Positions 1 to 64,000 of a DNA stretch of 64,000 nucleotides are shown here, in pieces. How positions within the stretch are numbered: position 1 is the stretch's first letter; each line of letters starts with the position of its first letter. The position numbers were made by a program, and so were the translations under genes. Source of the DNA: Hellea sp. (GTDB lineage: Bacteria > Pseudomonadota > Alphaproteobacteria > Caulobacterales > Maricaulaceae). The stretch lies in assembly GCA_014238285.1 (NCBI GenBank), contig JABABK010000002.1, forward strand, positions 56,626 through 120,625. The letters run 5' to 3'. The notes beneath the pieces are model-generated. The model did not search any database, was not told the origin of the DNA, and saw only the letters and a list, made by a program, of their open reading frames with translations.

Positions 1-1
1 T

Positions 2-1024
2 ACTCTGAATCCACGTCTCAACCAAATAACTCTACCCATCTTTGTAACTCACGGGGAGATGGACGCATTGTGTCCACCAGAGAATGCAAACTACGTTTAC
101 GATTCAGTTTCAAGTGGCGTCGGTTCCAATTTTGAAATTAACTACTTGGACCCAGATTTTAAAATTCCATCAACATGGAAATTTTCATTAGGAGGAACTT
201 GGACACCAGATCTTTCTGATAATTCTGACTGGCAATTCCAGGCAGATGTTCTCGTTTCGCAAGGTGAAAATTCAGCCGTGATAAAACGAGGCGACCTTGT
301 TGCAACTGGCACACAAACTGTTAACGGTGTCACGGTTCCAGTTTATGACAGTCCTATAATGAGTAGTTTTGTTTTGACCAATAGTGACAAAGGCAATGAG
401 TCCTTTGTTGCCTCTCTTGGCATGGCAGCGGAGTTTGACAATGGTATCGGGCTAACGCTTGGATATGCCTATTCTGATGCTAAAGATATTCAGCCTATGA
501 CGAGTTCCGTGGCATTTTCAAATTATAATAATCGCTCTTATCTTGATCCACAGGAAGATGTCTTAGCGACCTCAAATTATAATATTAAGCATAGAGTTAC
601 TGGATCACTTTCCTACGCGAAAGACTTCTGGAAAGATAATGATACCAACTTCTTTTTATACTTCCAGCATTCATCAGGTCGTCCGTTTAGTCGTACAGAT
701 ACAAATCCAAACTCCTACTATAATTTTACTCCGTTCCTAGAGGGTGGCGGTGTGCTTTTACCCGGTGAAGAGCGCAACCAGCACAGGGCACCAAGCTGGA
801 CTAAAATGGATTTGAAAATTTCTCAAGACCTGCCTGGGTTTAGGGAAGGAGACAATGCTCAGATATTTATGGTCATTGATAACATTACAAATCTTATTGA
901 TAGCGATTGGGGTGCACTTTATTCACCTCGTTTCCCTGGGGCGTTGTCTGCAACGCAAGAGTCTTCCTGGGTCTCTGACGCATCGCTCTACGAAATTCGG
1001 TTCGGCGCATCTTACGATTTTTAG
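2..1024 (+). CDS. Oar-like TonB-dependent receptor, C-terminal part (gene cut by window edge)
   Basis: The reading frame is open from base 2, so the ATG at 59 in the ORF track is internal and the true start lies outside the window. The visible 340 or so residues alternate amphipathic beta-strand stretches with polar loops and end in a terminal Phe (SYDF), as outer-membrane beta-barrels do for BAM recognition. Segments such as the SSGRPFSR stretch, a KMDLKISQDLP strand and an IDNITNLIDSDWG-type strand near the end resemble the Oar/TonB-dependent receptor barrel. These proteins import substrates such as siderophores or oligomers in a TonB-driven way; the substrate cannot be read from this part. 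The plug domain and TonB box are not in view. A strong terminator follows the stop codon directly. Confidence 0.75.
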   Translation, partial: TLNPRLNQITLPIFVTHGEMDALCPPENANYVYDSVSSGVGSNFEINYLDPDFKIPSTWKFSLGGTWTPDLSDNSDWQFQADVLVSQGENSAVIKRGDLVATGTQTVNGVTVPVYDSPIMSSFVLTNSDKGNESFVASLGMAAEFDNGIGLTLGYAYSDAKDIQPMTSSVAFSNYNNRSYLDPQEDVLATSNYNIKHRVTGSLSYAKDFWKDNDTNFFLYFQHSSGRPFSRTDTNPNSYYNFTPFLEGGGVLLPGEERNQHRAPSWTKMDLKISQDLPGFREGDNAQIFMVIDNITNLIDSDWGALYSPRFPGALSATQESSWVSDASLYEIRFGASYDF

Positions 1025-1051
1025 AAGACCTAATTACCCTAAAACTTTAAA

Positions 1052-1080
1052 GCCTTTGATTTTTCAAAGGCCTTTTTTTT
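1052..1080 (+). terminator. Rho-independent terminator, probably bidirectional
   Basis: GCCTTTG (1052-1058) and CAAAGGC (1065-1071) form a perfect 7-bp stem, extendable by one A-T pair, followed by a run of eight T. It ends the receptor gene. The T-run overlaps the stop codon of the convergent minus-strand gene, and the reverse strand also continues into a T-rich stretch after the hairpin, so both transcripts may stop here. Confidence 0.85.
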
Positions 1081-1939
1081 AAGGCGCGATCTGTTCTAGT
1101 TTTAATTTGTAATCATCATTTTCGCCGCGATAGGGTTCTGCGTTTCGGGTTTCATAAATTCTACGCCCCGCCCAGTCTGTGACGTAGGCTTTAAGGGTTA
1201 GAATTTTACCTGCGGGAAGCGCCATTGCGACATGATCTAACGTAAATTTATAGGGCGCTTTTTCTTGATCGATATCAATGAAAGTCTGCCCGAGAATTGA
1301 TTGCGTCGTGGTCCCGCCAGCGAGCCCGCTTTGATCAACCTCAACAAGCTCAACCGTCAGACTCGCGCCGCGCATCATGGTGGGGGCGTCAGCGGGAAGA
1401 TAGACTTTGCCTTTTAGGGTTTCGACCTGCCCAATAGGTGGTTGCCCGCCCGGTTGTTGAGGGTGGGAGTTTCCTGAGTGTGCACTTGGCGCTTTGATTT
1501 TAAGCTGTATGGCATCTTTGCCGCGGTAAAATTCATCACGCTGTGAAAACATGACTTCCTGATTTTGATCATCGAGAATGACCGCGTTAATCACCGCAAA
1601 ATCAAGATCGCGAGTAACGGGTTCAGGAACTGCCACTACAAGGCCAAGATTACTAGGAAGGCCGTTAAGGAGTAAGCGGGTTTGACCGATCAACAAAGGC
1701 TGAGTCATGCCAGGTTGTGCTGGGGCATAGGCATTAATGACTAAGCTGTGACCATCCAGAGTGCGTAGGCTTTCGATGTCGACATTGACGGGTATGGTGT
1801 CGATTAGGCTGCGGGTTGGAGCTGGGTGTTTCGTGCCGCCCATGATATCGTCAAGAATATCATCAATGGGCCCGAACTGAGCTGAAGCAGGCGAAGTCGC
1901 CAAGAAAAAAGCTGCTGCTAATAAAACAAAAAACCGCAT
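1079..1939 (-). CDS. Exported YbaY/YscW-like envelope protein with two domains
   Basis: The 286-residue protein starts with a signal peptide (hydrophobic core to about residue 18, cleavage likely after SPASA), so it acts in the periplasm or at the cell surface. Two beta-rich modules of about 100 residues follow, near 50-150 and 170-285, separated by a Pro/Gly/Gln-rich linker (QQPGGQPP). The second module, starting near VETLKGKVYLPADAP and containing a LTVELVEVDQSG strand and a KIL-LKAYVTD strand, matches the YbaY family related to the T3SS pilotin YscW. The first is a weaker version of the same fold. It has no lipobox. It is monocistronic and converges with the receptor gene. The function of such proteins outside secretion is not known; pilotin or chaperone-like binding is a family inference. 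Confidence 0.6.
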   Translation of the reverse strand: MRFFVLLAAAFFLATSPASAQFGPIDDILDDIMGGTKHPAPTRSLIDTIPVNVDIESLRTLDGHSLVINAYAPAQPGMTQPLLIGQTRLLLNGLPSNLGLVVAVPEPVTRDLDFAVINAVILDDQNQEVMFSQRDEFYRGKDAIQLKIKAPSAHSGNSHPQQPGGQPPIGQVETLKGKVYLPADAPTMMRGASLTVELVEVDQSGLAGGTTTQSILGQTFIDIDQEKAPYKFTLDHVAMALPAGKILTLKAYVTDWAGRRIYETRNAEPYRGENDDYKLKLEQIAP

Positions 1940-2068
1940 GAGACCTCCAAGTTTAGACTGCTCTATAGCATGAAGAGTAACTTAGGCTGAATGGTTTTGT
2001 CAGCTGCGGTTCAGGTCAGCGCGTTGCGTAAACGTGAACGTGAACGTACAGGTAATCTATTTCCTGGT

Positions 2069-2695
2069 TTAACCAGATACCCAAAGCGGATATTTTGTCA
2101 TAACAGTCTTAAACAAATCCGAATCTAGGTGTCGGGTCAGCCATTCCCTGACGGCTGGATAGGGCGCGCCGTTCCACCAATTTTTATCAGTATTGGCGAA
2201 TTGGCGTATGAAGGGAAATATAGCGATGTCAGCGATGGTTTGCTTTGCGCCCATCAAATAAGTCGTTGTGGATAGGGTGCGCTCATAGGTTTGGATGAAG
2301 CCTTCCGCCTTAGAGCGATGTGATAAATCCACGTCACCACGATTTGCTGTGTCGTCATAGCGGCTGGCATATTTATAGCGGTCCTGATGCTGTTTAAATG
2401 GTCCGTCATTATCGGCTATCAGCGCATTGGCGGCTTTAAGGTCACAATCAAGCCAGCCTTGAGGATCATTTTGGGAAAGCGCATAATTTAAAAGATCAAG
2501 ACTTTCGTCAATGATCTCGCCGTCACTTTTGATGAAAACCGGAACGGTTCCTTTGGGCGAAACCTCGAGCATATGCGCTGGTTTATCCCGCAGGATAATT
2601 TCTCTGTGTTCGTATTTAAGTCCACTGACCAAGAGCCCCATTCGTCCGCGCATAGCATAGGGGCAGCGCCGGAACGAATAGAGGATGGCTGTCAC
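2069..2695 (-). CDS. Glutathione S-transferase family protein
   Basis: This 208-residue protein has a thioredoxin-fold N-terminal domain with the motif CPYAMR at residues 11-16, the cis-Pro stretch KGTVPVF near 48-54 and the glutathione-contact ES pair shortly after. An all-helical C-terminal domain follows, with the conserved helix signature TIADIAIFPFIRQF. The Cys in the active motif suggests an omega/Grx2-like thiol transferase or dehydroascorbate reductase-type GST rather than a detoxifying Tyr/Ser GST. The start is a GTG that overlaps the TGA of the upstream gene (GTGA), so the two are translationally coupled. The physiological substrate is unknown. Confidence 0.85.
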   Translation of the reverse strand: MTAILYSFRRCPYAMRGRMGLLVSGLKYEHREIILRDKPAHMLEVSPKGTVPVFIKSDGEIIDESLDLLNYALSQNDPQGWLDCDLKAANALIADNDGPFKQHQDRYKYASRYDDTANRGDVDLSHRSKAEGFIQTYERTLSTTTYLMGAKQTIADIAIFPFIRQFANTDKNWWNGAPYPAVREWLTRHLDSDLFKTVMTKYPLWVSG

Positions 2696-3159
2696 TTATA
2701 AAGCCGTTTCAAGACGCGTTTATCAACGATGGTTTCTTCAAATTCTGTCCCGGCTAACATAGCTTGATATTCGCCGGGCTTGCGCTCTTCAAGTTTGATG
2801 TGGCGAGGGAAGGGGATGTCTTGACCCAGTAAAAGATTAGAGACCAAGAAATTTAAAATGGCGGCTTCATAACGCTTGTCTATGGTCATGACTTCTTTGG
2901 TGCAGCGCGCCCATTTGACCACGCCGGAGCGGTTTTTATTTGTCTTTATTCTAACACGGTAAACGCCTTGACCCGTCGCGCTACGATGGAAGCTAAGGAT
3001 ACCCTTCTCAAAATAAACGAACCATTTATCGGTGTCATTTTTCGGGACAAGACCTCGGCTCAGCGCGCGCATTTCATTGGGGCTGAATTCATCTGTATAA
3101 GGTATTTTGGCAAGCTTTCGGAATTTTTCCCTTGGGCCGTCATTGCGCTTGGCGTTCAT
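2692..3159 (-). CDS. Conserved hypothetical protein, 155 aa
   Basis: I do not recognise a named family. The protein is basic at the N-terminus, has no signal peptide or membrane segment, and has a central alternating stretch (KWFVYFEKGILSFHRS, then YRVRI) that reads like a small mixed alpha/beta fold. The C-terminal third is charged. It sits 39 nt downstream of trhO and its stop codon overlaps the start of the GST gene, so all three are probably one transcript. Composition is like its neighbours. Its reality as a gene rests on the tight coupling and on the complete absence of alternative ORFs on the strand. Confidence 0.65.
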   Translation of the reverse strand: MNAKRNDGPREKFRKLAKIPYTDEFSPNEMRALSRGLVPKNDTDKWFVYFEKGILSFHRSATGQGVYRVRIKTNKNRSGVVKWARCTKEVMTIDKRYEAAILNFLVSNLLLGQDIPFPRHIKLEERKPGEYQAMLAGTEFEETIVDKRVLKRLYK

Positions 3160-3198
3160 AGCACTCTCTTAGTCGTTTGGCTCTTAGTCGGTTGGATA

Positions 3199-4116
3199 CT
3201 AATCGGTTTGGCGTCCAATGTGAGGCTCGCCGCGTTTTTTCGCAAGGTCTATTTGTTTTTGGCGCTCGGCAAAGCGTATTTTTTGCTCATCGCTCATCTT
3301 GTTGTGGCAACGGTGGCAGGATACGCCTTTGATATAGTGGGCATGGTTTTTGTCATCTTCGGTAATTGGGTAACGGCAGGCATAGCATTGGTCATAATCA
3401 GACTCGGCTAAGCCGTGACCAACGGCAACGCGCTGATCAAAGACGAAACAATCACCATTCCAAAGACTGCTGTCTTCTTTGACTGTCTCAAGGTATTTTA
3501 AGATACCACCCTTGAGGTGATAAACCTCGTCATAGCCTTGCTTCTTCATATAGGAACTGGCCTTTTCGCAGCGAATACCGCCCGTGCAAAACATGGCGAC
3601 TTTCTTTTTGGCCCGTAGTTCGTCTTCATGGTCTTCAACCCATTTTGGAAACTCCCGAAAAGTTTCAGTGTCTGGGTTTATGGCACCCTCAAACGTGCCG
3701 ATCTCAACTTCGTAATCATTGCGAGTGTCCACGAGGATCACATCTGGGTCGGAAATCAAATTATTCCAGTCCTTTGGATCGACATAAGTCCCGACAATGT
3801 CATTGGGGTCTACCCCGTCAACGCCCATGGTGACGATCTCTTTTTTAAGGCGCACTTTCATGCGGTAAAACGGCATGGTTTCGGCGCGGCTTTCTTTATG
3901 CTCTAGCCCGACAAGGCGGGGGTCAGCCCGAAGGAAGGCTAGCATTTTAGCAATGGCGCTATCCGTGCCAGCCACCGTCCCATTTATACCTTCACGGGCT
4001 AGTAGGACTGTGCCTTTAATATCATATAGATTGCATAGGTTTTGTAGCGGCTCTTTGAGCTGCTCATAGTCCGTCAGGCGGGTGAAGTTATAAAGGGCGG
4101 CCACGCAGTAAGTCAT
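3199..4116 (-). CDS. trhO: tRNA uridine(34) hydroxylase TrhO (rhodanese family)
   Basis: TrhO (formerly YceA) uses oxygen to convert uridine 34 of certain tRNAs to 5-hydroxyuridine, the first step of cmo5U/mcmo5U wobble modification. The 305-residue protein has the UPF0176 N-terminal domain (to about 95), a rhodanese domain with the active loop [10 protein letters not shown] (Cys177 as catalytic Cys, Cys183 next to it), and a C-terminal zinc-ribbon-like part with CYAC and CHRC pairs. E. coli TrhO is longer at the C-terminus; the shorter form is common in alphaproteobacteria. It is first in a probable operon with the 155-aa protein and the GST. Confidence 0.93.
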
Positions 4117-4152
4117 GGCGCGCGGTTTACGCCCGGATTAGCGCGAGGTCAA

Positions 4153-4602
4153 TTATGGTTTGTCTAAATCTTTGAGTTGCGAGGCGAGCAGTTCTTGGTA
4201 ACGCGGCAACGCCTGAATGAAAGCGGACATACGTTGCGGCAAGCCGAGTTTTTCGACAAACTCCGTCATGCTATCCGTAATGATTTGCGGATTATCACAG
4301 GTTTTGGCCAGAGTTTTCAAGTCTTTGATGCCGCGTCCTCTGGTAAGTTCTTTTTCAAGGCTTTTAAGCGAATTAGACAAAGCAAACATTTGTAGAGGAC
4401 CAGGCGTTTTTCCCCGACTATATTTATCCGCCACTTTGCGCATGGATTTCACAGCGCTCCCTGTATCGTCCATAAGCTCGCTCATAGCCTTTTCCGCACG
4501 CGGCGCGATCCACTCAGTGGTACAGATTTCGGCAGGATCAGGTGTACTTGCACAAGCAGATAATAGTAGGGGCAGGGTAGCAATGAGAATAAACCGGCGC
4601 AT
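4153..4602 (-). CDS. Small lipoprotein of unknown function
   Basis: The 149-residue product has a type II signal peptide with lipobox LSAC (Cys16), so it should be anchored in the envelope. There is no Asp at +2, which would favour outer-membrane sorting under the Lol rule. The mature part is helical and charged, with two further Cys (in EICTTEW and TCDNPQ) that may form a disulfide. I recognise no domain. A good ribosome-binding site (GGAG about 8 nt upstream) supports the start. The gene lies between nadV and trhO on the same strand but 90 nt after nadV, with an inverted repeat between them, so it is probably transcribed separately. Confidence 0.7.
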   Translation of the reverse strand: MRRFILIATLPLLLSACASTPDPAEICTTEWIAPRAEKAMSELMDDTGSAVKSMRKVADKYSRGKTPGPLQMFALSNSLKSLEKELTRGRGIKDLKTLAKTCDNPQIITDSMTEFVEKLGLPQRMSAFIQALPRYQELLASQLKDLDKP

Positions 4603-4661
4603 GAGGAGACTCCTTTGTCTCTACATACGCCGCAGATGTATGCGTGCAAGTTTTTTGGGCA

Positions 4662-4688
4662 GTATGGCCGATATAAACTAGGCCATAC
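4662..4688 (-). terminator. Inverted repeat after nadV, possible terminator without U-tract
   Basis: GTATGGCC (4662-4669) and GGCCATAC (4681-4688) are perfect 8-bp arms around an 11-nt AT-rich loop, just 3' of the nadV stop codon. On the nadV strand no T-run follows, so this is either a transcript-stabilising 3' hairpin or a weak or Rho-assisted terminator. Confidence 0.4.
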
Positions 4689-4692
4689 CTTG

Positions 4693-6123
4693 CTAGAAAA
4701 CTTCTGATTTGGCCCGAACGTCTGCAAGGCTTTGATCGCGAAGCAGTTCTCCGTTTTCCCAAACAGTTTCCATCAAGTCTAGTGAGTTGTCTTCCAACCC
4801 ATCTTTACGAATAGACCGAAAACCATCCGCGTCTTTTACAAGCGCCTGAATACCTCGTTTGGAAATTTTGCCTTTATCGGTGATGGGGTCCTTAAAGACA
4901 TCATGCCAAATCGGATCGCCAGTCCGTTTGGTGGCATTAGCTTTCATGGCCCATTTCATAGTGTCGCGATCAACGCCTTTTTGTAAAAGCGCGCCGCCCA
5001 TACCAAAGGCGATGTTTTCTGCGCTCCAGCCTTTGGCCTTCATCCGTTTTAGGATTTCTCGAATACTATCAGGATTAACACCGTCGCCTTGAATGACGCG
5101 GACGCAAGATGGCAAGACTTTGTAGCCTTTAGAGTTCATTTCATACCCAAAGGCTTCGCCGAGGATTTCCACGACTTCTATAGGGACGATAGTGGGGTCG
5201 CCGCTATCTGGGCGAACCACAAGCGTTCCGCCCATTGCCTCGACGCGGTCTTTCAGATTGACACCCCAAAACTCACGAGTCGCTTTGTAGATATCATAGC
5301 TGTCAGAGACGACGGCCACTAGTTTATCCTTGCCGCCAAATTGGGTCAACATATTAGCAAAGGCATCCTTTTCATTGTCGCGGCCCCAGCTGGTAATCGT
5401 GCTGTGTTCGGCTGCAGGAATAGAAAAAGCAGGCATGTCTTCGCCGTAAAAGGCGCGGGCATAGCCAATAGCGCCAACAGTATCAGAGCCCATGAAGTTG
5501 ACCATATTGGCGAGGCCGCCAAGGGCCGCGCTTTCGCCGGATGAAACCCCGCGCGCGCCAAAATCGTGGAGTTTAAAAGGCAGTTCATCTTCTGGGTTTT
5601 CACAAGTCTCAACCAAATATTTCCGAATGATTTGTTTCACAGTCCAAGACAAAGTGGCCACTGTGGTCGGGTACCAAACAGCCCGCAGCAATGCAGTCTC
5701 CAGAAAAGACGTTAGCCACGGAACTTTGGGATCGGTATTGATGATCTGAACGATGGCGTTTTTAACCGGCAGAACAGTCCCTTCCTTCACGGCCTGTATT
5801 CGTACGGGAAGGTACCCGTCATGTTCGGTCAATATGTGCTCCCAACCCTCACGGTTAAACGGAACGCCATGTGCGGTCCAAAGTTCATCAGCATAATCGA
5901 TTTCAGTTTGGATGATCGGGCGGCTAAGGTACTTCTTAAGATAGGCTTGAAGGCCGAAAAATACATGATCGTCAAATTTGCCTCCGCGGGCTTCAATATA
6001 GCTACTGACATATTCAGTGCCGGGCGGGTATTGCAAGAAGTGGGAGCCTTTATAGCTATCTACATCCAGCAGGACGCTATGGTCGCTGGGGTTCCATTGG
6101 TATTTGAGTTTTCCTTTAGTCAT
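4693..6123 (-). CDS. nadV: Nicotinamide phosphoribosyltransferase (NAMPT)
   Basis: NadV joins nicotinamide to PRPP to give NMN, the first step of the non-deamidating NAD salvage route. The 476-residue protein matches the NAMPT family over its whole length, with the phosphoribosyl-binding DFGARGVSS stretch, the catalytic His in AEHSTITSW (about residue 240), VVSDSYD, and the RPDSGDP ribose/phosphate motif followed by QGDGVN and FGMGG. The ORF track starts at a TTG (6129), but the ATG at 6123 has AAGGAG seven nt upstream and is preferred. It lies 50 nt downstream of nadM-nudix, so NMN made here is adenylated by its neighbour. A hairpin with a GGAGU loop sits 24 nt upstream of the start. Confidence 0.95.
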   Translation of the reverse strand: MTKGKLKYQWNPSDHSVLLDVDSYKGSHFLQYPPGTEYVSSYIEARGGKFDDHVFFGLQAYLKKYLSRPIIQTEIDYADELWTAHGVPFNREGWEHILTEHDGYLPVRIQAVKEGTVLPVKNAIVQIINTDPKVPWLTSFLETALLRAVWYPTTVATLSWTVKQIIRKYLVETCENPEDELPFKLHDFGARGVSSGESAALGGLANMVNFMGSDTVGAIGYARAFYGEDMPAFSIPAAEHSTITSWGRDNEKDAFANMLTQFGGKDKLVAVVSDSYDIYKATREFWGVNLKDRVEAMGGTLVVRPDSGDPTIVPIEVVEILGEAFGYEMNSKGYKVLPSCVRVIQGDGVNPDSIREILKRMKAKGWSAENIAFGMGGALLQKGVDRDTMKWAMKANATKRTGDPIWHDVFKDPITDKGKISKRGIQALVKDADGFRSIRKDGLEDNSLDLMETVWENGELLRDQSLADVRAKSEVF

Positions 6124-6146
6124 CTTCAATCTCCTTGAAGGTTATT

Positions 6147-6167
6147 GCCAGCGGACTCCCCGCCAGC
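6147..6167 (-). promoter_or_regulatory. GGAGU-loop hairpin in the nadM-nadV intergenic region
   Basis: In the transcript the arms GCUGGCGG and CCGCUGGC form an 8-bp stem (two G-U pairs) around the 5-nt loop GGAGU, about 24 nt before the nadV ATG. The loop and the closing CGG/CCG are identical to those of a second hairpin upstream of nadM, while the outer stems differ, so structure rather than sequence seems to be kept. Confidence 0.55.
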
Positions 6168-6173
6168 GGTTAG

Positions 6174-7229
6174 TTATTTAACGCCGTCCAGCATTTTATT
6201 GATGATAAAATAGTGGTCTTCGAAGCAATCGCGTGAATCAAGACTGCCAATGGGTACCCATAGGGCATCTACGGCATCATCATCTGCCATGACTTTCATC
6301 AGTTTTTTCGCAGGTGGTAGGCGGAACAAAAAGGCGTGTGTTAACGTGTATCCGCGCACGCTGCGCTTGGGATCATCAAAAACGCCGTGGCCTGCCAGAA
6401 AACCTTTGAGCTTGCCCATAGGGTACGGACCATGGCTATCGGCGAGGCGGGTTTCTTCACGCAGTTCACGGATAGCAGAATTGAGCAAAGTTTCGTTATG
6501 ATCCACAAATCCGCCGGGCAGGGCCAAGAGCCCTTTGCCGGGATGGCCGCCGCGCCGGATCATCAAAACATGACCTGATTGCACGACCACGCTATCGACA
6601 GTGACAAAACTTGGCGGGAAGGGCGCGTTGATCCAGGCCGCTTTATAGTTACGGACATAACTGCATTCCGCAAAAATTCGCTTAAAGCCTTCACTCGTCA
6701 TATAGTCTTTAAGGTATGTGCTGATAGGCTCTGGTAGAATATCATGGGTAATAACCGGCGCGCCTTTGAAATAAGCGTCCCGAATATCAGTGGCATTAAA
6801 CACCCCAAATTCATTGGGTACGTTGACGCTGCCCCATTGCGGGAACATTTTCAAATAATAAGACGTGTTGTCTTTATTGTGCCCGATTAAAGATATTTTG
6901 GCAGGCTCGTTCTGGCTAAACCCAAGCGCTTCTGCCTCACTGTCTACGCCGCGCTGGACGTTAGAGGTCCAAGCTTCGTCATTATAAAGCGTATCATCAA
7001 GGGGCCTGATAATAAGCTTCTTAGTGTTGACCTGATAAGGGTAACACGCTTTGATCATGTCTTTGCGCTGCTCGAAGCTCCACGGGTCACGCATAGACGG
7101 CGCGCGATTACCGCTGCCAACTAAAATGACCACATGATCGGCCTGCGCCAAAGCATGATCAACGACTGATTTATGTCCAATGTGAAAAGGCTGGAATCGC
7201 CCAATAAATACAAGAATGTCTTGCCGCAT
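6174..7229 (-). CDS. nadM: Bifunctional NMN adenylyltransferase / Nudix hydrolase
   Basis: The N-terminal domain (about 1-185) is a nucleotidyltransferase with GRFQPFHIGH (HxGH at 16-19) and the FNATDIR form of the second nucleotide-binding motif. It converts NMN and ATP to NAD. The C-terminal domain (about 205-350) is a Nudix hydrolase with a complete Nudix box from GGFVDHNET to RELREET, known in homologues (Synechocystis slr0787, Francisella) to cleave ADP-ribose. The 351-residue length fits the fusion family. The ATG is supported by GGAGG five nt upstream. Together with nadV downstream it makes a two-gene nicotinamide-to-NAD salvage operon. The 5' UTR carries a hairpin described separately. 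Confidence 0.93.
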   Translation of the reverse strand: MRQDILVFIGRFQPFHIGHKSVVDHALAQADHVVILVGSGNRAPSMRDPWSFEQRKDMIKACYPYQVNTKKLIIRPLDDTLYNDEAWTSNVQRGVDSEAEALGFSQNEPAKISLIGHNKDNTSYYLKMFPQWGSVNVPNEFGVFNATDIRDAYFKGAPVITHDILPEPISTYLKDYMTSEGFKRIFAECSYVRNYKAAWINAPFPPSFVTVDSVVVQSGHVLMIRRGGHPGKGLLALPGGFVDHNETLLNSAIRELREETRLADSHGPYPMGKLKGFLAGHGVFDDPKRSVRGYTLTHAFLFRLPPAKKLMKVMADDDAVDALWVPIGSLDSRDCFEDHYFIINKMLDGVK

Positions 7230-7260
7230 ATTTTCCTCCGTCTCCCGGATATGTAAAGCA

Positions 7261-7277
7261 ACACGGACTCCCCGTGT
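7261..7277 (-). promoter_or_regulatory. GGAGU-loop hairpin in the nadM 5' region
   Basis: In the transcript, ACACGG and CCGUGU form a perfect 6-bp stem around the loop GGAGU, about 32 nt before the nadM ATG. It shares the loop and the CGG/CCG closing pairs with the hairpin upstream of nadV, while the outer pairs differ in a compensated way. It is a candidate cis-regulatory RNA (for example a protein-bound GGA loop or part of a ligand sensor). Confidence 0.55.
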
Positions 7278-7352
7278 GCAGGGTATATATGGGTGTGAGA
7301 GTGACGGGAGTCAAGGATTTGGCTAGACTAACATGTAGCCTATTAGTATAAA

Positions 7353-8984
7353 GTGTTTGGGCATGGGTGGTTAAAGTTGAATTTTATAAATGAAATAGAC
7401 ATTGACGACATTTATAATGATGTAATCAAATCGGACGTTTTGGGAAAATCTACGCGACGTAAGAAGTTCTTTTATTACTTGCTTGAAAAAAATGCAGTGG
7501 ATGAGACAACCACCATTTCAGCATACGGAATCGCTCTTGATGTTTTTGATCGTTCTGAGGATTTTGACGCGTCTACAGATAGCATTGTACGCGCGGAGAC
7601 CCATCGCCTCCGCAATCGTTTGGAGCTTTATAATGGTAAGGCTTACAAGTATGAAATTTCTTTACCGAAAGGCGGGTTCGGAATTTCAGTAAGAGACGCG
7701 CCTGAAATCGGTGATCGCAAATCGGTAGGCGTAAAAAATTGGAAATTATTTCCATTTGGTATTGCTGCCATTGTTTTGATCTTGGTTTTAGCCGATGGAA
7801 TTTTATTCGGACGGTCTTCACAGCAGGCCTGCGCCGCTGAACGACCTAATATCTTTGTTTCGATAGAGGGTACTACCAATACTATCGAGACGGCAGAGCT
7901 TGCAAAATTTGTATTGGAGACTTCTCAGGCTGTCATTCAGCAACAACAAACATTTCATTTGCTCGAGGCTAAAGAAGATTGCCCGAATAGTCCGACCTAT
8001 GGCTTGAAGATTAATATATTTCCGCGAGGGAAAGAAGTTTATCTGTCGGTGACGGGAGAGCGAAATTCTGATAATAAAAAACTATTTAATTCAATCCACC
8101 GAGTTCAGGAAGTTTCCAATAATGGCAATGACGTTTTTGGATATATTGTGAGTACTATTGGGACTCTTGTAAAACCTGATGGATTGCTGTCAATTGACAC
8201 GCTGGATGGCGAATGGATGAACGAATTGGCAAAAACCAATATGACCTGTTGGGTAGGGACATATACTGCTGGGATTTTGGATAAAAATGAAGACTTCGAC
8301 TCCGCTACACAGTGTTTGGAATATGTTTCCCAAAAAGAACAGGCTTACCCCGAAAACTTGGCTTTATTGGCTTATATGTATGTTCTGCAAGATATTGGGG
8401 CTTTCCCGAATTCAATGTCTCGTGTGGATACGATCGACAACCTGATCGAACGTGGAAAAAAAATCGATTCAATCCGTCATGAATTATTGGGGGCTGAATT
8501 ATTTGCTGAAACTAAAAAATCTGACCGCAGCAATCAAAAAATTAGAGATTTATCTATGCGTATTGGCTCCGAGTTTCCATTGGTTCAAGCTGCCCAATTA
8601 CAACGTTTGCTGACTATGAGCTATACTCTTGGCGAATGGAAGGAGGGTGTGCCTCTTTATGGCTATATGAATACCATTTCCAATCAAAGGGATAATAGTA
8701 TGCTCTTGTTTAAAGTCGGGTACGATTTGCTTTATGAATCACCTGAAACTGCACTGAAGACAGCTATAAAACAATACTCCGTAAACAATATTCACTCAAA
8801 TTTAAATCTGTTGGCCAGTGCAAATTTTGTACAAAACAAGAAACATACTGATAAAGCGCGTGAGGCATTGGCGAGGCTAGGCCTCAATAGTATAGGTGAT
8901 TATATAAAACACATAGAGTCTCGCAGGTTTGAGCCAAAAATTACGGCAAAACTCATCGCGGGCGTGTCCATTGAGGCTCAATGA
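7353..8984 (+). CDS. Single-span membrane protein with N-terminal regulator-like domain
   Basis: The 543-residue protein has a cytoplasmic N-terminal domain of about 125 residues with KKFFYYLLEK, then a SIVRAETHRLRNRLELYN signature. This is the form seen at the N-terminus of many alphaproteobacterial proteins annotated as adenylate cyclase-like or CadC-like regulators with periplasmic or TPR sensor parts. One transmembrane helix follows (about 132-153), then roughly 390 residues with two or three Cys and a helical C-terminal half that could hold degenerate TPR-like repeats. No cyclase domain is present. The start is uncertain: GTG at 7353 or TTG at 7377, which is preceded by a weak GGTGG. It is divergent from nadM. 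A membrane signal sensor is likely; the target is unknown. Confidence 0.6.
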   Translation: MFGHGWLKLNFINEIDIDDIYNDVIKSDVLGKSTRRKKFFYYLLEKNAVDETTTISAYGIALDVFDRSEDFDASTDSIVRAETHRLRNRLELYNGKAYKYEISLPKGGFGISVRDAPEIGDRKSVGVKNWKLFPFGIAAIVLILVLADGILFGRSSQQACAAERPNIFVSIEGTTNTIETAELAKFVLETSQAVIQQQQTFHLLEAKEDCPNSPTYGLKINIFPRGKEVYLSVTGERNSDNKKLFNSIHRVQEVSNNGNDVFGYIVSTIGTLVKPDGLLSIDTLDGEWMNELAKTNMTCWVGTYTAGILDKNEDFDSATQCLEYVSQKEQAYPENLALLAYMYVLQDIGAFPNSMSRVDTIDNLIERGKKIDSIRHELLGAELFAETKKSDRSNQKIRDLSMRIGSEFPLVQAAQLQRLLTMSYTLGEWKEGVPLYGYMNTISNQRDNSMLLFKVGYDLLYESPETALKTAIKQYSVNNIHSNLNLLASANFVQNKKHTDKAREALARLGLNSIGDYIKHIESRRFEPKITAKLIAGVSIEAQ

Positions 8985-8986
8985 TT

Positions 8987-10411
8987 TCAATCCCCAAAAC
9001 TAAACAAGCTCATGCCTCTTGCTCTCTCGTCAAACTGAAGCGATTTTCCAATCGGCGCGTGAGCTCTCTGCCGGCAATTTTGCCTCTCACACACGTAGCA
9101 GTTTATCCCAATTGGCGTTGGTTGTGGGTCGCCCAGGTTGTATTTTTGGGCGTAGGCTAGTCTTGGGGCGTAGGCGATATCACACCCTAATCCAATGGCG
9201 AGCTTTTGGGCGGGTTGATCGTGGGTGGAGCCAGAGCGGGAGACCATTTTGCCAATAGAGAAATAGGTAGTATCATCAGGGAGCTGGATGATCTGGCTGT
9301 GGATACGGCCGGGGTCTTGGAAGCATTCGTGGATATTCCATAGCGGGCAAGCGCCGCCAAGGGCTGAGAAATGGAACCGCCCAGCCGAGAAACGCTTGGA
9401 CACATTGCCAGCCACATCAATGCGGACAAAGAAAAACGGGATACCGCGCGCATCTGGTTTTTGCAGGGTTGTTAGGCGGTGAGCGACTTGTTCAAAGCTG
9501 GTGCCGTATCGACTGGCAAGTAGATCAAGGTCATAGCGTGTGTTCTCGGCGTCTTTTAAAAACCTTGTATAGGGCATGAGCGTAGCGGCGGCAAAGTAAT
9601 TACCAAGGCTTGTGCGGGCGAGACCTTCCGCTTCGGGGCCATGGAGGTTTCCGTCTTTAATGATGCTGTCGATAAGCTCTTTATGTTCCAGCAGTCCGAT
9701 CTGAAAGGCGAGCTGAAACCGGCGGCCCGAACGACGCAATAGCTCTGATAAATTGATCCGCTTTGCGTGTTGATCATAATAGCGCAGCATGCGGGGCATA
9801 ATATCAATGGGGACAATACGAACCCGAATGCCGTGCTTGTCTAGGAGGCGCTCGGTTAGAGAGGCTTGCGGTTCATTCTTATGGGTTTGTAACTCCGCCG
9901 CGAGTGTCTCGGCCTCTTTATCAAGCTCAGGGAAGTAATTACGTTTGGCATGAATAAAACGCCGTACAGATTCGACCGCTTCGGAGCTTTCGCCGAGCAT
10001 TTCGACTTTGTCCCTGTCGGCGGCCATGTTGCCAGCGCGTAGGGATAGTTCTTTGTGTTTTTGGTAAACATGAAGCAGCGCGCGCGCCGTATCCGGGCTG
10101 GCGCCGACGATGTCTTCGGCTTCATTTTTGGAGACAGACATCGTCTTAAATAGTGGGTCGCGCAGAACGTCGTATATTTCAGCCACCAAATGCGCATCGC
10201 CTGTGCCGGTGAACTCTGCGACATTGAAATCATAGAGGTCAGCCATTTTAACCAGAACATTGGCTGACATGGCGCGCTGATTACGCTCCATCAAATTCAT
10301 ATAGCTGGTGGATATGCCGATATCCTGCGCCATCCGCGCCTGGGTCAGGCCTAGGGAGGTACGTAACCTGCGAAGGCGCGGTCCGATGAGGAGTTTTTCT
10401 GATTTAGCCAT
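8987..10411 (-). CDS. ScfR/RamB-type short-chain acyl-CoA transcriptional regulator
   Basis: This 474-residue protein begins with an XRE helix-turn-helix (about 10-65: RLRTSLGLTQARMAQDIGIS then YMNLMER), continues with an ImmA/IrrE-like (DUF955) central domain and ends with the DUF2083 domain that carries NCYVCERQNCRQRA. This architecture defines the ScfR group, which includes RamB of Corynebacterium and PccR of Rhodobacter, regulators of acetate and propionate metabolism that sense short-chain acyl-CoA. It is divergent from aceB-aceA across a 150-bp region packed with TTTACA-type repeats, the first of which lie 2 nt from its own start codon. Control of the glyoxylate shunt and autoregulation are therefore strong inferences. 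Confidence 0.88.
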   Translation of the reverse strand: MAKSEKLLIGPRLRRLRTSLGLTQARMAQDIGISTSYMNLMERNQRAMSANVLVKMADLYDFNVAEFTGTGDAHLVAEIYDVLRDPLFKTMSVSKNEAEDIVGASPDTARALLHVYQKHKELSLRAGNMAADRDKVEMLGESSEAVESVRRFIHAKRNYFPELDKEAETLAAELQTHKNEPQASLTERLLDKHGIRVRIVPIDIMPRMLRYYDQHAKRINLSELLRRSGRRFQLAFQIGLLEHKELIDSIIKDGNLHGPEAEGLARTSLGNYFAAATLMPYTRFLKDAENTRYDLDLLASRYGTSFEQVAHRLTTLQKPDARGIPFFFVRIDVAGNVSKRFSAGRFHFSALGGACPLWNIHECFQDPGRIHSQIIQLPDDTTYFSIGKMVSRSGSTHDQPAQKLAIGLGCDIAYAPRLAYAQKYNLGDPQPTPIGINCYVCERQNCRQRAHAPIGKSLQFDERARGMSLFSFGD

Positions 10412-10413
10412 GT

Positions 10414-10540
10414 ATTTACAACATTTACATTAATACGAATATTTACTTTACAAAGTTTACATAAATACCTTCAAAACTCAAGGGTTATGTGGAATTTCGT
10501 TGGTTTTTGTAAATATTGTGAATATAAAAACTTTACAAAC
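10414..10540. promoter_or_regulatory. Operator cluster between scfR-like gene and aceB
   Basis: The region holds ATTTACA twice (10414-10420, 10423-10429), then TTTACAAA followed by TTTACAT (10447-10462), TTTGTAAA (10506-10513) and TTTACAAA again (10532-10539). These resemble the TTTGCAAA-type sites bound by RamB/PccR regulators, with A or T at the variable position. Copies near each end could repress both divergent promoters. The assignment to the neighbouring regulator is inference from position and motif similarity. Confidence 0.6.
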
Positions 10541-10561
10541 AGTCATTCAATGGAGTCTGCA

Positions 10562-12190
10562 ATGTCAGAAGGTACTATCGACAACCCAATCCCGCGTCAC
10601 CGGGTGTTGGCGAAAGTGGTCAAGCCTCGCGGTGATCGTTATGACGAAGTCTTGACTCCAGATGCGTTATTGTTCCTTGCCGACCTTGAGCGCCGTTTTG
10701 GCCCGCAGCGCAGGATATTGCTGGATAATCGTCGTTTTATGCAGGAGCGCTTTGATGACGGTGAAATGCCGGTTCAGCCCCCTGAAACCCAGCATATCCG
10801 TAATTCTGTCTGGGAAGTTGCGCCTTGTCCATCAGCACTCCAAGATCGCCGGGTAGAAATTACAGGCCCTGTTGATCGTAAAATGATGATCAACGCCCTG
10901 AACTGCGGCGCCAAAGTCTTTATGGCTGATTTCGAAGATGCTTCATCTCCAACTTTTGCCAATATGATCGAAGGCCAGATCAACATGATGGATTATGCGA
11001 GAGGCACACTGTCATTAAAAACTGAAAAGAAATCTTATACACTCAATGATGAAACTGCGACCTTGATGGTTCGACCTCGTGGTTGGCATCTTGAAGAGCA
11101 CGGCATCACGGTTGATGGTAAGCCAATGTCGGCGTCTCTTGTGGATTTTGGTCTACATATTTTCCACAATGGCAAATTACTCGCTGATAGCGGCCGCGGA
11201 CCTTTCTACTATCTTCCAAAAATGGAAAGCTATCAAGAAGCGCGTTTGTGGAACGATGTTTTCAACTTTGCGCAGGTTTTTGTCGATATTCCAAATGGCA
11301 CGATCAAAACAACTGTCTTGATCGAAACTTTGCCAGCGGCCTTCCAAATGGAAGAAATTCTTTATGTTCTTCGTAATCACATCACTGGTCTGAACTGTGG
11401 CCGTTGGGATTATATCTTCAGCTATATCAAAACCCTGCGTAATCATAAGAAGTTCGTTCTGCCCGAACGCGCCCAAGTTGGTATGGACCGGGATTTCCTT
11501 AAAGCTTATTCCGAGCGCCTTATAGAAGTTTGTCACAAGCGCCGCGCCCACGCTATGGGCGGGATGGCTGCTCAAATTCCGGTTAAGAATAACCCGGAAG
11601 CTAATACGGCAGCTTTTTCCAAGGTTCGCGCCGATAAACTTCGTGAAGCTCGCGCGGGTCATGATGGGACTTGGGTGGCTCACCCGGACCTCGTGCCTGT
11701 TGCCATGGAAGTTTTTGATGCTGAAATGCCAAAGAAACACCAAATTCACAGCAAGCGCGCTTACCCGCGTATTTCAGATGAAGCCCTATTATCGCCTCAC
11801 AGCGGAACGATAACAGAAGCGGGCATTCGCACGAATATTTCTGTTGGGGTTCAGTATATTGCCGCTTGGCTTTGTGGCCGCGGCGCTGTGCCGATCCACA
11901 ATCTGATGGAAGATGCTGCGACGGCGGAAATTTCCCGCACCCAAATCTGGCAATGGTTACGTCACAAGGCCGCGATCGTCATGGCCGAAGGTTCAGACGG
12001 TGTCATGACAACAGAGCTGTTTAGCAAAATGTTCGATGAAGAACTGGATGCTATGAAAGAAGAAATGGGCCGCGATGCCTATATTGCCGGCCGCTTCCCA
12101 GAAGCCGCCAGAGTATTCGAAAAGTCAGCGACATCCGTCGATCTGCCTGAATTTTTAACCCTCCCTGCCTACGAAATATTGGAGAAATAA
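10562..12190 (+). CDS. aceB: Malate synthase A
   Basis: Malate synthase condenses glyoxylate with acetyl-CoA, the second glyoxylate-shunt step. The protein is of the A type (about 542 residues): it shows RPRGWHLEEHG, a KMES metal/substrate stretch, LIETLPAAFQMEEI, GLNCGRWDYIFS and the MGGMAAQIP loop, all usual for the family. The ORF track begins at 10487, but that extension would run through the operator repeats. The ATG at 10562 with GGAG six nt upstream gives the family length and is chosen. It is followed after one base by aceA, so the two shunt enzymes are co-transcribed and probably controlled by the divergent ScfR-like regulator. Confidence 0.96.
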   Translation: MSEGTIDNPIPRHRVLAKVVKPRGDRYDEVLTPDALLFLADLERRFGPQRRILLDNRRFMQERFDDGEMPVQPPETQHIRNSVWEVAPCPSALQDRRVEITGPVDRKMMINALNCGAKVFMADFEDASSPTFANMIEGQINMMDYARGTLSLKTEKKSYTLNDETATLMVRPRGWHLEEHGITVDGKPMSASLVDFGLHIFHNGKLLADSGRGPFYYLPKMESYQEARLWNDVFNFAQVFVDIPNGTIKTTVLIETLPAAFQMEEILYVLRNHITGLNCGRWDYIFSYIKTLRNHKKFVLPERAQVGMDRDFLKAYSERLIEVCHKRRAHAMGGMAAQIPVKNNPEANTAAFSKVRADKLREARAGHDGTWVAHPDLVPVAMEVFDAEMPKKHQIHSKRAYPRISDEALLSPHSGTITEAGIRTNISVGVQYIAAWLCGRGAVPIHNLMEDAATAEISRTQIWQWLRHKAAIVMAEGSDGVMTTELFSKMFDEELDAMKEEMGRDAYIAGRFPEAARVFEKSATSVDLPEFLTLPAYEILEK

Positions 12191-12191
12191 C

Positions 12192-13784
12192 ATGTCCCGT
12201 CTTACTTATAATCAAACACTTGCCGAGCTAAACAACCGTTACCCTAATGGTATTCCTGGCGGTATTAATCCTGATGATGTTGCACAGGTTAAACTGCAAA
12301 ACACATATTCAACGCACCTTGATATAGCCAAAGAGATGGCAACATTGATGCGCAAAGATATGGCAGAATATGATGCTGACAAATCCAAGTTCACGCAGTC
12401 GCTTGGTTGTTGGTCTGGTTTTCACGCCATGCAAATGATGCGCGCCATCAAGCGTCAAAAAGGATCTTTGGACAAAGCTTATGTCTATCTTTCCGGCTGG
12501 ATGGTTGCGGGTCTTCGCAACCGTTTCGGTCACTTGCCTGATCAGTCCATGCATGAAAAGACCTCCGTTGTTGATTTGATCCAAGAGATCTACACATCAC
12601 TGCGACAGGCTGACGAAGTTGAGCTTAACGATCTATTTGCTGAGCTAAAAACGACCAATGACCGCGCGGCTGTGATTGCGAAAATCGACGCCCACGAATC
12701 ATATGTACGTCCAATCATCGCCGATATCGATGCTGGTTTTGGCAATGTCCACGCGACTTACTTGCTGGCTAAAGAAATGATCAAAGCGGGGGCTTGTTGT
12801 ATCCAGATTGAAAATCAGGTTTCTGATGCCAAGCAATGCGGCCACCAAGATGGTAAGGTTACTGTGCCGCGCGAAGATTTCATCGAGAAACTCCGGGCTT
12901 GTCGCATGGCGTTTGAAGAACTCGGCGTCAATGACGGCGTTATTGTTGCCCGTACCGATAGCCTCGGGGCAGGCCTGACACAGAAAATTCCTGTGTCCCG
13001 CGAAGCTGGTGATCATGCCGCAGAATATACAAAGTGGCTTGAGACAACACCTGTTGCCGATTCTCCACTAGAAGACGGCGAAGTCGCTATTCAGCTGAAC
13101 GGCGAGCTTGTTAAGCCAACACGACTTCCAAATGGCCTTTATCGCTTCAAAGCTGACACGGGTATTGATCGTGTAGTCGAGGATTGCATTACATCACTGC
13201 GTGATGGCGGTGCTGATCTTCTTTGGATCGAAACAGCCACGCCAAATGTTGCGGCTATTGCTGCCATGGTGAACAAAGTGAAAGAAGTCGTGCCGGATGC
13301 TAAGCTGACATACAACAACTCACCTAGTTTTAACTGGACGCTAAACTTGCGGAAGCAAGTCCGCGCAGATTGGATTGCGTCGGGCAAGATTAAAGCGGCC
13401 GATTATGACGAAGCGCGTCTGATGTCTGCTGATTTTGATAATGATCCGCTCGGTATTGAAGCTGATCGCCGTTTGCAGAACTTCCAAACGGATATCTCCC
13501 GTGAAGCTGGTGTGTTCCATAACTTGATCACACTACCAACTTTCCACGGCACAGCCAAGCTTATGAATGATTTGTCAGAAGGTTACTTTGGCGATCAGAA
13601 AATGCTGGCCTATGTCAAAAACATTCAGCGCCAAGAAATCCGTACTGGCGTCTCAGCTGTGAAACACCAGCATGAAGTCGGCTCTGACCTTGGTGATACC
13701 TTCAAGGAAATGACTGGCGGTGAACGCGCGCTTAAAGCTGGCGGTGCACACAACACAATGAACCAGTTCGCAAACGTTGCGTAA
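12192..13784 (+). CDS. aceA: Isocitrate lyase (long AceA subfamily)
   Basis: Isocitrate lyase splits isocitrate to glyoxylate and succinate. The 530-residue length and the active loop KQCGHQDGKV (rather than KKCGH of E. coli AceA) place it in the longer subfamily also found in Pseudomonas aeruginosa. PIIADIDAGFGN, QIENQVSD, VARTDSLGAG, WIETATPN and TYNNSPSFNW are all present, so metal and substrate sites look intact. The gene starts one base after the aceB stop codon. Downstream lies an intergenic repeat with strong hairpins that may end the transcript. Confidence 0.97.
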   Translation: MSRLTYNQTLAELNNRYPNGIPGGINPDDVAQVKLQNTYSTHLDIAKEMATLMRKDMAEYDADKSKFTQSLGCWSGFHAMQMMRAIKRQKGSLDKAYVYLSGWMVAGLRNRFGHLPDQSMHEKTSVVDLIQEIYTSLRQADEVELNDLFAELKTTNDRAAVIAKIDAHESYVRPIIADIDAGFGNVHATYLLAKEMIKAGACCIQIENQVSDAKQCGHQDGKVTVPREDFIEKLRACRMAFEELGVNDGVIVARTDSLGAGLTQKIPVSREAGDHAAEYTKWLETTPVADSPLEDGEVAIQLNGELVKPTRLPNGLYRFKADTGIDRVVEDCITSLRDGGADLLWIETATPNVAAIAAMVNKVKEVVPDAKLTYNNSPSFNWTLNLRKQVRADWIASGKIKAADYDEARLMSADFDNDPLGIEADRRLQNFQTDISREAGVFHNLITLPTFHGTAKLMNDLSEGYFGDQKMLAYVKNIQRQEIRTGVSAVKHQHEVGSDLGDTFKEMTGGERALKAGGAHNTMNQFANVA

Positions 13785-13789
13785 TTTGT

Positions 13790-13896
13790 CTTCCCCTGCT
13801 TGCGGGGGAAGTGGGCTTTTGATGTAGTCAAAAGGTCGATGGGGGCGTGTCCCCCTCCGCCCGCTACGTGGACACCTCCCCCGTAAACGGGAGAGG
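13790..13896 (-). repeat. Palindromic intergenic repeat, family A (copy 1)
   Basis: About 107 bp with a hairpin at each end (CTTCCCC...GGGGGAAG and CTCCCCCG...CGGGAG) and a middle part GGTCGATGGGGG. A second copy in opposite orientation lies at 32233-32375: shared words are ACTTCCCCC, CCCCCATCGACCTTTTG and GGGGGAGGTG. The rest of the gap from 13897 to 14101 holds only a poly-pyrimidine stretch and AT-rich DNA in which I see no gene. Confidence 0.75.
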
Positions 13897-14101
13897 ACAT
13901 AAAAGAAATTCTCTCTTACTCGCCGCCCTCTTAGGGGTGGTTTTTTTGTTTTTCGATTAAAGGGCAAATATTTGTCGATTATTTGTTGGAGGTTGGTTTG
14001 GTAGCTACATTGCTTGCTAAATAGTATTAAATTTGACCTTTTTAAGAATTAAATCACCATGATCCCCAACTGGAAGTTAACATCTTATTACTAGTGTCAT
14101 T

Positions 14102-14119
14102 CCAAGCATTTTTGCTTGG
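14102..14119 (+). other. Hairpin just upstream of the TadG-like gene
   Basis: CCAAGCA and TGCTTGG form a perfect 7-bp stem with a TTTT loop, ending 10 nt before the chosen ATG at 14130. It could affect translation start or mark the end of the leader. It may also simply be a decayed terminator. Confidence 0.4.
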
Positions 14120-14129
14120 TGGCTGGATT

Positions 14130-15158
14130 ATGAGTGGTGTTCTCGAAAAACTTCGTACTGACGTTAGCGGACAGTTCGCAATATTTTTTGCTATTTGTGC
14201 AATGGTTTTGGTCGCTGGAATTGGCATAGCAGTCGACAACAGTCAGTTTTCAACACAACAAGAACGGGCGCAATCTGTATTGGACATTGCAGCATTAGCA
14301 ATCGCAGATAATTATCTAACAAACAATCCTAGCGTTACTGATAAAGAGCTGAAGGCTTTCATCAACAATAACTTTGATAAGGAGATGGGGAGTTCCCTAA
14401 AGGCCATAACCCATAAAATAAATGGGAGTGGTCATCTTCAGGTATCTAGTAACCTAAAAGTAGATCCATTCTTTGGTCGAATTTTTGGAGTTGATAAATA
14501 TCAAACCAACGTAGAATCGGTTGTTAATTTACCGAATAATCCAAATGTTAACGAGGTTAATGTGGCTATTGGCTGGGACGCGTCGACATCAATGACCTCA
14601 TTGTTGCCCAATGTTAAGTCTGCAGTTTTGACCCTTAACACGGAATTAGTGGCAAACGATTTTGATGGTGAACTCTCCATCTTTCCTTATTCGCAATATG
14701 AAACCAATCGAAATATTGCAACGCTTATGTCTGAAAGGGACCTGAAGCTAGATAGTGCATATATAGAAAATTTTATTACAAATGTAGATATTATGACTAG
14801 CGGACCAGCCCACACAAATGGCGGAGCTGCTTGTGGGTGGGAGACCATTGCGCAAGCCAATGAGACTATTGAAACGGTTCATTCGGATGATTTAAATGTA
14901 ATATTTTTCATGCATGATGGTGATGGTTTCTGCGGCGCAGATGACAAAATATTAGAGCAATGTCAGATCGTACGAGACCGAGGAATTATCTTGATCGCCG
15001 TTCGCTTTGGGTTTTACTCGACCAAGGAGCAATTGTTCTTGGACTGCGTTGGAGGCGATACTTCCAAATATTTCTATGTTGATTCAGCGGAAACAGCGAT
15101 TCAGGCATTCCTAGGCGGCACATTTGGTGAACGGGAAGAAAAATATATTGTGCGCTAG
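14130..15158 (+). CDS. TadG-like pilus-assembly/VWA domain protein
   Basis: About 342 residues. The N-terminal part GQFAIFFAICAMVLVAGIGIAVD is the TadE/TadG prepilin-like membrane segment, followed by the STQQERAQSVLDIAALAIA stretch typical of TadG N-terminal domains. The C-terminal two thirds is a von Willebrand factor A-like domain with a MIDAS-type DASTS motif in the first strand (around residue 155) and a FFMHDGDGFCG strand. TadG proteins assist Flp/Tad pilus assembly or anchoring, but no other tad gene is near, so this is an orphan copy and its role is open. The ORF track start at 14094 includes 12 residues of hairpin sequence; the ATG at 14130 is preferred. Confidence 0.75.
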   Translation: MSGVLEKLRTDVSGQFAIFFAICAMVLVAGIGIAVDNSQFSTQQERAQSVLDIAALAIADNYLTNNPSVTDKELKAFINNNFDKEMGSSLKAITHKINGSGHLQVSSNLKVDPFFGRIFGVDKYQTNVESVVNLPNNPNVNEVNVAIGWDASTSMTSLLPNVKSAVLTLNTELVANDFDGELSIFPYSQYETNRNIATLMSERDLKLDSAYIENFITNVDIMTSGPAHTNGGAACGWETIAQANETIETVHSDDLNVIFFMHDGDGFCGADDKILEQCQIVRDRGIILIAVRFGFYSTKEQLFLDCVGGDTSKYFYVDSAETAIQAFLGGTFGEREEKYIVR

Positions 15159-15314
15159 GAGACAATTGGCGGTACTGCTCAGTTCTGGTTATTAATGAAC
15201 TTGGATCTATTATCACTCAGCATGTTTTTGACAATTAGCTGTGGATGCAACGTGAGCAGCGTGACATATTCAAACTCCATCATAGACTGTCCTCTTTGAA
15301 GGCGAGTTTTACGT

Positions 15315-16556
15315 CTATTGAGTTGCTGGCTTAAGAAGGAAAAGCGGGCCTTTCCAGTCGGGGCCAGCTCGAGAAACTAATATAGAATTTTCATTATAGG
15401 CCCAAATACTACCGGTTCCGGTAGATGTTTCGCCGAGCCAGAGATGATTTTTAAAATCTGGACCGAATATAATGAAGTCGCCTAAATAAGTGTTTGTTTC
15501 TGAATTAAATATGAGATTGGTTCCGAGATAAATATCTTGAATTCCATCTAGGTTAGCATCAAAAAACTCTAAAGAAAATTTTCTGCTAAAGTTCTCGGGC
15601 GGTTTAGAAACTTTACCAATGGGCTCAATAAGTTTGATTAAATCAATATGTTGGGCTTCCAAAGAGAATGGGTTCGCAGCTATTCCGGAATTATGGAAAA
15701 TATTTAATACGTCATTGCGACTGATAAAGGTTAGATCTGGTTTCCCGTCCTTGTTAAAGTCTCGGCTACTAACGTCCCACCATTTCAATTCAACCGCGCC
15801 TAAGGACTCCGTTATGTCTTTGAAAACACCATTTTGATTGAGAAATATTTTTGACTGTTTTTTAGAATTACAAAGCGCTGTTCCGTCAAATGTATCGCCA
15901 TCCCAGTCGGCAAACTCTAAGCAGTTCGCGCCAAGTGTGGAAAAGCCATATGCGTCTGACTTTTTTAAACGTTGCCCGTCTTCATTGATGTAAATAGCAC
16001 TTTCATTTTTCTTGTCATCTTTTCGTGTCCCCCAATTGGCGACAAAAAGATCAGGGTAGGCGTCACCATTGAAATTAAAAAATCGAGCTTCCCGGCCTCG
16101 GCCAAACGGGTCTTCTGCGCCGTGACCATCTTGCAATGCTAACATTCCGTCTCCAGTGTTTCGGAAGAGTTGATTATTGCCGGTGCCTTCACCTTCAGTG
16201 CTGCCAACAGAGCAAAATATATCGATCCTGCCGTCTTGGTCATAGTCTGCACTATCGCAGCCATGACGATCCGCATGATTGAATTGATAGGGGGCGGGTG
16301 AGAAGTTTGTAGCTCCCCGATAGTATTTTTCAATTTTCCCGCCATGCCCATGAGGATAAACATCAAGATGTCCGTCCCCATTTATATCATCGACCAGAAG
16401 ACCGTAAATAGAGCGTGACTCTACTAAGACCTGTTCGCAATAATTTGGGAGTGCGAAACTGTCTGTGCAGATGTATTGATCGGCAAATTTGTTTTGGCAG
16501 CTCGATAAAGTGAGAGTTGCTAGTGGCAGGCATAAGATAAAATTTCTAAGCGTCAC
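15315..16556 (-). CDS. FG-GAP/VCBS repeat lipoprotein
   Basis: The 413-residue product has a lipoprotein signal with lipobox LSSC (Cys20). The mature part carries several calcium-binding beta-propeller motifs of the D-x-D/N-x-D-G-x-x-D type: DINGDGHLD, DYDQDGRID, FNGDAYPD, DWDGDTFD, DFNKDGKPD and DANLDGIQD. Such integrin-like FG-GAP/VCBS repeats form a seven-bladed surface propeller used in binding or adhesion; the ligand is unknown. It starts with GTG, 7 nt after the stop codon of the upstream aminopeptidase, so it is probably co-transcribed with it although no functional link is obvious. Confidence 0.8.
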   Translation of the reverse strand: MTLRNFILCLPLATLTLSSCQNKFADQYICTDSFALPNYCEQVLVESRSIYGLLVDDINGDGHLDVYPHGHGGKIEKYYRGATNFSPAPYQFNHADRHGCDSADYDQDGRIDIFCSVGSTEGEGTGNNQLFRNTGDGMLALQDGHGAEDPFGRGREARFFNFNGDAYPDLFVANWGTRKDDKKNESAIYINEDGQRLKKSDAYGFSTLGANCLEFADWDGDTFDGTALCNSKKQSKIFLNQNGVFKDITESLGAVELKWWDVSSRDFNKDGKPDLTFISRNDVLNIFHNSGIAANPFSLEAQHIDLIKLIEPIGKVSKPPENFSRKFSLEFFDANLDGIQDIYLGTNLIFNSETNTYLGDFIIFGPDFKNHLWLGETSTGTGSIWAYNENSILVSRAGPDWKGPLFLLKPATQ

Positions 16557-16563
16557 CCGTAAT

Positions 16564-18378
16564 TTACCCGATAGCTAAACAAGCCTTATCAAGCCAATCT
16601 TTTACGTCGTCCTCAAGAAATGGGCCGATTTCCTTAAGAACCCGAGCGTGATAGTCATTGACCCACTGGATTTCGTCTTGGCTGAGCACATCGGTCACAA
16701 TCAAATCAGGATGCAGTGGCGCTAGCGTCACATATTCAAATCCGTGCATAGGACGTTCACCGCCGGGAATGTCTGTGGCTTCTGTGACGTATTGTAGGTT
16801 TTCAATACGAATACCGAATTCGCCGTCTTTGTAATAGCCTGGTTCGTTAGAGACGATCATGCCCGGTAGGAGCGCAACATTGTTGGGTGCTTTTGAAATA
16901 CGCTGCGGGCCCTCATGGACGCCTAGAAAGACGCCGACGCCGTGGCCTGTACCGTGGTCGTAATCGAGCCCCTTTACCCATAAGGCCATGCGAGCTAGGA
17001 CATCCAGGTTACTGCCTGTTGTACCTTTTGGAAACCGCACAATGGAGAGTGCGATATGGCCTTTAAGGACTGAGGTAAAACACTCTTTCATTTCTTGAGT
17101 TGCCTCACCGATGGGGACGGTTCTTGTGATATCTGTGGTACCGTCATCATATTGACCGCCGCTATCGACGAGGAATAATGATCCGCGTTCTAATTTGCGT
17201 ACAGTCGCTTTGGAAACGCGGTAATGGACGACGGCGCCGTTAGGGCCTGCGCCAGAGATTGTTTCAAAGGATAAGTCGCGCAAAACGCCAGTTTCATGCC
17301 GGAAGCTCTCGAGCTTTTGCGCCGCTTGGATCTCATCATAATGACCGCTTTGCGCCTCGGTATCGAGCCAGTGCAAATATTTAGTCACGGCAACTCCGTC
17401 GCGGCGATGGGCATTGGTCGTGCCAGCAATTTCAGCTGCGTTCTTACAGGCTTTAGGAATAGCAATAGGGTCTTGGGCTCGAATGATATCAGCATCTGCC
17501 ACCCCTAACCGATCGAAATACCAAGCTGAGGTCACCGAAGGGTCGGCCATGACTCTCTGTCCGCCCATAGTGGCAAGTCCTGCCTCAAGAGCGTCTTCGG
17601 AGTGGAGCGTTACGGCATTGCCTAGGTGAGTTCGAACTTTTTCGGATATCTTCTCAGGCTTAATATAGAGGTCAACATGACCATCAGCTTTGATGACCGC
17701 TGTGGATAGGGGTAGGGGCGTACACATAACATCACCGCCGCGAATGTTCAGGAGCCATGCGATGGAGGCAGGCGATGTAATCAGGGCTGCGTCAGCATTT
17801 TTGGCTGTTATCGCCGTGCCAATCCTCTGGCGTTTTGAATTATGGCTTTCACCTGCGAATTCATTTTTTTGAACAGTGACTGGCGTTACAGGCTGCGCAG
17901 GGCGATCGTCCCAAGCGGCATCGATCGGATTTGCGCCTAGCGAAATCAGCTCGCCGCCCGCCAAGCTTACGGCTTCACTGATAGCTTTAAGCGAAGTCGG
18001 ACTATGAAGGCGTGGGTCATATCCGATTTTTTGACCCGTGCTGACATTGTCTCGTAGCCAGGTCGTCATACCTTTGGCTTCAAGGCGTTTATAGGCATAG
18101 AGGCTTTCATCGACTTGGGAGCGAACTTGCAGTGTGTATCGTCCATCAACGAAAACGACAGCCTTATCCAGCATGGCGATAGCTGCGCCGGCAGAACCTG
18201 TAAATCCTGTCGCCCACATCAAGCGTTCATTGCAATCAGGCAAATATTCGTTTTGATATTCATCTTCATGGGGAATCAAAAAACCATCAAGTCCCGCACC
18301 TTGTAACGCGGCGCGCAATTTTGGAAGGTTTTCACGGCCATAGTCCGGTCCGCCGGTGACTTCAAAGTTCTGGATCAT
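16564..18378 (-). CDS. Aminopeptidase P family (M24B) metallopeptidase
   Basis: This 604-residue enzyme should remove the N-terminal residue from peptides with Pro at position 2. It has the long architecture with two creatinase-like domains (about 15-310) and a C-terminal pita-bread domain. The metal-binding residues are in place: Asp in FLVDSGGQY and in TTDITRT, His in GTGHGVG, Glu in VSNEPGYY and Glu in GIRIEN, plus the second His in LGVHEGPQ. The long form of about 600 residues resembles eukaryotic XPNPEP1 and many alphaproteobacterial homologues. No signal peptide, so cytoplasmic. Confidence 0.93.
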   Translation of the reverse strand: MIQNFEVTGGPDYGRENLPKLRAALQGAGLDGFLIPHEDEYQNEYLPDCNERLMWATGFTGSAGAAIAMLDKAVVFVDGRYTLQVRSQVDESLYAYKRLEAKGMTTWLRDNVSTGQKIGYDPRLHSPTSLKAISEAVSLAGGELISLGANPIDAAWDDRPAQPVTPVTVQKNEFAGESHNSKRQRIGTAITAKNADAALITSPASIAWLLNIRGGDVMCTPLPLSTAVIKADGHVDLYIKPEKISEKVRTHLGNAVTLHSEDALEAGLATMGGQRVMADPSVTSAWYFDRLGVADADIIRAQDPIAIPKACKNAAEIAGTTNAHRRDGVAVTKYLHWLDTEAQSGHYDEIQAAQKLESFRHETGVLRDLSFETISGAGPNGAVVHYRVSKATVRKLERGSLFLVDSGGQYDDGTTDITRTVPIGEATQEMKECFTSVLKGHIALSIVRFPKGTTGSNLDVLARMALWVKGLDYDHGTGHGVGVFLGVHEGPQRISKAPNNVALLPGMIVSNEPGYYKDGEFGIRIENLQYVTEATDIPGGERPMHGFEYVTLAPLHPDLIVTDVLSQDEIQWVNDYHARVLKEIGPFLEDDVKDWLDKACLAIG

Positions 18379-18516
18379 TGTTTTGCCTGTAAATTTGGGA
18401 AGTTATGCCCGTTTTTCAGCAAGGTAATAGAAGTTATTTCTCGCGACAAGCTATTCTGACTAAAATTTAATCTACTGAACTTGCCGAATTACGACAAGTG
18501 TGGTTAACACCCCTCC

Positions 18517-19890
18517 ATGCATGAACTAAAAAGAATGGCACTCATAAGTGCATTTGCTTTGGCCTTAGCGGGTTGCGGCGAAAACGGGGACAAAACAAAG
18601 GTTGATGGAGAGGGAAGTGGCAACGACGCTGCGTTCGCTTCCACCTACCAAGCTTTTCCGTCCGAAACGACATTAATCACCAATGCCCATATTATTCTGG
18701 GCAATGGGGAGGCGATTGAGAGTGGATCTATTCTGGTCACCGATGGCCGTATCACTGCGGTTTCAGCCGATGCCATTGAGAGTGAGGGGGCAAACGTCAT
18801 TGATGCTCGCGGCCGTTATGTGACGCCGGGCATTATCGATATTCATTCCCATTTGGGGGATTACGCCTCGCCTGGAGTCAAGGCCCACAATGACGGAAAT
18901 GAAATCACAAGTCCTGTGACGGCTGAAGTTTACGCCGAACACGGTGTTTGGCCGCAAGATCCAGGATTTGACGAAGCGCTCGCGGGAGGTGTTACCACAC
19001 TCCACATTTTACCAGGTTCTGCCAATTTGTTCGGCGGACGCGGCGTGACTCTTAGAAACGTGCCGTCACGAACGGTACAAGGCATGAAGTTTCCAGACGC
19101 GCCTTATACCCTTAAAATGGCATGCGGTGAGAATCCAAAACGGGTTTACGGTGAGAAAGGCGGCCCTGGCTCTCGTATGGGTAACCTAGCAGGCTACCGT
19201 AAAAACTGGATCAAAGCTCAAGGATACAAAAAGAAGCTCGATGCTGGTGAAGATGTGGCGCGGGATCTGCAGCTAGAAACTTTAGCGGGCGTATTGTCAG
19301 GTGATATCCTTGTGCAAATGCACTGTTACCGCGCTGATGAAATGGTGCAACTTTTGGATGTTGCCAAGGAATTTGGCTATAAAATCACCACTTTCCATCA
19401 CGCGATCGAAGCTTATAAAATTGGCGATATATTAGCTGAAACAGATACCTGTGCAGCCATGTGGGCGGATTGGTATGGCTTTAAAATGGAAGCTTATGAC
19501 ACGATTCAAGAAAATGTGCCCTTTGTGCACGCTCAGGGCGCTTGCGCCATGATCCATTCGGATAGCGACATGGCGGTTCAGCGTCTCAATCAAGAAGTCG
19601 CCAAAACATGGGCTAATGGCAATCGTGCTGGCCTTGATATTTCAGAGGCTGAAGCTTGGAAATGGCTCACGCTTAACCCGGCTAAAGGCCTGGGTATTGA
19701 TAAAGAGACGGGCAGTATCGAAGAAGGCAAGCGTGCCGACCTCGTGCTTTGGTCTGAAAATCCATTTAGTACGTATGCACTTCCGGATCAGGTCTTTATT
19801 GACGGAGCGTTGATGTATGACCGCGCCGCGGGCCTTAAACCGAAAAGTGATTTCCGTCTCGGTCATCCCGGCGTCGGTAGTGAGGGTTAG
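18517..19890 (+). CDS. Secreted amidohydrolase lipoprotein (imidazolonepropionase-like)
   Basis: The 457-residue protein has a lipobox LAGC (Cys20, or 14 from the second Met) and so is anchored in the envelope. The amidohydrolase TIM-barrel has the expected metal ligands: HSH in PGIIDIHSH, His in VQMHCYRADE, His in TTFHH and Asp in IHSDSD. The C-terminal strand KRADLVLWSENPF is the usual end of this superfamily. Members in marine bacteria act on dipeptides or other cyclic or linear amides; the substrate here is not predictable. It begins an operon with a second amidohydrolase-like gene and an M3 peptidase, which points to extracytoplasmic peptide use. Confidence 0.85.
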   Translation: MHELKRMALISAFALALAGCGENGDKTKVDGEGSGNDAAFASTYQAFPSETTLITNAHIILGNGEAIESGSILVTDGRITAVSADAIESEGANVIDARGRYVTPGIIDIHSHLGDYASPGVKAHNDGNEITSPVTAEVYAEHGVWPQDPGFDEALAGGVTTLHILPGSANLFGGRGVTLRNVPSRTVQGMKFPDAPYTLKMACGENPKRVYGEKGGPGSRMGNLAGYRKNWIKAQGYKKKLDAGEDVARDLQLETLAGVLSGDILVQMHCYRADEMVQLLDVAKEFGYKITTFHHAIEAYKIGDILAETDTCAAMWADWYGFKMEAYDTIQENVPFVHAQGACAMIHSDSDMAVQRLNQEVAKTWANGNRAGLDISEAEAWKWLTLNPAKGLGIDKETGSIEEGKRADLVLWSENPFSTYALPDQVFIDGALMYDRAAGLKPKSDFRLGHPGVGSEG

Positions 19891-19899
19891 GGGATAGAT

Positions 19900-21171
19900 A
19901 TGACAAATTTTTCAAAACTACTTCTAAGTTCAGCCATTGTGATTGCCATGAGTTCTCAAGCGATTGCGCAAACCATATTTATTAATGACGCTACCGTCGT
20001 GACCAATAATGGAGACCGGCTTGAAAAGACCGATATTCTTATTCGTGGTGACCGGATCGTCAATATTGGAAAAAATATAGTTGCGCCTGACAATGCAAAG
20101 GTCATTGAAGGCGCAGGCAAGTGGGTAACCCCCGGTCTGTTCGGTGCCTTAACTAATCTTGGCATGGTCGAGATTGGAGCCGAGGATACCACAAATGATA
20201 CGTCAGCAAAAGACGCCGTGACATCAGTGTCTGATTTGGCCGTGGACGGATTTAATCCCAAGTCGCCGATTATTGGTAATACGCGGGTTTCAGGTGTGAC
20301 CCATGTCGCTATTACAGGCCGCCCGTCGCATAATATTTTTGCGGGAACAGGCTTCGTGGCTAATATGAGCGGCCACTTAGAATCCGTTGAACAGGATGAG
20401 AGTTTTATTTATGTGCAGCTTGGCTCTTGGGGAGGTAAACTAGCCGGCGGATCACGCTCTGCCGCTATGTCTCAATTGCGGGCAGCGCTAACAGATGCGG
20501 CGGCTTATCCGGCAAGATATAAGAGCCCAACCGATGGCGATGCATTGCCAAGGCGGGACGCAGCTTCACTCGCAAGAGCCGCACGCGGATTGATGCCTGT
20601 CGTGATCGGCGCCGACCGCGCTTCTGATCTTCTCAATATTATCAAACTCAAGCAAGAATTTGGGCTAGACGTCATCATCGCAGGTGCCGCCGAAGGCTGG
20701 ATGGTTGCAGATGCGTTAGCTGCGGCGGATATGAAAGTAATTATCGATCCGATGGCTAATTTGCCCGGATCGTTTGACGCCGTCGGGTCACGCCTAGATA
20801 ATGCCAAATTACTGGCGGATGCGGGCGTTGATATGGCTTTGATGAGTTTTTCAGAAAGCACGTCTCATAATGTTAGAGTCTTAAGTCAGCATGCCGGTGT
20901 TAGCGTGGCTAACGGCCTTGATTGGGATCAGGCATTTGCCGCGATTTCTTCAGTGCCAGCCGGATGGTTTAACTTGCCAAGCGGCGTTTTGAAGCGCGGA
21001 ATTGATGATGCGACAATCGTCGTGTGGGATGGTGATCCCCTGCAAGTCACAAGCGCGCCAACATTCATCATGATCAATGGTGTGGAGCAATCCAATCAAT
21101 CCCGGCAGCGGGACCTTAGAGATAGATATAACCCGACGCGGGATGAAACTCGCGCCCATAAATATAGATAA
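19900..21171 (+). CDS. Amidohydrolase-like exported protein lacking metal ligands
   Basis: The 423-residue product has a cleavable signal peptide (to about AQAIAQ, residue 24). It keeps the amidohydrolase fold marks (RGDRIVNIGKN, the VTPGLFG turn, DDATIVVWDGDPLQV at the end) but the HxH of strand 1 is replaced (GALTNLG), and the later His positions appear as VIGADRASD and IAGAAEGWM. Catalysis by the usual metal mechanism is therefore unlikely. It starts 9 nt after the catalytic paralogue with GGGG upstream, so the two are made together. It may be a structural partner, a regulatory pseudoenzyme, or an enzyme with a different centre. Confidence 0.75.
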   Translation: MTNFSKLLLSSAIVIAMSSQAIAQTIFINDATVVTNNGDRLEKTDILIRGDRIVNIGKNIVAPDNAKVIEGAGKWVTPGLFGALTNLGMVEIGAEDTTNDTSAKDAVTSVSDLAVDGFNPKSPIIGNTRVSGVTHVAITGRPSHNIFAGTGFVANMSGHLESVEQDESFIYVQLGSWGGKLAGGSRSAAMSQLRAALTDAAAYPARYKSPTDGDALPRRDAASLARAARGLMPVVIGADRASDLLNIIKLKQEFGLDVIIAGAAEGWMVADALAAADMKVIIDPMANLPGSFDAVGSRLDNAKLLADAGVDMALMSFSESTSHNVRVLSQHAGVSVANGLDWDQAFAAISSVPAGWFNLPSGVLKRGIDDATIVVWDGDPLQVTSAPTFIMINGVEQSNQSRQRDLRDRYNPTRDETRAHKYR

Positions 21172-21187
21172 AAACGGAGAAAAAATA

Positions 21188-23362
21188 ATGCGTATGAAAT
21201 TTTTAGTAACGGCAGGGATGGCAGCACTTGTCATGGCAGGCTGTAAAAACAAAGATACTGATGTGGTTGAAACAGTTGTCGTTGAAGCGCCTGCAATGTT
21301 TGAATTTGATAAAGCGGAACGTCCTGCCAATACACTACTCGCGGAATGGACAGGGCCTTTTCAAGGGGTGCCTGACTTTACAACTGCTAAGCTTGAAGAC
21401 CTAAAACCCGCTCTCTTGTGGGGCATGGAACGAAGCCTTAGCGAAGTCGATCAAGTTACGGCCAATCCAGCGGCGCCGACGTTTCAAAACACGATTGTTC
21501 CTCTGGAAAAATCCGGTGAAGATCTTGATCGCGTCTTCAGTTTTTGGGGCATTTGGTCATCCAATATGAATAGTGATGAGTTCCGCGCCATTCAAGGTGA
21601 AATGGTTCCTTTATTGTCAGACTTCTCATCAAAAATTAGCCAAAACGAAGCTTTGTTTAAGCGTATTAAAGCGGTTTATGATGATAAGGTAGCCTTTGCC
21701 AAATTAACGCCAGAAGAACAGCGTATTACGCAAAATAGCTATGAAGGCTTGGTTCGTGCTGGCGCGCTTCTTGATGAAGACAAGAAGAAAACTTATGCAG
21801 CGCTCGATAAGCGTTTAGCTGAGCTATATACAAATTTTGGTAATAACGTTTTGCATGATGAAGAAGGTTACAAAACCTACCTTACCGAGAAGCAAATCGG
21901 CGGATTAACTGAGGCGTTTACAAACTCGATCAAGGATGATGAGGGGCGTTATGTTATCTCGAATACGCGCTCTTCCATGGATCCGTTTTTGACATATTCA
22001 ACAGAGCGTGATCTTCGCGAAGTTGTTTGGAACAATTATTATAACCGCGGCGATAATGGCGATGAGTATGATAATAATGCCGTCGTCGCCGAGATATTGA
22101 AACTTCGCGACGAACGTGTCGGCCTCTTAGGTTTTGATAATTACGCTTTATGGCGCCTTCAAGACCGTATGGCGAAAACCCCTGAAAATGCGATGAAGTT
22201 GATGGAAGCGGTTTGGCCTGCGGCCGTTGCGCGGGTCAATGAAGAAGTGGCGGATATGCAGGCTCTGGCTGATAGTGAAGGGGCCAATATCACCATCGCG
22301 CCTTGGGACTATCGCTTCTATATGGAGAAAGTTCGCCAAGCTAAATATGATCTGAACTCTGATGAAGTGAAGGAATATTTGCAGCTTGATAATCTGCGCG
22401 AAGCCATGTTCATGGTGGCAGGCGAGCTGTTTAATTTTAACTTTACGCCAGTGGCAGAAGGCTCCGTTCCAGTCTTTCACGAAGATGTCAAAGTTTGGGA
22501 AGTTACGGACCGGACATCAGGCGAGAATATCGGTCTTTGGTATCTCGATCCATTTTCCCGTAAAGGTAAGCGCTCTGGTGCTTGGGCCAATTCATTCCGG
22601 TCTTATACGACATATGACGGCAAGAAAAATGTCCTCGCGACCAATAACTCTAATTTCGTCAAAGGCGCGCCCGGCGAACCTGTGCTAATTTCATGGGATG
22701 ATGCATCGACATTCTTTCACGAATTCGGACATGCCCTGCATTTCCTCTCATCTGATGTGAAATATCCATCATCAAATGGCGGCGTTCGGGATTATACCGA
22801 GTTTCAATCACAGCTATTAGAGCGTTGGCTCTCAACAGATCGCGTCATCAATAAATATCTGACCCATTACAAAACCGGTGAACCTATGCCGGCTGACCTT
22901 GTTGCTAAGATCAAAAAAGCCGCGACGTTTAATCAAGGCTTTGCGACAACGGAATATTTGGCGTCGGCTCTAATGGATATGAAATATCACACGACTGATC
23001 CTGAAGGCATTGATCCGGACAAATTTGAGCGTGAAACGTTGACAGAACTTGGTCTTCCTAAAGAGCTTGTCATGCGTCACCGTACACCTCACTTTGGGCA
23101 CGTGTTTAGCGGAGAAGGCTACGCCACCGCCTATTACGGCTATATGTGGGCGGATGTTCTAACATCCGATGCGGCTGAAGCTTTTGCTGAAAGTCCTGGC
23201 GGATTTTACGATAAAGGTGTCTCCAAGAAATTGGTCGATCATCTATTTGCCCCGCGCAATTCAGTTGATCCTGCCGAAGCTTACCGCGCCTTTAGAGGCC
23301 GTGATGCTGATATTTCAGCGCTCATGCGGGACCGCGGTTTCCCTGTTCCAGATTCTGAGTAG
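21188..23362 (+). CDS. M3 family metallopeptidase lipoprotein (peptidyl-dipeptidase Dcp-like)
   Basis: About 724 residues with a lipobox (LVMAGC) and the M3 zinc motif HEFGHALH at about 511-518, plus the third ligand region TEFQSQLLERW. Length and the motifs SRKGKRSGAW and GEGYATAYYGYMW fit Dcp/oligopeptidase A relatives that remove dipeptides from the C-terminus of short peptides. The ORF track begins at 21077, inside the upstream gene; the ATG at 21188 has GGAG eight nt before it and starts the signal peptide, so it is preferred. As a lipoprotein it works outside the cytoplasm with the two amidohydrolase-like proteins encoded just before it. Confidence 0.93.
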   Translation: MRMKFLVTAGMAALVMAGCKNKDTDVVETVVVEAPAMFEFDKAERPANTLLAEWTGPFQGVPDFTTAKLEDLKPALLWGMERSLSEVDQVTANPAAPTFQNTIVPLEKSGEDLDRVFSFWGIWSSNMNSDEFRAIQGEMVPLLSDFSSKISQNEALFKRIKAVYDDKVAFAKLTPEEQRITQNSYEGLVRAGALLDEDKKKTYAALDKRLAELYTNFGNNVLHDEEGYKTYLTEKQIGGLTEAFTNSIKDDEGRYVISNTRSSMDPFLTYSTERDLREVVWNNYYNRGDNGDEYDNNAVVAEILKLRDERVGLLGFDNYALWRLQDRMAKTPENAMKLMEAVWPAAVARVNEEVADMQALADSEGANITIAPWDYRFYMEKVRQAKYDLNSDEVKEYLQLDNLREAMFMVAGELFNFNFTPVAEGSVPVFHEDVKVWEVTDRTSGENIGLWYLDPFSRKGKRSGAWANSFRSYTTYDGKKNVLATNNSNFVKGAPGEPVLISWDDASTFFHEFGHALHFLSSDVKYPSSNGGVRDYTEFQSQLLERWLSTDRVINKYLTHYKTGEPMPADLVAKIKKAATFNQGFATTEYLASALMDMKYHTTDPEGIDPDKFERETLTELGLPKELVMRHRTPHFGHVFSGEGYATAYYGYMWADVLTSDAAEAFAESPGGFYDKGVSKKLVDHLFAPRNSVDPAEAYRAFRGRDADISALMRDRGFPVPDSE

Positions 23363-23375
23363 AGTTGTAGATGAT

Positions 23376-23460
23376 GTCATCCCGGCCTTCGAGCCGGGAC
23401 CTTAGATGTTCACGGAAATATTTGAGGTCCCGGATGGTCGCTTCGCTCGTCCGGGATGAC
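23376..23460. repeat. REP-like palindrome, family B (copy 1)
   Basis: Outer arms GTCATCCCGG (23376-23385) and CCGGGATGAC (23451-23460), each with an inner shorter hairpin (CCCGG...CCGGG; CCGGA...TCCGG). Related copies lie at 37291-37363 and 63961-63999. It sits between the M3 peptidase and the GDPD gene. Confidence 0.8.
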
Positions 23461-23484
23461 AGCACTAGATTGGAGAAGCTGGAG

Positions 23485-24426
23485 ATGAAGTATTTTGCTA
23501 ACCGCGCTGTAAGCGTGGCCATTCTCTCCTTAGTGATGTTAAGTGCCTGCAAAGCCGAAGCGCCAAAACAATCCACATCTGAGCCTACTCCGGTTTCCGA
23601 AACCATTACAACTTATCTTCCAGCATCTATCCCGCTGCGTAAACAGCTTTCCTGCGTTCCCAAAGAAGCTGCCTTTGTGGCGGCCCATCGCGGCACCTCC
23701 AAGAAAAAGGACCTTGCCGAAAACTCTGGCTCATCTCTGAAGGCGCTTATCGACCGAGGTATTTTAATGGCTGAAGTTGATGTGGCAGGCCTGAAAGACG
23801 GCACGCATATTTTATTTCATGATGGTGTTTGGGAAGATAAAACCACCGGTAAAGGCGTGGTAGCCGCGACGACTTGGGATGAGGCCAAAGACTTTCTTCT
23901 AAAAGATACGGACGGAGACTTCAGCGCTGATCGCCTCATTACGCTTACAGACGCCCTCAATATTTCCAAAGACAGAATTTATCTTGAAATTGATTTCAAA
24001 TCATCAGCCAAATACGGCGCAGTCATCAAATCCATCCGTCAGGCGGATATGGCAGATCAAGTTATCCTGATTGCTTACAGTAATAAGCAAGCCCGTAAAC
24101 TCTCGTCTATGGCCCCAGAAATGCTCCTCTCTATCGGCGCAAAATCAGAGGCGGATATCAAAGCACTGCAAAAGCTCGGCGTGAAAAAAGGTAATATGAC
24201 CATTTGGAGGGGCCGAGGGCCTTATGAATCAGGCTTTATTGGATATCTCGACGGCGAGAATATTCCGGTTTTAGCTTGGCCTAATGAAGGTTTCGACCGC
24301 GACGCAGCTGCCGCGCCCGCTACGGTTATGGTCACGGATTATGCCTTGCAGAAAAGGTCAATCGAAGGACTAACCCCTAATGGACAAAAAGCCTATAAGG
24401 CCTGCTTAGCGGCGGATAGCAATTAG
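23485..24426 (+). CDS. Glycerophosphodiester phosphodiesterase family lipoprotein
   Basis: GDPD enzymes split glycerophosphodiesters to an alcohol and glycerol 3-phosphate. This protein (313 residues from the chosen start) has a lipobox LSAC and the GDPD residues AAHRGTS, then EVDVAGLKDG and LFHDG, which give the His-Glu-Asp-His catalytic and metal set. YLEIDFK is the usual later strand. The ORF track start at 23371 reads through the REP-like repeat; the ATG at 23485 follows GGAGA and begins the signal peptide. The barrel looks shortened and the substrate may differ from glycerophosphodiesters. The stop codon overlaps that of the small gene on the other strand. Confidence 0.8.
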   Translation: MKYFANRAVSVAILSLVMLSACKAEAPKQSTSEPTPVSETITTYLPASIPLRKQLSCVPKEAAFVAAHRGTSKKKDLAENSGSSLKALIDRGILMAEVDVAGLKDGTHILFHDGVWEDKTTGKGVVAATTWDEAKDFLLKDTDGDFSADRLITLTDALNISKDRIYLEIDFKSSAKYGAVIKSIRQADMADQVILIAYSNKQARKLSSMAPEMLLSIGAKSEADIKALQKLGVKKGNMTIWRGRGPYESGFIGYLDGENIPVLAWPNEGFDRDAAAAPATVMVTDYALQKRSIEGLTPNGQKAYKACLAADSN

Positions 24427-24527
24427 AACCAAACACCTGATTTTGACATAAAAATGCCTATCACGGCGATGACGACAGATATAGCGAAGATGATAAAGAC
24501 TACCTTGGTATCCATGTCATTTTCCAT
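24423..24527 (-). CDS. Very small membrane protein (34 aa), not in the ORF track
   Basis: On the minus strand a frame encodes MENDMDTK followed by a hydrophobic helix VVFIIFAISVVIAVIGIF and a short tail ending GVWF. The ATG at 24527 has AGGA seven nt upstream. An in-frame ATG at 24548 would add seven residues but has no visible ribosome-binding site. The stop codon interlocks with that of GDPD. It lies about 100 nt downstream of ssrA on the same strand. A single-span small protein is plausible; function and family are unknown, and expression is unproven. Confidence 0.5.
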   Translation of the reverse strand: MENDMDTKVVFIIFAISVVIAVIGIFMSKSGVWF

Positions 24528-24629
24528 ATAGCCGTCCTGTTTGAACATGGTCTAGCGGATGGTGATATATTGCGCACTTCACATTGCGGCGTTGATCATC
24601 ACATATGCGTGAGGTAATAAAAATTGAAG

Positions 24630-24980
24630 AAGAAAAGTGGAGGTTTCTGTTGCCAGCTACCTCCGAAGCCCGCCTTATCCAGCTAAAGGGATAAGGAGTT
24701 AAGAGCGAGTTGATCGCACTGCTTACGCAGCGAGAGCAAACTCATTAGCAGAATTGTCATTTGCAATTACTGTTATTAGGCATTTAACGATACCCATCCG
24801 AACGAAAGCTAACATTTTTAGACGTCTGTCGATCCTATTTCGGCCCCAGCAAAAACAGATTCGTAAAAAATCTGCTTATGGTGGAGCCGCCGGGTACCGC
24901 CCCCGGGTCCAGTCCGCTTATTATATGCGCGTTTATCGTCATATCTGGCAAGCCAGCTCCATCTATATAGGCGCAAACGA
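24630..24980 (-). ncRNA. ssrA: Circularly permuted two-piece tmRNA
   Basis: tmRNA rescues stalled ribosomes and tags the nascent chain for proteolysis. On the minus strand the acceptor piece comes first and ends CGGCUCCACCA at 24879. A short hairpin spacer (CAGATT...AATCTG) follows, then the coding piece begins GGGGCCG at 24847. GGGGCCG pairs with CGGCUCC to rebuild a 7-bp acceptor stem with ACCA end. The coding piece contains a resume codon GCA and a tag ORF ending GCTGCG-TAA, then hairpins (CCTTATCC/GGATAAGG and GGAGGT/ACCTCC). This acceptor-first order is the known alphaproteobacterial form (as in Caulobacter), in which the spacer is cut out. Outer ends are approximate. Confidence 0.92.
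24723..24764 (-). other. tmRNA tag reading frame ANDNSANEFALAA
   Basis: Starting at the GCA resume codon (24764-24762) the frame reads ANDNSANEFALAA and stops with TAA (24725-24723). ANDN at the start is shared with other alphaproteobacterial tags and the end LAA is the ClpXP/ClpAP degron. The frame has no start codon, as expected because translation resumes from tmRNA-Ala. Confidence 0.93.
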
Positions 24981-25042
24981 TTAAAAATTAAAGACCTTTG
25001 ATCATTTCTAGTTTAATGAATTTTCGGAATCACGGAGAGGTC

Positions 25043-26140
25043 ATGTCAGAGCAGCTTAAATCCAGTATAAAATGGCTCTCAAAACTTGTGGCCATGGATA
25101 CCCAAAATGGGACGGGTGACGAGATTGCTTGTACGCAGTTTTTGGCGGGTGCTTTGAAGGCACACAGTCCTGATGAGCTTATTTTGGAAACGGCGCCGCG
25201 CTCTCGTGGAAAATTTGATAGCGGATATGTTTATGCCGGTTGGGGGCAACCAAAAGTTTTGCTCAATGTCCATATTGATACGGTTCCCGTAGCGGCGGGC
25301 TGGACCAGTAATCCCCATGAGCTAAGGGATAATGGTGACACATTGATAGGTCTAGGTAGCAGCGATATCAAAGGCGCTGCTGCGTGTATTCTTGCAGCAC
25401 TTGAAAACGCTACACCTCAAAACGTCGGCATATTATTTTCGGGCGATGAAGAGCATGGCAGCGAAATCATGCCAGCGGTTATTAATCGTCGACACTATGG
25501 CAACGCGCCAATGGCGATTGTCTGTGAACCGACGAGCTGTAAAATTGGGCGGCAACATCGCGGCATGCTGGCGTATGAAGTTAAGTTCTCAGGGAAGGGC
25601 GGGCATTCATCCTTGTCTGACATAACCGAAAGGCCGTTGCTTGATGCGACGCGGCTCGGAGCAGCCATCGGTGATTATGGGGATCAGTTTCTCGACTTCG
25701 GCGAAGAACCTTTCAAAGGGCTTTGTACCAATATCGGTTATTTGAAAAGTGATGGCGCTTATAACGTTATTCCGACTCAGACAGAGATTAAATTCTCCAT
25801 GCGGCCGCCTCCAGGTGATGCAGTCGCCGCCCGTGCTCGAGATCTGGAAGAAGTGACAAAACGAGTCGCGCCCGATGGCGAATTAAACCAAATTGTTCAA
25901 CTTGAACCCTTTGCTAGCCATAATGTAGACGCATTTGAGCCTATATTCCGCGAGATGTTTGACGTCGTTGATTTACCTTATTGGACTGAAGCCGCTTTGT
26001 TGTCGCAAGCAGGCGTGAACTGCGTAGTTTTCGGACCGGGTGATCTAGATCAAGCGCATAAGGCAGATGAATTTGTGCAAAAGGATCAACTCCGGGACGC
26101 GGCCATGATTTATCGGCGCGTTATAGCGGGAGAATTTTAG
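25043..26140 (+). CDS. M20 deacetylase, acetylcitrulline/acetylornithine deacetylase type
   Basis: The 365-residue protein is a di-zinc M20 hydrolase: LLNVHIDTVP (first His and Asp), SSDIKGAA (bridging Asp), SGDEEHGS (catalytic Glu pair), CEPTSCKIG and a final QAHKADEF His. Its C-terminal stretch YWTEAALLSQAGV-CVVFGPGDL is close to that of Xanthomonas N-acetyl-L-citrulline deacetylase as I recall it. The next gene is a NAGS/K-like protein, the same order as argE'-argB in xanthomonads. It therefore belongs to arginine synthesis; whether it uses acetylcitrulline or acetylornithine cannot be decided from sequence. The ATG at 25043 is chosen because GGAGAGG lies just upstream and the track extension has none. 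Confidence 0.85.
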   Translation: MSEQLKSSIKWLSKLVAMDTQNGTGDEIACTQFLAGALKAHSPDELILETAPRSRGKFDSGYVYAGWGQPKVLLNVHIDTVPVAAGWTSNPHELRDNGDTLIGLGSSDIKGAAACILAALENATPQNVGILFSGDEEHGSEIMPAVINRRHYGNAPMAIVCEPTSCKIGRQHRGMLAYEVKFSGKGGHSSLSDITERPLLDATRLGAAIGDYGDQFLDFGEEPFKGLCTNIGYLKSDGAYNVIPTQTEIKFSMRPPPGDAVAARARDLEEVTKRVAPDGELNQIVQLEPFASHNVDAFEPIFREMFDVVDLPYWTEAALLSQAGVNCVVFGPGDLDQAHKADEFVQKDQLRDAAMIYRRVIAGEF

Positions 26141-26145
26141 GCTTT

Positions 26146-27279
26146 ATGGATAAAGCTAAAAAGATACGAGATAATGTTATTCGTAGTCTATCTGCGATTG
26201 GCGCGGTTAAAGACGCGCGGTTTTATGCGGAGCTGTTTTCGAGTCAGGCGCCAGAAAAATTTGCGCTGATCGTTATTGATCCTAGATGTTTGAAAAACCC
26301 ATTACTTGAATCACTCATCGGGAATATGCGGATATTAAGCGATTTGGGCTTAACGCCAACGATCTTAATCGGCTCGCTCGACGCTGATCCGACGAGTATT
26401 CGGTTTCAAGCGCAGCGGCTATCTAAGGATTTAGACGGGGTTGGTGTTACCAATGTGAAGCTGAATACGGCGTCCTATGGTTTGTTTGAATCCATACAGA
26501 AAGTTGTCAGCAGTGGCCGGGTCTGTATTCTTGAGGATACGTCTTCACTAAAACTCAAAGAACTCGAAACCCTCGTCAAAAGACTCGTGCCGTCAAAGGT
26601 CATGTTTTTGCAGCCCTCAGGCGGTATTTCGCAAAATGGAAAACGCGTCACAGTTATAAATATTGATGACAAGAAGCAATTGAGCTTGAGTGATTTATCA
26701 CAAGGGCAGGAACGATTTTTAGATATGGCACAATCATTGTGTCGGATGACCGAAAAACGAACAGTTTATGTGATCGCTTCACCGCTTAATTTACTCCAAG
26801 AGCTTTTCACTGTTAAAGGATCCGGAACTCTTATTCGTCAAGGGGCCAAAGTTAAAGTCTACAAGACTCTAACAAAACTTGATCAAAACAAGCTATTGCA
26901 ATCCATAGAGTCTGGTTTTGATAAAGCTCTTAAAACCTCCATGAATGATTGGTCAGTTGAGAGCCTTATTATGGATAGCGAGTACCGTGGTGGTGCCATA
27001 TTAACGCGTTTAGAAGATATGACTTATCTGAGTAAGTTTTGGGTGACCAAAGAGGCGCAAGGCGAGGGGCTTGCCAGGGACATTTGGGACGTTTTGACGA
27101 AAAAGCAGGCAAAGTTTTATTGGCGCTCTCGCATGGATAATCCTTTTAATGACTGGTACGTTAAATCGTGCGATGGTATGCAGGTCGTAGGAGATTGGCG
27201 CATCTTTTGGCGGGGACTTTCACCGGATGAAATTACAAAGGCTATTTTGACCGCGCCGAATGCTCCGATAGACTTTTAA
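26146..27279 (+). CDS. N-acetylglutamate synthase, vertebrate-like, with degenerate kinase domain
   Basis: The 377-residue protein has the two-domain layout of bifunctional N-acetylglutamate synthase/kinase (as in Maricaulis and Xanthomonas) and of animal NAGS. The C-terminal NAT (DUF619) domain is well kept: GAILTRLEDMTYLSKFWVT, AQGEGLARDIWD and WRSRMDNPFNDWY. The N-terminal amino-acid kinase domain keeps the fold (GLTPTILIG, KVMFLQPSGGI) but the KxGG phosphate loop reads VIDPR and the usual HGGG loop reads IGSLD. It is therefore probably an acetyltransferase only, as in vertebrates. It follows the M20 deacetylase by 5 nt, and arginine biosynthesis is the shared theme. A separate ArgB would be needed elsewhere. 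Confidence 0.82.
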   Translation: MDKAKKIRDNVIRSLSAIGAVKDARFYAELFSSQAPEKFALIVIDPRCLKNPLLESLIGNMRILSDLGLTPTILIGSLDADPTSIRFQAQRLSKDLDGVGVTNVKLNTASYGLFESIQKVVSSGRVCILEDTSSLKLKELETLVKRLVPSKVMFLQPSGGISQNGKRVTVINIDDKKQLSLSDLSQGQERFLDMAQSLCRMTEKRTVYVIASPLNLLQELFTVKGSGTLIRQGAKVKVYKTLTKLDQNKLLQSIESGFDKALKTSMNDWSVESLIMDSEYRGGAILTRLEDMTYLSKFWVTKEAQGEGLARDIWDVLTKKQAKFYWRSRMDNPFNDWYVKSCDGMQVVGDWRIFWRGLSPDEITKAILTAPNAPIDF

Positions 27280-27303
27280 TAATTATAAATAAGAAGAATA
27301 AGC

Positions 27304-28428
27304 ATGACTAAATTAAATATTTCCTGCGCTTTTGATGCGGGCAACATCATCGTGAATGATGCATCCGATCCTGGGAATATCCGGCTATCTATTCGGCCAG
27401 ATACCAATTCTGATTTTTTTCAATGGTTCCATTTTCGTCTAACAGGCGCGCGGGATAAGATGTGCCGTATGGTCATTGAAAATGCCAGTGAAGCCGCCTT
27501 TAAAGGCGGCTGGGAAAATTATAAGGCCTGCGCTTCATATGACCGAGAAACTTGGTTCCGTGTCGATGCTGCCTATGAAAATGACACATTAGTTATTACC
27601 CATGAACCAGAACTGAATAGTATATATTACGCCTATTTTGCGCCTTACTCTATGGAACGCCACGCAGATCTAATTGCAGAAATCGGAACCCATCCCGATG
27701 TGACCTTGCGCGTGATTGGAGAGACAATCGAAGGGCAGTCCATGGATTGTGTTTCTATTGGCACTGGTCCAAAAACGATTTGGGTGATTGCGCGCCAACA
27801 TCCCGGAGAAACCATGGCCGAGTGGTGGATGGAGGGCTTTCTAGCTCGGTTACTCGATGATGATGATCCTGTTGCTAGAGTTATGAAGTCCAAAGCGCGT
27901 TTCCATATTATCCCGAATATGAACCCTGATGGGTCTAGGCACGGTAATTTACGCACCAATGCGGCTGGGTCAAACCTGAACCGAGAATGGAACAAGGCTA
28001 GTATTCAGTCGAGCCCTGAGGTTTATCATACCATCAACGCGATGAATGCTAATAAGCCTGACCTTTGTTTCGATGTTCACGGTGACGAATCTCTCCCTTA
28101 TAATTTTATCGCTGGTGCTGAGGGTATCCCCGGATATACGGATAAACAGGCCGCAAATCTTGAAACGTTTTTATCGGGTTACAAAACATCATCGCCAGAT
28201 TTCCAGACAGATAAGGGATATGCCACGACTGCGCCTGGTAAAGCGAATCTTTCCATGTGTACGAACTGGACAGCCCATGAATATGATTGCCTCTCTATGA
28301 CGCTCGAAATGCCGTTCAAAGATAATGCGAACCTACCCGATGAAGAATTTGGATGGTCACCGGATCGTTGCGCGAAACTTGGCGGCGCATCGCTGGATGC
28401 TATGCTGACGGTAGTGGATGATCTTTAG
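27304..28428 (+). CDS. M14 carboxypeptidase, bacterial cytosolic carboxypeptidase-like
   Basis: The protein (374 residues) has an N-terminal beta domain with SDFFQWFHFRLTG, the mark of the CCP/Nna1 group, then an M14 zinc peptidase domain. Zinc ligands appear in RQHPGETMAEW (His and Glu) and DVHGDE (His); the catalytic Glu is in TLEMPFKD. NMNPDGSRHGNLR and SNLNREW are conserved substrate-site stretches. Eukaryotic relatives trim glutamates from tubulin; the bacterial substrate is unknown. There is no signal peptide, so it is cytoplasmic. It follows the NAGS-like gene by 24 nt with AAGAAG before the ATG and is probably in the same transcript. Confidence 0.9.
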   Translation: MTKLNISCAFDAGNIIVNDASDPGNIRLSIRPDTNSDFFQWFHFRLTGARDKMCRMVIENASEAAFKGGWENYKACASYDRETWFRVDAAYENDTLVITHEPELNSIYYAYFAPYSMERHADLIAEIGTHPDVTLRVIGETIEGQSMDCVSIGTGPKTIWVIARQHPGETMAEWWMEGFLARLLDDDDPVARVMKSKARFHIIPNMNPDGSRHGNLRTNAAGSNLNREWNKASIQSSPEVYHTINAMNANKPDLCFDVHGDESLPYNFIAGAEGIPGYTDKQAANLETFLSGYKTSSPDFQTDKGYATTAPGKANLSMCTNWTAHEYDCLSMTLEMPFKDNANLPDEEFGWSPDRCAKLGGASLDAMLTVVDDL

Positions 28429-28435
28429 GCATAGA

Positions 28436-28467
28436 AAAGGGCCGCTGATGTGGTGAAGCGGCCCTTT
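28436..28467 (+). terminator. Strong hairpin after the M14 peptidase gene
   Basis: AAAGGGCCGCT (28436-28446) and AGCGGCCCTTT (28457-28467) make an 11-bp stem with a 10-nt loop, starting 7 nt after the stop codon. The only T's are in the stem arm, so termination may depend on the stem strength; it at least marks the 3' end of the argE-like operon. Confidence 0.65.
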
Positions 28468-28524
28468 GGGTGTTCCCTTGCCCCTAGGAACAATAGCTTG
28501 ATAAGTCAATTACTTCAAAACAAC

Positions 28525-28540
28525 CGTGATCAAAGTCACG
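28525..28540. promoter_or_regulatory. CRP/FNR-family-like palindrome upstream of thyA
   Basis: CGTGA-TCAAAG-TCACG has the GTGA-N6-TCAC pattern of CRP sites. It ends 51 nt before the thyA start codon. T-rich sequence (CTTTTTGATTTTTT) follows, so the same DNA could also act as a weak terminator hairpin; the 5-bp stem argues for the operator reading. Confidence 0.45.
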
Positions 28541-28591
28541 CTTTTTGATTTTTTATGAAGAATAATTCATAGAATCACATAGAAAAGAGCC

Positions 28592-29407
28592 ATGCAGCAG
28601 TATCTCGACCTTCTTTCTCATGTCATGGAAAATGGCACCGACCAAATGGACCGCACAAATACGGGAACGCGTAGCATATTTGGATATCAAATGCGGTTCA
28701 ATTTAGCCGATGGCTTTCCCATGGTTACAACCAAAAAACTACACATTAAGTCTATTATTCATGAACTCATCTGGTTTTTGGCAGGTGATACCAATATCGG
28801 ATATCTTAAAGATAATAAGGTTCGTATTTGGGACGCGTGGGCCGATGAAAATGGCGACCTTGGCCCGGTTTACGGCAAGCAGTGGCGACGCTGGGAAACA
28901 TCCGATGGACGAGTTATTGATCAAGTCAGTAATGTTATTGAGGCAATTAAAAATAATCCTCATTCTCGCCGGCATATCGTCAGCGCATGGAACCCGTCAG
29001 ATGTTGATGAAATGGCGCTTCCGCCTTGTCATTGTTTATTCCAGTTTTATGTAACGCCTGCGGCAGGCCAAGGTGGCAGGGGAAAACTATCGTGCCAGCT
29101 CTATCAACGTAGTGCCGACATCTTTTTAGGCGTTCCGTTTAATATCGCGTCTTACGCTCTTTTGACTCATATGATGGCGCAAGTTTGTGATTTGGATGTT
29201 GGGGATTTTGTCCATACATTTGGAGATACTCATATCTATTCTAACCATTTTGAGCAGGTTGAGCTTCAATTGACGCGAAGCCCGAAACCATTGCCGTCTC
29301 TTTGGATAAACCCGGATGTAAAATCCGTCTTTGATTTCACAGGCAATGATATCAAAATCAAAGGGTATGAGGCCCATCCTCACATTGCGGGTAAGGTAGC
29401 TGTCTAA
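28592..29407 (+). CDS. thyA: Thymidylate synthase
   Basis: ThyA methylates dUMP to dTMP using methylenetetrahydrofolate. The 271-residue protein carries the nucleophile Cys146 in [10 protein letters not shown] at exactly the E. coli position, RTGT-type loop (RTNTGTRS), [11 protein letters not shown] for phosphate binding, [14 protein letters not shown] and the HIYSNH substrate stretch. No dihydrofolate reductase gene is next to it, unlike many genomes. It appears to be monocistronic, between the M14 peptidase hairpin and the convergent exported-protein gene. Confidence 0.97.
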
Positions 29408-29461
29408 TTATGAAAAAGGCCGCCAGAAGGCAGCCCGTTATCTTAAGTGATGTATTAGACG

Positions 29462-30736
29462 TTACCGTTTGAACGGAGATGTCGTCTGGGTTTGAGGCGG
29501 CACCTGAATAGCCGGGGTGTCTTCATAGTTCAGGCTTTCTGTCAGGGATGAAAGCGGAACATTTGCGACAATCCTATCTCCATCGCTAACTTCGACCATT
29601 ATTTCGCCGGAATTTGTAAACCCTGGTTGAGAATTCGTGCCAATAGATTGTACCCGATAATACATGATTATATTCGGGCAAACTCTTTCACCTTGAGAGT
29701 TTACTTTATCAAACAATTCAAGGTCGGTGCCTGTCATGTCTCTGGCTGTCACTTGGGTCATGAAGCCATACCAGATGTCTTGTTGGAATATAAAGCCGGG
29801 CCAAAACGTCGGCGCAGATGTTGAAACCGGAGAATGTATCACCGTTTGCGATGTTGCGCCGGGAACGGGGCTTGATGGGCCGCTTGGTAGGGCAGCCGTG
29901 CCAAAATTCCTCGTATGATATCGAACATCAAGCGTGCTGACGGCCGGGTTTACAACACTCAGATAGCTCACATAGGCTTCCATCGCGTTGTCACTGGCCG
30001 CAACTGACTGATAATTAATCGCAAAATTTGAGCCGAGGCCGCCTGGACCTGCCACAGGCTGTAATGAAGCGGACATCTTAGTTTTCGTCCAAGGCGGGCA
30101 GCATAGATTAATCTCTTCATCACCGGGACAATCATCAAACTCAACAAATCCATCGTCAAAGTTTGCATCATTATCCATTGTGATGACGAAGGAGTAAGTC
30201 GTTCCTGCGCTAAGAGTCGTTGAATAACTGACATCCGTCCAAGGCGTCGTTTTTGAATTGCCATAAGGGGTCGATATAGACTCGGTGACACCGACAACAG
30301 TACCCGTCAGGCCGTCGCCTTCACGGATGGCTATCGTCGCGCTGCCTCGACGGTTAGCCCGTGATGAAAAGGATCCACCGAAATTGACATTGCCAGAGCA
30401 AGACGGCGTAAAGCTTTGGTAAAATGAATTACTGCCATCAGCGATATCGAGATAGTGTTGCGACACGCCCGGTCCTGTTGCGGCATCCGCGTCAAATTCT
30501 GGGCCATTATTGCCATAATCATACCCGCCAGCCCCATCGACTTTGACGACATTAGGGTTTTGCCCGGAGCCAAAAGTCCACCCGACCACTGTACCCGGGA
30601 AATTATTGCCGTTAGCATAAGTGCCGACATCTTGTTCAAAACCCGGATTGGTAAGCTCATTGGCCTGTGCCGATTGAGCTGTAATGAGTGCTAGCCCTGC
30701 TATTGTGCTAGCTAAAGTTAGTTTAAAGTTACGCAT
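29462..30736 (-). CDS. Exported protein with N-terminal NPGFE-type carbohydrate-binding-like domain
   Basis: The 424-residue product has a signal peptide (cleavage after about AQA, residue 25) followed directly by ELTNPGFE, the entry motif of many secreted jelly-roll/DUF642-like domains (to about 205). A Cys-containing stretch (CPGDEEINLCCPPW) begins the second half, which is Ser/Thr/Pro-rich and beta-like, with no anchor that I can identify at the end (Gln/Thr-rich, SPFKR). It could bind a polysaccharide or form part of a surface layer; this is inference. Two CRP-like sites lie upstream, which suggests regulated expression. Confidence 0.65.
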   Translation of the reverse strand: MRNFKLTLASTIAGLALITAQSAQANELTNPGFEQDVGTYANGNNFPGTVVGWTFGSGQNPNVVKVDGAGGYDYGNNGPEFDADAATGPGVSQHYLDIADGSNSFYQSFTPSCSGNVNFGGSFSSRANRRGSATIAIREGDGLTGTVVGVTESISTPYGNSKTTPWTDVSYSTTLSAGTTYSFVITMDNDANFDDGFVEFDDCPGDEEINLCCPPWTKTKMSASLQPVAGPGGLGSNFAINYQSVAASDNAMEAYVSYLSVVNPAVSTLDVRYHTRNFGTAALPSGPSSPVPGATSQTVIHSPVSTSAPTFWPGFIFQQDIWYGFMTQVTARDMTGTDLELFDKVNSQGERVCPNIIMYYRVQSIGTNSQPGFTNSGEIMVEVSDGDRIVANVPLSSLTESLNYEDTPAIQVPPQTQTTSPFKR

Positions 30737-30794
30737 TTTCTTCTCCTTTAGCGTCGTTGATGAGCCTAGGCTAAACGGGGTATTTCAGTGTGTT

Positions 30795-30810
30795 TGTGAG
30801 CGCGATCACG
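30795..30810. promoter_or_regulatory. CRP-like palindrome TGTGA-N6-TCACG
   Basis: TGTGA-GCGCGA-TCACG lies 59 nt upstream of the exported-protein start, on the side of that gene. It matches the CRP half-sites nearly perfectly. Confidence 0.55.
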
Positions 30811-30837
30811 CGCGAAGTCGCAATTTTGGAACATAAG

Positions 30838-30853
30838 CGTGAGAATAATCACG
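30838..30853. promoter_or_regulatory. CRP-like palindrome CGTGA-N6-TCACG
   Basis: CGTGA-GAATAA-TCACG, centred 43 nt from the neighbouring site, in the middle of the divergent region and about 85 nt upstream of serS. The pair probably acts together on the exported-protein promoter or blocks the serS one. Confidence 0.55.
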
Positions 30854-30937
30854 AAGTTTCAACATTCCGACTTCTGTTCTTTACGCTCATGACCGCCTTC
30901 GCTATAGCAGGCGCAAATCAGTTAGAAGAGCAAAACC

Positions 30938-32209
30938 ATGCACGACATTAAAGCCATTCGTGAAAATCCGGATTATTATGACAAGCGCTGGGCCAAGCGT
31001 GGTCTGGAAGTACAGTCTAAAAAAATACTCGACCGCGACGCGTTGATCCGTAAGGCGATGAATGTTGTTCAAGAGGCTGAAGCAGCGCGCAACAAATCAT
31101 CCAAACTTATCGGCCAGGCCATGGCCAAAGGCGATAAAGAAGAGGCTGAACGTCTTAAGGCCGAAGTTGCTGGCGCGAAAAACGTTATTGCGGCCATGGG
31201 CGCGCAGGTCGACGGTGAAAAAGCGGCGTTAAATGACATGCTCGCGGCCTTACCAAATATACCGTTTGAAAATGTCCCAGAAGGGGATGACGAAGACAGT
31301 AATATCGAGCAGCATAAATGGGGCACCCCGAAAGGCTATAATTTTGAGCCAAAATCCCATGATGACCTTGGCGAAGCCCTTGGGATGATGGATTTCGAAA
31401 CGGCCGCTAAAATGAGCGGTAGCCGTTTCGTCGTTCTGTCTGGACTGCTCTCTCGCCTAGACCGCGCCCTTGCCGCCTTTATGCTGGACCTACAATCAGG
31501 TGAAAATGGATATACGGAAACGACGCCGCCATTTCTAGTTTGGGACAAAGCCCTCTACGGAACAGGGCAGTTACCAAAGTTTGAAGAAGATCTCTATAAA
31601 ACCACGGCTGGGCATTATCTCATTCCAACGGCGGAAGTCTCTCTGACCAATATTGTCCGCGAAAGCATTGTCGATGCCGAGAGCCTACCGCACCGTTATA
31701 CCGCTCACACGCCGTGCTTTAGATCAGAAGCTGGATCGGCGGGCCGTGATACCAAAGGCATGATCCGTCAGCACCAGTTTAACAAAGTTGAGCTTGTCTC
31801 TATCGTAAAGCCGGAAGATTCAGAGGCTGAACATAAACGCATGCTCGGCTGCGCCGAAGAAGTGCTCAAGCGCCTTAAACTGCCCTATCGTGTGGTGGAG
31901 CTTTGCACAGGTGATCTTGGATTTGGCGCGCGGCGGACATTCGACATTGAAGTCTGGCTTCCAAGTCAGGATACATATCGCGAAATCTCTTCTTGTTCGA
32001 ACTGTGGAGACTTCCAAGCCCGTCGCATGAACGCCCGCTATAAACACGCCGCTAAAGACAACCGTTTTGTCCATACGCTCAATGGATCGGGCCTCGCCGT
32101 TGGGCGGACCCTTGTGGCTGTTTTGGAAAATTACCAAAATGAAGACGGTTCAATTACTGTTCCAGACGTCCTTGTGCCGTATATGGGCGGCGTGACGGTG
32201 ATTAAGTGA
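30938..32209 (+). CDS. serS: Seryl-tRNA synthetase
   Basis: SerRS charges tRNA-Ser with serine. The 423-residue protein has the N-terminal coiled-coil arm (about 30-100, Ala/Lys/Glu-rich heptads) that reaches the long variable arm of tRNA-Ser, then a class II catalytic core: motif 1 near [12 protein letters not shown], the TAEVSLTN serine loop, motif 2 [21 protein letters not shown] and motif 3 with [19 protein letters not shown]. All look intact. The start is preceded by AGAAGAG. It is followed by repeat copy A2 and then surE. Confidence 0.98.
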
Positions 32210-32232
32210 TCGACGGAATACCCTTGTTTTGG

Positions 32233-32375
32233 CCCTCCCCCTTGAGGGGGGAGGTGCCTGCGATAGCAGGCGGTGGGGGTGCGTCAGCAAAGCTGACAAA
32301 ACATCACTTTGCAAAATCACCCCCATCGACCTTTTGGTTAAAACCAAAAACCCACTTCCCCCTCAAGGGGGAAGG
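32233..32375 (+). repeat. Palindromic intergenic repeat, family A (copy 2)
   Basis: About 143 bp between serS and surE. End hairpins are CCTCCCCC-TTGA-GGGGGGAGG and CTTCCCCC-TCAA-GGGGGAAG, with inner hairpins TGCCTGCGATAGCAGGC and GTCAGCAAAGCTGAC. It shares its ends and CCCCCATCGACCTTTTG with the copy at 13790-13896, in opposite orientation. Confidence 0.8.
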
Positions 32376-32394
32376 CTAAATATGAGCTATTGAA

Positions 32395-33174
32395 ATGAGA
32401 ATACTGCTCACCAATGATGACGGTGTTTCTGCCAAGGGCATGAACGTCTTACGCGAAATAGCCTCGAAACTGTCTGATGATGTTTGGGTAGTAGCGCCGG
32501 AAACAGAGCAATCGGCGACATCTAGAAGTGTCTCCCTGCATAATCCAGTGAAGGCGAAAAAACTCAAAGACAAAGTCTATGCCGTTTCGGGCACGCCGAC
32601 CGATAGTGTAATCATTGCCATATGCGATATCATGAAAGACAATCTCCCTGACCTCGTTCTATCCGGCGTTAACCGCGGTCAAAATATGGCCGATGATGTG
32701 ACGTTTTCAGGCACCGTTGGAGCGGCGCTCGAGGGAACCCAATTAGGGATACCATCTATTGCTCTGTCACTAGCCAAAGGATTTCAGGGCGCGAAAAGCC
32801 TGCCCTGGGAAACGGCGGTTGCGCACGGACCAAAAACTATTCAAGCGCTTGTTGATCAAGGCTGGCCCAAAGACGTGACCCTTAATGTCAATTTTCCAGA
32901 CAGAGCGCCCGACCAAGTCGAAGGCACGCAGGTCACCCGTCAAGGCAAACGAGATTACCAAATGAGCGGCGTCGATAAACGGGCCTATCCGCGCGGCGGT
33001 CATTATTATTGGCTGACTTACGGCGCGGCTCTATCAAACCCGCCACAAGGCACTGACCTTCGCGCGATCTATGACGGCTTTATTTCTGTGACGCCGTTGC
33101 ACACAGATTTGACGCATTTGGATACTCTTTCGAGTCTTAAGGGGGCGAGCCTTCAGGAAAAATTTGATAGCTGA
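32395..33174 (+). CDS. surE: 5'/3'-nucleotidase SurE
   Basis: SurE is a metal-dependent nucleoside monophosphate phosphatase linked to stationary-phase and stress survival. The 259-residue protein starts MRILLTNDDGV with the metal-binding Asp pair at 8-9, then APETEQSATS (Ser contributing to the site) and SGVNRGQNMADDV. FSGTVGAALEG and VNFPD are further family landmarks. It shares the TGATG junction with pcm, the classical surE-pcm coupling. Confidence 0.97.
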   Translation: MRILLTNDDGVSAKGMNVLREIASKLSDDVWVVAPETEQSATSRSVSLHNPVKAKKLKDKVYAVSGTPTDSVIIAICDIMKDNLPDLVLSGVNRGQNMADDVTFSGTVGAALEGTQLGIPSIALSLAKGFQGAKSLPWETAVAHGPKTIQALVDQGWPKDVTLNVNFPDRAPDQVEGTQVTRQGKRDYQMSGVDKRAYPRGGHYYWLTYGAALSNPPQGTDLRAIYDGFISVTPLHTDLTHLDTLSSLKGASLQEKFDS

Positions 33175-33797
33175 TGTTTGATCCGGGTCTAATGGATATG
33201 ATCATGCGGCTTCGCGGGCGCGGCGTGTCTGATAATGATGTTCTGCGAGCTTTTGAAACAATGCCGCGTAAATATTTTGTTGGCCAAAAACTATATAATG
33301 AAGCCTATGACGAGATGCTTTTGCCTATCGATTGCGGTCAGACGTTATCTGAACCTGTGACTGTCGCCAGAATGACTCAATCTTTGAGTGTTGGAGCAGA
33401 ACATAAGCTACTAGAAATCGGAACAGGCAGTGGATATCACGCCGCGCTTTTATCTCAGCTTTGCAAGCGGGTTTATTCCGTTGAGCGTTATAAGGCTTTG
33501 GTGGCGCAGTCCGAAAGTCGTTTTAAGAAACTGAATATCCATAATGTTGTCGTGCGTCACGGCGACGGGCGTTATGGCTGGCCGGGACAGGCGCCGTTTG
33601 ATCGCATTATCATAACCGCTGGTCTGCGAGCCGTTCCCGATAGTCTTTTAAATCAGTTAGCACCGGGCGGGCGGTTAGTTGCCGTGGTTGATGACGAGCT
33701 TATGACGTATGACAAGGCGCGGACAAAAATCACGGAAACGGTGATCTTCCCAATGACACTCCCAATGATGGAAGCGGGGAAATCAAAGTCTCTTTGA
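33174..33797 (+). CDS. pcm: Protein-L-isoaspartate O-methyltransferase
   Basis: Pcm methylates isoaspartyl residues in aged proteins with SAM so that they can return to aspartate. The 207-residue enzyme has the SAM motif LEIGTGSGYHAALLS, post-I YSVERYK, DGRYGWPGQAPFDRI and the substrate-binding stretch CGQTLSEPVTVARM. The ATG overlaps the surE stop codon (TGATG), so translation is coupled. Immediately downstream lies a palindromic repeat before the convergent accC. Confidence 0.94.
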   Translation: MFDPGLMDMIMRLRGRGVSDNDVLRAFETMPRKYFVGQKLYNEAYDEMLLPIDCGQTLSEPVTVARMTQSLSVGAEHKLLEIGTGSGYHAALLSQLCKRVYSVERYKALVAQSESRFKKLNIHNVVVRHGDGRYGWPGQAPFDRIIITAGLRAVPDSLLNQLAPGGRLVAVVDDELMTYDKARTKITETVIFPMTLPMMEAGKSKSL

Positions 33798-33805
33798 AGG
33801 TAAAG

Positions 33806-33898
33806 TATCCTCAACCTGAGCTTGACGAAGGACAAGGATTTGATCGAATAGTTTTTCTGTGACAATCCTTCGCCCCTCGTCAAGCTCGGGATAAGGAG
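33806..33898. repeat. Imperfect palindromic intergenic repeat between pcm and accC
   Basis: Outer arms ATCCTCAACCTGAGCTTGACGA and TCGTCAAGCTCGGGATAAGGA pair over GAGCTTGACGA/TCGTCAAGCTC, with an inner AAGGATT/AATCCTT arm. It resembles the common 'CTTGACAAGCTC' type of proteobacterial intergenic repeat. It could also act as a shared terminator for the two convergent operons. Confidence 0.65.
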
Positions 33899-33918
33899 TC
33901 TCAGTATGAGGGAAAGTG

Positions 33919-35265
33919 TTAGTCCGTCTGACCAGCCAACCAATTTTCCAACCAGTGAATATTATACTCGCCTTTTTGAAATTCAGGATCATCCAGCAAT
34001 TCTTTAAAGAGTGGAATCGTCGTATCCACGCCGGTAATGACAATCTCGCCTAGAGCGCGGCGTAAACGCAGAAGCGCGCCTTCGCGGGTCTTGCCGTGGA
34101 CGATGAGTTTGCCAATCAGGCTGTCATAATATGGCGGGATAGAATAGCCGGAATATAGACCACTATCGAGCCGTGTATTCATACCGCCGGGGGCGTGAAA
34201 ATCGATGACTTTGCCGGGGGACGGCGTGAAGGTTTTCGGGTTCTCGGCATTGATACGGCATTCAATGGCATGGCCGCGAAAATCGATATCGTTCTGCGTA
34301 AATGACAGCTTGTCACCATAGGCAATTTTGATTTGCTCACGGACGAGATCAATGCCTGTAATCTCTTCGGTCACCGGATGTTCGACTTGAAGGCGGGTGT
34401 TCATTTCGATGAAGAAGAACTCGCCATTTTCGTAAAGAAATTCGATTGTACCAGCGCCGCGATAACCGATGGTTTTAATGGCTTTGGAAACAATCTCGCC
34501 AATCTCGTCGCGCTGTTTTGCGCTCAGGCAAGGTGAGGGGGCTTCTTCTAGGATTTTCTGATTGCGGCGCTGCAATGAGCAATCCCGTTCGCCTAGATGC
34601 ACCACATTGCCATGGGTGTCGGCGATGACCTGGATCTCGATATGGCGCGGTCCCTTAAGGTAACGTTCTAAATAAACAGAATCATCACCAAAGGCCGCTT
34701 TGGCTTCTTGCCGGGCTGCCATTAAAGCTTCGTCGAGTTTATCGGGTGTTTCGGCAAGGCGCATACCGCGTCCGCCGCCGCCGGATGCGGCTTTTACGAG
34801 GAGGGGAAAGCCGACATCTTTGGCGACTTTGCGCGCTTCTTCGAGGGTGGCGACGCCGCCATCAGAGCCGGGCACAACGGGTATACCCGCATCGGCAACG
34901 GTTTGCTTGGCTGTAATCTTATCGCCCATAATGCGGATATGTTCAGCTGTTGGCCCAATAAAGGCCATGTCATGAGCTTCGACTATTTCGGCAAATTTGG
35001 CGTTTTCGGATAAAAACCCGTAACCGGGGTGAACGGCATCGGCATCTGTGATTTCACAGGCTGATATGATAGCCGGAATGTTGAGATAGCTATCCGTGGC
35101 CGAATTTGGCCCAATACAAACGCTTTCATCGGCCAGGCGCACATGCATCGCGTCTTTATCGGCTTCGGAGTGGACGGCAACGCTGGCAATACCCATTTCT
35201 TTACAGGCCCGGTGGACCCGAAGAGCGATTTCGCCGCGATTGGCTATGAGGATTTTTTTAAACAT
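33919..35265 (-). CDS. accC: Acetyl-CoA carboxylase, biotin carboxylase subunit
   Basis: AccC carboxylates biotin on AccB with ATP and bicarbonate, the first half-reaction of malonyl-CoA synthesis. The 448-residue protein has KILIANRGEIALRV at the start, the ATP-grasp glycine loop KAASGGGGRGMRL, EYLKGPRHIEIQV-like stretch, RDCSLQRRNQK, EMNTRLQVEHPVTE and AIECRINAE. It is the last gene of aroQ-accB-accC, two bases after the accB stop codon, the usual alphaproteobacterial arrangement. Confidence 0.97.
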   Translation of the reverse strand: MFKKILIANRGEIALRVHRACKEMGIASVAVHSEADKDAMHVRLADESVCIGPNSATDSYLNIPAIISACEITDADAVHPGYGFLSENAKFAEIVEAHDMAFIGPTAEHIRIMGDKITAKQTVADAGIPVVPGSDGGVATLEEARKVAKDVGFPLLVKAASGGGGRGMRLAETPDKLDEALMAARQEAKAAFGDDSVYLERYLKGPRHIEIQVIADTHGNVVHLGERDCSLQRRNQKILEEAPSPCLSAKQRDEIGEIVSKAIKTIGYRGAGTIEFLYENGEFFFIEMNTRLQVEHPVTEEITGIDLVREQIKIAYGDKLSFTQNDIDFRGHAIECRINAENPKTFTPSPGKVIDFHAPGGMNTRLDSGLYSGYSIPPYYDSLIGKLIVHGKTREGALLRLRRALGEIVITGVDTTIPLFKELLDDPEFQKGEYNIHWLENWLAGQTD

Positions 35266-35267
35266 GT

Positions 35268-35750
35268 TTATTCGATGATGAAAAGGACTTCGCCAAATTC
35301 TACTGGCTGTGCGTCGTTAACCATGACGGCTTTAATAGTACCGGATTTAGGCGCTGTGATCGGGTTAAATGTTTTCATGGCTTCGATTAGTAAGATTGTG
35401 TCGCCTTCTTTGACGCTATCGCCGTCGCTGACAAAAGTTGATGCGTCTGGGCTTGGCCTGACATATGCCGTTCCAACCATGGGGGACTTAACCGCGCCGG
35501 GGTGATTGCTATGATCTGGGGCAGAAGGCACTTCAGTCGCAATCGGGGCTGCAGCTGCGGTGGGCGCTGCCATGGCGACAGGGGCGGGGGCCGCGATTGT
35601 ATTGACAACTTGGCCGTTATGCTTTGAGACGCGGATTTTGAGATCGCCACGTTTCATTTCAATTTCGGAAAGCTCTGTTTGGTTTAGGATGTCTGCGAGT
35701 TCGCGTATAAGCGCTGTATCAGATGTATTTGTCGGCTTTTTGTCCGGCAT
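35268..35750 (-). CDS. accB: Acetyl-CoA carboxylase, biotin carboxyl carrier protein
   Basis: The 160-residue BCCP has an N-terminal dimer or interaction region, an Ala/Pro-rich linker (about 70-95) and the C-terminal biotinyl domain starting near VKSPMVGTAYV. The biotinylated Lys is in IEAMKTFNPI, about 38 residues from the C-terminus, as in other BCCPs; the residue after the usual EAMKT is Phe rather than Met, which is tolerated. It lies between aroQ and accC. Confidence 0.95.
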   Translation of the reverse strand: MPDKKPTNTSDTALIRELADILNQTELSEIEMKRGDLKIRVSKHNGQVVNTIAAPAPVAMAAPTAAAAPIATEVPSAPDHSNHPGAVKSPMVGTAYVRPSPDASTFVSDGDSVKEGDTILLIEAMKTFNPITAPKSGTIKAVMVNDAQPVEFGEVLFIIE

Positions 35751-35782
35751 AGAGTCTCACCTAGTTTTTGTTTTTATTTGTT

Positions 35783-36229
35783 TTATGCGTCTGCTTCTAG
35801 CAGATGAATGGCAGCCTGTAAGCCCAATAAATAGCTTTTTGCGCCAAAACCACTAATGGTTCCAACAGAGGCTTCCGCCACAAAAGAACGCCTTCTGAAG
35901 CTTTCGCGCGCGGCAGGCTGTGACAAGTGAATTTCAATACAGGGAATGCTTATAGCCTTGATCGCATCATAAATGGCGACGGATGTGTGGGTGTAGGCCG
36001 CCGGGTTGATTATAAGGGCGGATGATTTTTGACCGGCCTCTTGAATCAAGCTGACAAGCTCACCTTCAATATTGGATTGGAAAAAGCCAATGTCATACCC
36101 ATCAGCTTTGGCGGCTTCCCGGCACATATCCTCAATATCTGTCAGCGTTTGAGATCCGTAAATCTCCGGCTCTCTTGTACCCAGTAGATTTAAGTTAGGG
36201 CCGTTCAATATATATATGGTTTTTGACAT
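35783..36229 (-). CDS. aroQ: 3-dehydroquinate dehydratase, type II
   Basis: AroQ catalyses the third step of the shikimate pathway by anti elimination. The 148-residue protein has YILNGPNLNLLGTREPEIYG with the catalytic Tyr/Arg region, FFQSNIEGELVSLIQEAG, INPAAYTHTSVAI with the catalytic His, and EIHLSQPAARESFRRRSF. It heads the aroQ-accB-accC operon (32 nt gap to accB), an order common in Alphaproteobacteria. Confidence 0.97.
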   Translation of the reverse strand: MSKTIYILNGPNLNLLGTREPEIYGSQTLTDIEDMCREAAKADGYDIGFFQSNIEGELVSLIQEAGQKSSALIINPAAYTHTSVAIYDAIKAISIPCIEIHLSQPAARESFRRRSFVAEASVGTISGFGAKSYLLGLQAAIHLLEADA

Positions 36230-36293
36230 AGACGCCTATGCTAGCCTTGTATATTAGGGCCGACAAGAGGAAATGAGCTCCCGAAAGTAAACT

Positions 36294-36497
36294 ATGAATT
36301 TGGTCGTTAATGGACAAGATTATCACGATATTCCTGAGGGTATATCTGTGAAAGGTCTTCTGGCGCATTTGGAGTTGCCGGAAAAAAAGATCGCGGTTGA
36401 ACGCAATCTTGAAATTGTCTCGAAATCGACCTTTGAAACAACGCTGTTATCCGAGGGCGATCGGCTCGAAATCATACATTTTATTGGAGGCGGTTAA
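36294..36497 (+). CDS. thiS: Sulfur carrier protein ThiS
   Basis: ThiS is the ubiquitin-like carrier that delivers sulfur as a C-terminal thiocarboxylate for the thiazole ring of thiamine. The 67-residue protein has the beta-grasp pattern ([19 protein letters not shown]) and ends in HFIGGG with the required GlyGly. Its stop codon overlaps the ATG of thiG by one base (TAATG). The short leader shows no TPP riboswitch. Confidence 0.95.
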
Positions 36498-37282
36498 TGC
36501 CATTTCAAGATAAGTTGGTTGTTGCAGGCCGTGTATTTGAATCACGCCTAATCATAGGCACGGGCAAATATGAAACCTATCAGGAAAACGCTGATGCGTT
36601 AGTCGCGTCGGGCGCCGATATGGTCACCGTGGCTGTGCGCCGGGTTAATCTAACCAATCCGAATGAGCCAATGCTTGTCGATTTTATAGATCCCAAAGAC
36701 TATACTTATCTGCCAAATACGGCTGGATGTTTTACGGGTGAAGATGCTGTGCGGACATTGCGCCTTGCGCGTGAAGCCGGCGGATGGGATTTGGTTAAGC
36801 TGGAAGTCTTGTCTGATCCGAAACACCTATATCCGGATATGGAAGAGACAATGCGGGCGGCGAAGCTTTTGATCGATGACGGATTTGAAGTCATGGTTTA
36901 TTGCACGGATGATCCAGTTTTTGCGCGCAAACTCGAAGATATGGGCTGCGCTGCAATCATGCCGCTTGGCGCGCCTATCGGGTCTGGTCTTGGTATTCAA
37001 AACCCGCTGAATATCCAGTTTATTGTTGAGCAGACATCTGTACCTGTCATTGTTGATGCTGGCGTTGGCACAGCCTCTGATGCGGCGCTTGCCATGGAGC
37101 TAGGCTGTGACGGCGTTTTGATGAATACGGCGATTGCCGCCGCCCATGATCCTGTTTGCATGGCAGTCGCTATGAAGCACGCCGTAATCGCAGGCCGAGA
37201 AGCTTTTCTAGCTGGCCGAATGGAGCGAAAACAATATGCTGTTCCAAGCTCACCATTAGCGAAAGATGGGCTGATTGGATAA
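36497..37282 (+). CDS. thiG: Thiazole synthase
   Basis: ThiG builds the thiamine thiazole from deoxyxylulose 5-phosphate, dehydroglycine and ThiS-thiocarboxylate. The 261-residue TIM barrel has [10 protein letters not shown] with the catalytic Lys region, [40 protein letters not shown] with the Schiff-base Lys, APIGSGLGI and [33 protein letters not shown] before the start lies inside thiS. No thiE, thiC or thiO is in this window. Confidence 0.97.
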
Positions 37283-37290
37283 TCAGGTTT

Positions 37291-37363
37291 GTCATCCCGG
37301 ACTTGATCCGAGGCCTTAAATAGCGCTGTAAGAGTATAGGTTCCGAATTAAGTCCGGGATGAC
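37291..37363. repeat. REP-like palindrome, family B (copy 2)
   Basis: GTCATCCCGG (37291-37300) and CCGGGATGAC (37354-37363) form perfect 10-bp outer arms; inside, GGACTTGATCCG/CGAATTAAGTCC give a further imperfect stem. It sits between the convergent thiG and enoyl-CoA hydratase genes and could end both transcripts. Confidence 0.8.
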
Positions 37364-37372
37364 AGAGTTTAA

Positions 37373-38182
37373 TTAACCTTCACGATCCTTGAATTCAGGC
37401 GCACGTTTTTCGAAAAATGACTTCACGCCTTCCATGCAATCATGGGACCTAAATGCGGCGTCCAGCATGACGCTCTCAGCCATATGAGCGGCCATTGGTC
37501 CGCCGTCATATCCATTGCCGCCTAACATCGAGGCGCGCAATAGCTGCTTGTTATGGGCGGCGCTGGTCGGCGAAACATTGACCGCTATTTCCTCTGCGAT
37601 TTCCATGGCGCGGTCGAGGACATTTTCTGGTTCTACTATTTCCGTAATCATGCCTGATGATAAAGCTTCTTCTGGCGAAATAGTACCGCCTTTGAGAAGC
37701 CATTCCTGGCACTTATTCATGCCGACAATGCGGGGCAAAAAGAAGCTGGCGGCGCCGTCAAAAACGATGCCGCGCCTTGCAAAGGGAAACAGAAATTTGG
37801 TTTTGGAGGATACAATCTTCATGTCCATGGGCAGGAGCATGGTCGCGCCAATTCCAACGGCGTGGCCATTGACCGCGGCTATGATTGGGGTGTCTGAATT
37901 AAAGATGCGAATGTTTAAAATGCCGCCAAAATCTCGCGGGATATCATCGAGCATTTCTTGCCCTGCCAGGCTTGCAAAACCGCCGGACAGATCCGCACCA
38001 ACGCAGTAGGCCTTGCCAGCACCTGTGACGACAATGACGCGAACGGAATTGTCATTATCCGCTTCATCGATCGCGTCATAAAGATCTTGGTGGAGAGCGA
38101 TATTATAAGCATTGCCCTGTTCGGGGCGGTTTAAGGTCAAAAGCCGAACTTGTCCGAAATCTTCTTTTAAAATTATGCTCAT
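37373..38182 (-). CDS. Enoyl-CoA hydratase/isomerase (crotonase) family protein
   Basis: The 269-residue protein shows the crotonase oxyanion-hole motifs VIVVTGAGKAYCVGADLSGGF and AAVNGHAVGIGATMLLPMD, and the SKTKFLFPFARRGIVFDGAASFFLPR stretch. The first catalytic Glu position of true hydratases (GxGxEL) is not evident at GIGATML, while the later stretch RGIVFDGA lacks an obvious Glu too. It could therefore be a crotonase-fold isomerase or other CoA-ester enzyme rather than a classical hydratase. It follows purH by 16 nt on the same strand, an unusual neighbour. Substrate unknown. Confidence 0.85.
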   Translation of the reverse strand: MSIILKEDFGQVRLLTLNRPEQGNAYNIALHQDLYDAIDEADNDNSVRVIVVTGAGKAYCVGADLSGGFASLAGQEMLDDIPRDFGGILNIRIFNSDTPIIAAVNGHAVGIGATMLLPMDMKIVSSKTKFLFPFARRGIVFDGAASFFLPRIVGMNKCQEWLLKGGTISPEEALSSGMITEIVEPENVLDRAMEIAEEIAVNVSPTSAAHNKQLLRASMLGGNGYDGGPMAAHMAESVMLDAAFRSHDCMEGVKSFFEKRAPEFKDREG

Positions 38183-38198
38183 AATGGCCTCTTATAAT

Positions 38199-39830
38199 TT
38201 AATGTCTGAAATGGCGCATGCCCGTAAAGACCATGGCAAGGCCAGCTTCATCAGCCGCATCAATAACGTCTTGATCTTTGATAGACCCTCCGGGCTGTAT
38301 GATGGCGGTTGCGCCCGCTGCTGCTGCCGATAACATGCCGTCCGCAAAAGGAAAAAAGGCGTCGGATGCGCAAGCACAGCCGGTGGTTCGGAGTTCGTCC
38401 CAACCAGCGGATTCTCGGGCATCTTCTGCTTTGCGGGCCGCGATCCGCGCGCTATCAAGTCGGCTCATTTGGCCTGCGCCGATACCAGCGGTTGAACCAT
38501 CTTTGACATAAACAATGGCGTTTGATTTGACATGTTTTGCGACTTTCCAGGCCATCATCATGTCTGCCATTTCAGCATCGGTTGGTTGGCGTTTTGTGAC
38601 GACTTTAAGGTCGGCAGGGTCAACATAGCCATTGTCACGATCTTGGACCAAAATTCCGCCCGCGACATTGCGGTGGGTCAGGCTTGGGTCCGATGGATTA
38701 GGCAGGCCGCCGGCGATCAACAGGCGTAGGTTTTTCTTCTTGGCAAAAATTGCGATGGCTTCGTCTGTGGCGGCAGGCGCAATCACAACTTCGGTGAAGA
38801 CTTTGATGATTTCCTGGGCGGTTTCAACGTCAAGGGTACCGTTAAGAGCAACAATGCTGCCAAAAGCTGATACGGGATCGCAGGCTAGGGCGGCTTTATA
38901 AGCAGAAATGAAGTCATCACCCACCGCTACGCCGCATGGGTTAGCGTGCTTGATAATCGCGACAGCCGGTTTCGCGCCTTTTGCAGTACTGCCAAATTCA
39001 GCGACAAGTTCATAAGCGGCGTCTGTATCATTGATGTTGTTATAGGACAGCGCTTTGCCTTGCATTTGCTCGGCTGTGGCAACGCCTGCGCGGCCTGAGC
39101 CATCACCGTAAAAGGCGGCTGTTTGGTGCGGGTTTTCACCGTATCGAAGAGTTTGTTTCAGTGTGCCAGCTTGGGCGCGATATTCAGGTGTTTCGCCAAT
39201 GACCTTTGCGAAGTAATTAGCGATGGCGGCGTCATAGGCGGCTGAGCGAGCATAAGATTTAGCGGCTAGTGTTCGGCGAAGCGCGCCAGATACCTGACCG
39301 TTATTGGCGTCCATTTCAGCGAGGACAGCATCGACATCATTACTATCAACACACACCGCAACATGGGCATGGTTTTTAGCGCCGGCGCGGATCATGGCGG
39401 GGCCACCAATATCAATGTTTTCGACGCACATTTCGTAAGAACCTCCCGAAGCGACAGCTTTTTCAAATGGGTAAAGATTGACGATCAATAGGTCGATGGA
39501 CATGATGCCCTGATCTTTCATTGCCTCAACATGAGACGCTAGGTCACGGTCGCCTAGTAGGCCGCCATGAACCATTGGATGGAGCGTTTTTACTCTGCCG
39601 TCCATCATTTCTGGAAAGCCGGTTAACTCGCTAACATCTTTGACAGGAAGTCCGGCAGCTTGAATAGCTTTGCGAGTTCCGCCTGTGGAAACCAGCTTAA
39701 CGCCGCGGTCATGCAGAGCTGTGGCTTGGGCGATTAATTTGGATTTATCAGAAACTGAAATGAGAGCACGCTTGATCGATGAGAGACGGGCCGGGTCAAA
39801 AGGGGGGAGGTCAGGATTTGGGCTTGGCAT
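38199..39830 (-). CDS. purH: Bifunctional AICAR transformylase / IMP cyclohydrolase
   Basis: PurH performs the last two steps of IMP synthesis. The N-terminal IMP cyclohydrolase domain (about 15-215) has [38 protein letters not shown]; the C-terminal transformylase domain has [36 protein letters not shown] with the catalytic [18 protein letters not shown] and a final GMRHFRH. The 543-residue length is normal. The only possible Met start overlaps the capD-like 3' end by 20 nt and lies on an A8 tract, so it is translationally coupled to its upstream neighbour. Confidence 0.97.
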
Positions 39831-41775
39831 TTTTTTTGGGCTTACTTATTGTTTTGGGTTTAGGTTTGATTTTGTGATTAAGGGTACCGTTGGGTTTATA
39901 ATCTGGTAACAATTTTGCGAGAGACTTTATGATTTCGGCGCGATCCCGACTGGTAGTTTGCTTTAAAAGTTGATCAATGTTGGATTTAAGTGTGTCTGGT
40001 GATTCCATAACGCCTGTAAACCGCTGAACGCCATCAACATAGGTCCTTTCCAGAAGTTCTTCATCATCATGAGACAATTCTTCTCTGAGTTTTTCGCCGG
40101 GACGTAGGCCCGTGTAGACAATATTTATATCGCGATCTGGAACGAGGCCTCGGAGCCGGATCAGTTGCCGCGCGAGCTTGCTGATCTTCACGGGCTCTCC
40201 CATTTCTAAAACATAGATAGAGCCCTCTTCTGGCCGTACCGTTGCGTTGAGCGCGGCTGACTGCAAGACGAGCGCAGCCGCTTCTTCCGTGGTCATGAAA
40301 TATCGAGTAACCTCTTCATCTGTGACAGTCACGGGGCCGCCATTGGCGATTTGTTCCTCAAATAACGGTACAACAGATCCTGTTGAGGCTAAAACATTCC
40401 CGAACCTCACGGCACAAGCGGACAGGTTTTTATGTTTCTTCGTGTGTATCAACGTTAGCATTTCAGCAATGCGTTTGCTGGCGCCCATAATGTTTGAAGG
40501 GCGGACGGCTTTATCTGTTGAGATAAGTGTAAAGCTTTCAGCACCATGTTTATGAGACAGTGTAAGAATATTTTGAGTACCGCCAATGTTTGTTTTGAGT
40601 GCTTCAATAGGGTTGATTTCGCTAAGCGGCACATGTTTTAGGGCAGCAGCATGTAAAATTATCTGTGGTTTCTCTTTGGCAAAAATTTCCTCAAGCCGTA
40701 ACTTATCACATATATTGGCAAGATATGGGAACCATGTTCCCTCCATTTCAGGAAATGTTCCGCGAAGCTCACGATCAATTTCATAGAGATTAAATTCCGA
40801 ATAATCGAGCACGGTTAATCGTTCCGGCATCAGCGCGGCGACTTGCCTTGTAATTTCAGATCCGATTGTGCCGCCAGCTCCAGTGATTAAAATACGTTTG
40901 CCCTCAACGAGCCGGCGAACAGGATCAATATCCAGCGCCTTTAATTCACGGCCAATTAAGTCAGACGCTTCGAAAGGGGACAATGTGTCAGGTCGAGTTT
41001 GGCTGATTCGAACCAAAGGCGCTCCAATTTCAGACGCTTTTCGAACAAGGTTATAGGATTTTGTTCGGCTTTGATTTTCATCAGTCGCAATCAATGTAGG
41101 CGGTATGTCATAGTTGATTTTCAAACCTGCATATATGTCTTCGAGTTCAGTAATATTTCCTAGAACAGGAATGCCGCGAATTGAACGACCTCTATGGTCC
41201 ACATCTGTTCCGATGAGGCCTTTAACATTATGGCCTGGGCCCGTCACTTTACGGTTCATATCTCGCAAGTAATTGTGAATTGATCTTTCAGTTCCGATCA
41301 AAACTGCATTCGGGAGATCTTTGTTTTGACCTCTAAAAATGGCCCTCACATCGCCATTTTGCAAAAACATCACAGCAACGCGACTTAAAGTTAAAACAAA
41401 GAAATATAAGGGGCCGACAATAAAAGGTACTGACCTTGGAAAGTCAGCCGCGCGATTAAAAAAGAAAAATAGTAGAACTGGCGCAATCACAACGGCAAGT
41501 AAGACAGCTTGAAATAAATTTCGGATATCATCCAATGACGTAAACCGCCAAATAGCTTTATAGGTATCTGTTAGTATCCAACTTGAAACACAGGCGACCA
41601 TAAATACGATCGTTGCGCTTTCCGCAATACCTGTCGGGACAGGCGTGTCTTCGAACGTATAACGCCAATGAATGACGAGATACATGCAAAGGCCACCAAT
41701 AAGCGCATCGTAAATTGCGACAGTGAATTTACTGATGAGTGGTTTTCCAAATATTCCCGTTAGCGATTTGATCAT
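39811..41775 (-). CDS. FlaA1/CapD-type nucleoside-diphosphate-sugar 4,6-dehydratase, membrane-anchored
   Basis: The 654-residue protein has four to five N-terminal membrane helices (about 15-130), a Rossmann-like CoA-binding middle domain (about 145-270) and an extended SDR catalytic domain with [26 protein letters not shown] (FlaA1-type) and [17 protein letters not shown] replace the usual YxxxK context. Such enzymes (PglF, WbpM, CapD) start synthesis of bacillosamine- or QuiNAc/FucNAc-type sugars for glycans. The tail is Lys/Pro-rich ([12 protein letters not shown]). It sits inside the rpe-heparinase-purH cluster, overlapping both neighbours by a few bases, so glycan synthesis is the likely role. 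Confidence 0.92.
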
Positions 41776-43502
41776 GTTCTAGCCTCGAGGCGTCTAATAG
41801 ACCAACGTACTCTGTTGGATTTAGATTCGCCATCGCCATCTGCAAATGCAGAGCCAGAAATAACAATTTGTTCTGATTTCACTGGGCGATCACCTTCGGC
41901 CAGATAAACAGATTCCTCGATACGCATGGGACCGCCATCAGTCCTAAAACGCCAACCAACTTGCCCCGGTTGAATAAGTAGGGCGCTGTGTAGGTCTTGG
42001 GCAAGGGTTGCTTTGACAGAAGGATGTAAATGAAATCTAATGTCAAATGGGATTGCATTTCGGCTTTGCGGCGGCGTACCAACGGGCACTAATACGCTAT
42101 CTTCACCTCTGATGTCTTGGCCACTATCATTCACATAAAGCCTGCGTCTATGGACGAGCCCTGTGGTTGGTAAATATCCGTTGTGAGACATTTCGAGCCA
42201 GACACCCTCGCTCTGTTCCCGTCTGGAAACATCAACTTTTTCCACGCCTTGTTCAATATGCATAGGGAAGAGTTTTGCTTTTAGTCCTGTTTTAACTAAG
42301 CTGCCCGTTGTTGAATTGTTGAGGCAAAGCGTAGAATGAGCGGCGGTCACCCGCATCGCAGGTCGCCATGACACGGCTTGTTCGTCATTCCAGCCGCAAT
42401 TAACAATAAGTCTTCCAGCTTGGGTGGCAACTTCTATGGATAGTGGGGCGAGATGGGCTTCTTGGTCAAAAGGAAAGGGTGAGGTTTCCCCTGTGTCTAT
42501 GAGGATAACGGTCCCATTTTGATGAATGCGTTGATACCCAGTATGGGGGCAATAGGTAAATGGGCTCGCGCTTGTTTTGCTAAATCTTAGGAGCTGATCG
42601 ATATAATTGATATCGCCCCTACCACCGCCATTGAACCCTGTTAGGCCTTTGTCAGGCATTTGAAAAAATGGAACGACGTGACGGAGTCTTTCAAGCGCGC
42701 GATTAATGGACGGCGAACCTTCGGCGCCGCGCTGTTCTAAAGCTTGATCGAGAGCGGTAAGAATAGCTAAGGCTTCAACGCATTGTTCGGGGCAACGGCT
42801 AACATGACCGCCGTCGGGCAGTATCTGCAAATGTATTTGCTCATCGAGTAGATCAAGGCCGCGATTTAAGTAGTCATAGGCTTTTTCTGGATGAAAAAGC
42901 CCAGCCAATGCTATGACAGTAGCGGCTTTAAGCTTGGGCACGCCATCTGGAGTTTGTTTGAAGGTTTGGCGAAGTTTTTTGACTTGCCGCATTGTACTTT
43001 GTCGGCGTGCATGTCCGGTATGTTCAATTCGGTCCTGAGAAAGGGAGGACGACCAATTACAAAGCCAAGCATAGAGTCGATTGGCTAATATGTCATTTTC
43101 CCAGCTATAGGCATTCCAGTTTCCGTAAATGGTGATCCATTGGTCAATAAGGGTCCTTGCTTTTAGGCTAGCTCCCTTTTCGCCTCGAATAGACAGATCC
43201 CAAAGCCAATCAAAGCTATGGAGCCAGAATGCAAATTTTTCCGAAGGTGCTGGCAACGGCCATGGGTCCCCTTGGCGCCCCACATCTAAGTTTTGCCCGG
43301 CATAAATAAAATGCCCGTCCAAGATGGGTTGTCCTCGATCTGGTCTGCCTCTGAAGTTTCTGATCGGTATATTTTCAAAAGGTACAACACTACCTGTTCG
43401 CATACGAATACCGCGTATCGGTGATAACACTTCATCACCGACTTTCTGCATGGAGCGGGTTAGAGTTGTCTCTATAACTTTGCTGATGGGTAATCGTTGC
43501 AT
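41772..43502 (-). CDS. Heparinase II/III family protein
   Basis: The 576-residue protein has an N-terminal alpha/alpha toroid (about 60-300, with HSFDWLWDL, WENDILANRLYAWL) and a C-terminal beta-sandwich heparinase II/III domain beginning near TSPFPFDQEAHLAPLSIEV. There His and Tyr of a polysaccharide lyase could sit (VTAAHSTLCLNN). Many alphaproteobacteria keep such a protein between rpe and purH, and its substrate is unknown; it has no signal peptide that I can see. The stop codon overlaps the start of the CapD-like gene (ATGA), and rpe ends 12 nt upstream. Confidence 0.88.
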   Translation of the reverse strand: MQRLPISKVIETTLTRSMQKVGDEVLSPIRGIRMRTGSVVPFENIPIRNFRGRPDRGQPILDGHFIYAGQNLDVGRQGDPWPLPAPSEKFAFWLHSFDWLWDLSIRGEKGASLKARTLIDQWITIYGNWNAYSWENDILANRLYAWLCNWSSSLSQDRIEHTGHARRQSTMRQVKKLRQTFKQTPDGVPKLKAATVIALAGLFHPEKAYDYLNRGLDLLDEQIHLQILPDGGHVSRCPEQCVEALAILTALDQALEQRGAEGSPSINRALERLRHVVPFFQMPDKGLTGFNGGGRGDINYIDQLLRFSKTSASPFTYCPHTGYQRIHQNGTVILIDTGETSPFPFDQEAHLAPLSIEVATQAGRLIVNCGWNDEQAVSWRPAMRVTAAHSTLCLNNSTTGSLVKTGLKAKLFPMHIEQGVEKVDVSRREQSEGVWLEMSHNGYLPTTGLVHRRRLYVNDSGQDIRGEDSVLVPVGTPPQSRNAIPFDIRFHLHPSVKATLAQDLHSALLIQPGQVGWRFRTDGGPMRIEESVYLAEGDRPVKSEQIVISGSAFADGDGESKSNRVRWSIRRLEART

Positions 43503-43514
43503 GATGGATATGCG

Positions 43515-44192
43515 TTAGGCGACCTGTGAAGCAAGATTACTTCGAAGGGCTGCAATGTTTTGCTGATAGGTTCCGGCCCCTTTGAACACGGCGCTACCGG
43601 CGACTAACGCTGTCGCGCCGGCGCTTATGCATTCGCGGGCGGTCAGCGGGTTTACGCCGCCGTCAATTTCTATGATAATGTCATGCCCGGATTGATCTAC
43701 TTTTTTCCTAAGATCCGAAATTTTTCTAAGCTGTGACCGTATAAAGCTTTGTCCGCCAAAACCTGGGTTCACGCTCATGACGAGGATAAGATCAATATCA
43801 TCAATGACATAGTCAATAACATCTGCATGTGTCGCGGGGTTTAAGGCTATGCCAGATTTCAATCCCAAGCCTCTAATTGTTTGAAGTGTTCTGTGCAGAT
43901 GCGGGCCAGAATCGGGGTGTACGGTGATAATGTCTGCGCCGGCATTGGCAAAATCTTCGATTAATGGATCAACAGGACTGACCATTAAGTGTACATCAAA
44001 TGGTTTCTTCGTATGAGGCTTTAAGGCTTTCACAACGGCGGGCCCAATGGTCAAATTTGGCACGTAATGGCCATCCATTACATCGATGTGAATCATGTCT
44101 GCACCTGCCGTATCAATAGCAGCAACTTCTTCGCCGAGCCGGGCAAAGTCAGCGGAAAGAATAGAAGGGGATATAAGCACATTATCGGTCAT
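43515..44192 (-). CDS. rpe: Ribulose-phosphate 3-epimerase
   Basis: Rpe interconverts ribulose 5-phosphate and xylulose 5-phosphate. The 225-residue TIM barrel has [35 protein letters not shown] with the catalytic Asp and metal His, [31 protein letters not shown] and ALVAGSAVF. The start ATG is well placed, and the gene heads the rpe-heparinase-capD-like-purH-crotonase run, in which every junction is short or overlapping. Confidence 0.97.
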
Positions 44193-44288
44193 CGCGCCTC
44201 ATTATCAGCCCCTATGAAAAGGCGCAAGCTGTATCACCTGACAGGCTAATATTCTACGTGAGCAATAATGATGAATTGTCTGAGTTGA

Positions 44289-44311
44289 ATCAGGGTGTGG
44301 ATTTCCCTGAT
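44289..44311. promoter_or_regulatory. Inverted repeat upstream of msrC
   Basis: ATCAGGG (44289-44295) and CCCTGAT (44305-44311) are perfect 7-bp arms with a 9-nt spacer, about 40 nt before the msrC ATG. It may be an operator or a leader hairpin. The rest of the 158-bp gap holds no other structure that I see. Confidence 0.35.
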
Positions 44312-44350
44312 AAATTATATTAAATCGTCATTCTTTGGGCAGGAAATACG

Positions 44351-44827
44351 ATGGAAAAATCTGTAAAATATGACGATGTGATAAAACAAATACTAGCGGT
44401 TGTGAAAGGTGAGCCTTCTGCCACTGCCCGTTACGCTTCCGCCGCTTGTTTGTTAAGCCAGAGTTTTGACTATTTCTTTTGGACCGGATTTTATGTTGTT
44501 GATCCAGTGAAACCTCGTGAGTTGGTTGTTGGGCCTTATCAAGGCACTTTGGGTTGCCTGCGAATTGCCTATGGTAGAGGTGTTTGCGGCGCTGCCGCTG
44601 AGAGCCTCAAGACGCAAATAGTGAAAAATGTCCACGAATTTCCGGGCCATATTGCTTGTGACAGCCAAACCAATTCTGAAATAGTCGTACCTGTGTTAGA
44701 TTATAGCGGGAAATTAGCGGCGGTATTAGATGTGGACTCTACCAAATATAACAGTTTTGATGAGGTAGATCAGCAAGCGCTGGAGTATTTATGCCAAAGC
44801 TTGTTGAAGGGCACGAGTCAAACTTAA
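44351..44827 (+). CDS. msrC: Free methionine-(R)-sulfoxide reductase (GAF domain)
   Basis: fRMsr reduces free methionine-R-sulfoxide in the cytosol with thioredoxin. The 158-residue GAF-domain protein has the three family Cys in GTLGCLRI, GRGVCGAAA and HIACDSQ, and SEIVVPVLDYSGKLAAVLDVDS. Its 3' end overlaps the convergent LOG gene by four bases, with interlocked stop codons. Monocistronic, possibly controlled from the inverted repeat in its leader. Confidence 0.92.
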   Translation: MEKSVKYDDVIKQILAVVKGEPSATARYASAACLLSQSFDYFFWTGFYVVDPVKPRELVVGPYQGTLGCLRIAYGRGVCGAAAESLKTQIVKNVHEFPGHIACDSQTNSEIVVPVLDYSGKLAAVLDVDSTKYNSFDEVDQQALEYLCQSLLKGTSQT

Positions 44828-45423
44828 ATTTTTGTGTAATCGACCCATATCTCACGTTTTCCTTTTGGATTATTCCATTCGCGCTGAATGATTTCCAGCG
44901 CCTCCTGCGGCGTTGTTGCGGCATGTAGGTCTGCGCCCATCCAACTTGGTGTAAAACGCATTTCGATAGTGTGTTTGATTAAGGATAATAGAGGGTCCCA
45001 ATAATTGTCATTGCTAAGGAAAATAATAGGTTTTTGATGAATCTGTAGACGCATCCATGACATGACTTCTACGGCTTCTTCTATCGTTCCGATTCCGCCC
45101 GGTAAAATAATGAAGGCATCACTTTCTTCAAACATTTGCATCTTTCGGACATGCATATCTGGAACAATTCGGGTTTCGGCCTCTGTGTAAGCACCTTCCG
45201 CGTGAACGAGAAATTCAGGGATGATACCAAGTACTTTTCCGCCGTTTTTATGGGCAGCCTTAGCTGTTGCTCCCATGAGGCCCAGAGCACCACCGCCATA
45301 AACCATTCGAAGTTCGTTGTCGCTGATTGCTAGCCCCGTTGCTTTAGCTAGCTTAATATATCTTGGATGATTGCCTGGGCTTGATCCGCAAAAAACGCAA
45401 ATAGACTTCATGGAGGTGGACAT
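44824..45423 (-). CDS. LOG family (TIGR00730) nucleotide 5'-monophosphate phosphoribohydrolase
   Basis: These Rossmann-fold enzymes release the base from cytokinin-type or other nucleoside monophosphates. The protein has ICVFCGSSPG, VYGGGALGLMGATAKAA, GIIPEFLV and the signature PGGIGTIEEAVEVMSWM. The ORF track start (45462) adds 13 residues; I choose the ATG at 45423, although the ATG at 45411 (MKSICVF) is also possible and gives a more usual N-terminus. True cytokinin activation in a bacterium of this kind is uncertain; purine-nucleotide hydrolysis is the general activity. Confidence 0.88.
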   Translation of the reverse strand: MSTSMKSICVFCGSSPGNHPRYIKLAKATGLAISDNELRMVYGGGALGLMGATAKAAHKNGGKVLGIIPEFLVHAEGAYTEAETRIVPDMHVRKMQMFEESDAFIILPGGIGTIEEAVEVMSWMRLQIHQKPIIFLSNDNYWDPLLSLIKHTIEMRFTPSWMGADLHAATTPQEALEIIQREWNNPKGKREIWVDYTKI

Positions 45424-45508
45424 GTAATTTCCCGTTATAATCATTGCAAGAGAGCAAAACACTACCTAAACTTAGAGGTCTGAAATAGCAATTCATGCTT
45501 TTGAGCGA

Positions 45509-46432
45509 ATGTATAAAATGAAATCACGATTACTATCAATGTTGGTAACTGGGCTAGTTTTGGCTGTGTCCCTTTTGGCGGCGGTACAAATCACACAATC
45601 TATTCGGGATAGAAATTCTGGACAAAATGATGTTCAGCTTAGTCAGAACGAACAAGTTCAATCCGTAGTACCGATTGTTATTGGCTCTGTATCGGCGGGC
45701 GATGATGACGTTTCTATTACCGGGAGTGCGCAAGCTGATACCGCGATCTCAGTCCTGAATTTTGGTAATAGTATTCGTCAAATTAAGTCTGATGGAGAAG
45801 GCGCATGGGTTGCCCGCATTCCTGTGAAAAGAGACGAGCGCTATAAACTGGAATTTATTCAATTTGTTGGGGAAGGACAGCCCATTAGAGCTGATGAAAC
45901 CGTATTTCATATTCCGGCGCCCCCGCTAGATGATGCGTCCGCTGATCAGTCTCCAAGAGCGCTTGTTATGGTAACTGCTCCGGGCGGGCCATCGCGGATT
46001 TTTCAATCACCTTTTCGCGGACTTCCGACATCAGGCGCTGTCAGCATGGGGTCGATTGATTATGACGATAGCGGCGGTGTCATATTTTCAGGGACATCAG
46101 AACTTGCTGGCCGTATTCGGTTGTTTGCCAATAATACAATGGTTGGTGACCCGCGTGTAGAGGCCAATGGGCGATGGTACGCAATCGCCGCGGATACCCT
46201 GCCAAGCGGCACTATCGACATTCGCGCTGAACTGATAACGGAGCAAGGTAGTCATTCGTCGGTTCAAGTTTCATTTGATAGACTTAGATCCCAGAACGAG
46301 ATTGATGAGGAGCAGGTCGAGGTTATTTACCGACCATATTCCTGGCAGATTCGCCGTTCTCTCTATGGCGGTGGCAATCAATACACAGCCATTTTCGCCC
46401 CAGAAAATGCAGAGCCTATTGTCAGCGAATGA
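45509..46432 (+). CDS. Membrane-anchored protein with Ig-like modules and degenerate LysM end
   Basis: The 307-residue protein begins with an uncleaved-looking membrane segment (about 8-28). Two beta-rich modules follow (about 52-120 and 150-265) with patterns of bacterial Ig-like domains (ISVLNFGNSIRQIKSDGEGAWVARIPV; IRLFANNTMVGDPRVEANGRW). The end, YSWQIRRSLYGGGNQYTAIFAPENAEPI, resembles the first half of the LysM domain that closes many alphaproteobacterial proteins of this type, but the second half of LysM is missing. It may bind peptidoglycan weakly or not at all. The start could also be the ATG at 45518. Divergent from the LOG gene. Confidence 0.6.
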   Translation: MYKMKSRLLSMLVTGLVLAVSLLAAVQITQSIRDRNSGQNDVQLSQNEQVQSVVPIVIGSVSAGDDDVSITGSAQADTAISVLNFGNSIRQIKSDGEGAWVARIPVKRDERYKLEFIQFVGEGQPIRADETVFHIPAPPLDDASADQSPRALVMVTAPGGPSRIFQSPFRGLPTSGAVSMGSIDYDDSGGVIFSGTSELAGRIRLFANNTMVGDPRVEANGRWYAIAADTLPSGTIDIRAELITEQGSHSSVQVSFDRLRSQNEIDEEQVEVIYRPYSWQIRRSLYGGGNQYTAIFAPENAEPIVSE

Positions 46433-46435
46433 TTA

Positions 46436-49400
46436 TTAAACCTTTGTTGGTTGTGTCGGGTATTGACGTTTGAATATTCTGGTGAGACGGCGTTTCCAAA
46501 CCGTTGGCGCCGCCAGTAAGACAGGAGTCACTATCAACGTCATTGTGGTTGCAAAAGTCAATCCGCAAACCAGTACATAAGAAATAGGCGCCCAAATGTC
46601 TGATGTGGCGGTACCTTTGCTAGAGAACGTTCCTGAGAATATGTCGGCCTGCCATCCCAATACGAGCGGCATGAGACCAACCACGGTTGTTAAAGTGGTC
46701 AGCAAAACCGGACGAAGCCGTTGCCCCGCGGTTCGCAGAGCTGCGTCTTCTGGCTCATACCCATTTTGAAGGAGCCGCTGATAGGTATCGATCAAGACAA
46801 TGTTATTGTTCACAATAATACCCGCCAAAGCAATGACCCCCGTTAGCGTCAGGATCATACTAATATAGGGATAATAGGTCAGGCCTAATAACACTCCAAA
46901 TATCGACAAAATAACGGCCATTAAAGTTAGGAAAACATGATAAAAGCTGTTGAACTGAAGTAACAAAATGACACCCATCATGAACATCACGGCGAGACCC
47001 GCGCCTTTAAAAAATTGTGCAGCGGCCGAATTTTCTTCTTCTTGCCCTAAAAATTTATAGCCAACGCCTGCTGGTAATAAGTTATCAGAGTTCAGCCATG
47101 TTTTCAGCTCTTCTACTTGTGCATTGGTGGCATAGCCTTCCATAGAATTGGCATTGATTTCATAAACCAATTTTTGATTGCGGCGCGTAATGCTGTCTAG
47201 TCGGGATTTGGGAATTCTCTTGACGACAGACGATAGGGGAACGGCCCCCGACGGCGTTAGAATTCGCAAATTATCCAATACTTTTAGATCTCGGTAACTG
47301 TCAGGATAGCGAATGCGAATATCGACCTCGTCATCGGAATCAGCTGGGCGATATTTTGCGACGAGAGCACCTTCCGTTACGAACTGAATGGCTGATCCAA
47401 TGCGCGAAATATCAAGTCCAAGGCGGCCTGCCTCAACTCGGTCGACGGTTAGTTCCCAGTCAATACCGGGGACGGGTAGCGTGTCGCCAATTTCGAATAT
47501 TCCTTCGGTTTGTGACAGCTTGGAGCGCACGGTTTCAAGCGCGGTTTTGATAGCTGCTCCATCAAGTCCGGACAACTCGATCGAAATGTCCTTGCCAACA
47601 GGTGGTCCCTGACTGGCGGTTATGATTTCTGTATAAATACCCGGAATTCCAGTCGTGGCATCCCGCAGCTGCGCAATAATTTCTGAAACTGAATGTTGGC
47701 GATCTTGATATCTCACTAATTCAGTAAATACCTGAGCAACCGTATCGACAGGCAATTTATCATTGCCCTCAGAACCGCCTTGGGTAGCACCTGCGCCGGC
47801 GACCGTATAGGCAGATTCGATATCTACTATGCCGGCAATGCGGCGCTCCAGATCTTTAGCGATTTCTAAATCTGCGGCGGGCGTTGAGTTTCCGCGGGCT
47901 CGTGCAACGATAAAAATTTGGTCGCTGGCATCAGCGGTGAAAAACTCGACGGGTTTAGGCGGCGGCCCTTGTACTGAAGCTCTAAATCCAAAAAGAACGA
48001 AAAAAAGAAGAGCAATAGTCGCCAGGATAACCAAAATAGGTCTTTGGATTAATTCTCTGATAAACCGAACATACACACCCATTAGGCCAGTGACTTTTGA
48101 TGGGTCGCCTTCAGCGCCAGAAAGGGCTTTTAAGTTCCCTGTTGGCTTTGAGACTTTACGAGGGCCGATTAAGGACCCCATCGTTGGTAAAAATATCAGG
48201 GCCATGAACATTGACGCCGTTAAAACATATATCATTGTGAGCGGGAGGAATGACATAAATTTTCCGGTTAAGTCGTCCCAAAACAGCAGTGGAATAAAGG
48301 CGACTAGAGTTGTCGCTGTCGATGAAATAATCGGCCAAAACATTCGTTCCCCAGCAATTTGGAAAGCCTCTTTTCGGGGCAAGCCTTCGGCCAGTTTGCG
48401 ATCTGCATATTCAATAATCACAATAGCAGCATCCACCAAGACGCCGACAGAGAGGATAAGCCCAAACATAATCATCATATTGATGGGCTGACCTTGAATA
48501 TAAAACATGAACAGGGCCATGAGAAAACTAGCCGGAATAGCCCAGCCAACAAATAGGGCAGAGCGTAGGCCGAGGGCGGCAATGCAAACGATAAAGACTA
48601 AAATGACGGCGTTTACGATCGACGAAAACAATGATGTGATCATCTCTCGAATGTAATTGGACTTATCTTGGCTATATTCTGTATTTATCGTAGATGGCCA
48701 GTCTGGTGCTTCCGTGATCTCGGTCATGGCCGCTCGAACTTTTTTGATCGTATCGATAACGTTTTCGCCCGTGCGTTTAGACAATTCGATAGAGACAGAG
48801 GGTTCTCCGTTAAAACGGGCATAGGAGGCAACGTCCTTATATCCCCGCCTAACCTCAGCGATATCGGCTATGCGAATAATACCGCCATTGCCGTCACTTC
48901 GAACGACAAGTTGCTTTAAATCGTCAGTGTTTTCTATGAGACCTGGTAATTTGACGTTAAATCGGCCTGTTTCCGTTTCGATAGCGCCTGCCGTGATCAA
49001 GGCATTATTGCGATTGATTGTGGCAGCGATTTCTTCAAATGAAATATTAGTGCTTTCCATCATTGCTGGATCAAGGATGGCTTCTAAAACATCTTCCCGC
49101 TCGCCGCTGATTTTGGCTTCTAGGACTTCCGGTATGCCTTCTAATCGCGTTTGAATATACTTGGCCCGTTTTTGAAATTCGCGCTCTGGTGCATTGCCAA
49201 ATAGATTTATGACAATGATAGGAAAGGTCGACATGTTGAGTTCTTCAACAATAGGTTCCTTAGCTTCGGTCGGGAATTCAGCGCGGGCGCGATCAACTTT
49301 TTCAATGACATCGGACACTGCCTGATTTTGGTCAAATGAGGGGTCAAATTCGAGCGTCATATAGCCGACAGATGCGGCGGCAACACCGTCCATTTGTTTA

Positions 49401-49633
49401 AGGCCTTCAACCGATTTCAATTCGGTTTCCATAGGCTTGATAAGCAGGCGCTCCGCATCTTCCGGTGACACGCCAGGCAGAACAACTCTGACAATTACGA
49501 CTGGCACGGGAATGTCAGGTTCTGCATCAATGGATAATCTCGACATGGCCATGACACCGCCAATAACAATGAAGATCATAATCCCGATTGTCATTCGCCA
49601 ATTTTCAATGGCGAATCCTACTATGCGATTCAT
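46436..49633 (-). CDS. RND-family efflux/transport permease (AcrB-like)
   Basis: This 1065-residue protein is a proton-driven inner-membrane pump subunit. It has 12 expected membrane helices in the RND pattern: one at the start (about 12-30), clusters around 335-470 and 530-550, and around 855-1040. The large periplasmic loops lie between them. Motifs include PVVIVRVVLPGVSPEDAE and GVLVDAAIVIIEYADR (helix 4 Asp pair, here with Val-Asp-Ala-Ala) and GIIVNNNIVLIDTYQR in the second half. Such pumps export drugs, dyes or lipids; the group is nearer the HAE1 multidrug type than the metal type. It overlaps the upstream adaptor gene by 4 bp (ATGA). No outer-membrane factor gene is nearby. Confidence 0.93.
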   Translation of the reverse strand: MNRIVGFAIENWRMTIGIMIFIVIGGVMAMSRLSIDAEPDIPVPVVIVRVVLPGVSPEDAERLLIKPMETELKSVEGLKQMDGVAAASVGYMTLEFDPSFDQNQAVSDVIEKVDRARAEFPTEAKEPIVEELNMSTFPIIVINLFGNAPEREFQKRAKYIQTRLEGIPEVLEAKISGEREDVLEAILDPAMMESTNISFEEIAATINRNNALITAGAIETETGRFNVKLPGLIENTDDLKQLVVRSDGNGGIIRIADIAEVRRGYKDVASYARFNGEPSVSIELSKRTGENVIDTIKKVRAAMTEITEAPDWPSTINTEYSQDKSNYIREMITSLFSSIVNAVILVFIVCIAALGLRSALFVGWAIPASFLMALFMFYIQGQPINMMIMFGLILSVGVLVDAAIVIIEYADRKLAEGLPRKEAFQIAGERMFWPIISSTATTLVAFIPLLFWDDLTGKFMSFLPLTMIYVLTASMFMALIFLPTMGSLIGPRKVSKPTGNLKALSGAEGDPSKVTGLMGVYVRFIRELIQRPILVILATIALLFFVLFGFRASVQGPPPKPVEFFTADASDQIFIVARARGNSTPAADLEIAKDLERRIAGIVDIESAYTVAGAGATQGGSEGNDKLPVDTVAQVFTELVRYQDRQHSVSEIIAQLRDATTGIPGIYTEIITASQGPPVGKDISIELSGLDGAAIKTALETVRSKLSQTEGIFEIGDTLPVPGIDWELTVDRVEAGRLGLDISRIGSAIQFVTEGALVAKYRPADSDDEVDIRIRYPDSYRDLKVLDNLRILTPSGAVPLSSVVKRIPKSRLDSITRRNQKLVYEINANSMEGYATNAQVEELKTWLNSDNLLPAGVGYKFLGQEEENSAAAQFFKGAGLAVMFMMGVILLLQFNSFYHVFLTLMAVILSIFGVLLGLTYYPYISMILTLTGVIALAGIIVNNNIVLIDTYQRLLQNGYEPEDAALRTAGQRLRPVLLTTLTTVVGLMPLVLGWQADIFSGTFSSKGTATSDIWAPISYVLVCGLTFATTMTLIVTPVLLAAPTVWKRRLTRIFKRQYPTQPTKV

Positions 49634-50703
49634 TGGGCATACTCGTCAGTGGCTTTAGCCTGGGCGCCGGAGGCGACGTAATCTTGTCCCTTGAGGATAA
49701 TACGAACATGATCAGGAAGGCCTTTGACCCATACGCCGTCAGATGTTTCATCAATCGTTTCGGTCGCTGTAAAGCGAACGATATCGTTTTCGTCTAAATA
49801 CTTGATGCCGACGATACCGTTATCGTTGAGGGCAAAGATTTGAGCTGGGATTAAATGAGCACTTTGAGGCGTGTTGGAGAGTCTTACAGTCGCTGTAACG
49901 CCGGCCTTCAAAGATAAATTTTTATTAGGGACAGATATCTCGGCTTTAAATGTGCGGGTTGCAGGATTGGCGCGCGATTCAATGAACTTCACGGCACCTT
50001 TGATTTTTTCGCCCGTCGCTAATTCTATCAATGCTTCTTGGCCTACTGAAACAAGAGATAATTGCGTTTCGGTGAGATCAATAGTTACGATTAAAGGATC
50101 AAGTTCGATCAATAGTCCACAAGGTTGGCCGGGGCTTAAGTAATCTCCGACTTCGGCAAGGTTCTTATCGTATATGCCTGAAAAAGGCGCTCTTATATTG
50201 ATATTGCCGAGCTCAATTTCTGCCTGTTTGACCGAAGCCTTTGCCGCGTCTAGTCCTGCGTGGGCTGTTAGAGCCTGTGTTTCCGAGGCAAAGCCGCGTT
50301 CGACAAGTTTAGCGGCGGCTTGATATTCAAGCTCTCTCGTTCTGAGCAAGGCCTTGGCTTGATCGACCATGGCTTGCCTAGCGTTTACATCTTGGCGACA
50401 GACTATTGTGCCTTTTTTAACTTGGCTGCCTTCGGCAACAGGCGTGGATACAACTGGGCCCGGTGTCTCGGCTTTAAGGGTTACTTCTCGGGCGGCTTCA
50501 CTTCGACCGAATAGTTTTACCGTACCCGCGTGGGGTTCGGCTTGAATGGTTCGCGTAACCACTGATGGCAATGCCTTTTCCGCCGTTTCACTTCGCTGCG
50601 AAGATTGAGATTTGGATGGCTCCTCGTCGGCATTAATCCAAAACCAGCCGCCTATTAGTAAAACGGCCAGAAATGCGAGAAGAATTGAACGATTGATTTT
50701 CAT
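49630..50703 (-). CDS. RND efflux periplasmic adaptor (membrane fusion protein)
   Basis: The protein links the RND pump to an outer-membrane channel. From the chosen start it has an N-terminal membrane anchor (ILLAFLAVLLIGGWFWI) and a lipoyl-like half EAPGPVV-type stretch (VTLKAETPGPVVSTPVAEGSQVKKGTIV). Then come a short alpha-hairpin (about residues 100-160 in the mature protein), the second lipoyl half IRAPFSGIYDKNLAEVGDYL, and a beta-barrel domain with ATRTFKAEISVPN. The track begins at 50835; the ATG at 50703 begins the anchor and is preferred, while 50733 is also possible. Its gene comes first in the two-gene operon. Confidence 0.92.
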   Translation of the reverse strand: MKINRSILLAFLAVLLIGGWFWINADEEPSKSQSSQRSETAEKALPSVVTRTIQAEPHAGTVKLFGRSEAAREVTLKAETPGPVVSTPVAEGSQVKKGTIVCRQDVNARQAMVDQAKALLRTRELEYQAAAKLVERGFASETQALTAHAGLDAAKASVKQAEIELGNINIRAPFSGIYDKNLAEVGDYLSPGQPCGLLIELDPLIVTIDLTETQLSLVSVGQEALIELATGEKIKGAVKFIESRANPATRTFKAEISVPNKNLSLKAGVTATVRLSNTPQSAHLIPAQIFALNDNGIVGIKYLDENDIVRFTATETIDETSDGVWVKGLPDHVRIILKGQDYVASGAQAKATDEYAQ

Positions 50704-50768
50704 GCCATGTCCGGTCATTTGAGGTTTTCGCATATTAGTTTCGAACAATTTTAATGCAATTGACAAAT

Positions 50769-50795
50769 ATGCAAAACGGATGATCAATTTTGCAT
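50769..50795. promoter_or_regulatory. Inverted repeat upstream of the RND operon
   Basis: ATGCAAAA (50769-50776) and TTTTGCAT (50788-50795), spaced by 11 nt, lie in the divergent region between the efflux operon and the alpha/beta hydrolase. Further ATGCAA-like words (AATGCAATT, AATTGCAATC) surround it. It looks like an operator for a regulator not encoded next to it. Confidence 0.45.
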
Positions 50796-50847
50796 AATTG
50801 CAATCAAAATACGCCACGTTATATTGCCGCGCCATGAAGAGCTATTT

Positions 50848-51822
50848 GTGAATAATACCGTAAAAGATTTCTCTCCGCCATTTTGGATGCGTCCAGCGAT
50901 GGTACAGACAATATTGGCGAGCCGTAAGTTTCGTAAAAAAGCTGCCCAAAGCGTCATAGATGCTTCTGAAAGTCATATTTTTGATTGCGGCGACGGAATA
51001 CGGCTACAAGGAAGTTATTCGCCAAAAGATAATGCAAAGGGTCTCTTTATCTATCTGCATGGATGGGAGGGTAGCGAAGCCTCAACATATGTTTTGTCGA
51101 GCAGCCGTTTCGTCTTTGAACAGGGATATTCGGTCTTTCGTCTGAATTTCCGGGATCACGGCGATACCCATCATTTAAATGAAGGGCTTTTTCATTCGGC
51201 AATGTTTGATGAAGTTTTTGAAGGTGTGAAACAGGCGGCAAACCTAACGCCGGAAATTCCGGTTTATATTGTTGGTTTTTCACTAGGCGGAAATTTCGCA
51301 CTTCGAATTGCCCGAGTGTTAAATAGTGAGCCCATCGTGAATTTGCAGCATATATTTGCAATAAGTCCAGTGATTGACCCGGTAAACTCAAGTGAAGTTG
51401 TTGATCAAAATCGACTTATCCAAAAATATTTCTTGAAAAAGTGGTCGACTAGCCTGCGTAAGAAGCAAGCGGCATTTCCAGATATTTATAATTTTTCTGA
51501 AGAATTAAGCCAAACCAATGTGACGGACATGACCGAACTGTTTTTGTCCAAATATTCTGATTTTGGATCTACTCACGATTATTTTTCGAGTTACGCTATT
51601 CATTTAGATGATTTGAAGACATCAAAGGTTCGGATATCGATGATAATGTCCAGAGATGACCCGGTTATCAAACCTGAAGATATGATGACCCTTAATATAA
51701 GCCCTTGTGTCAGCCGAATTATGCTGAAATATGGAGGGCATAACGGGTTTTTCCAATCTCTATATGGACCGACCTGGTATGATGATTATATTGCGCAAAC
51801 TTTGAAGGCAGAAAATCCATGA
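50848..51822 (+). CDS. YheT-like alpha/beta hydrolase
   Basis: The 324-residue enzyme is an alpha/beta hydrolase with the nucleophile Ser in GFSLGGNFALRIA, an oxyanion-hole stretch IYLHGWEGSE, LNFRDHGDTHHLNEGLFHSAM (the YheT/ABHD1-3 region), a charge-relay Asp in MSRDDPV and His in YGGHNGFF. Members hydrolyse esters or lipids, but no bacterial substrate is known. The ORF track starts at a TTG (50824); the GTG at 50848 with GAAGAG upstream is preferred. It overlaps the DUF1499 gene by 4 bp and is probably co-transcribed with folE. Confidence 0.85.
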   Translation: MNNTVKDFSPPFWMRPAMVQTILASRKFRKKAAQSVIDASESHIFDCGDGIRLQGSYSPKDNAKGLFIYLHGWEGSEASTYVLSSSRFVFEQGYSVFRLNFRDHGDTHHLNEGLFHSAMFDEVFEGVKQAANLTPEIPVYIVGFSLGGNFALRIARVLNSEPIVNLQHIFAISPVIDPVNSSEVVDQNRLIQKYFLKKWSTSLRKKQAAFPDIYNFSEELSQTNVTDMTELFLSKYSDFGSTHDYFSSYAIHLDDLKTSKVRISMIMSRDDPVIKPEDMMTLNISPCVSRIMLKYGGHNGFFQSLYGPTWYDDYIAQTLKAENP

Positions 51823-52256
51823 CATTCTTAAAAATAATCCTGGGTTTAATATTATTGGTGATGGTTATGTTTTTCTTATTAGGACTGAAATCTCAAAAAG
51901 GTACGGCTAAGGGAATGGTTGATGGCAGGCTTGCGGATTGTCCATCGGCTCCAAATTGTGCTTGTAGTGAAGACGGCGTGCAGCCCGAGCGCGCGGTAGC
52001 ACCTCTAAACGGGTCTATGGATGAGGCCAAAACGGCCATTAAAGCGCTAGGCGGGGTGATTACGTCGGAAAGTGATGAATATGTTTCTGCGACATTTATG
52101 TCGAAACTTTACAAATTTGTTGATGATGTGGAACTGCGTCCTGGTGATGCCGGACAAGTCCATATTCGTTCAGCTTCCAGAGTCGGGTATTCTGACCGCG
52201 GTGTGAATAAGAAACGTGTTGCTGCTATTCAAGCTCAAATGAATTCTGCTAAATAA
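51819..52256 (+). CDS. DUF1499 membrane-anchored protein
   Basis: The 145-residue protein has one N-terminal helix (about 4-25) and then the DUF1499 domain with LADCPSAPNCACSEDG, the ATFMSKLYKFVDDVELR stretch and YSDRGVNKKRVAAIQ near the end. The ATGA overlap with the hydrolase gene gives coupling. The function of DUF1499 is unknown; many members are envelope proteins. The CPxxPNC cysteine pair may bind a metal or form a disulfide. Confidence 0.85.
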   Translation: MTFLKIILGLILLVMVMFFLLGLKSQKGTAKGMVDGRLADCPSAPNCACSEDGVQPERAVAPLNGSMDEAKTAIKALGGVITSESDEYVSATFMSKLYKFVDDVELRPGDAGQVHIRSASRVGYSDRGVNKKRVAAIQAQMNSAK

Positions 52257-52265
52257 GAGACTATT

Positions 52266-52841
52266 GTGACCGTAAAAAAAATTGACCATGCCCGTGTAAA
52301 GTCGCTCGTAACTGAGCTTCTAGAAGCGCTTGGTGAAGATCCGAGTCGTGAGGGCCTAAAAGAGACACCGAGAAGGATCGCCAATTTTTGGCAGGAGTTC
52401 ATCGAGTATGATGCTGGTAAGCTTGATACGACCTTTTCGGCGATCAAGCATAATCAAATGGTGTGCGTGACTGGCATGAAAGTTTGGTCTATGTGCGAAC
52501 ATCATATGTTGCCGTTTTGGTGTGATATTTCCATCGCCTATATCGCCAATGATAAAGTTTTGGGCTTGTCCAAATTTGCTCGTATTGCTCATAAACACGC
52601 CCATAAACTGACACTTCAGGAACAGCTGGTCTCGGACATTTCTAATGACTTAGTTGAAATTTTGGGAACGAAGGATGTTGCCGTCTTAGCTAAAGGCGAA
52701 CATTTGTGCATGACCATGCGCGGTATCAAAACCCCGCATCGTATGATTTCTAGCGCTCTAAACGGACAATCCAGAACAGCGAATGGAATTTTTACGCTTA
52801 GTAGATGCTTAAGGAAAAAACCGCAATCGTTCTATATTTAG
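52266..52841 (+). CDS. folE: GTP cyclohydrolase I, 3' end apparently frameshifted
   Basis: FolE makes dihydroneopterin triphosphate, the first step of folate synthesis. The core is complete: EDPSREGLKETPRRIANFW, WSMCEHHMLPFWCDISIAY with zinc Cys and His, LSKFARIAHKHAHKLTLQEQLV and MTMRGIKTPHRM. The start is GTG. After ALNGQ the annotated frame ends with a tail unlike the family. In the neighbouring frame the DNA reads EQRMEFLRLVDA and stops at 52812, which fits the normal FolE C-terminus. A one-base change near 52770 (mutation or assembly error) would explain this. The essential part is intact, so activity may be kept. Confidence 0.88.
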   Translation: MTVKKIDHARVKSLVTELLEALGEDPSREGLKETPRRIANFWQEFIEYDAGKLDTTFSAIKHNQMVCVTGMKVWSMCEHHMLPFWCDISIAYIANDKVLGLSKFARIAHKHAHKLTLQEQLVSDISNDLVEILGTKDVAVLAKGEHLCMTMRGIKTPHRMISSALNGQSRTANGIFTLSRCLRKKPQSFYI

Positions 52842-52853
52842 AACGATTGTTTC
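52824..52853 (+). terminator. Hairpin overlapping the folE stop region
   Basis: CAATCGTTCT (52824-52833) and AGAACGATTG (52840-52849) are perfect 10-bp arms with loop ATATTT, followed by TTTC. The folE stop codon of the annotated frame lies inside the structure. In the alternative frame (stop at 52812) it lies just behind the gene, where a terminator is expected, which supports the frameshift reading. Confidence 0.65.
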
Positions 52854-52918
52854 AAATATAGTATTGAAAACCAACCTGTCATTTACTAAATGAAGCTCGA
52901 AGCAATAAGAGTTTTAAT

Positions 52919-53698
52919 ATGTCAAAAGCCCCAACAATCGAAAAAGTAATTTCTGTTGAACATTATACAGACCGTCTTTTTCAGTTTTCTATCACTAGGC
53001 CGCCAGCCTTTCGGTTCCGCTCAGGCGAATTTGTTATGATTGGCCTTCACCCTGAAGGGGCGAAGAAACCTATTATGCGGGCCTATTCCATTGCGAGCCC
53101 GTCTTGGGATGATAAGCTGGATTTTTATTCTATTAAAGTCGCTGATGGGCCCCTGACATCGCATCTGCAAAAGATCAAAGAAGGTGATGAAGTCTTTCTA
53201 GCTAAGAAGCCGGTTGGGACTTTAGTTCTGGATGCGCTACTACCTGGAAAGCGTTTATATATGTTTTCCACAGGAACAGGTATCGCGCCATTTGCCAGCC
53301 TTATTCGTGACCCAGATACTTATGAGCGCTTCGACGAGATTATCTTGACCCATACGTGTCGACAAAAATCTGAATTATCCTATGGCCTCAACCTTGTTAA
53401 AAACCTTAGGACAGATCCTCTTGTCGGGGAAATGATTGGCGATAAACTATTACACGTCACAAGTCTTACCCGAGAAGAATACCCTCTAAAGGGCCGAATT
53501 ACGACCTTGCTTCAAAGCGGTGAGTTGTTTGAAAATGCTGGCGTTCCAGTTATGAATCCCAAGGAAGATCGGGCGATGATTTGCGGGTCGATGGATATGA
53601 TCAATGATACAAAAGCTATCGTTGAAACCTTTGGTCTGACCGAAGGCTCTAATTCATCACCAGCCGAATTTGTCGTCGAAAAATCTTTTGTCGGTTAG
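52919..53698 (+). CDS. fpr: Ferredoxin--NADP+ reductase
   Basis: Fpr moves electrons between NADPH and ferredoxin or flavodoxin. The 259-residue protein has the FAD-binding barrel with RAYSIASPSWDD (RxYS motif) and DGPLTSHLQKI, then an NADP domain with FSTGTGIAPFASLIRDP, the THTCR stretch and MICGSMDMINDTKAIVE. It ends FVVEKSFVG, lacking the aromatic C-terminal residue of plant-type FNR, as usual for bacterial Fpr. It converges with lptD, the stop codons overlapping. Confidence 0.95.
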   Translation: MSKAPTIEKVISVEHYTDRLFQFSITRPPAFRFRSGEFVMIGLHPEGAKKPIMRAYSIASPSWDDKLDFYSIKVADGPLTSHLQKIKEGDEVFLAKKPVGTLVLDALLPGKRLYMFSTGTGIAPFASLIRDPDTYERFDEIILTHTCRQKSELSYGLNLVKNLRTDPLVGEMIGDKLLHVTSLTREEYPLKGRITTLLQSGELFENAGVPVMNPKEDRAMICGSMDMINDTKAIVETFGLTEGSNSSPAEFVVEKSFVG

Positions 53699-56172
53699 TA
53701 ATTGTCGCTGCGATTATCTCCGCCAAATTGACCAAGGGTTAATAGTGAAATTCTAATGCCAATGCTGCTGGTATCTCTAACGACATCGCCTGAATAATCA
53801 TATTTATTGTAGGTGAGTTCTATCAACGTGCAATCATCTCTGAAGGCTAAGGTTAGGGCTTGAGATCTTGTTATATCTTGATCTAAATCGCGCCGAGCTC
53901 TGTAGCCAACGCTCCAATTTTTATTAATATTGACCCCGACTGATCCTGATATCTCTTCGGCCGGAATAACTTCTTCGTCAATTTCGATAGCTTTGTCGAC
54001 TTTGTAATAGCGAACACCGGCCCGAAATCTTTCACTATTATAGCGAAATCCGGTATCGAGGCGCCGAAACTTGTTATCATCATCATCATAACGCACGCGT
54101 GTATCAAAGGTGAAGTTTTTGGATAGGCCTAGTTCAAACTGTCCAACAAGATCAGATTTGTTGACGGAATTTGTTAATTGTAAGCCAGTATCGGGGTCAA
54201 GGATTGGATCGCCTGTAACGTTGTCAAAAACGTCGACACTGCTAACCAGGCCCGATTCGATCTCGAAAACATCTTCGACATTGTCAGTGTAAGACTGGCC
54301 CAAAAATAAGCTGGCGTGATTATTACCCCACAGAGCGCTTACAGAGCCACCTATATCGGCGCGAAAACCTTTTTGCCAAAGATCATATCCCGTGGATTTA
54401 TTCGGTGACCACAGCAAATTATGATCAAGGTCTATGTCTAGGCTATCTTCTAAATAATCGAATTCTGACATATCTCGAAAGTCACCATCATTGTTAAGGT
54501 CCAGTCTCAACCGATCTGTTTTCGTGTTCCCAAAGTTTTGAGTTATCATGGCACGAGGTTCTAGAATGAAATCAACATTTCCAGAAGAGTTGATAAAAGG
54601 CCATCTAAGATCGAGACCAACTTGACCAAGAGTTCGATCAAATTTTATCTTGTTAAGATCCTCATCGTTTGTTGCGTCATACGGAGTCAGTTCAAAATTA
54701 TCATATCGAACTTCGCCAAAAGGCTTCGCTTCTATGCCCGCTGGCAAAATAAATGACTTGTTCCAATTTAGGCCTGCCGTTCCTCGGCGATAATCATCAC
54801 CTTCTTTGCGCGTTAGCATCGTAAAGTCGCCGAAAGTTTGCAGGCGACCCCCGACAAAAGGGTCGGTTAGGTAGTGAGAGAACTCTAATTTTGGGGCAAT
54901 AATTGGTAGAGCGCTGTCGGGCTCACTACCGATTCTATAATCCCCTATGTTTAACGGATCGTCTTGAATATTTGTTCGTAAGCTTTGAAATCCGTAAGTG
55001 CTGGCTGAAACTCTGAAATTATCACTTTGACCTAAGGCATATAATTGCGAAATTAGTCGAAGGCTATCAGGTGTATAAAGACCTGCTTTCCTAGCACCAG
55101 ATAACCCGTATCGCCTTGTATAAAGATCATCAGACGTGCCTTGTGCGGTAAAACCCCAATCCCAATTTTCTGCGATTTCAAATTGTCCATCTGCGAAAAA
55201 ATGCGACCTTAATCGTTTACCAATCGGCCCGTCAGCGGGGATTCTATTAGGGCCTTTTGTGAATATGTCATCTGCGGTAAATGGATCGCCGTCTTTGTCA
55301 AAGGCACTGGCATAGGTCAAAGATCCGTCAATATTAATTTCCCCAGAGTGAAATTTTCGTCGATATTCGACGCCTAACAACGGATTTACTTTGCTGAATA
55401 TATGGGGTGTGAGTGTAAGTTCGGAATAATCATCCAGTTCAAAGTAATAAGGAACCTCAATGAATGCGCCGCGTGACGAAGAAAATCCGCCAAATGGGCT
55501 GAGAAAACCGCTAGCTCTGTCGGCGCTAGGATCCGGATGAGCCAGAAAGGGTGTGTATAAGACGGGTACGCCGAATAATTCAAAAACCGCGTCTTTGTAC
55601 TTTATCATATTGCGATCTTTGTCCTGGGTGACTCGTCGCGCTTTGATTTGCCAAGTTGGGTTCTTCTTGTCCGCGCAAGTTTCGCAGGCTGTGTAATAGG
55701 CGTTATATAAATCAACGCCTTCATCTGTTCGCTGTGCCGCAAAGGCCGCTCCCATAATGCCGCCGCCGGGTGTGCGTGATGTGAAATCAGCCGCATTGCC
55801 GGCTTCTAATTCGTTTGAGAGTTCCAATTTATCGGCATATTGGCTGGAGCCATCAGAATTGACTAATACGACATTTCCTGTCGCCACAACGATACCAGTA
55901 TTGAGGGAATAAACGACTTGATCAGCGCGCAAGGTTCTGTCTTGATAACGGCCTTCAACTTCGCCTCTAGCGGTTAGAACCTGAGCAGTTTCATCATTGA
56001 TGAGCTCATCTGCTTCCAAGTAAATTAAATCCGGATCTCTATACGGGCTATTATCCGCCAGATCTAGTTTACGATCACTCGTCGCGAATGATTGGGCGAG
56101 GACCGTTTGTCCGGCCAGAGGGCTGCCCAGCAGCGCCGCTAAGTATACGGCTTGCAATAGTCTTTTAGACAA
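53695..56172 (-). CDS. lptD: LPS-assembly protein LptD
   Basis: LptD is the outer-membrane beta-barrel that inserts lipopolysaccharide into the outer leaflet. The 825-residue protein has a signal peptide, an OstA/LptA-like beta-jellyroll (about 45-190: YLEADELINDETAQVLTARGEVEG, then NDG-type repeats) with a CETC Cys pair near 164, and a long barrel of repeated beta strands. The barrel's last part contains RDDCTLIELTYNKYDY and ends near LLTLGQFGGD. Distant Cys pairs could form the disulfide needed for LptD maturation. The start is a TTG with AAAGG upstream. Its usual alphaproteobacterial neighbours surA, pdxA and rsmA are not here. Confidence 0.92.
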   Translation of the reverse strand: MSKRLLQAVYLAALLGSPLAGQTVLAQSFATSDRKLDLADNSPYRDPDLIYLEADELINDETAQVLTARGEVEGRYQDRTLRADQVVYSLNTGIVVATGNVVLVNSDGSSQYADKLELSNELEAGNAADFTSRTPGGGIMGAAFAAQRTDEGVDLYNAYYTACETCADKKNPTWQIKARRVTQDKDRNMIKYKDAVFELFGVPVLYTPFLAHPDPSADRASGFLSPFGGFSSSRGAFIEVPYYFELDDYSELTLTPHIFSKVNPLLGVEYRRKFHSGEINIDGSLTYASAFDKDGDPFTADDIFTKGPNRIPADGPIGKRLRSHFFADGQFEIAENWDWGFTAQGTSDDLYTRRYGLSGARKAGLYTPDSLRLISQLYALGQSDNFRVSASTYGFQSLRTNIQDDPLNIGDYRIGSEPDSALPIIAPKLEFSHYLTDPFVGGRLQTFGDFTMLTRKEGDDYRRGTAGLNWNKSFILPAGIEAKPFGEVRYDNFELTPYDATNDEDLNKIKFDRTLGQVGLDLRWPFINSSGNVDFILEPRAMITQNFGNTKTDRLRLDLNNDGDFRDMSEFDYLEDSLDIDLDHNLLWSPNKSTGYDLWQKGFRADIGGSVSALWGNNHASLFLGQSYTDNVEDVFEIESGLVSSVDVFDNVTGDPILDPDTGLQLTNSVNKSDLVGQFELGLSKNFTFDTRVRYDDDDNKFRRLDTGFRYNSERFRAGVRYYKVDKAIEIDEEVIPAEEISGSVGVNINKNWSVGYRARRDLDQDITRSQALTLAFRDDCTLIELTYNKYDYSGDVVRDTSSIGIRISLLTLGQFGGDNRSDNY

Positions 56173-56287
56173 TGGACTGACCTTTCGACCCCAAGGAGAT
56201 TCTTCTTATGCAAACTAGATAACGAACCTGCCTGTTAAGGTCTATGGGAGAATTGTTGTTTTTTTACTTGTTTCGATGAAGAATTGG

Positions 56288-56758
56288 TCACAATTTGTCA
56301 GGGTTAGGTGGATATCCGTACCATCGCTTAACGGTTTTCATCACGAGAGATGATTTAATGCGGCTAACATTGGGCAAAGCAGCTATCGTTCGCCTGTAAA
56401 TGCGTTCGTAATCTGTCGTGCTAGGGGCCGCAACTTTTAATAAATAATCAGCGTCTCCGGTCATGAGGTGGCACTCTAAAACTTCAGGCCTAGCGAGGGC
56501 TGCTTTTTCAAAAGCCGATAGTATGATCTCTGACTGACCTTCGAGTGAGACTTCGACGTAAAATGTCATGTTGTAGCCGAGTTTTTCACCGTTAAGGCGC
56601 GCGGCATATCTTTCAATAATGCCTTTGTCCTCAAGGATGCCGATACGGCGGTGGCAAGCGGACGGCGAGAGGCCGACTTTTTCGGAAATATCAGCAATGG
56701 ATTGCCGACAATCGCTTTGTAGTTCGGATAATAATTTCCTATCTATGGCGTCAAACAT
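56288..56758 (-). CDS. Lrp/AsnC family transcriptional regulator
   Basis: A 156-residue regulator with the Lrp helix-turn-helix (about 5-60: DRKLLSELQSDCRQSIADISEKVGLSPSACHRRIGIL) and the C-terminal RAM ligand-binding domain (VEVSLEGQSEIILSAFEKA; ECHLMTGDADYLLKV). Its length and the GDADYLL stretch are typical. It is divergent from ald over a 130-bp region with a perfect inverted repeat. Regulation of alanine dehydrogenase by a local Lrp-type protein is known from other bacteria; here it is inference. Confidence 0.93.
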   Translation of the reverse strand: MFDAIDRKLLSELQSDCRQSIADISEKVGLSPSACHRRIGILEDKGIIERYAARLNGEKLGYNMTFYVEVSLEGQSEIILSAFEKAALARPEVLECHLMTGDADYLLKVAAPSTTDYERIYRRTIAALPNVSRIKSSLVMKTVKRWYGYPPNPDKL

Positions 56759-56787
56759 CGGAATTTTTCCGTTAAAATTTAAGTTTA

Positions 56788-56834
56788 TTCGATAAATATA
56801 CTAATAAATGGCGGTTTTATCAATATTTATCGAA
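56788..56834. promoter_or_regulatory. Inverted repeat between lrp-like gene and ald (probable Lrp operator)
   Basis: TTCGATAAATAT (56788-56799) and ATATTTATCGAA (56823-56834) form perfect 12-bp arms 23 nt apart, so the arm centres are about 35 bp (three helical turns) apart. Spacing on one DNA face fits binding by an Lrp-type multimer. The repeat sits upstream of both genes and AT-rich sequence lies between the arms. Confidence 0.65.
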
Positions 56835-56888
56835 AGAATATCTAGTTGTTTCGTAATATCATGGCTGTGAGTAATTCGGGAGATTTTC

Positions 56889-58001
56889 ATGCTCATAGGT
56901 GTTCCAAAAGAAATTAAAAATCACGAGTATCGTGTAGGCTTAACGCCTGAAAGCGTAGCGGAGTTGGTACATGGCGGTCACGCATTGATTGTCGAAACAA
57001 ATGCAGGTGCTGGCATTGGCGCGTCTGATCAAGCCTATAAGGATGCAGGCGCGAGCATTAAAGCAACGGCTAAGGAAATTTTCGATATGGCTGAAATGAT
57101 TGTTAAGGTCAAAGAGCCTCAGGCCGTTGAGCGCGCTATGCTTCGCCCCGGTCAAATTCTCTACACATATTTGCATTTGGCGCCCGATCCAGAACAAACC
57201 GAAGATCTGATTAAATCTGGCGCGGTCTGTATTGCCTATGAAACGGTTACGGATTCGAAGGGTGGCTTGCCACTTCTTAAACCAATGAGCCAAGTTGCTG
57301 GACGTCTTTCTATTCAAGTTGGGGCTGCGGCGCTTCAGAAAAATGGCGGCGGCCGCGGCGTGCTTCTCGGCGGCGTACCAGGTGTTGCGCCCGCCAAAGT
57401 CGTCGTGATCGGCGGCGGTGATGTCGGCTTTAACGCGGCTCAAATGGCGGTTGGCCTTCAAGCTGACGTCACTATTTTAGATCGTTCAGCGGCTGTCATG
57501 GAGCGTCTTAACTCCCATTTTGGCGCCAGTGCAAAAGTCATTCGTTCAACGCCCGCTGTTTTAGCTGATTTGATCACGCAGGCCGATATGGTCGTCGGGG
57601 CCGTGCTTATTCCGGGTGCCGCCGCGCCTAAGCTTATCTCCCGCGATATGTTATCGACTATGATGGATGGCAGTGTATTGGTAGATGTTGCCATTGACCA
57701 AGGCGGTTGTTTTGAAACCTCCAAAGCCACAACTCACGAAGATCCAACTTATGTGGTTGACGGCGTTGTGCATTACTGCGTGGCTAATATGCCTGGCGCT
57801 GTTGCGAGGACATCAACATATGCACTTAATGCAGCCACTTTGAGCCATGCCAAGCGCATTGCTGATTTGGGCTGGAAAGCGGCTCTAAAAGCTGATCCGC
57901 ATTTGCTCAATGGACTGAATGTTTGTGAAGGCAAACTGACTTACGCCGCCGTTGGCGAGGCCTTAGGCCTTGATTACGTTGCGGCAGATAGCTGCGTTTA
58001 A
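56889..58001 (+). CDS. ald: Alanine dehydrogenase
   Basis: Ald oxidatively deaminates L-alanine to pyruvate and ammonia with NAD+. The 370-residue protein matches the family throughout: IGVPKEIKNHEYRVGLTP with the substrate-binding Arg, MIVKVKEPQ with the catalytic Lys, YTYLHLAPD with the catalytic His, VVIGGGDVGFNAAQMAVGL (NAD Rossmann motif) and VDVAIDQGGCFET. GGGAG before the ATG supports the start. The divergent Lrp-type regulator and the operator between suggest control by amino acid supply. It also gives the cell pyruvate and ammonia from alanine. Confidence 0.97.
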   Translation: MLIGVPKEIKNHEYRVGLTPESVAELVHGGHALIVETNAGAGIGASDQAYKDAGASIKATAKEIFDMAEMIVKVKEPQAVERAMLRPGQILYTYLHLAPDPEQTEDLIKSGAVCIAYETVTDSKGGLPLLKPMSQVAGRLSIQVGAAALQKNGGGRGVLLGGVPGVAPAKVVVIGGGDVGFNAAQMAVGLQADVTILDRSAAVMERLNSHFGASAKVIRSTPAVLADLITQADMVVGAVLIPGAAAPKLISRDMLSTMMDGSVLVDVAIDQGGCFETSKATTHEDPTYVVDGVVHYCVANMPGAVARTSTYALNAATLSHAKRIADLGWKAALKADPHLLNGLNVCEGKLTYAAVGEALGLDYVAADSCV

Positions 58002-58010
58002 ATCATTTGC

Positions 58011-58541
58011 TCAGTCGTAAAATTCTAGCCATGGCATGACATCCACCCGTTTTTCGGGTGGCCAGCCATGTTTGCTTAAATGACTATAGGTAATATTGGA
58101 AAGATCCTCGATTGGGACGACCATTTCATAAATACGGTCATATTCGCTGACATTGATTTTCCAGCCATCGCTTTCGCGTTTGTAGACATCTTTATAGATC
58201 GATGACCCAATCGTATTGGTTTTACGAATGGGATCAATGAAGATATCTTGTAAATACCAAAGTCCTTTGGCAGTGTCATCGTCCACAAAACTGATCTCTG
58301 GGCCGTGGCCTTGGTGCATGGCGATAACGTCACTGTTAAAAGCGCTGCCAATAAAATTGACCATATTGTTCCGGCCTGTCAGCCTCGCGCGGTAGCTACC
58401 ACCGCGTAGGTCAATACTGATGTCTTCTGTGAGAAGCGTACGCAGTTCCTCCATTCCACCCGTATCAATGCATCTGAAATAGGCTGATTTAAGCTGTTTT
58501 ATATCCTCAAGATCGGACAGTTGTTGAAGTGTGAATGGCAT
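58011..58541 (-). CDS. NTF2/SnoaL-like fold protein
   Basis: The 176-residue protein matches the nuclear transport factor 2-like superfamily as used in bile-acid dehydratase/SnoaL-type enzymes: IKQLKSAYFRCIDTGGMEELRTLLTED, MVNFIGSAF, MHQGHGPEI and GWKINVSEYDRIYE. The conserved RC-D helix pattern and central His are present, but catalytic residues differ within the family, so no reaction can be named. The gene is convergent with ald with a 9-nt gap, and shares no operon with its neighbours. Confidence 0.8.
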   Translation of the reverse strand: MPFTLQQLSDLEDIKQLKSAYFRCIDTGGMEELRTLLTEDISIDLRGGSYRARLTGRNNMVNFIGSAFNSDVIAMHQGHGPEISFVDDDTAKGLWYLQDIFIDPIRKTNTIGSSIYKDVYKRESDGWKINVSEYDRIYEMVVPIEDLSNITYSHLSKHGWPPEKRVDVMPWLEFYD

Positions 58542-58662
58542 CGAATATCTCCCTTTGACTAAGGATGGCCCAAAATTATCGAATTATCCAGCCTTCTATC
58601 GGCTTGCGCTTTCTCAATCTTCCTACCATAAGGGATACGCAATTAAGTTCATATGAGGTAAG

Positions 58663-59487
58663 ATGATGAAAATGGCGCTTGGAAGTGATGCTGGCTTTAA
58701 TATTCCAGACCCAACCACAATCGAAAGATTAGAAGGTAAGGTAAGCGATAAAGAGTGGGAAACGCGAAAAAACCTCGCCGCAACATACCGTCTTTGTGCT
58801 ATGCATGCATGGACAGACCTAGTGTTTACCCATATTTCAGCCCGCTTGCCGGATGAAGATGGTGAAGAACGGTTCTTGATCAATCCTTATGGTGTCATGT
58901 TTGACGAGATGACCGCTTCGTCACTTGTGAAAATCGATGTCAAAGGCAACATCTGCCAAGACTCCCCTTATTTTATCAATCCAGCTGGATTTACGATCCA
59001 TAGCGCGGTTCACATGGCGCGCGAAGATGCAGGATGTGTCATTCATGTTCATACGCCATATGGCATTGCGGTCTCTATCCAAAAGCCGGGCCTTCGCCGT
59101 TACTCACAATTTTCAATGCAGGTTTATGACGACATTGCCTATCATGACTATGAGGGCATTGCGCTGGAGCTCGATGAGCGCGAACGTCTCGTCAATGATC
59201 TTGGCACGAAAAGCCTGATGATCCTGCGAAATCACGGTACCTTAACGCTTGGTAAGACCTGCGGCGTAGCCTTTTTGCGGATGTATTTCCTTGAGATGGC
59301 TTGTAAGGCGCAAATATTTGCGCAGTCTATTGGTTCCGAAGGTCAGTTACATGAAGAGCCTGCTGAAATGGGTAACAAAGTTTATCAACAAGGTTCTCCT
59401 GCCTTTATGCCAGGCCTGGGCGATAGTCTAGTTCTGCCTGGCCTTATGCGAAAATTACAACGAACCAATCCAGGATATGATCACTGA
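58663..59487 (+). CDS. Class II aldolase/adducin family protein
   Basis: The 274-residue protein has the class II aldolase/adducin fold with zinc ligands expected in VIHVHTPYG (two His) and RNHGTLTLGKT (His), and FLINPYGVMFDEMTASSLVKID as the phosphate-binding region. Bacterial members include fuculose/ribulose phosphate aldolases and decarboxylases. This branch, without obvious sugar-phosphate specificity, is of unknown substrate. The first ATG is followed immediately by a second (58666), and GAGGT upstream fits the second better. It precedes a MaoC dehydratase gene by 22 nt, which suggests a shared CoA-ester or lipid-linked pathway. Confidence 0.85.
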   Translation: MMKMALGSDAGFNIPDPTTIERLEGKVSDKEWETRKNLAATYRLCAMHAWTDLVFTHISARLPDEDGEERFLINPYGVMFDEMTASSLVKIDVKGNICQDSPYFINPAGFTIHSAVHMAREDAGCVIHVHTPYGIAVSIQKPGLRRYSQFSMQVYDDIAYHDYEGIALELDERERLVNDLGTKSLMILRNHGTLTLGKTCGVAFLRMYFLEMACKAQIFAQSIGSEGQLHEEPAEMGNKVYQQGSPAFMPGLGDSLVLPGLMRKLQRTNPGYDH

Positions 59488-59509
59488 AATTGCACAAGAG
59501 GACTAGAAT

Positions 59510-59965
59510 ATGCATGTAAAACCAAGCGAAGTTATGGATCTAATCGGTAAGCCTATCGGCCAAAGTGACTGGGTATCCGTTGAGCAAGATCGAGTGAATT
59601 TATTTGCTGACGTGACCGAAGATCATCAGTTTATTCACGTCAATCCAGAAGCGGCGAAGATGACACCCTTTGGCGGGCCTATTGCACACGGATTTCTATC
59701 GTTATCACTCTTATCAAAATTTTCGGAAAAAGCTGGGTTGACGCTCGAAGGCGTGGTTATGGGCGTGAATTACGGTTTTGAAAAAGTCCGTTTTTTAGCC
59801 CCTGTTAAAGTCGGTAAAAAGGTTCGTGGCAACTTCATGCTTAAAGACGTTATTGAAAAGAAACCGGGACAATTTTTGATTACATATGCTGTCAGCGCAG
59901 AAATCGAAGGCGAAGAAAAACCTGCCTTTATCGCGGATTGGCTTGTCATGCAGATGATTGGCTAG
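59510..59965 (+). CDS. MaoC-like (R)-specific enoyl-CoA hydratase family protein
   Basis: The 151-residue hot-dog-fold protein contains DVTEDHQFIHVNPEAAKMTPFGGPIAHGFLSLSLL, where the Asp/His (D-H) hydratase motif and the H-G-F helix of MaoC dehydratases are seen. VNYGFEKVRFLAPVKVGKKVRG is the usual end strand. Such proteins hydrate (R)-enoyl-CoA or act in side reactions of fatty-acid and PHA metabolism. GAGGA upstream fits the start. It follows the aldolase-like gene and its own 3' region carries a terminator. Confidence 0.88.
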   Translation: MHVKPSEVMDLIGKPIGQSDWVSVEQDRVNLFADVTEDHQFIHVNPEAAKMTPFGGPIAHGFLSLSLLSKFSEKAGLTLEGVVMGVNYGFEKVRFLAPVKVGKKVRGNFMLKDVIEKKPGQFLITYAVSAEIEGEEKPAFIADWLVMQMIG

Positions 59966-60104
59966 TCCTTTGAAATTAAATATCGGTCTGCAATTTCATC
60001 TGTCGAAGCACTAAGGTGAATTTACCTATTGATATCTTCATCTGAACTAAGTAGATACGCGTCAGCACAGAGCCGAAGCGTTAGAGCTTCAGTTTTAGCT
60101 AATC

Positions 60105-60137
60105 TTATACCGGCCAACGCGCCCCGTTCCGGTATAA
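60105..60137 (+). other. Stable hairpin in the MaoC 3' region (possible sRNA part)
   Basis: TTATACCGG (60105-60113) and CCGGTATAA (60129-60137) make a perfect 9-bp stem with a 15-nt loop. It is followed at once by the terminator at 60145. A smaller hairpin (GAAGC/GCTTC) lies near 60074. Together they could be a 3'-UTR-derived sRNA. The part from 59966 to about 60060 shows no other structure. Confidence 0.4.
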
Positions 60138-60144
60138 ATTAAAA

Positions 60145-60179
60145 GGCTCGGACCGTTATTCGTAACACCGGGCCTTTTT
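60145..60179 (+). terminator. Rho-independent terminator, bidirectional
   Basis: GGCTCGG (60145-60151) and CCGGGCC (60168-60174), one G-U pair, followed by TTTTT, preceded by AAAA. It ends the aldolase-MaoC transcript and, on the other strand, the LysR-gene transcript (TTTTAATTT follows there). Confidence 0.8.
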
Positions 60180-60201
60180 CATGGGCTGATTACATATGAT
60201 G

Positions 60202-61068
60202 TTAAACGGGAAGCGCAGTTCCGCTCAGTCTTTTGGTCACAAAATCTTTAAAAGCTCGGACTTTGCCGAGTGAGGCCAGAGATTGGTGTGTCGAGAACCA
60301 AAATTGCCTCCGAATTTTAATTTTGTCAGGCAATAATTGGATGATTTTATTGTCGGCCATAAACTCTGGTAAAATAGCAATGCCTGCGCCAGTTTCGACA
60401 AGGCGCTTTTGCGCAATGATGGATGTACTTCGTATTTTCGGACTTAAGGTTGGTAGATGTTCAACAGAATATCGTAGCTCTTCCGAGTATAATAAGTCAT
60501 CGATATAATCGATCAGCGTGTGTTTTTTTAAATCGTTGATGGATTTGATATCGGTCTGAGTGCCGTTGCCATATATATAAAGATGATAGGGATAGAGGAC
60601 TTCCGATATGATTTGTTTGGACCGAGACCGAGACAAACCAATCGCGACATCAGCCTCACGGCGTGACAGGCTGAGAAATCCACTGCCTGAAACCAGATCA
60701 ATTTCAATGTCGGGATATTGGTCTCTAAACTCTCCGAGCAATGGCGTTAAAACATAGGCGCCAAAGCCTTCTGCGGTACTTATCCTAAGACTTCCCGAAG
60801 GTTTTTGGGCTGAACCGCCTTGGCGCACTGATATGGCGTCAGCTTGTCGTTCCATTTCCTCTGCTTTAACCAGCAGCGTCTGACCATGGGTGGTAATTTC
60901 GTGCCCGGAGCGCATGCGTTCAAACAGGGTTTGTCCGAGCGCATCTTCTAACCTTTTGAGGCGCCGAGATACGGTTGTCTCATCCATATGGAGTTCGCGC
61001 GCCGCGAGGGTGAGCTTTTTACGGCGTGCCACCGCTAGGAATATTTTAAGGTCGTCCCAGTGAATCAT
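60202..61068 (-). CDS. LysR family transcriptional regulator
   Basis: From the chosen start the 288-residue protein has the LysR winged helix (about 3-62: DDLKIFLAVARRKKLTLAARELHMDETTVSRRLKRLED) and the effector-binding domain with GSLRISTAEGFG, READVAIGLSR and a GAGIAILPEFM stretch. The ORF track start at 61107 adds 13 residues; MIHWDDLK at 61068 fits family N-termini and has AGGA upstream. It is divergent from mmsA, with a palindrome between them, so it probably controls valine catabolism genes. Confidence 0.9.
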   Translation of the reverse strand: MIHWDDLKIFLAVARRKKLTLAARELHMDETTVSRRLKRLEDALGQTLFERMRSGHEITTHGQTLLVKAEEMERQADAISVRQGGSAQKPSGSLRISTAEGFGAYVLTPLLGEFRDQYPDIEIDLVSGSGFLSLSRREADVAIGLSRSRSKQIISEVLYPYHLYIYGNGTQTDIKSINDLKKHTLIDYIDDLLYSEELRYSVEHLPTLSPKIRSTSIIAQKRLVETGAGIAILPEFMADNKIIQLLPDKIKIRRQFWFSTHQSLASLGKVRAFKDFVTKRLSGTALPV

Positions 61069-61098
61069 CCTTGTTTCCTTGATTTTACCTGCAAAAAC

Positions 61099-61113
61099 GC
61101 AGTTCAAAACTGC
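61099..61113. promoter_or_regulatory. LysR-type operator-like palindrome between lysR and mmsA
   Basis: GCAGTT-CAA-AACTGC is a perfect 6-3-6 palindrome in the divergent region, about 30 nt from the LysR start codon and 65 nt from mmsA, as expected for a LysR recognition site. AT-rich promoter sequence lies on the mmsA side. Confidence 0.5.
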
Positions 61114-61178
61114 AATATCATATATTTACTTGTGAAAATACCTATATAAATTGCGGTTAAATTTAAAGGAAGATTACC

Positions 61179-62672
61179 GTGAAAACTATCGGACATTTCA
61201 TCAATGGCGAACATGTCGCTAGCGCATCAGATCGCACCACTGACATTTATAACCCAAATACTGGACAGGTTCAGCGCAAGGTCAGTCTTGGTACACTGTC
61301 GGAGCTCGATATTGCCGTAGATTCAGCCGAAGCCGCGCAAGTCATTTGGGCTGCAACAAACCCGCAAAAACGCGCGCGCGTTATGTTTGCCTATAAAGAA
61401 CTGGTTCAGGCCCATATGGATGAACTAGCTGAGCTTTTATCATCCGAGCATGGTAAAGTCGTCGCCGATAGCCGTGGTGATGTCATGCGCGGCATTGATG
61501 TTATTGAATTTGCGTGCAGCATTCCTCATACTCAAAAGGGTGAGCATACGTATGGTGCGGGTCCTGAAATTGACGTCTATTCTATGCGTAAACCGCTGGG
61601 CGTTGTTGCGGGCATCACGCCGTTTAACTTCCCGGCCATGATCCCTTGCTGGATGTTCGCTATGGCCATCGCAACAGGCAATGCCTGTATCATCAAGCCA
61701 TCTGAAAAGGACCCTAGCGTACCTATGCGCTTGGCTGAACTTTTTGTTGAAGCTGGCGGGCCAGCTGGGCTTTTAAATGTCATGAACGGCGACAAAAAAA
61801 TGGTCGATGCGATCCTTCAGCATCCTGAAATTAAAGCCGTCAGCTTTGTTGGGTCATCCGATATTGCTCATTACGTTTATTCTGAAGCCACGAAATACGG
61901 TAAACGTGCCCAGTGTATGGGCGGGGCGAAAAATCACGGCGTTATCATGCCTGACGCTAATATGGACCAAGCGGTTAAAGATATCCTTGGCGCTGCTTTT
62001 GGCTCAGCAGGCGAACGCTGTATGGCGTTGCCAGTTGTTGTACCAGTGGGCGAGGGAACGGCTGAGAAATTCCTTGAAAAGATGCTCCCGGCTATCGAAG
62101 CACTTCGCATAGGAACTTCGACGGATCCTGATGCTGATTATGGCCCTGTTGTTACGGCGGCCCATAAAGCCAATATCGAAAACTATATTGATCTTGCGGT
62201 GGAAGAGGGCAGTGAGCTCTTAGTCGATGGACGGGGCTTCACCCTCCAAGGCTATGAAGATGGTTTCTTCGTCGGCCCAACGCTACTCGATCACGTCAAG
62301 CCGGGCATGAAAACCTATCACGAAGAAATCTTCGGTCCGGTTCTTCAAATCGTTCGCGCTGATACATTTGAAGAAGCCGTGCGCCTGCCATCTGTTCACC
62401 AATATGGTAATGGCGTTGCGATCTTTACCCAAAATGGCCGCGCAGCCCGTGAATTTGCGGACCGAGTTGAAGTCGGCATGGTTGGTATCAATGTGCCAAT
62501 CCCGGTACCAGTATCCTATCACAGTTTTGGCGGCTGGAAACGCTCAGCCTTTGGCGATGCCAATCAGTACGGCATGGAAGGCGTAAGGTTCTACACCAAA
62601 GTTAAAACCGTCACACAGCGCTGGCCTGAAGGCGAAACAGATGATAGTGCATTTATTATTCCAACGTTTTGA
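61179..62672 (+). CDS. mmsA: CoA-acylating methylmalonate-semialdehyde dehydrogenase
   Basis: MmsA converts (methyl)malonate semialdehyde to propionyl- or acetyl-CoA at the end of valine (and related inositol) catabolism. The 497-residue aldehyde dehydrogenase has the MmsA-type AGITPFNFPAMIPCWMFAMAIATGN loop, KPSEKDPSVPMRLAEL, SFVGSSDIA, and the catalytic Cys281 in SAGERCMALPV. The start is GTG with AAGGA eight nt upstream. It is followed by a repeat and an acyl-CoA dehydrogenase gene, together probably a valine-degradation unit. Confidence 0.95.
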   Translation: MKTIGHFINGEHVASASDRTTDIYNPNTGQVQRKVSLGTLSELDIAVDSAEAAQVIWAATNPQKRARVMFAYKELVQAHMDELAELLSSEHGKVVADSRGDVMRGIDVIEFACSIPHTQKGEHTYGAGPEIDVYSMRKPLGVVAGITPFNFPAMIPCWMFAMAIATGNACIIKPSEKDPSVPMRLAELFVEAGGPAGLLNVMNGDKKMVDAILQHPEIKAVSFVGSSDIAHYVYSEATKYGKRAQCMGGAKNHGVIMPDANMDQAVKDILGAAFGSAGERCMALPVVVPVGEGTAEKFLEKMLPAIEALRIGTSTDPDADYGPVVTAAHKANIENYIDLAVEEGSELLVDGRGFTLQGYEDGFFVGPTLLDHVKPGMKTYHEEIFGPVLQIVRADTFEEAVRLPSVHQYGNGVAIFTQNGRAAREFADRVEVGMVGINVPIPVPVSYHSFGGWKRSAFGDANQYGMEGVRFYTKVKTVTQRWPEGETDDSAFIIPTF

Positions 62673-62681
62673 TTTATCGCT

Positions 62682-62792
62682 CACCCCGCTGAAGAGCGGG
62701 GTCCACGCTTTCATTTGGGCTAGGGTAATTTGAATTTTGATTAAAATTATGATTTGAATAAAGCGTGGATCCCGGCCTTCGCCGGGATGAGC
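62682..62792. repeat. Composite palindromic repeat between mmsA and acyl-CoA dehydrogenase
   Basis: Two hairpins, CCCCGC-TGAAGA-GCGGGG and ATCCCGGC-CTTC-GCCGGGAT, flank a longer inverted repeat CCACGCTTT...AAAGCGTGG. The end hairpin is related to the family B REP-like repeats. It may separate expression of the two catabolic genes or stabilise the mmsA transcript. Confidence 0.7.
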
Positions 62793-62808
62793 GGTTAGAA
62801 GGTAGATT

Positions 62809-63948
62809 ATGCACTTCCAGCTTACAGAAGAACAAATTCTCATACAGGATATGGCGCGGCAGTTTTCGGACAATGAACTGGCGCCTCATGCTGAGAAATG
62901 GGATGAGGAAAAATTCCTAGACCGAGCGGTCTTTCAAAAAGCAGCCGAACTTGGCTTTATGGGAATTTACTCGGGCGAAGAGCATGGCGGGACGGCTTTA
63001 ACACGGCTTGATAGCGCTTTGGTTTTTGAACAGCTCGCTCGAGGCGACATCTCTCACACAGCCATGATGACGATCCATAATATGGCAACGTGGATGGTGG
63101 ACCGTTATGGCAGTGATGAGCTGCGCGCCCGTTATGTGCCAAAGCTAACGTCTGCTGAATATATTGCGAGTTATTGTTTGACGGAACCGGGGGCCGGGTC
63201 TGATGCGGCTTCATTGTCTACTAAAGCTGTTCGGGATGGAGACGACTACGTGCTTAACGGCACTAAGACATTTATCTCAGGCGCGGGGTGGTCGGATATT
63301 TATGTCGTTATGGCGCGAACATCCGATGATGGCGCGCGCGGCGTTTCTACATTTGTTGTGGAAAAAGGCACGCCGGGATTATCATTTGGCGCGAATGAGA
63401 AGAAAATGGGGTGGAATGCACAACCCACCGCACAGGTTATATTTGAGGATTGCCGAATTCCGGTCTCTAATCGTGTTGGCGCGGAAGGTGATGGGTTTAA
63501 ATTTGCCATGAGCGGGCTTGATGGCGGCCGAATTAATATCGGTTGTTGCTCACTTGGAGGCGCGCAGGCGGCACTCGATGCGGCGTTGGACTACACCAAA
63601 GAGCGCAAGCAATTTGGAAAATCCATCAACGCATTTCAAAACACGCAGTTTAAATTAGCGGATATGGCAACAGAGCTCGAAGCTTCGCGCATGATGATTT
63701 ATCGCGGGGCTAATATGCTTGATAATAAACTTCCTAATGCGGGCGCGGCCTGCGCTATGGCAAAACGTTATGCTACAGATGCAGCCAGTAAGATCGCAAA
63801 TGACGCCCTTCAGCTTCACGGCGGTTATGGTTATTTATCCGAATATGGCATTGAGCGTATTGTCAGGGATTTACGGGTCCACCAAATCCTTGAAGGCACA
63901 AATGAGATTATGCGCGTTATCATTTCGCGCAGTATGATGCGGCAGTAA
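62809..63948 (+). CDS. Acyl-CoA dehydrogenase, isobutyryl-CoA dehydrogenase type
   Basis: The 379-residue flavoenzyme dehydrogenates short branched acyl-CoA; the MmsA context points to isobutyryl-CoA in the valine pathway. Family marks are SYCLTEPGAGSDAASLSTKA, GRINIGCCSLGGAQAALDAALDYTKERKQFG, LADMATELEASRMM and LQLHGGYGYLSEYGIER with QILEGTNEIMR, in which Glu is the catalytic base. GAEGDG-FKFAM and the AQPTAQVIFEDCRIPV stretch are normal. AAGG precedes the ATG. The window ends shortly after with another palindromic repeat. Confidence 0.9.
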   Translation: MHFQLTEEQILIQDMARQFSDNELAPHAEKWDEEKFLDRAVFQKAAELGFMGIYSGEEHGGTALTRLDSALVFEQLARGDISHTAMMTIHNMATWMVDRYGSDELRARYVPKLTSAEYIASYCLTEPGAGSDAASLSTKAVRDGDDYVLNGTKTFISGAGWSDIYVVMARTSDDGARGVSTFVVEKGTPGLSFGANEKKMGWNAQPTAQVIFEDCRIPVSNRVGAEGDGFKFAMSGLDGGRINIGCCSLGGAQAALDAALDYTKERKQFGKSINAFQNTQFKLADMATELEASRMMIYRGANMLDNKLPNAGAACAMAKRYATDAASKIANDALQLHGGYGYLSEYGIERIVRDLRVHQILEGTNEIMRVIISRSMMRQ

Positions 63949-63960
63949 TAAACAACTGAT

Positions 63961-63999
63961 GTTATCCCGGATAGACGTGGATCAATTCTGGGATGACAG
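63961..63999. repeat. REP-like palindrome, family B (degenerate copy 3, at window end)
   Basis: GTTATCCCGG at 63961-63970 and TGGGATGAC near 63988-63997 resemble the GTCATCCCGG/CCGGGATGAC arms of the copies at 23376 and 37291, with shorter and mismatched spacing. Confidence 0.55.
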
Positions 64000-64000
64000 T

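Follow-up and report, generated by a model that had tools for sequence, protein, structure and literature searches.

Tandem hairpins with small conserved loops precede NAD salvage genes of Proteobacteria and phages: an apparently undescribed cis-regulatory RNA element

The 64,000-nucleotide stretch of DNA analyzed here (the window) comes from Hellea sp., an alphaproteobacterium of the family Maricaulaceae (assembly GCA_014238285.1, contig JABABK010000002.1, positions 56,626 to 120,625). It contains an operon of two NAD salvage genes, nadM and nadV, on the reverse strand (Table 1). An earlier note on this DNA had described two hairpins with identical GGAGU loops, one before each gene and both 20–35 nt from a start codon. 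We could confirm these hairpins at 7277–7261 and 6167–6147, with 31 nt to the ATG of nadM (7229) and 23 nt to the ATG of nadV (6123). The 3.74-Mb genome contains exactly two copies of the 11-mer that they share, CGGGGAGTCCG, namely those at these hairpins, and the probability of finding two random copies this close together is about 6e-4. A covariance-model search of the window up to E = 1 returned no third copy, and the note had noticed none either. What the note had missed is a second hairpin, with a GGAGA loop, in each leader. The full feature is a tandem of hairpin A followed by hairpin B that is present twice, which makes four hairpins, two per gene.

Table 1. Features of the nadM–nadV operon and its two leaders (positions in the window)
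Feature	Position	Strand	Basis or remark
Putative promoter of the nadM–nadV operon: TTGACT, 17 nt, CATATA	7286..7314	(-)	read from sequence
Hairpin A of nadM: ACACGG-GGAGU-CCGUGU	7261..7277	(-)	sequence; kept in 3 congeners
Hairpin B of nadM: UCCG-GGAGA-CGGA	7237..7249	(-)	position and loop unchanged in relatives
nadM: NMN adenylyltransferase–Nudix fusion, 351 aa	6174..7229	(-)	Pfam PF01467 and PF00293; NF003786 above cut-off
Hairpin A of nadV: GCUGGCGG-GGAGU-CCGCUGGC	6147..6167	(-)	nadM–nadV intergenic region
Hairpin B of nadV: CUUCAA-GGAGA-UUGAAG	6124..6140	(-)	identical across four congeners
nadV: nicotinamide phosphoribosyltransferase, 476 aa	4693..6123	(-)	PF18127 and PF04095; NF006629

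Hairpin B coincides with the ribosome-binding site of both genes. Its 3' arm overlaps the Shine–Dalgarno sequence GGAGG (7239–7235) of nadM, and in the nadV leader the Shine–Dalgarno sequence GGAG lies inside the loop, with the ATG immediately downstream. Measured from loop to loop, A and B are separated by about 26–29 nt in each copy. Our covariance model R1 matches the nadM leader, which is itself a seed of R1, at 7235–7279 (35.3 bits, E 8e-7), and the nadV leader, a non-seed sequence, at 6124–6167 (25.8 bits, E 4e-4). The promoter in Table 1 is putative, because a consensus promoter scan did not recover it; three congeners have a TTGAC box and, at comparable spacing, a CATAT-like box. With the predicted transcription start near 7279, hairpin A would form the 5' end of the nadM mRNA, and in folding calculations this leader adopts A and B only if the transcript starts near 7279. 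The folding energies of single leaders (z about −0.2 to −1.3) are weak evidence for a structure, whereas the comparative evidence is strong. The window also contains a divergent 543-aa open reading frame that adjoins nadM (7353–8984, +) and has no Pfam or NCBIfam match, and a permuted (two-piece) alphaproteobacterial tmRNA gene (24636–24996, −; Rfam RF01849 and RF04321), which is ordinary for the class.

The same operon is found in three congeners, with NadM proteins that are 74–81% identical. Hairpin A before nadM is almost invariant among them. In hairpin A before nadV the loop stays GGAGU and the stem letters change with compensation, giving the stems GCUGGCGG/CCGCUGGC, GCUGGCGG/CCGCCGGC, CCGGACAG/CUGUCCGG and CGA/UCG (outer pairs beyond one mismatch). 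Within the genus, nadM-Nudix occurs together with nadV in only four of ten genomes (G000–G009), some of the negative genomes being incomplete. This sporadic distribution looks as if the operon had been gained by horizontal transfer, perhaps from a phage.

Beyond this genus, alpha- and gammaproteobacteria as well as many phages have the tandem pair in front of nadM-Nudix and nadV genes; now and then it also precedes nadE or pnuC. The same layout was found in nadM-Nudix leaders of Kordiimonas, Methylococcales, other bacteria and IMG/VR phage contigs, and the named isolated phages RcXuper, DSS3_MAL1 and LucasX carry the element before nadM as well as nadV. Conservation sits in the loops, while the stems vary freely yet remain paired. 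Hairpin-A loops follow ANNGA or GGNGU, with AUAGA as the commonest form besides AGAGA, AAAGA, ACAGA and AGUGA; hairpin-B loops are of the GGAG/GGAU type (GGAGU, GGAGA, GGAUU, GGAGC). Mesorhizobium phage Cp1R7A-A1 has GGUGU in both. The loop-to-loop distance is mostly 24–31 nt (156 of 178 leaders) despite varying stem lengths, and the linkers are A-rich, G-poor and mostly 4–15 nt long. With the sequence of the A loop left unrestricted (178 leaders, stem of at least five pairs), the fourth loop base is G in 165 leaders and the loop ends are coupled: A..A in 133, G..U in 28 and crossed in only 4. This coupling suggests an end pair that closes a three-base tip, most often N-A-G. Many phage nadV leaders (for example L082, L101, L112, L127 and L134) have a hairpin A with an A-rich internal loop and an outer GCC/GGC stem. 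In Rhizobium rosettiformans (L035, 5578–6505) the nadM–nadV pair adjoins seven tRNA genes in a prophage-like setting, and the nadM leader of an IMG/VR contig (L066) matches that of this bacterium.

Several comparisons show that this arrangement is not a product of chance. A strict tandem definition holds for 92 of 183 non-redundant nadM/nadV leaders, as opposed to one of 18,300 first-order Markov shuffles. Leaders of other open reading frames in the same loci conform in 10 of 820 cases, several of which are NAD genes or mis-called nadM/nadV starts. If leaders are selected by the loop only (AUAGA 18–38 nt upstream of the Shine–Dalgarno sequence, n = 80), the inner pairs of hairpin A form in 75, 77 and 73 of the 80 sequences (0.26–0.49 in slid controls), and the first four pairs of hairpin B form in 79, 80, 80 and 79. 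All 12 pairs covary in a gapless alignment of the seeds, in the sense that both sides change somewhere, with a score of 1.10 versus 0.25 for shuffled sequences; this score is inflated because the sequences were chosen for paired stems. We therefore place weight on the strict-definition counts, the loop-only selection, the unrestricted A loop and a scan of viral contigs (see below) rather than on the seed alignment. Whole-genome covariance-model searches gave only weak new matches and lost true copies, such as the nadM copy of this genome, because only part of the candidates was scored. The element is a conserved, structured cis-regulatory RNA with helices that covary in diverse sequences. Covariation in related leaders, which the earlier note had named as a check on its reading, is present both in the seed alignment and in the loop-only selection.

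The viral-contig scan used the loop-only pattern and was run without reference to genes. It yielded 61 matches, 51 of which form both hairpins and 50 of these have a readable downstream open reading frame. These 50 comprise 29 nadM and 19 nadV genes (48/50), one unknown gene similar to the phage family phrog_1843 and one unrelated gene. With a second loop pattern, the viral contigs gave at least seven nadM, at least one nadV, at least one pnuC-like and at least two phrog_1843 genes. Further targets are pnuC (L136 and L104, Pfam-confirmed) and the NAD synthase gene nadE, which follows a tandem pentaloop element in one bacterial genome (L060, open reading frame 2619–4022, Pfam-confirmed). The element is consistently tied to one pathway, and its targets form an NAD regulon. 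The conserved loops, the covarying stems and the almost exclusive link to NAD genes, which extends over bacterial classes and phages, strongly support the earlier idea that the hairpins are a cis-regulatory RNA for NAD salvage. Copies of the element also lie before phrog_1843 genes (L098 1771–1817, L106 1724–1767, L252, L265 and L184), which suggests an NAD-related role for this family, and before small LuxR-type helix-turn-helix genes in two genome loci that bear nadM (L061 2529–2577 and L062 2551–2596).

No family in Rfam matches the element. The window leaders have no match in Rfam up to E = 10, and none of the leaders in 16 related loci matched at the gathering score in release 15, which we take to include a nadA family. 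A sub-threshold match to GOLLD in a phage contig is unrelated to the element. The NAD+-I riboswitch (nadA motif) consists of two tandem stem-loop domains before NAD genes, with the ribosome-binding site in the second (PMC7297122). The present element shares with it the paired similar stem-loops and the ribosome-binding site in the second one, but the NAD+-I domains contain a conserved ACANCCCC bulge, whereas the element has a far shorter core of 45 nt with conservation in the pentaloops. The ACANCCCC bulge occurs in none of 183 related leaders and in neither of the window leaders. In the NAD+-II riboswitch (pnuC motif), an internal bulge contains conserved nucleotides and a pseudoknot may form with the ribosome-binding site; the class is hardly found outside Streptococcus (PMC8632094, PMC7749635). 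It resembles the element in that some copies of the element precede pnuC and the ribosome-binding site is involved, but the element is made of two simple hairpins and occurs in Proteobacteria and phages; this class was compared through Rfam alone, where no match was found at the gathering score. The earlier statement that the hairpins fit no known NAD riboswitch held as far as it was tested. In open-licence papers we found no description of a nadV or nadM leader or riboswitch, and two large ncRNA surveys mention neither gene. We conclude that a widespread cis-regulatory RNA element for NAD salvage is real and apparently undescribed.

Judging from sequence and position, we believe that this element controls the translation of NAD salvage genes, with a probability of about 0.8 that leaves the identity of the effector aside. 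Translational rather than transcriptional control is indicated because hairpin B holds the Shine–Dalgarno sequence and because nadV has its copy within the operon. In the mechanism we propose, hairpin B would place the Shine–Dalgarno sequence in or beside its pentaloop just before the start codon, and hairpin A would display a pentaloop with coupled end bases (A with A, G with U) and a three-base tip ending in G. A factor acting in trans would recognize both tips, bridge the hairpins, lock B and mask the Shine–Dalgarno sequence, such that abundant NAD or precursor would keep ribosomes from loading. Upon a fall in NAD the factor would be released, and NadM and NadV would be made. The direction of this switch (OFF when NAD-replete) is read from the logic of the pathway, by which the element probably turns NAD salvage genes down when NAD is plentiful.

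As effector we favor a protein over a bare metabolite, because only small loops and their spacing are conserved, while the stems are free and the linkers variable. NadM-Nudix is our first candidate, since none of the sampled whole genomes without this protein was found to have a nadV element. We tentatively suggest that NadM-Nudix doubles as an RNA-binding repressor: a dimer could read the two pseudo-triloop hairpins over the Shine–Dalgarno sequences of nadM, nadV, pnuC and nadE, and let go when the levels of NAD or ADP-ribose change. Among the sampled nadV-bearing bacterial genomes, the nadV element is present in 8 of 12 with NadM-Nudix and in none of 8 without (Fisher p 0.005), although these genomes are not independent and we scored the presence of the element partly by eye. 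On three large phage contigs, nadV carries the element but has no nadM in its vicinity, and NadM-Nudix is encoded at another place on each contig. The co-occurrence of NadM-Nudix and the nadV element could also arise if they are inherited together as a module. Of 200 NadM-Nudix proteins, 68 (about a third) have genes that fail the tandem definition, some of them with near-miss variants. Comparison of the proteins with and without the element revealed no clean separating residue and no clear basic patch, and the missing separating residue means that this comparison lends no support to NadM as the binder. Homologues of the fusion protein have been solved (2QJO, 2QJT and 2R5W).

It is quite possible, if short of probable, that the element is instead a metabolite riboswitch, a third NAD-related class in which NAD+, NMN, nicotinamide or ADP-ribose would be enclosed by a joint fold of the two loops and the A-rich linker, and the Shine–Dalgarno sequence would be hidden without a protein. 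The target genes are those expected of an NAD riboswitch, the tandem design with the Shine–Dalgarno sequence in the second domain is like that of NAD+-I, the linker is A-rich and G-poor, and the element has spread over hosts with very different proteins. What speaks against such a fold is that each element has only about ten conserved bases, all of which lie in the two small loops or the Shine–Dalgarno sequence. We noticed no conserved junction, bulge or pseudoknot, the linker varies in length, and nadV copies are absent from the sampled genomes without NadM-Nudix. We find it unlikely that the loops are bound by a host factor with no relation to NAD enzymes, either a conserved protein or a small RNA and possibly one common to alpha- and gammaproteobacteria. 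Small conserved loops on variable stems are typical of protein sites and phages of diverse hosts carry the element, but no candidate was found, and a general host factor would need unusual specificity because the targets are almost only NAD genes. That the hairpins are passive, tuning ribosome access or mRNA stability and sensing nothing, is even less probable: the loop of hairpin A is conserved, this hairpin lies upstream and keeps an almost constant distance to B, and the tandem pair is nearly confined to NAD genes, even though B alone could tune translation and B-only leaders exist, for example in Vibrio phage 2.275.

The earlier note had also suggested a CsrA-like binder. In the classic layout CsrA (RsmA) represses translation by binding GGA in hairpin loops, one of which is the Shine–Dalgarno sequence, and the element resembles such sites in its GGA loops, in one of these being the Shine–Dalgarno sequence and in the close spacing of the two. 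GGA is indeed present in each loop in the window (GGAGU and GGAGA), but not across the family, where most A loops, including the commonest one, AUAGA, are without it. In addition, the csrA gene is absent in this lineage. None of 41 genomes (this one and 40 relatives) encodes CsrA, and the controls E. coli, B. subtilis and T. maritima were positive. We consider this binder highly improbable. The same holds for a DNA operator, in which the palindrome would bind a transcription factor (NrtR or NadQ, for example). NrtR is a Nudix-related protein that senses ADP-ribose, binds DNA and represses NAD genes; its targets overlap with those of the element, and the motif is an inverted repeat close to a promoter. 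However, the copy before nadV is internal to the operon, right at the Shine–Dalgarno sequence, and only the loop is conserved between freely varying arms, which is the reverse of an operator. By its position, the element would act at the level of RNA, unlike NrtR, which binds DNA.

If NadM-Nudix were the repressor, the logic of the mechanism would resemble that of the iron-responsive element and its enzyme partner IRP1. The iron-responsive element is a eukaryotic leader hairpin with a free stem and a conserved pseudo-triloop that is read by a metabolic enzyme. The present element differs in having two hairpins and a different loop, in its occurrence in bacteria and phages, and in that its reading enzyme is hypothetical.

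Phages carry NAD salvage genes to rebuild the NAD that is destroyed by host defense systems. We found no published description of how these phage genes are regulated (open-licence papers); a compact, portable RNA element that is common to bacteria and phages would explain their control. It also marks further genes, such as those of phage family phrog_1843, as probably NAD-related. Such an element would represent a new class of NAD-related riboswitch or, alternatively, a new feedback loop between an enzyme and RNA. If the reading with NadM-Nudix as the repressor is true, the element would be part of an RNA-level NAD sensor for bacteria and phages, including the phages that rebuild NAD during host defense.
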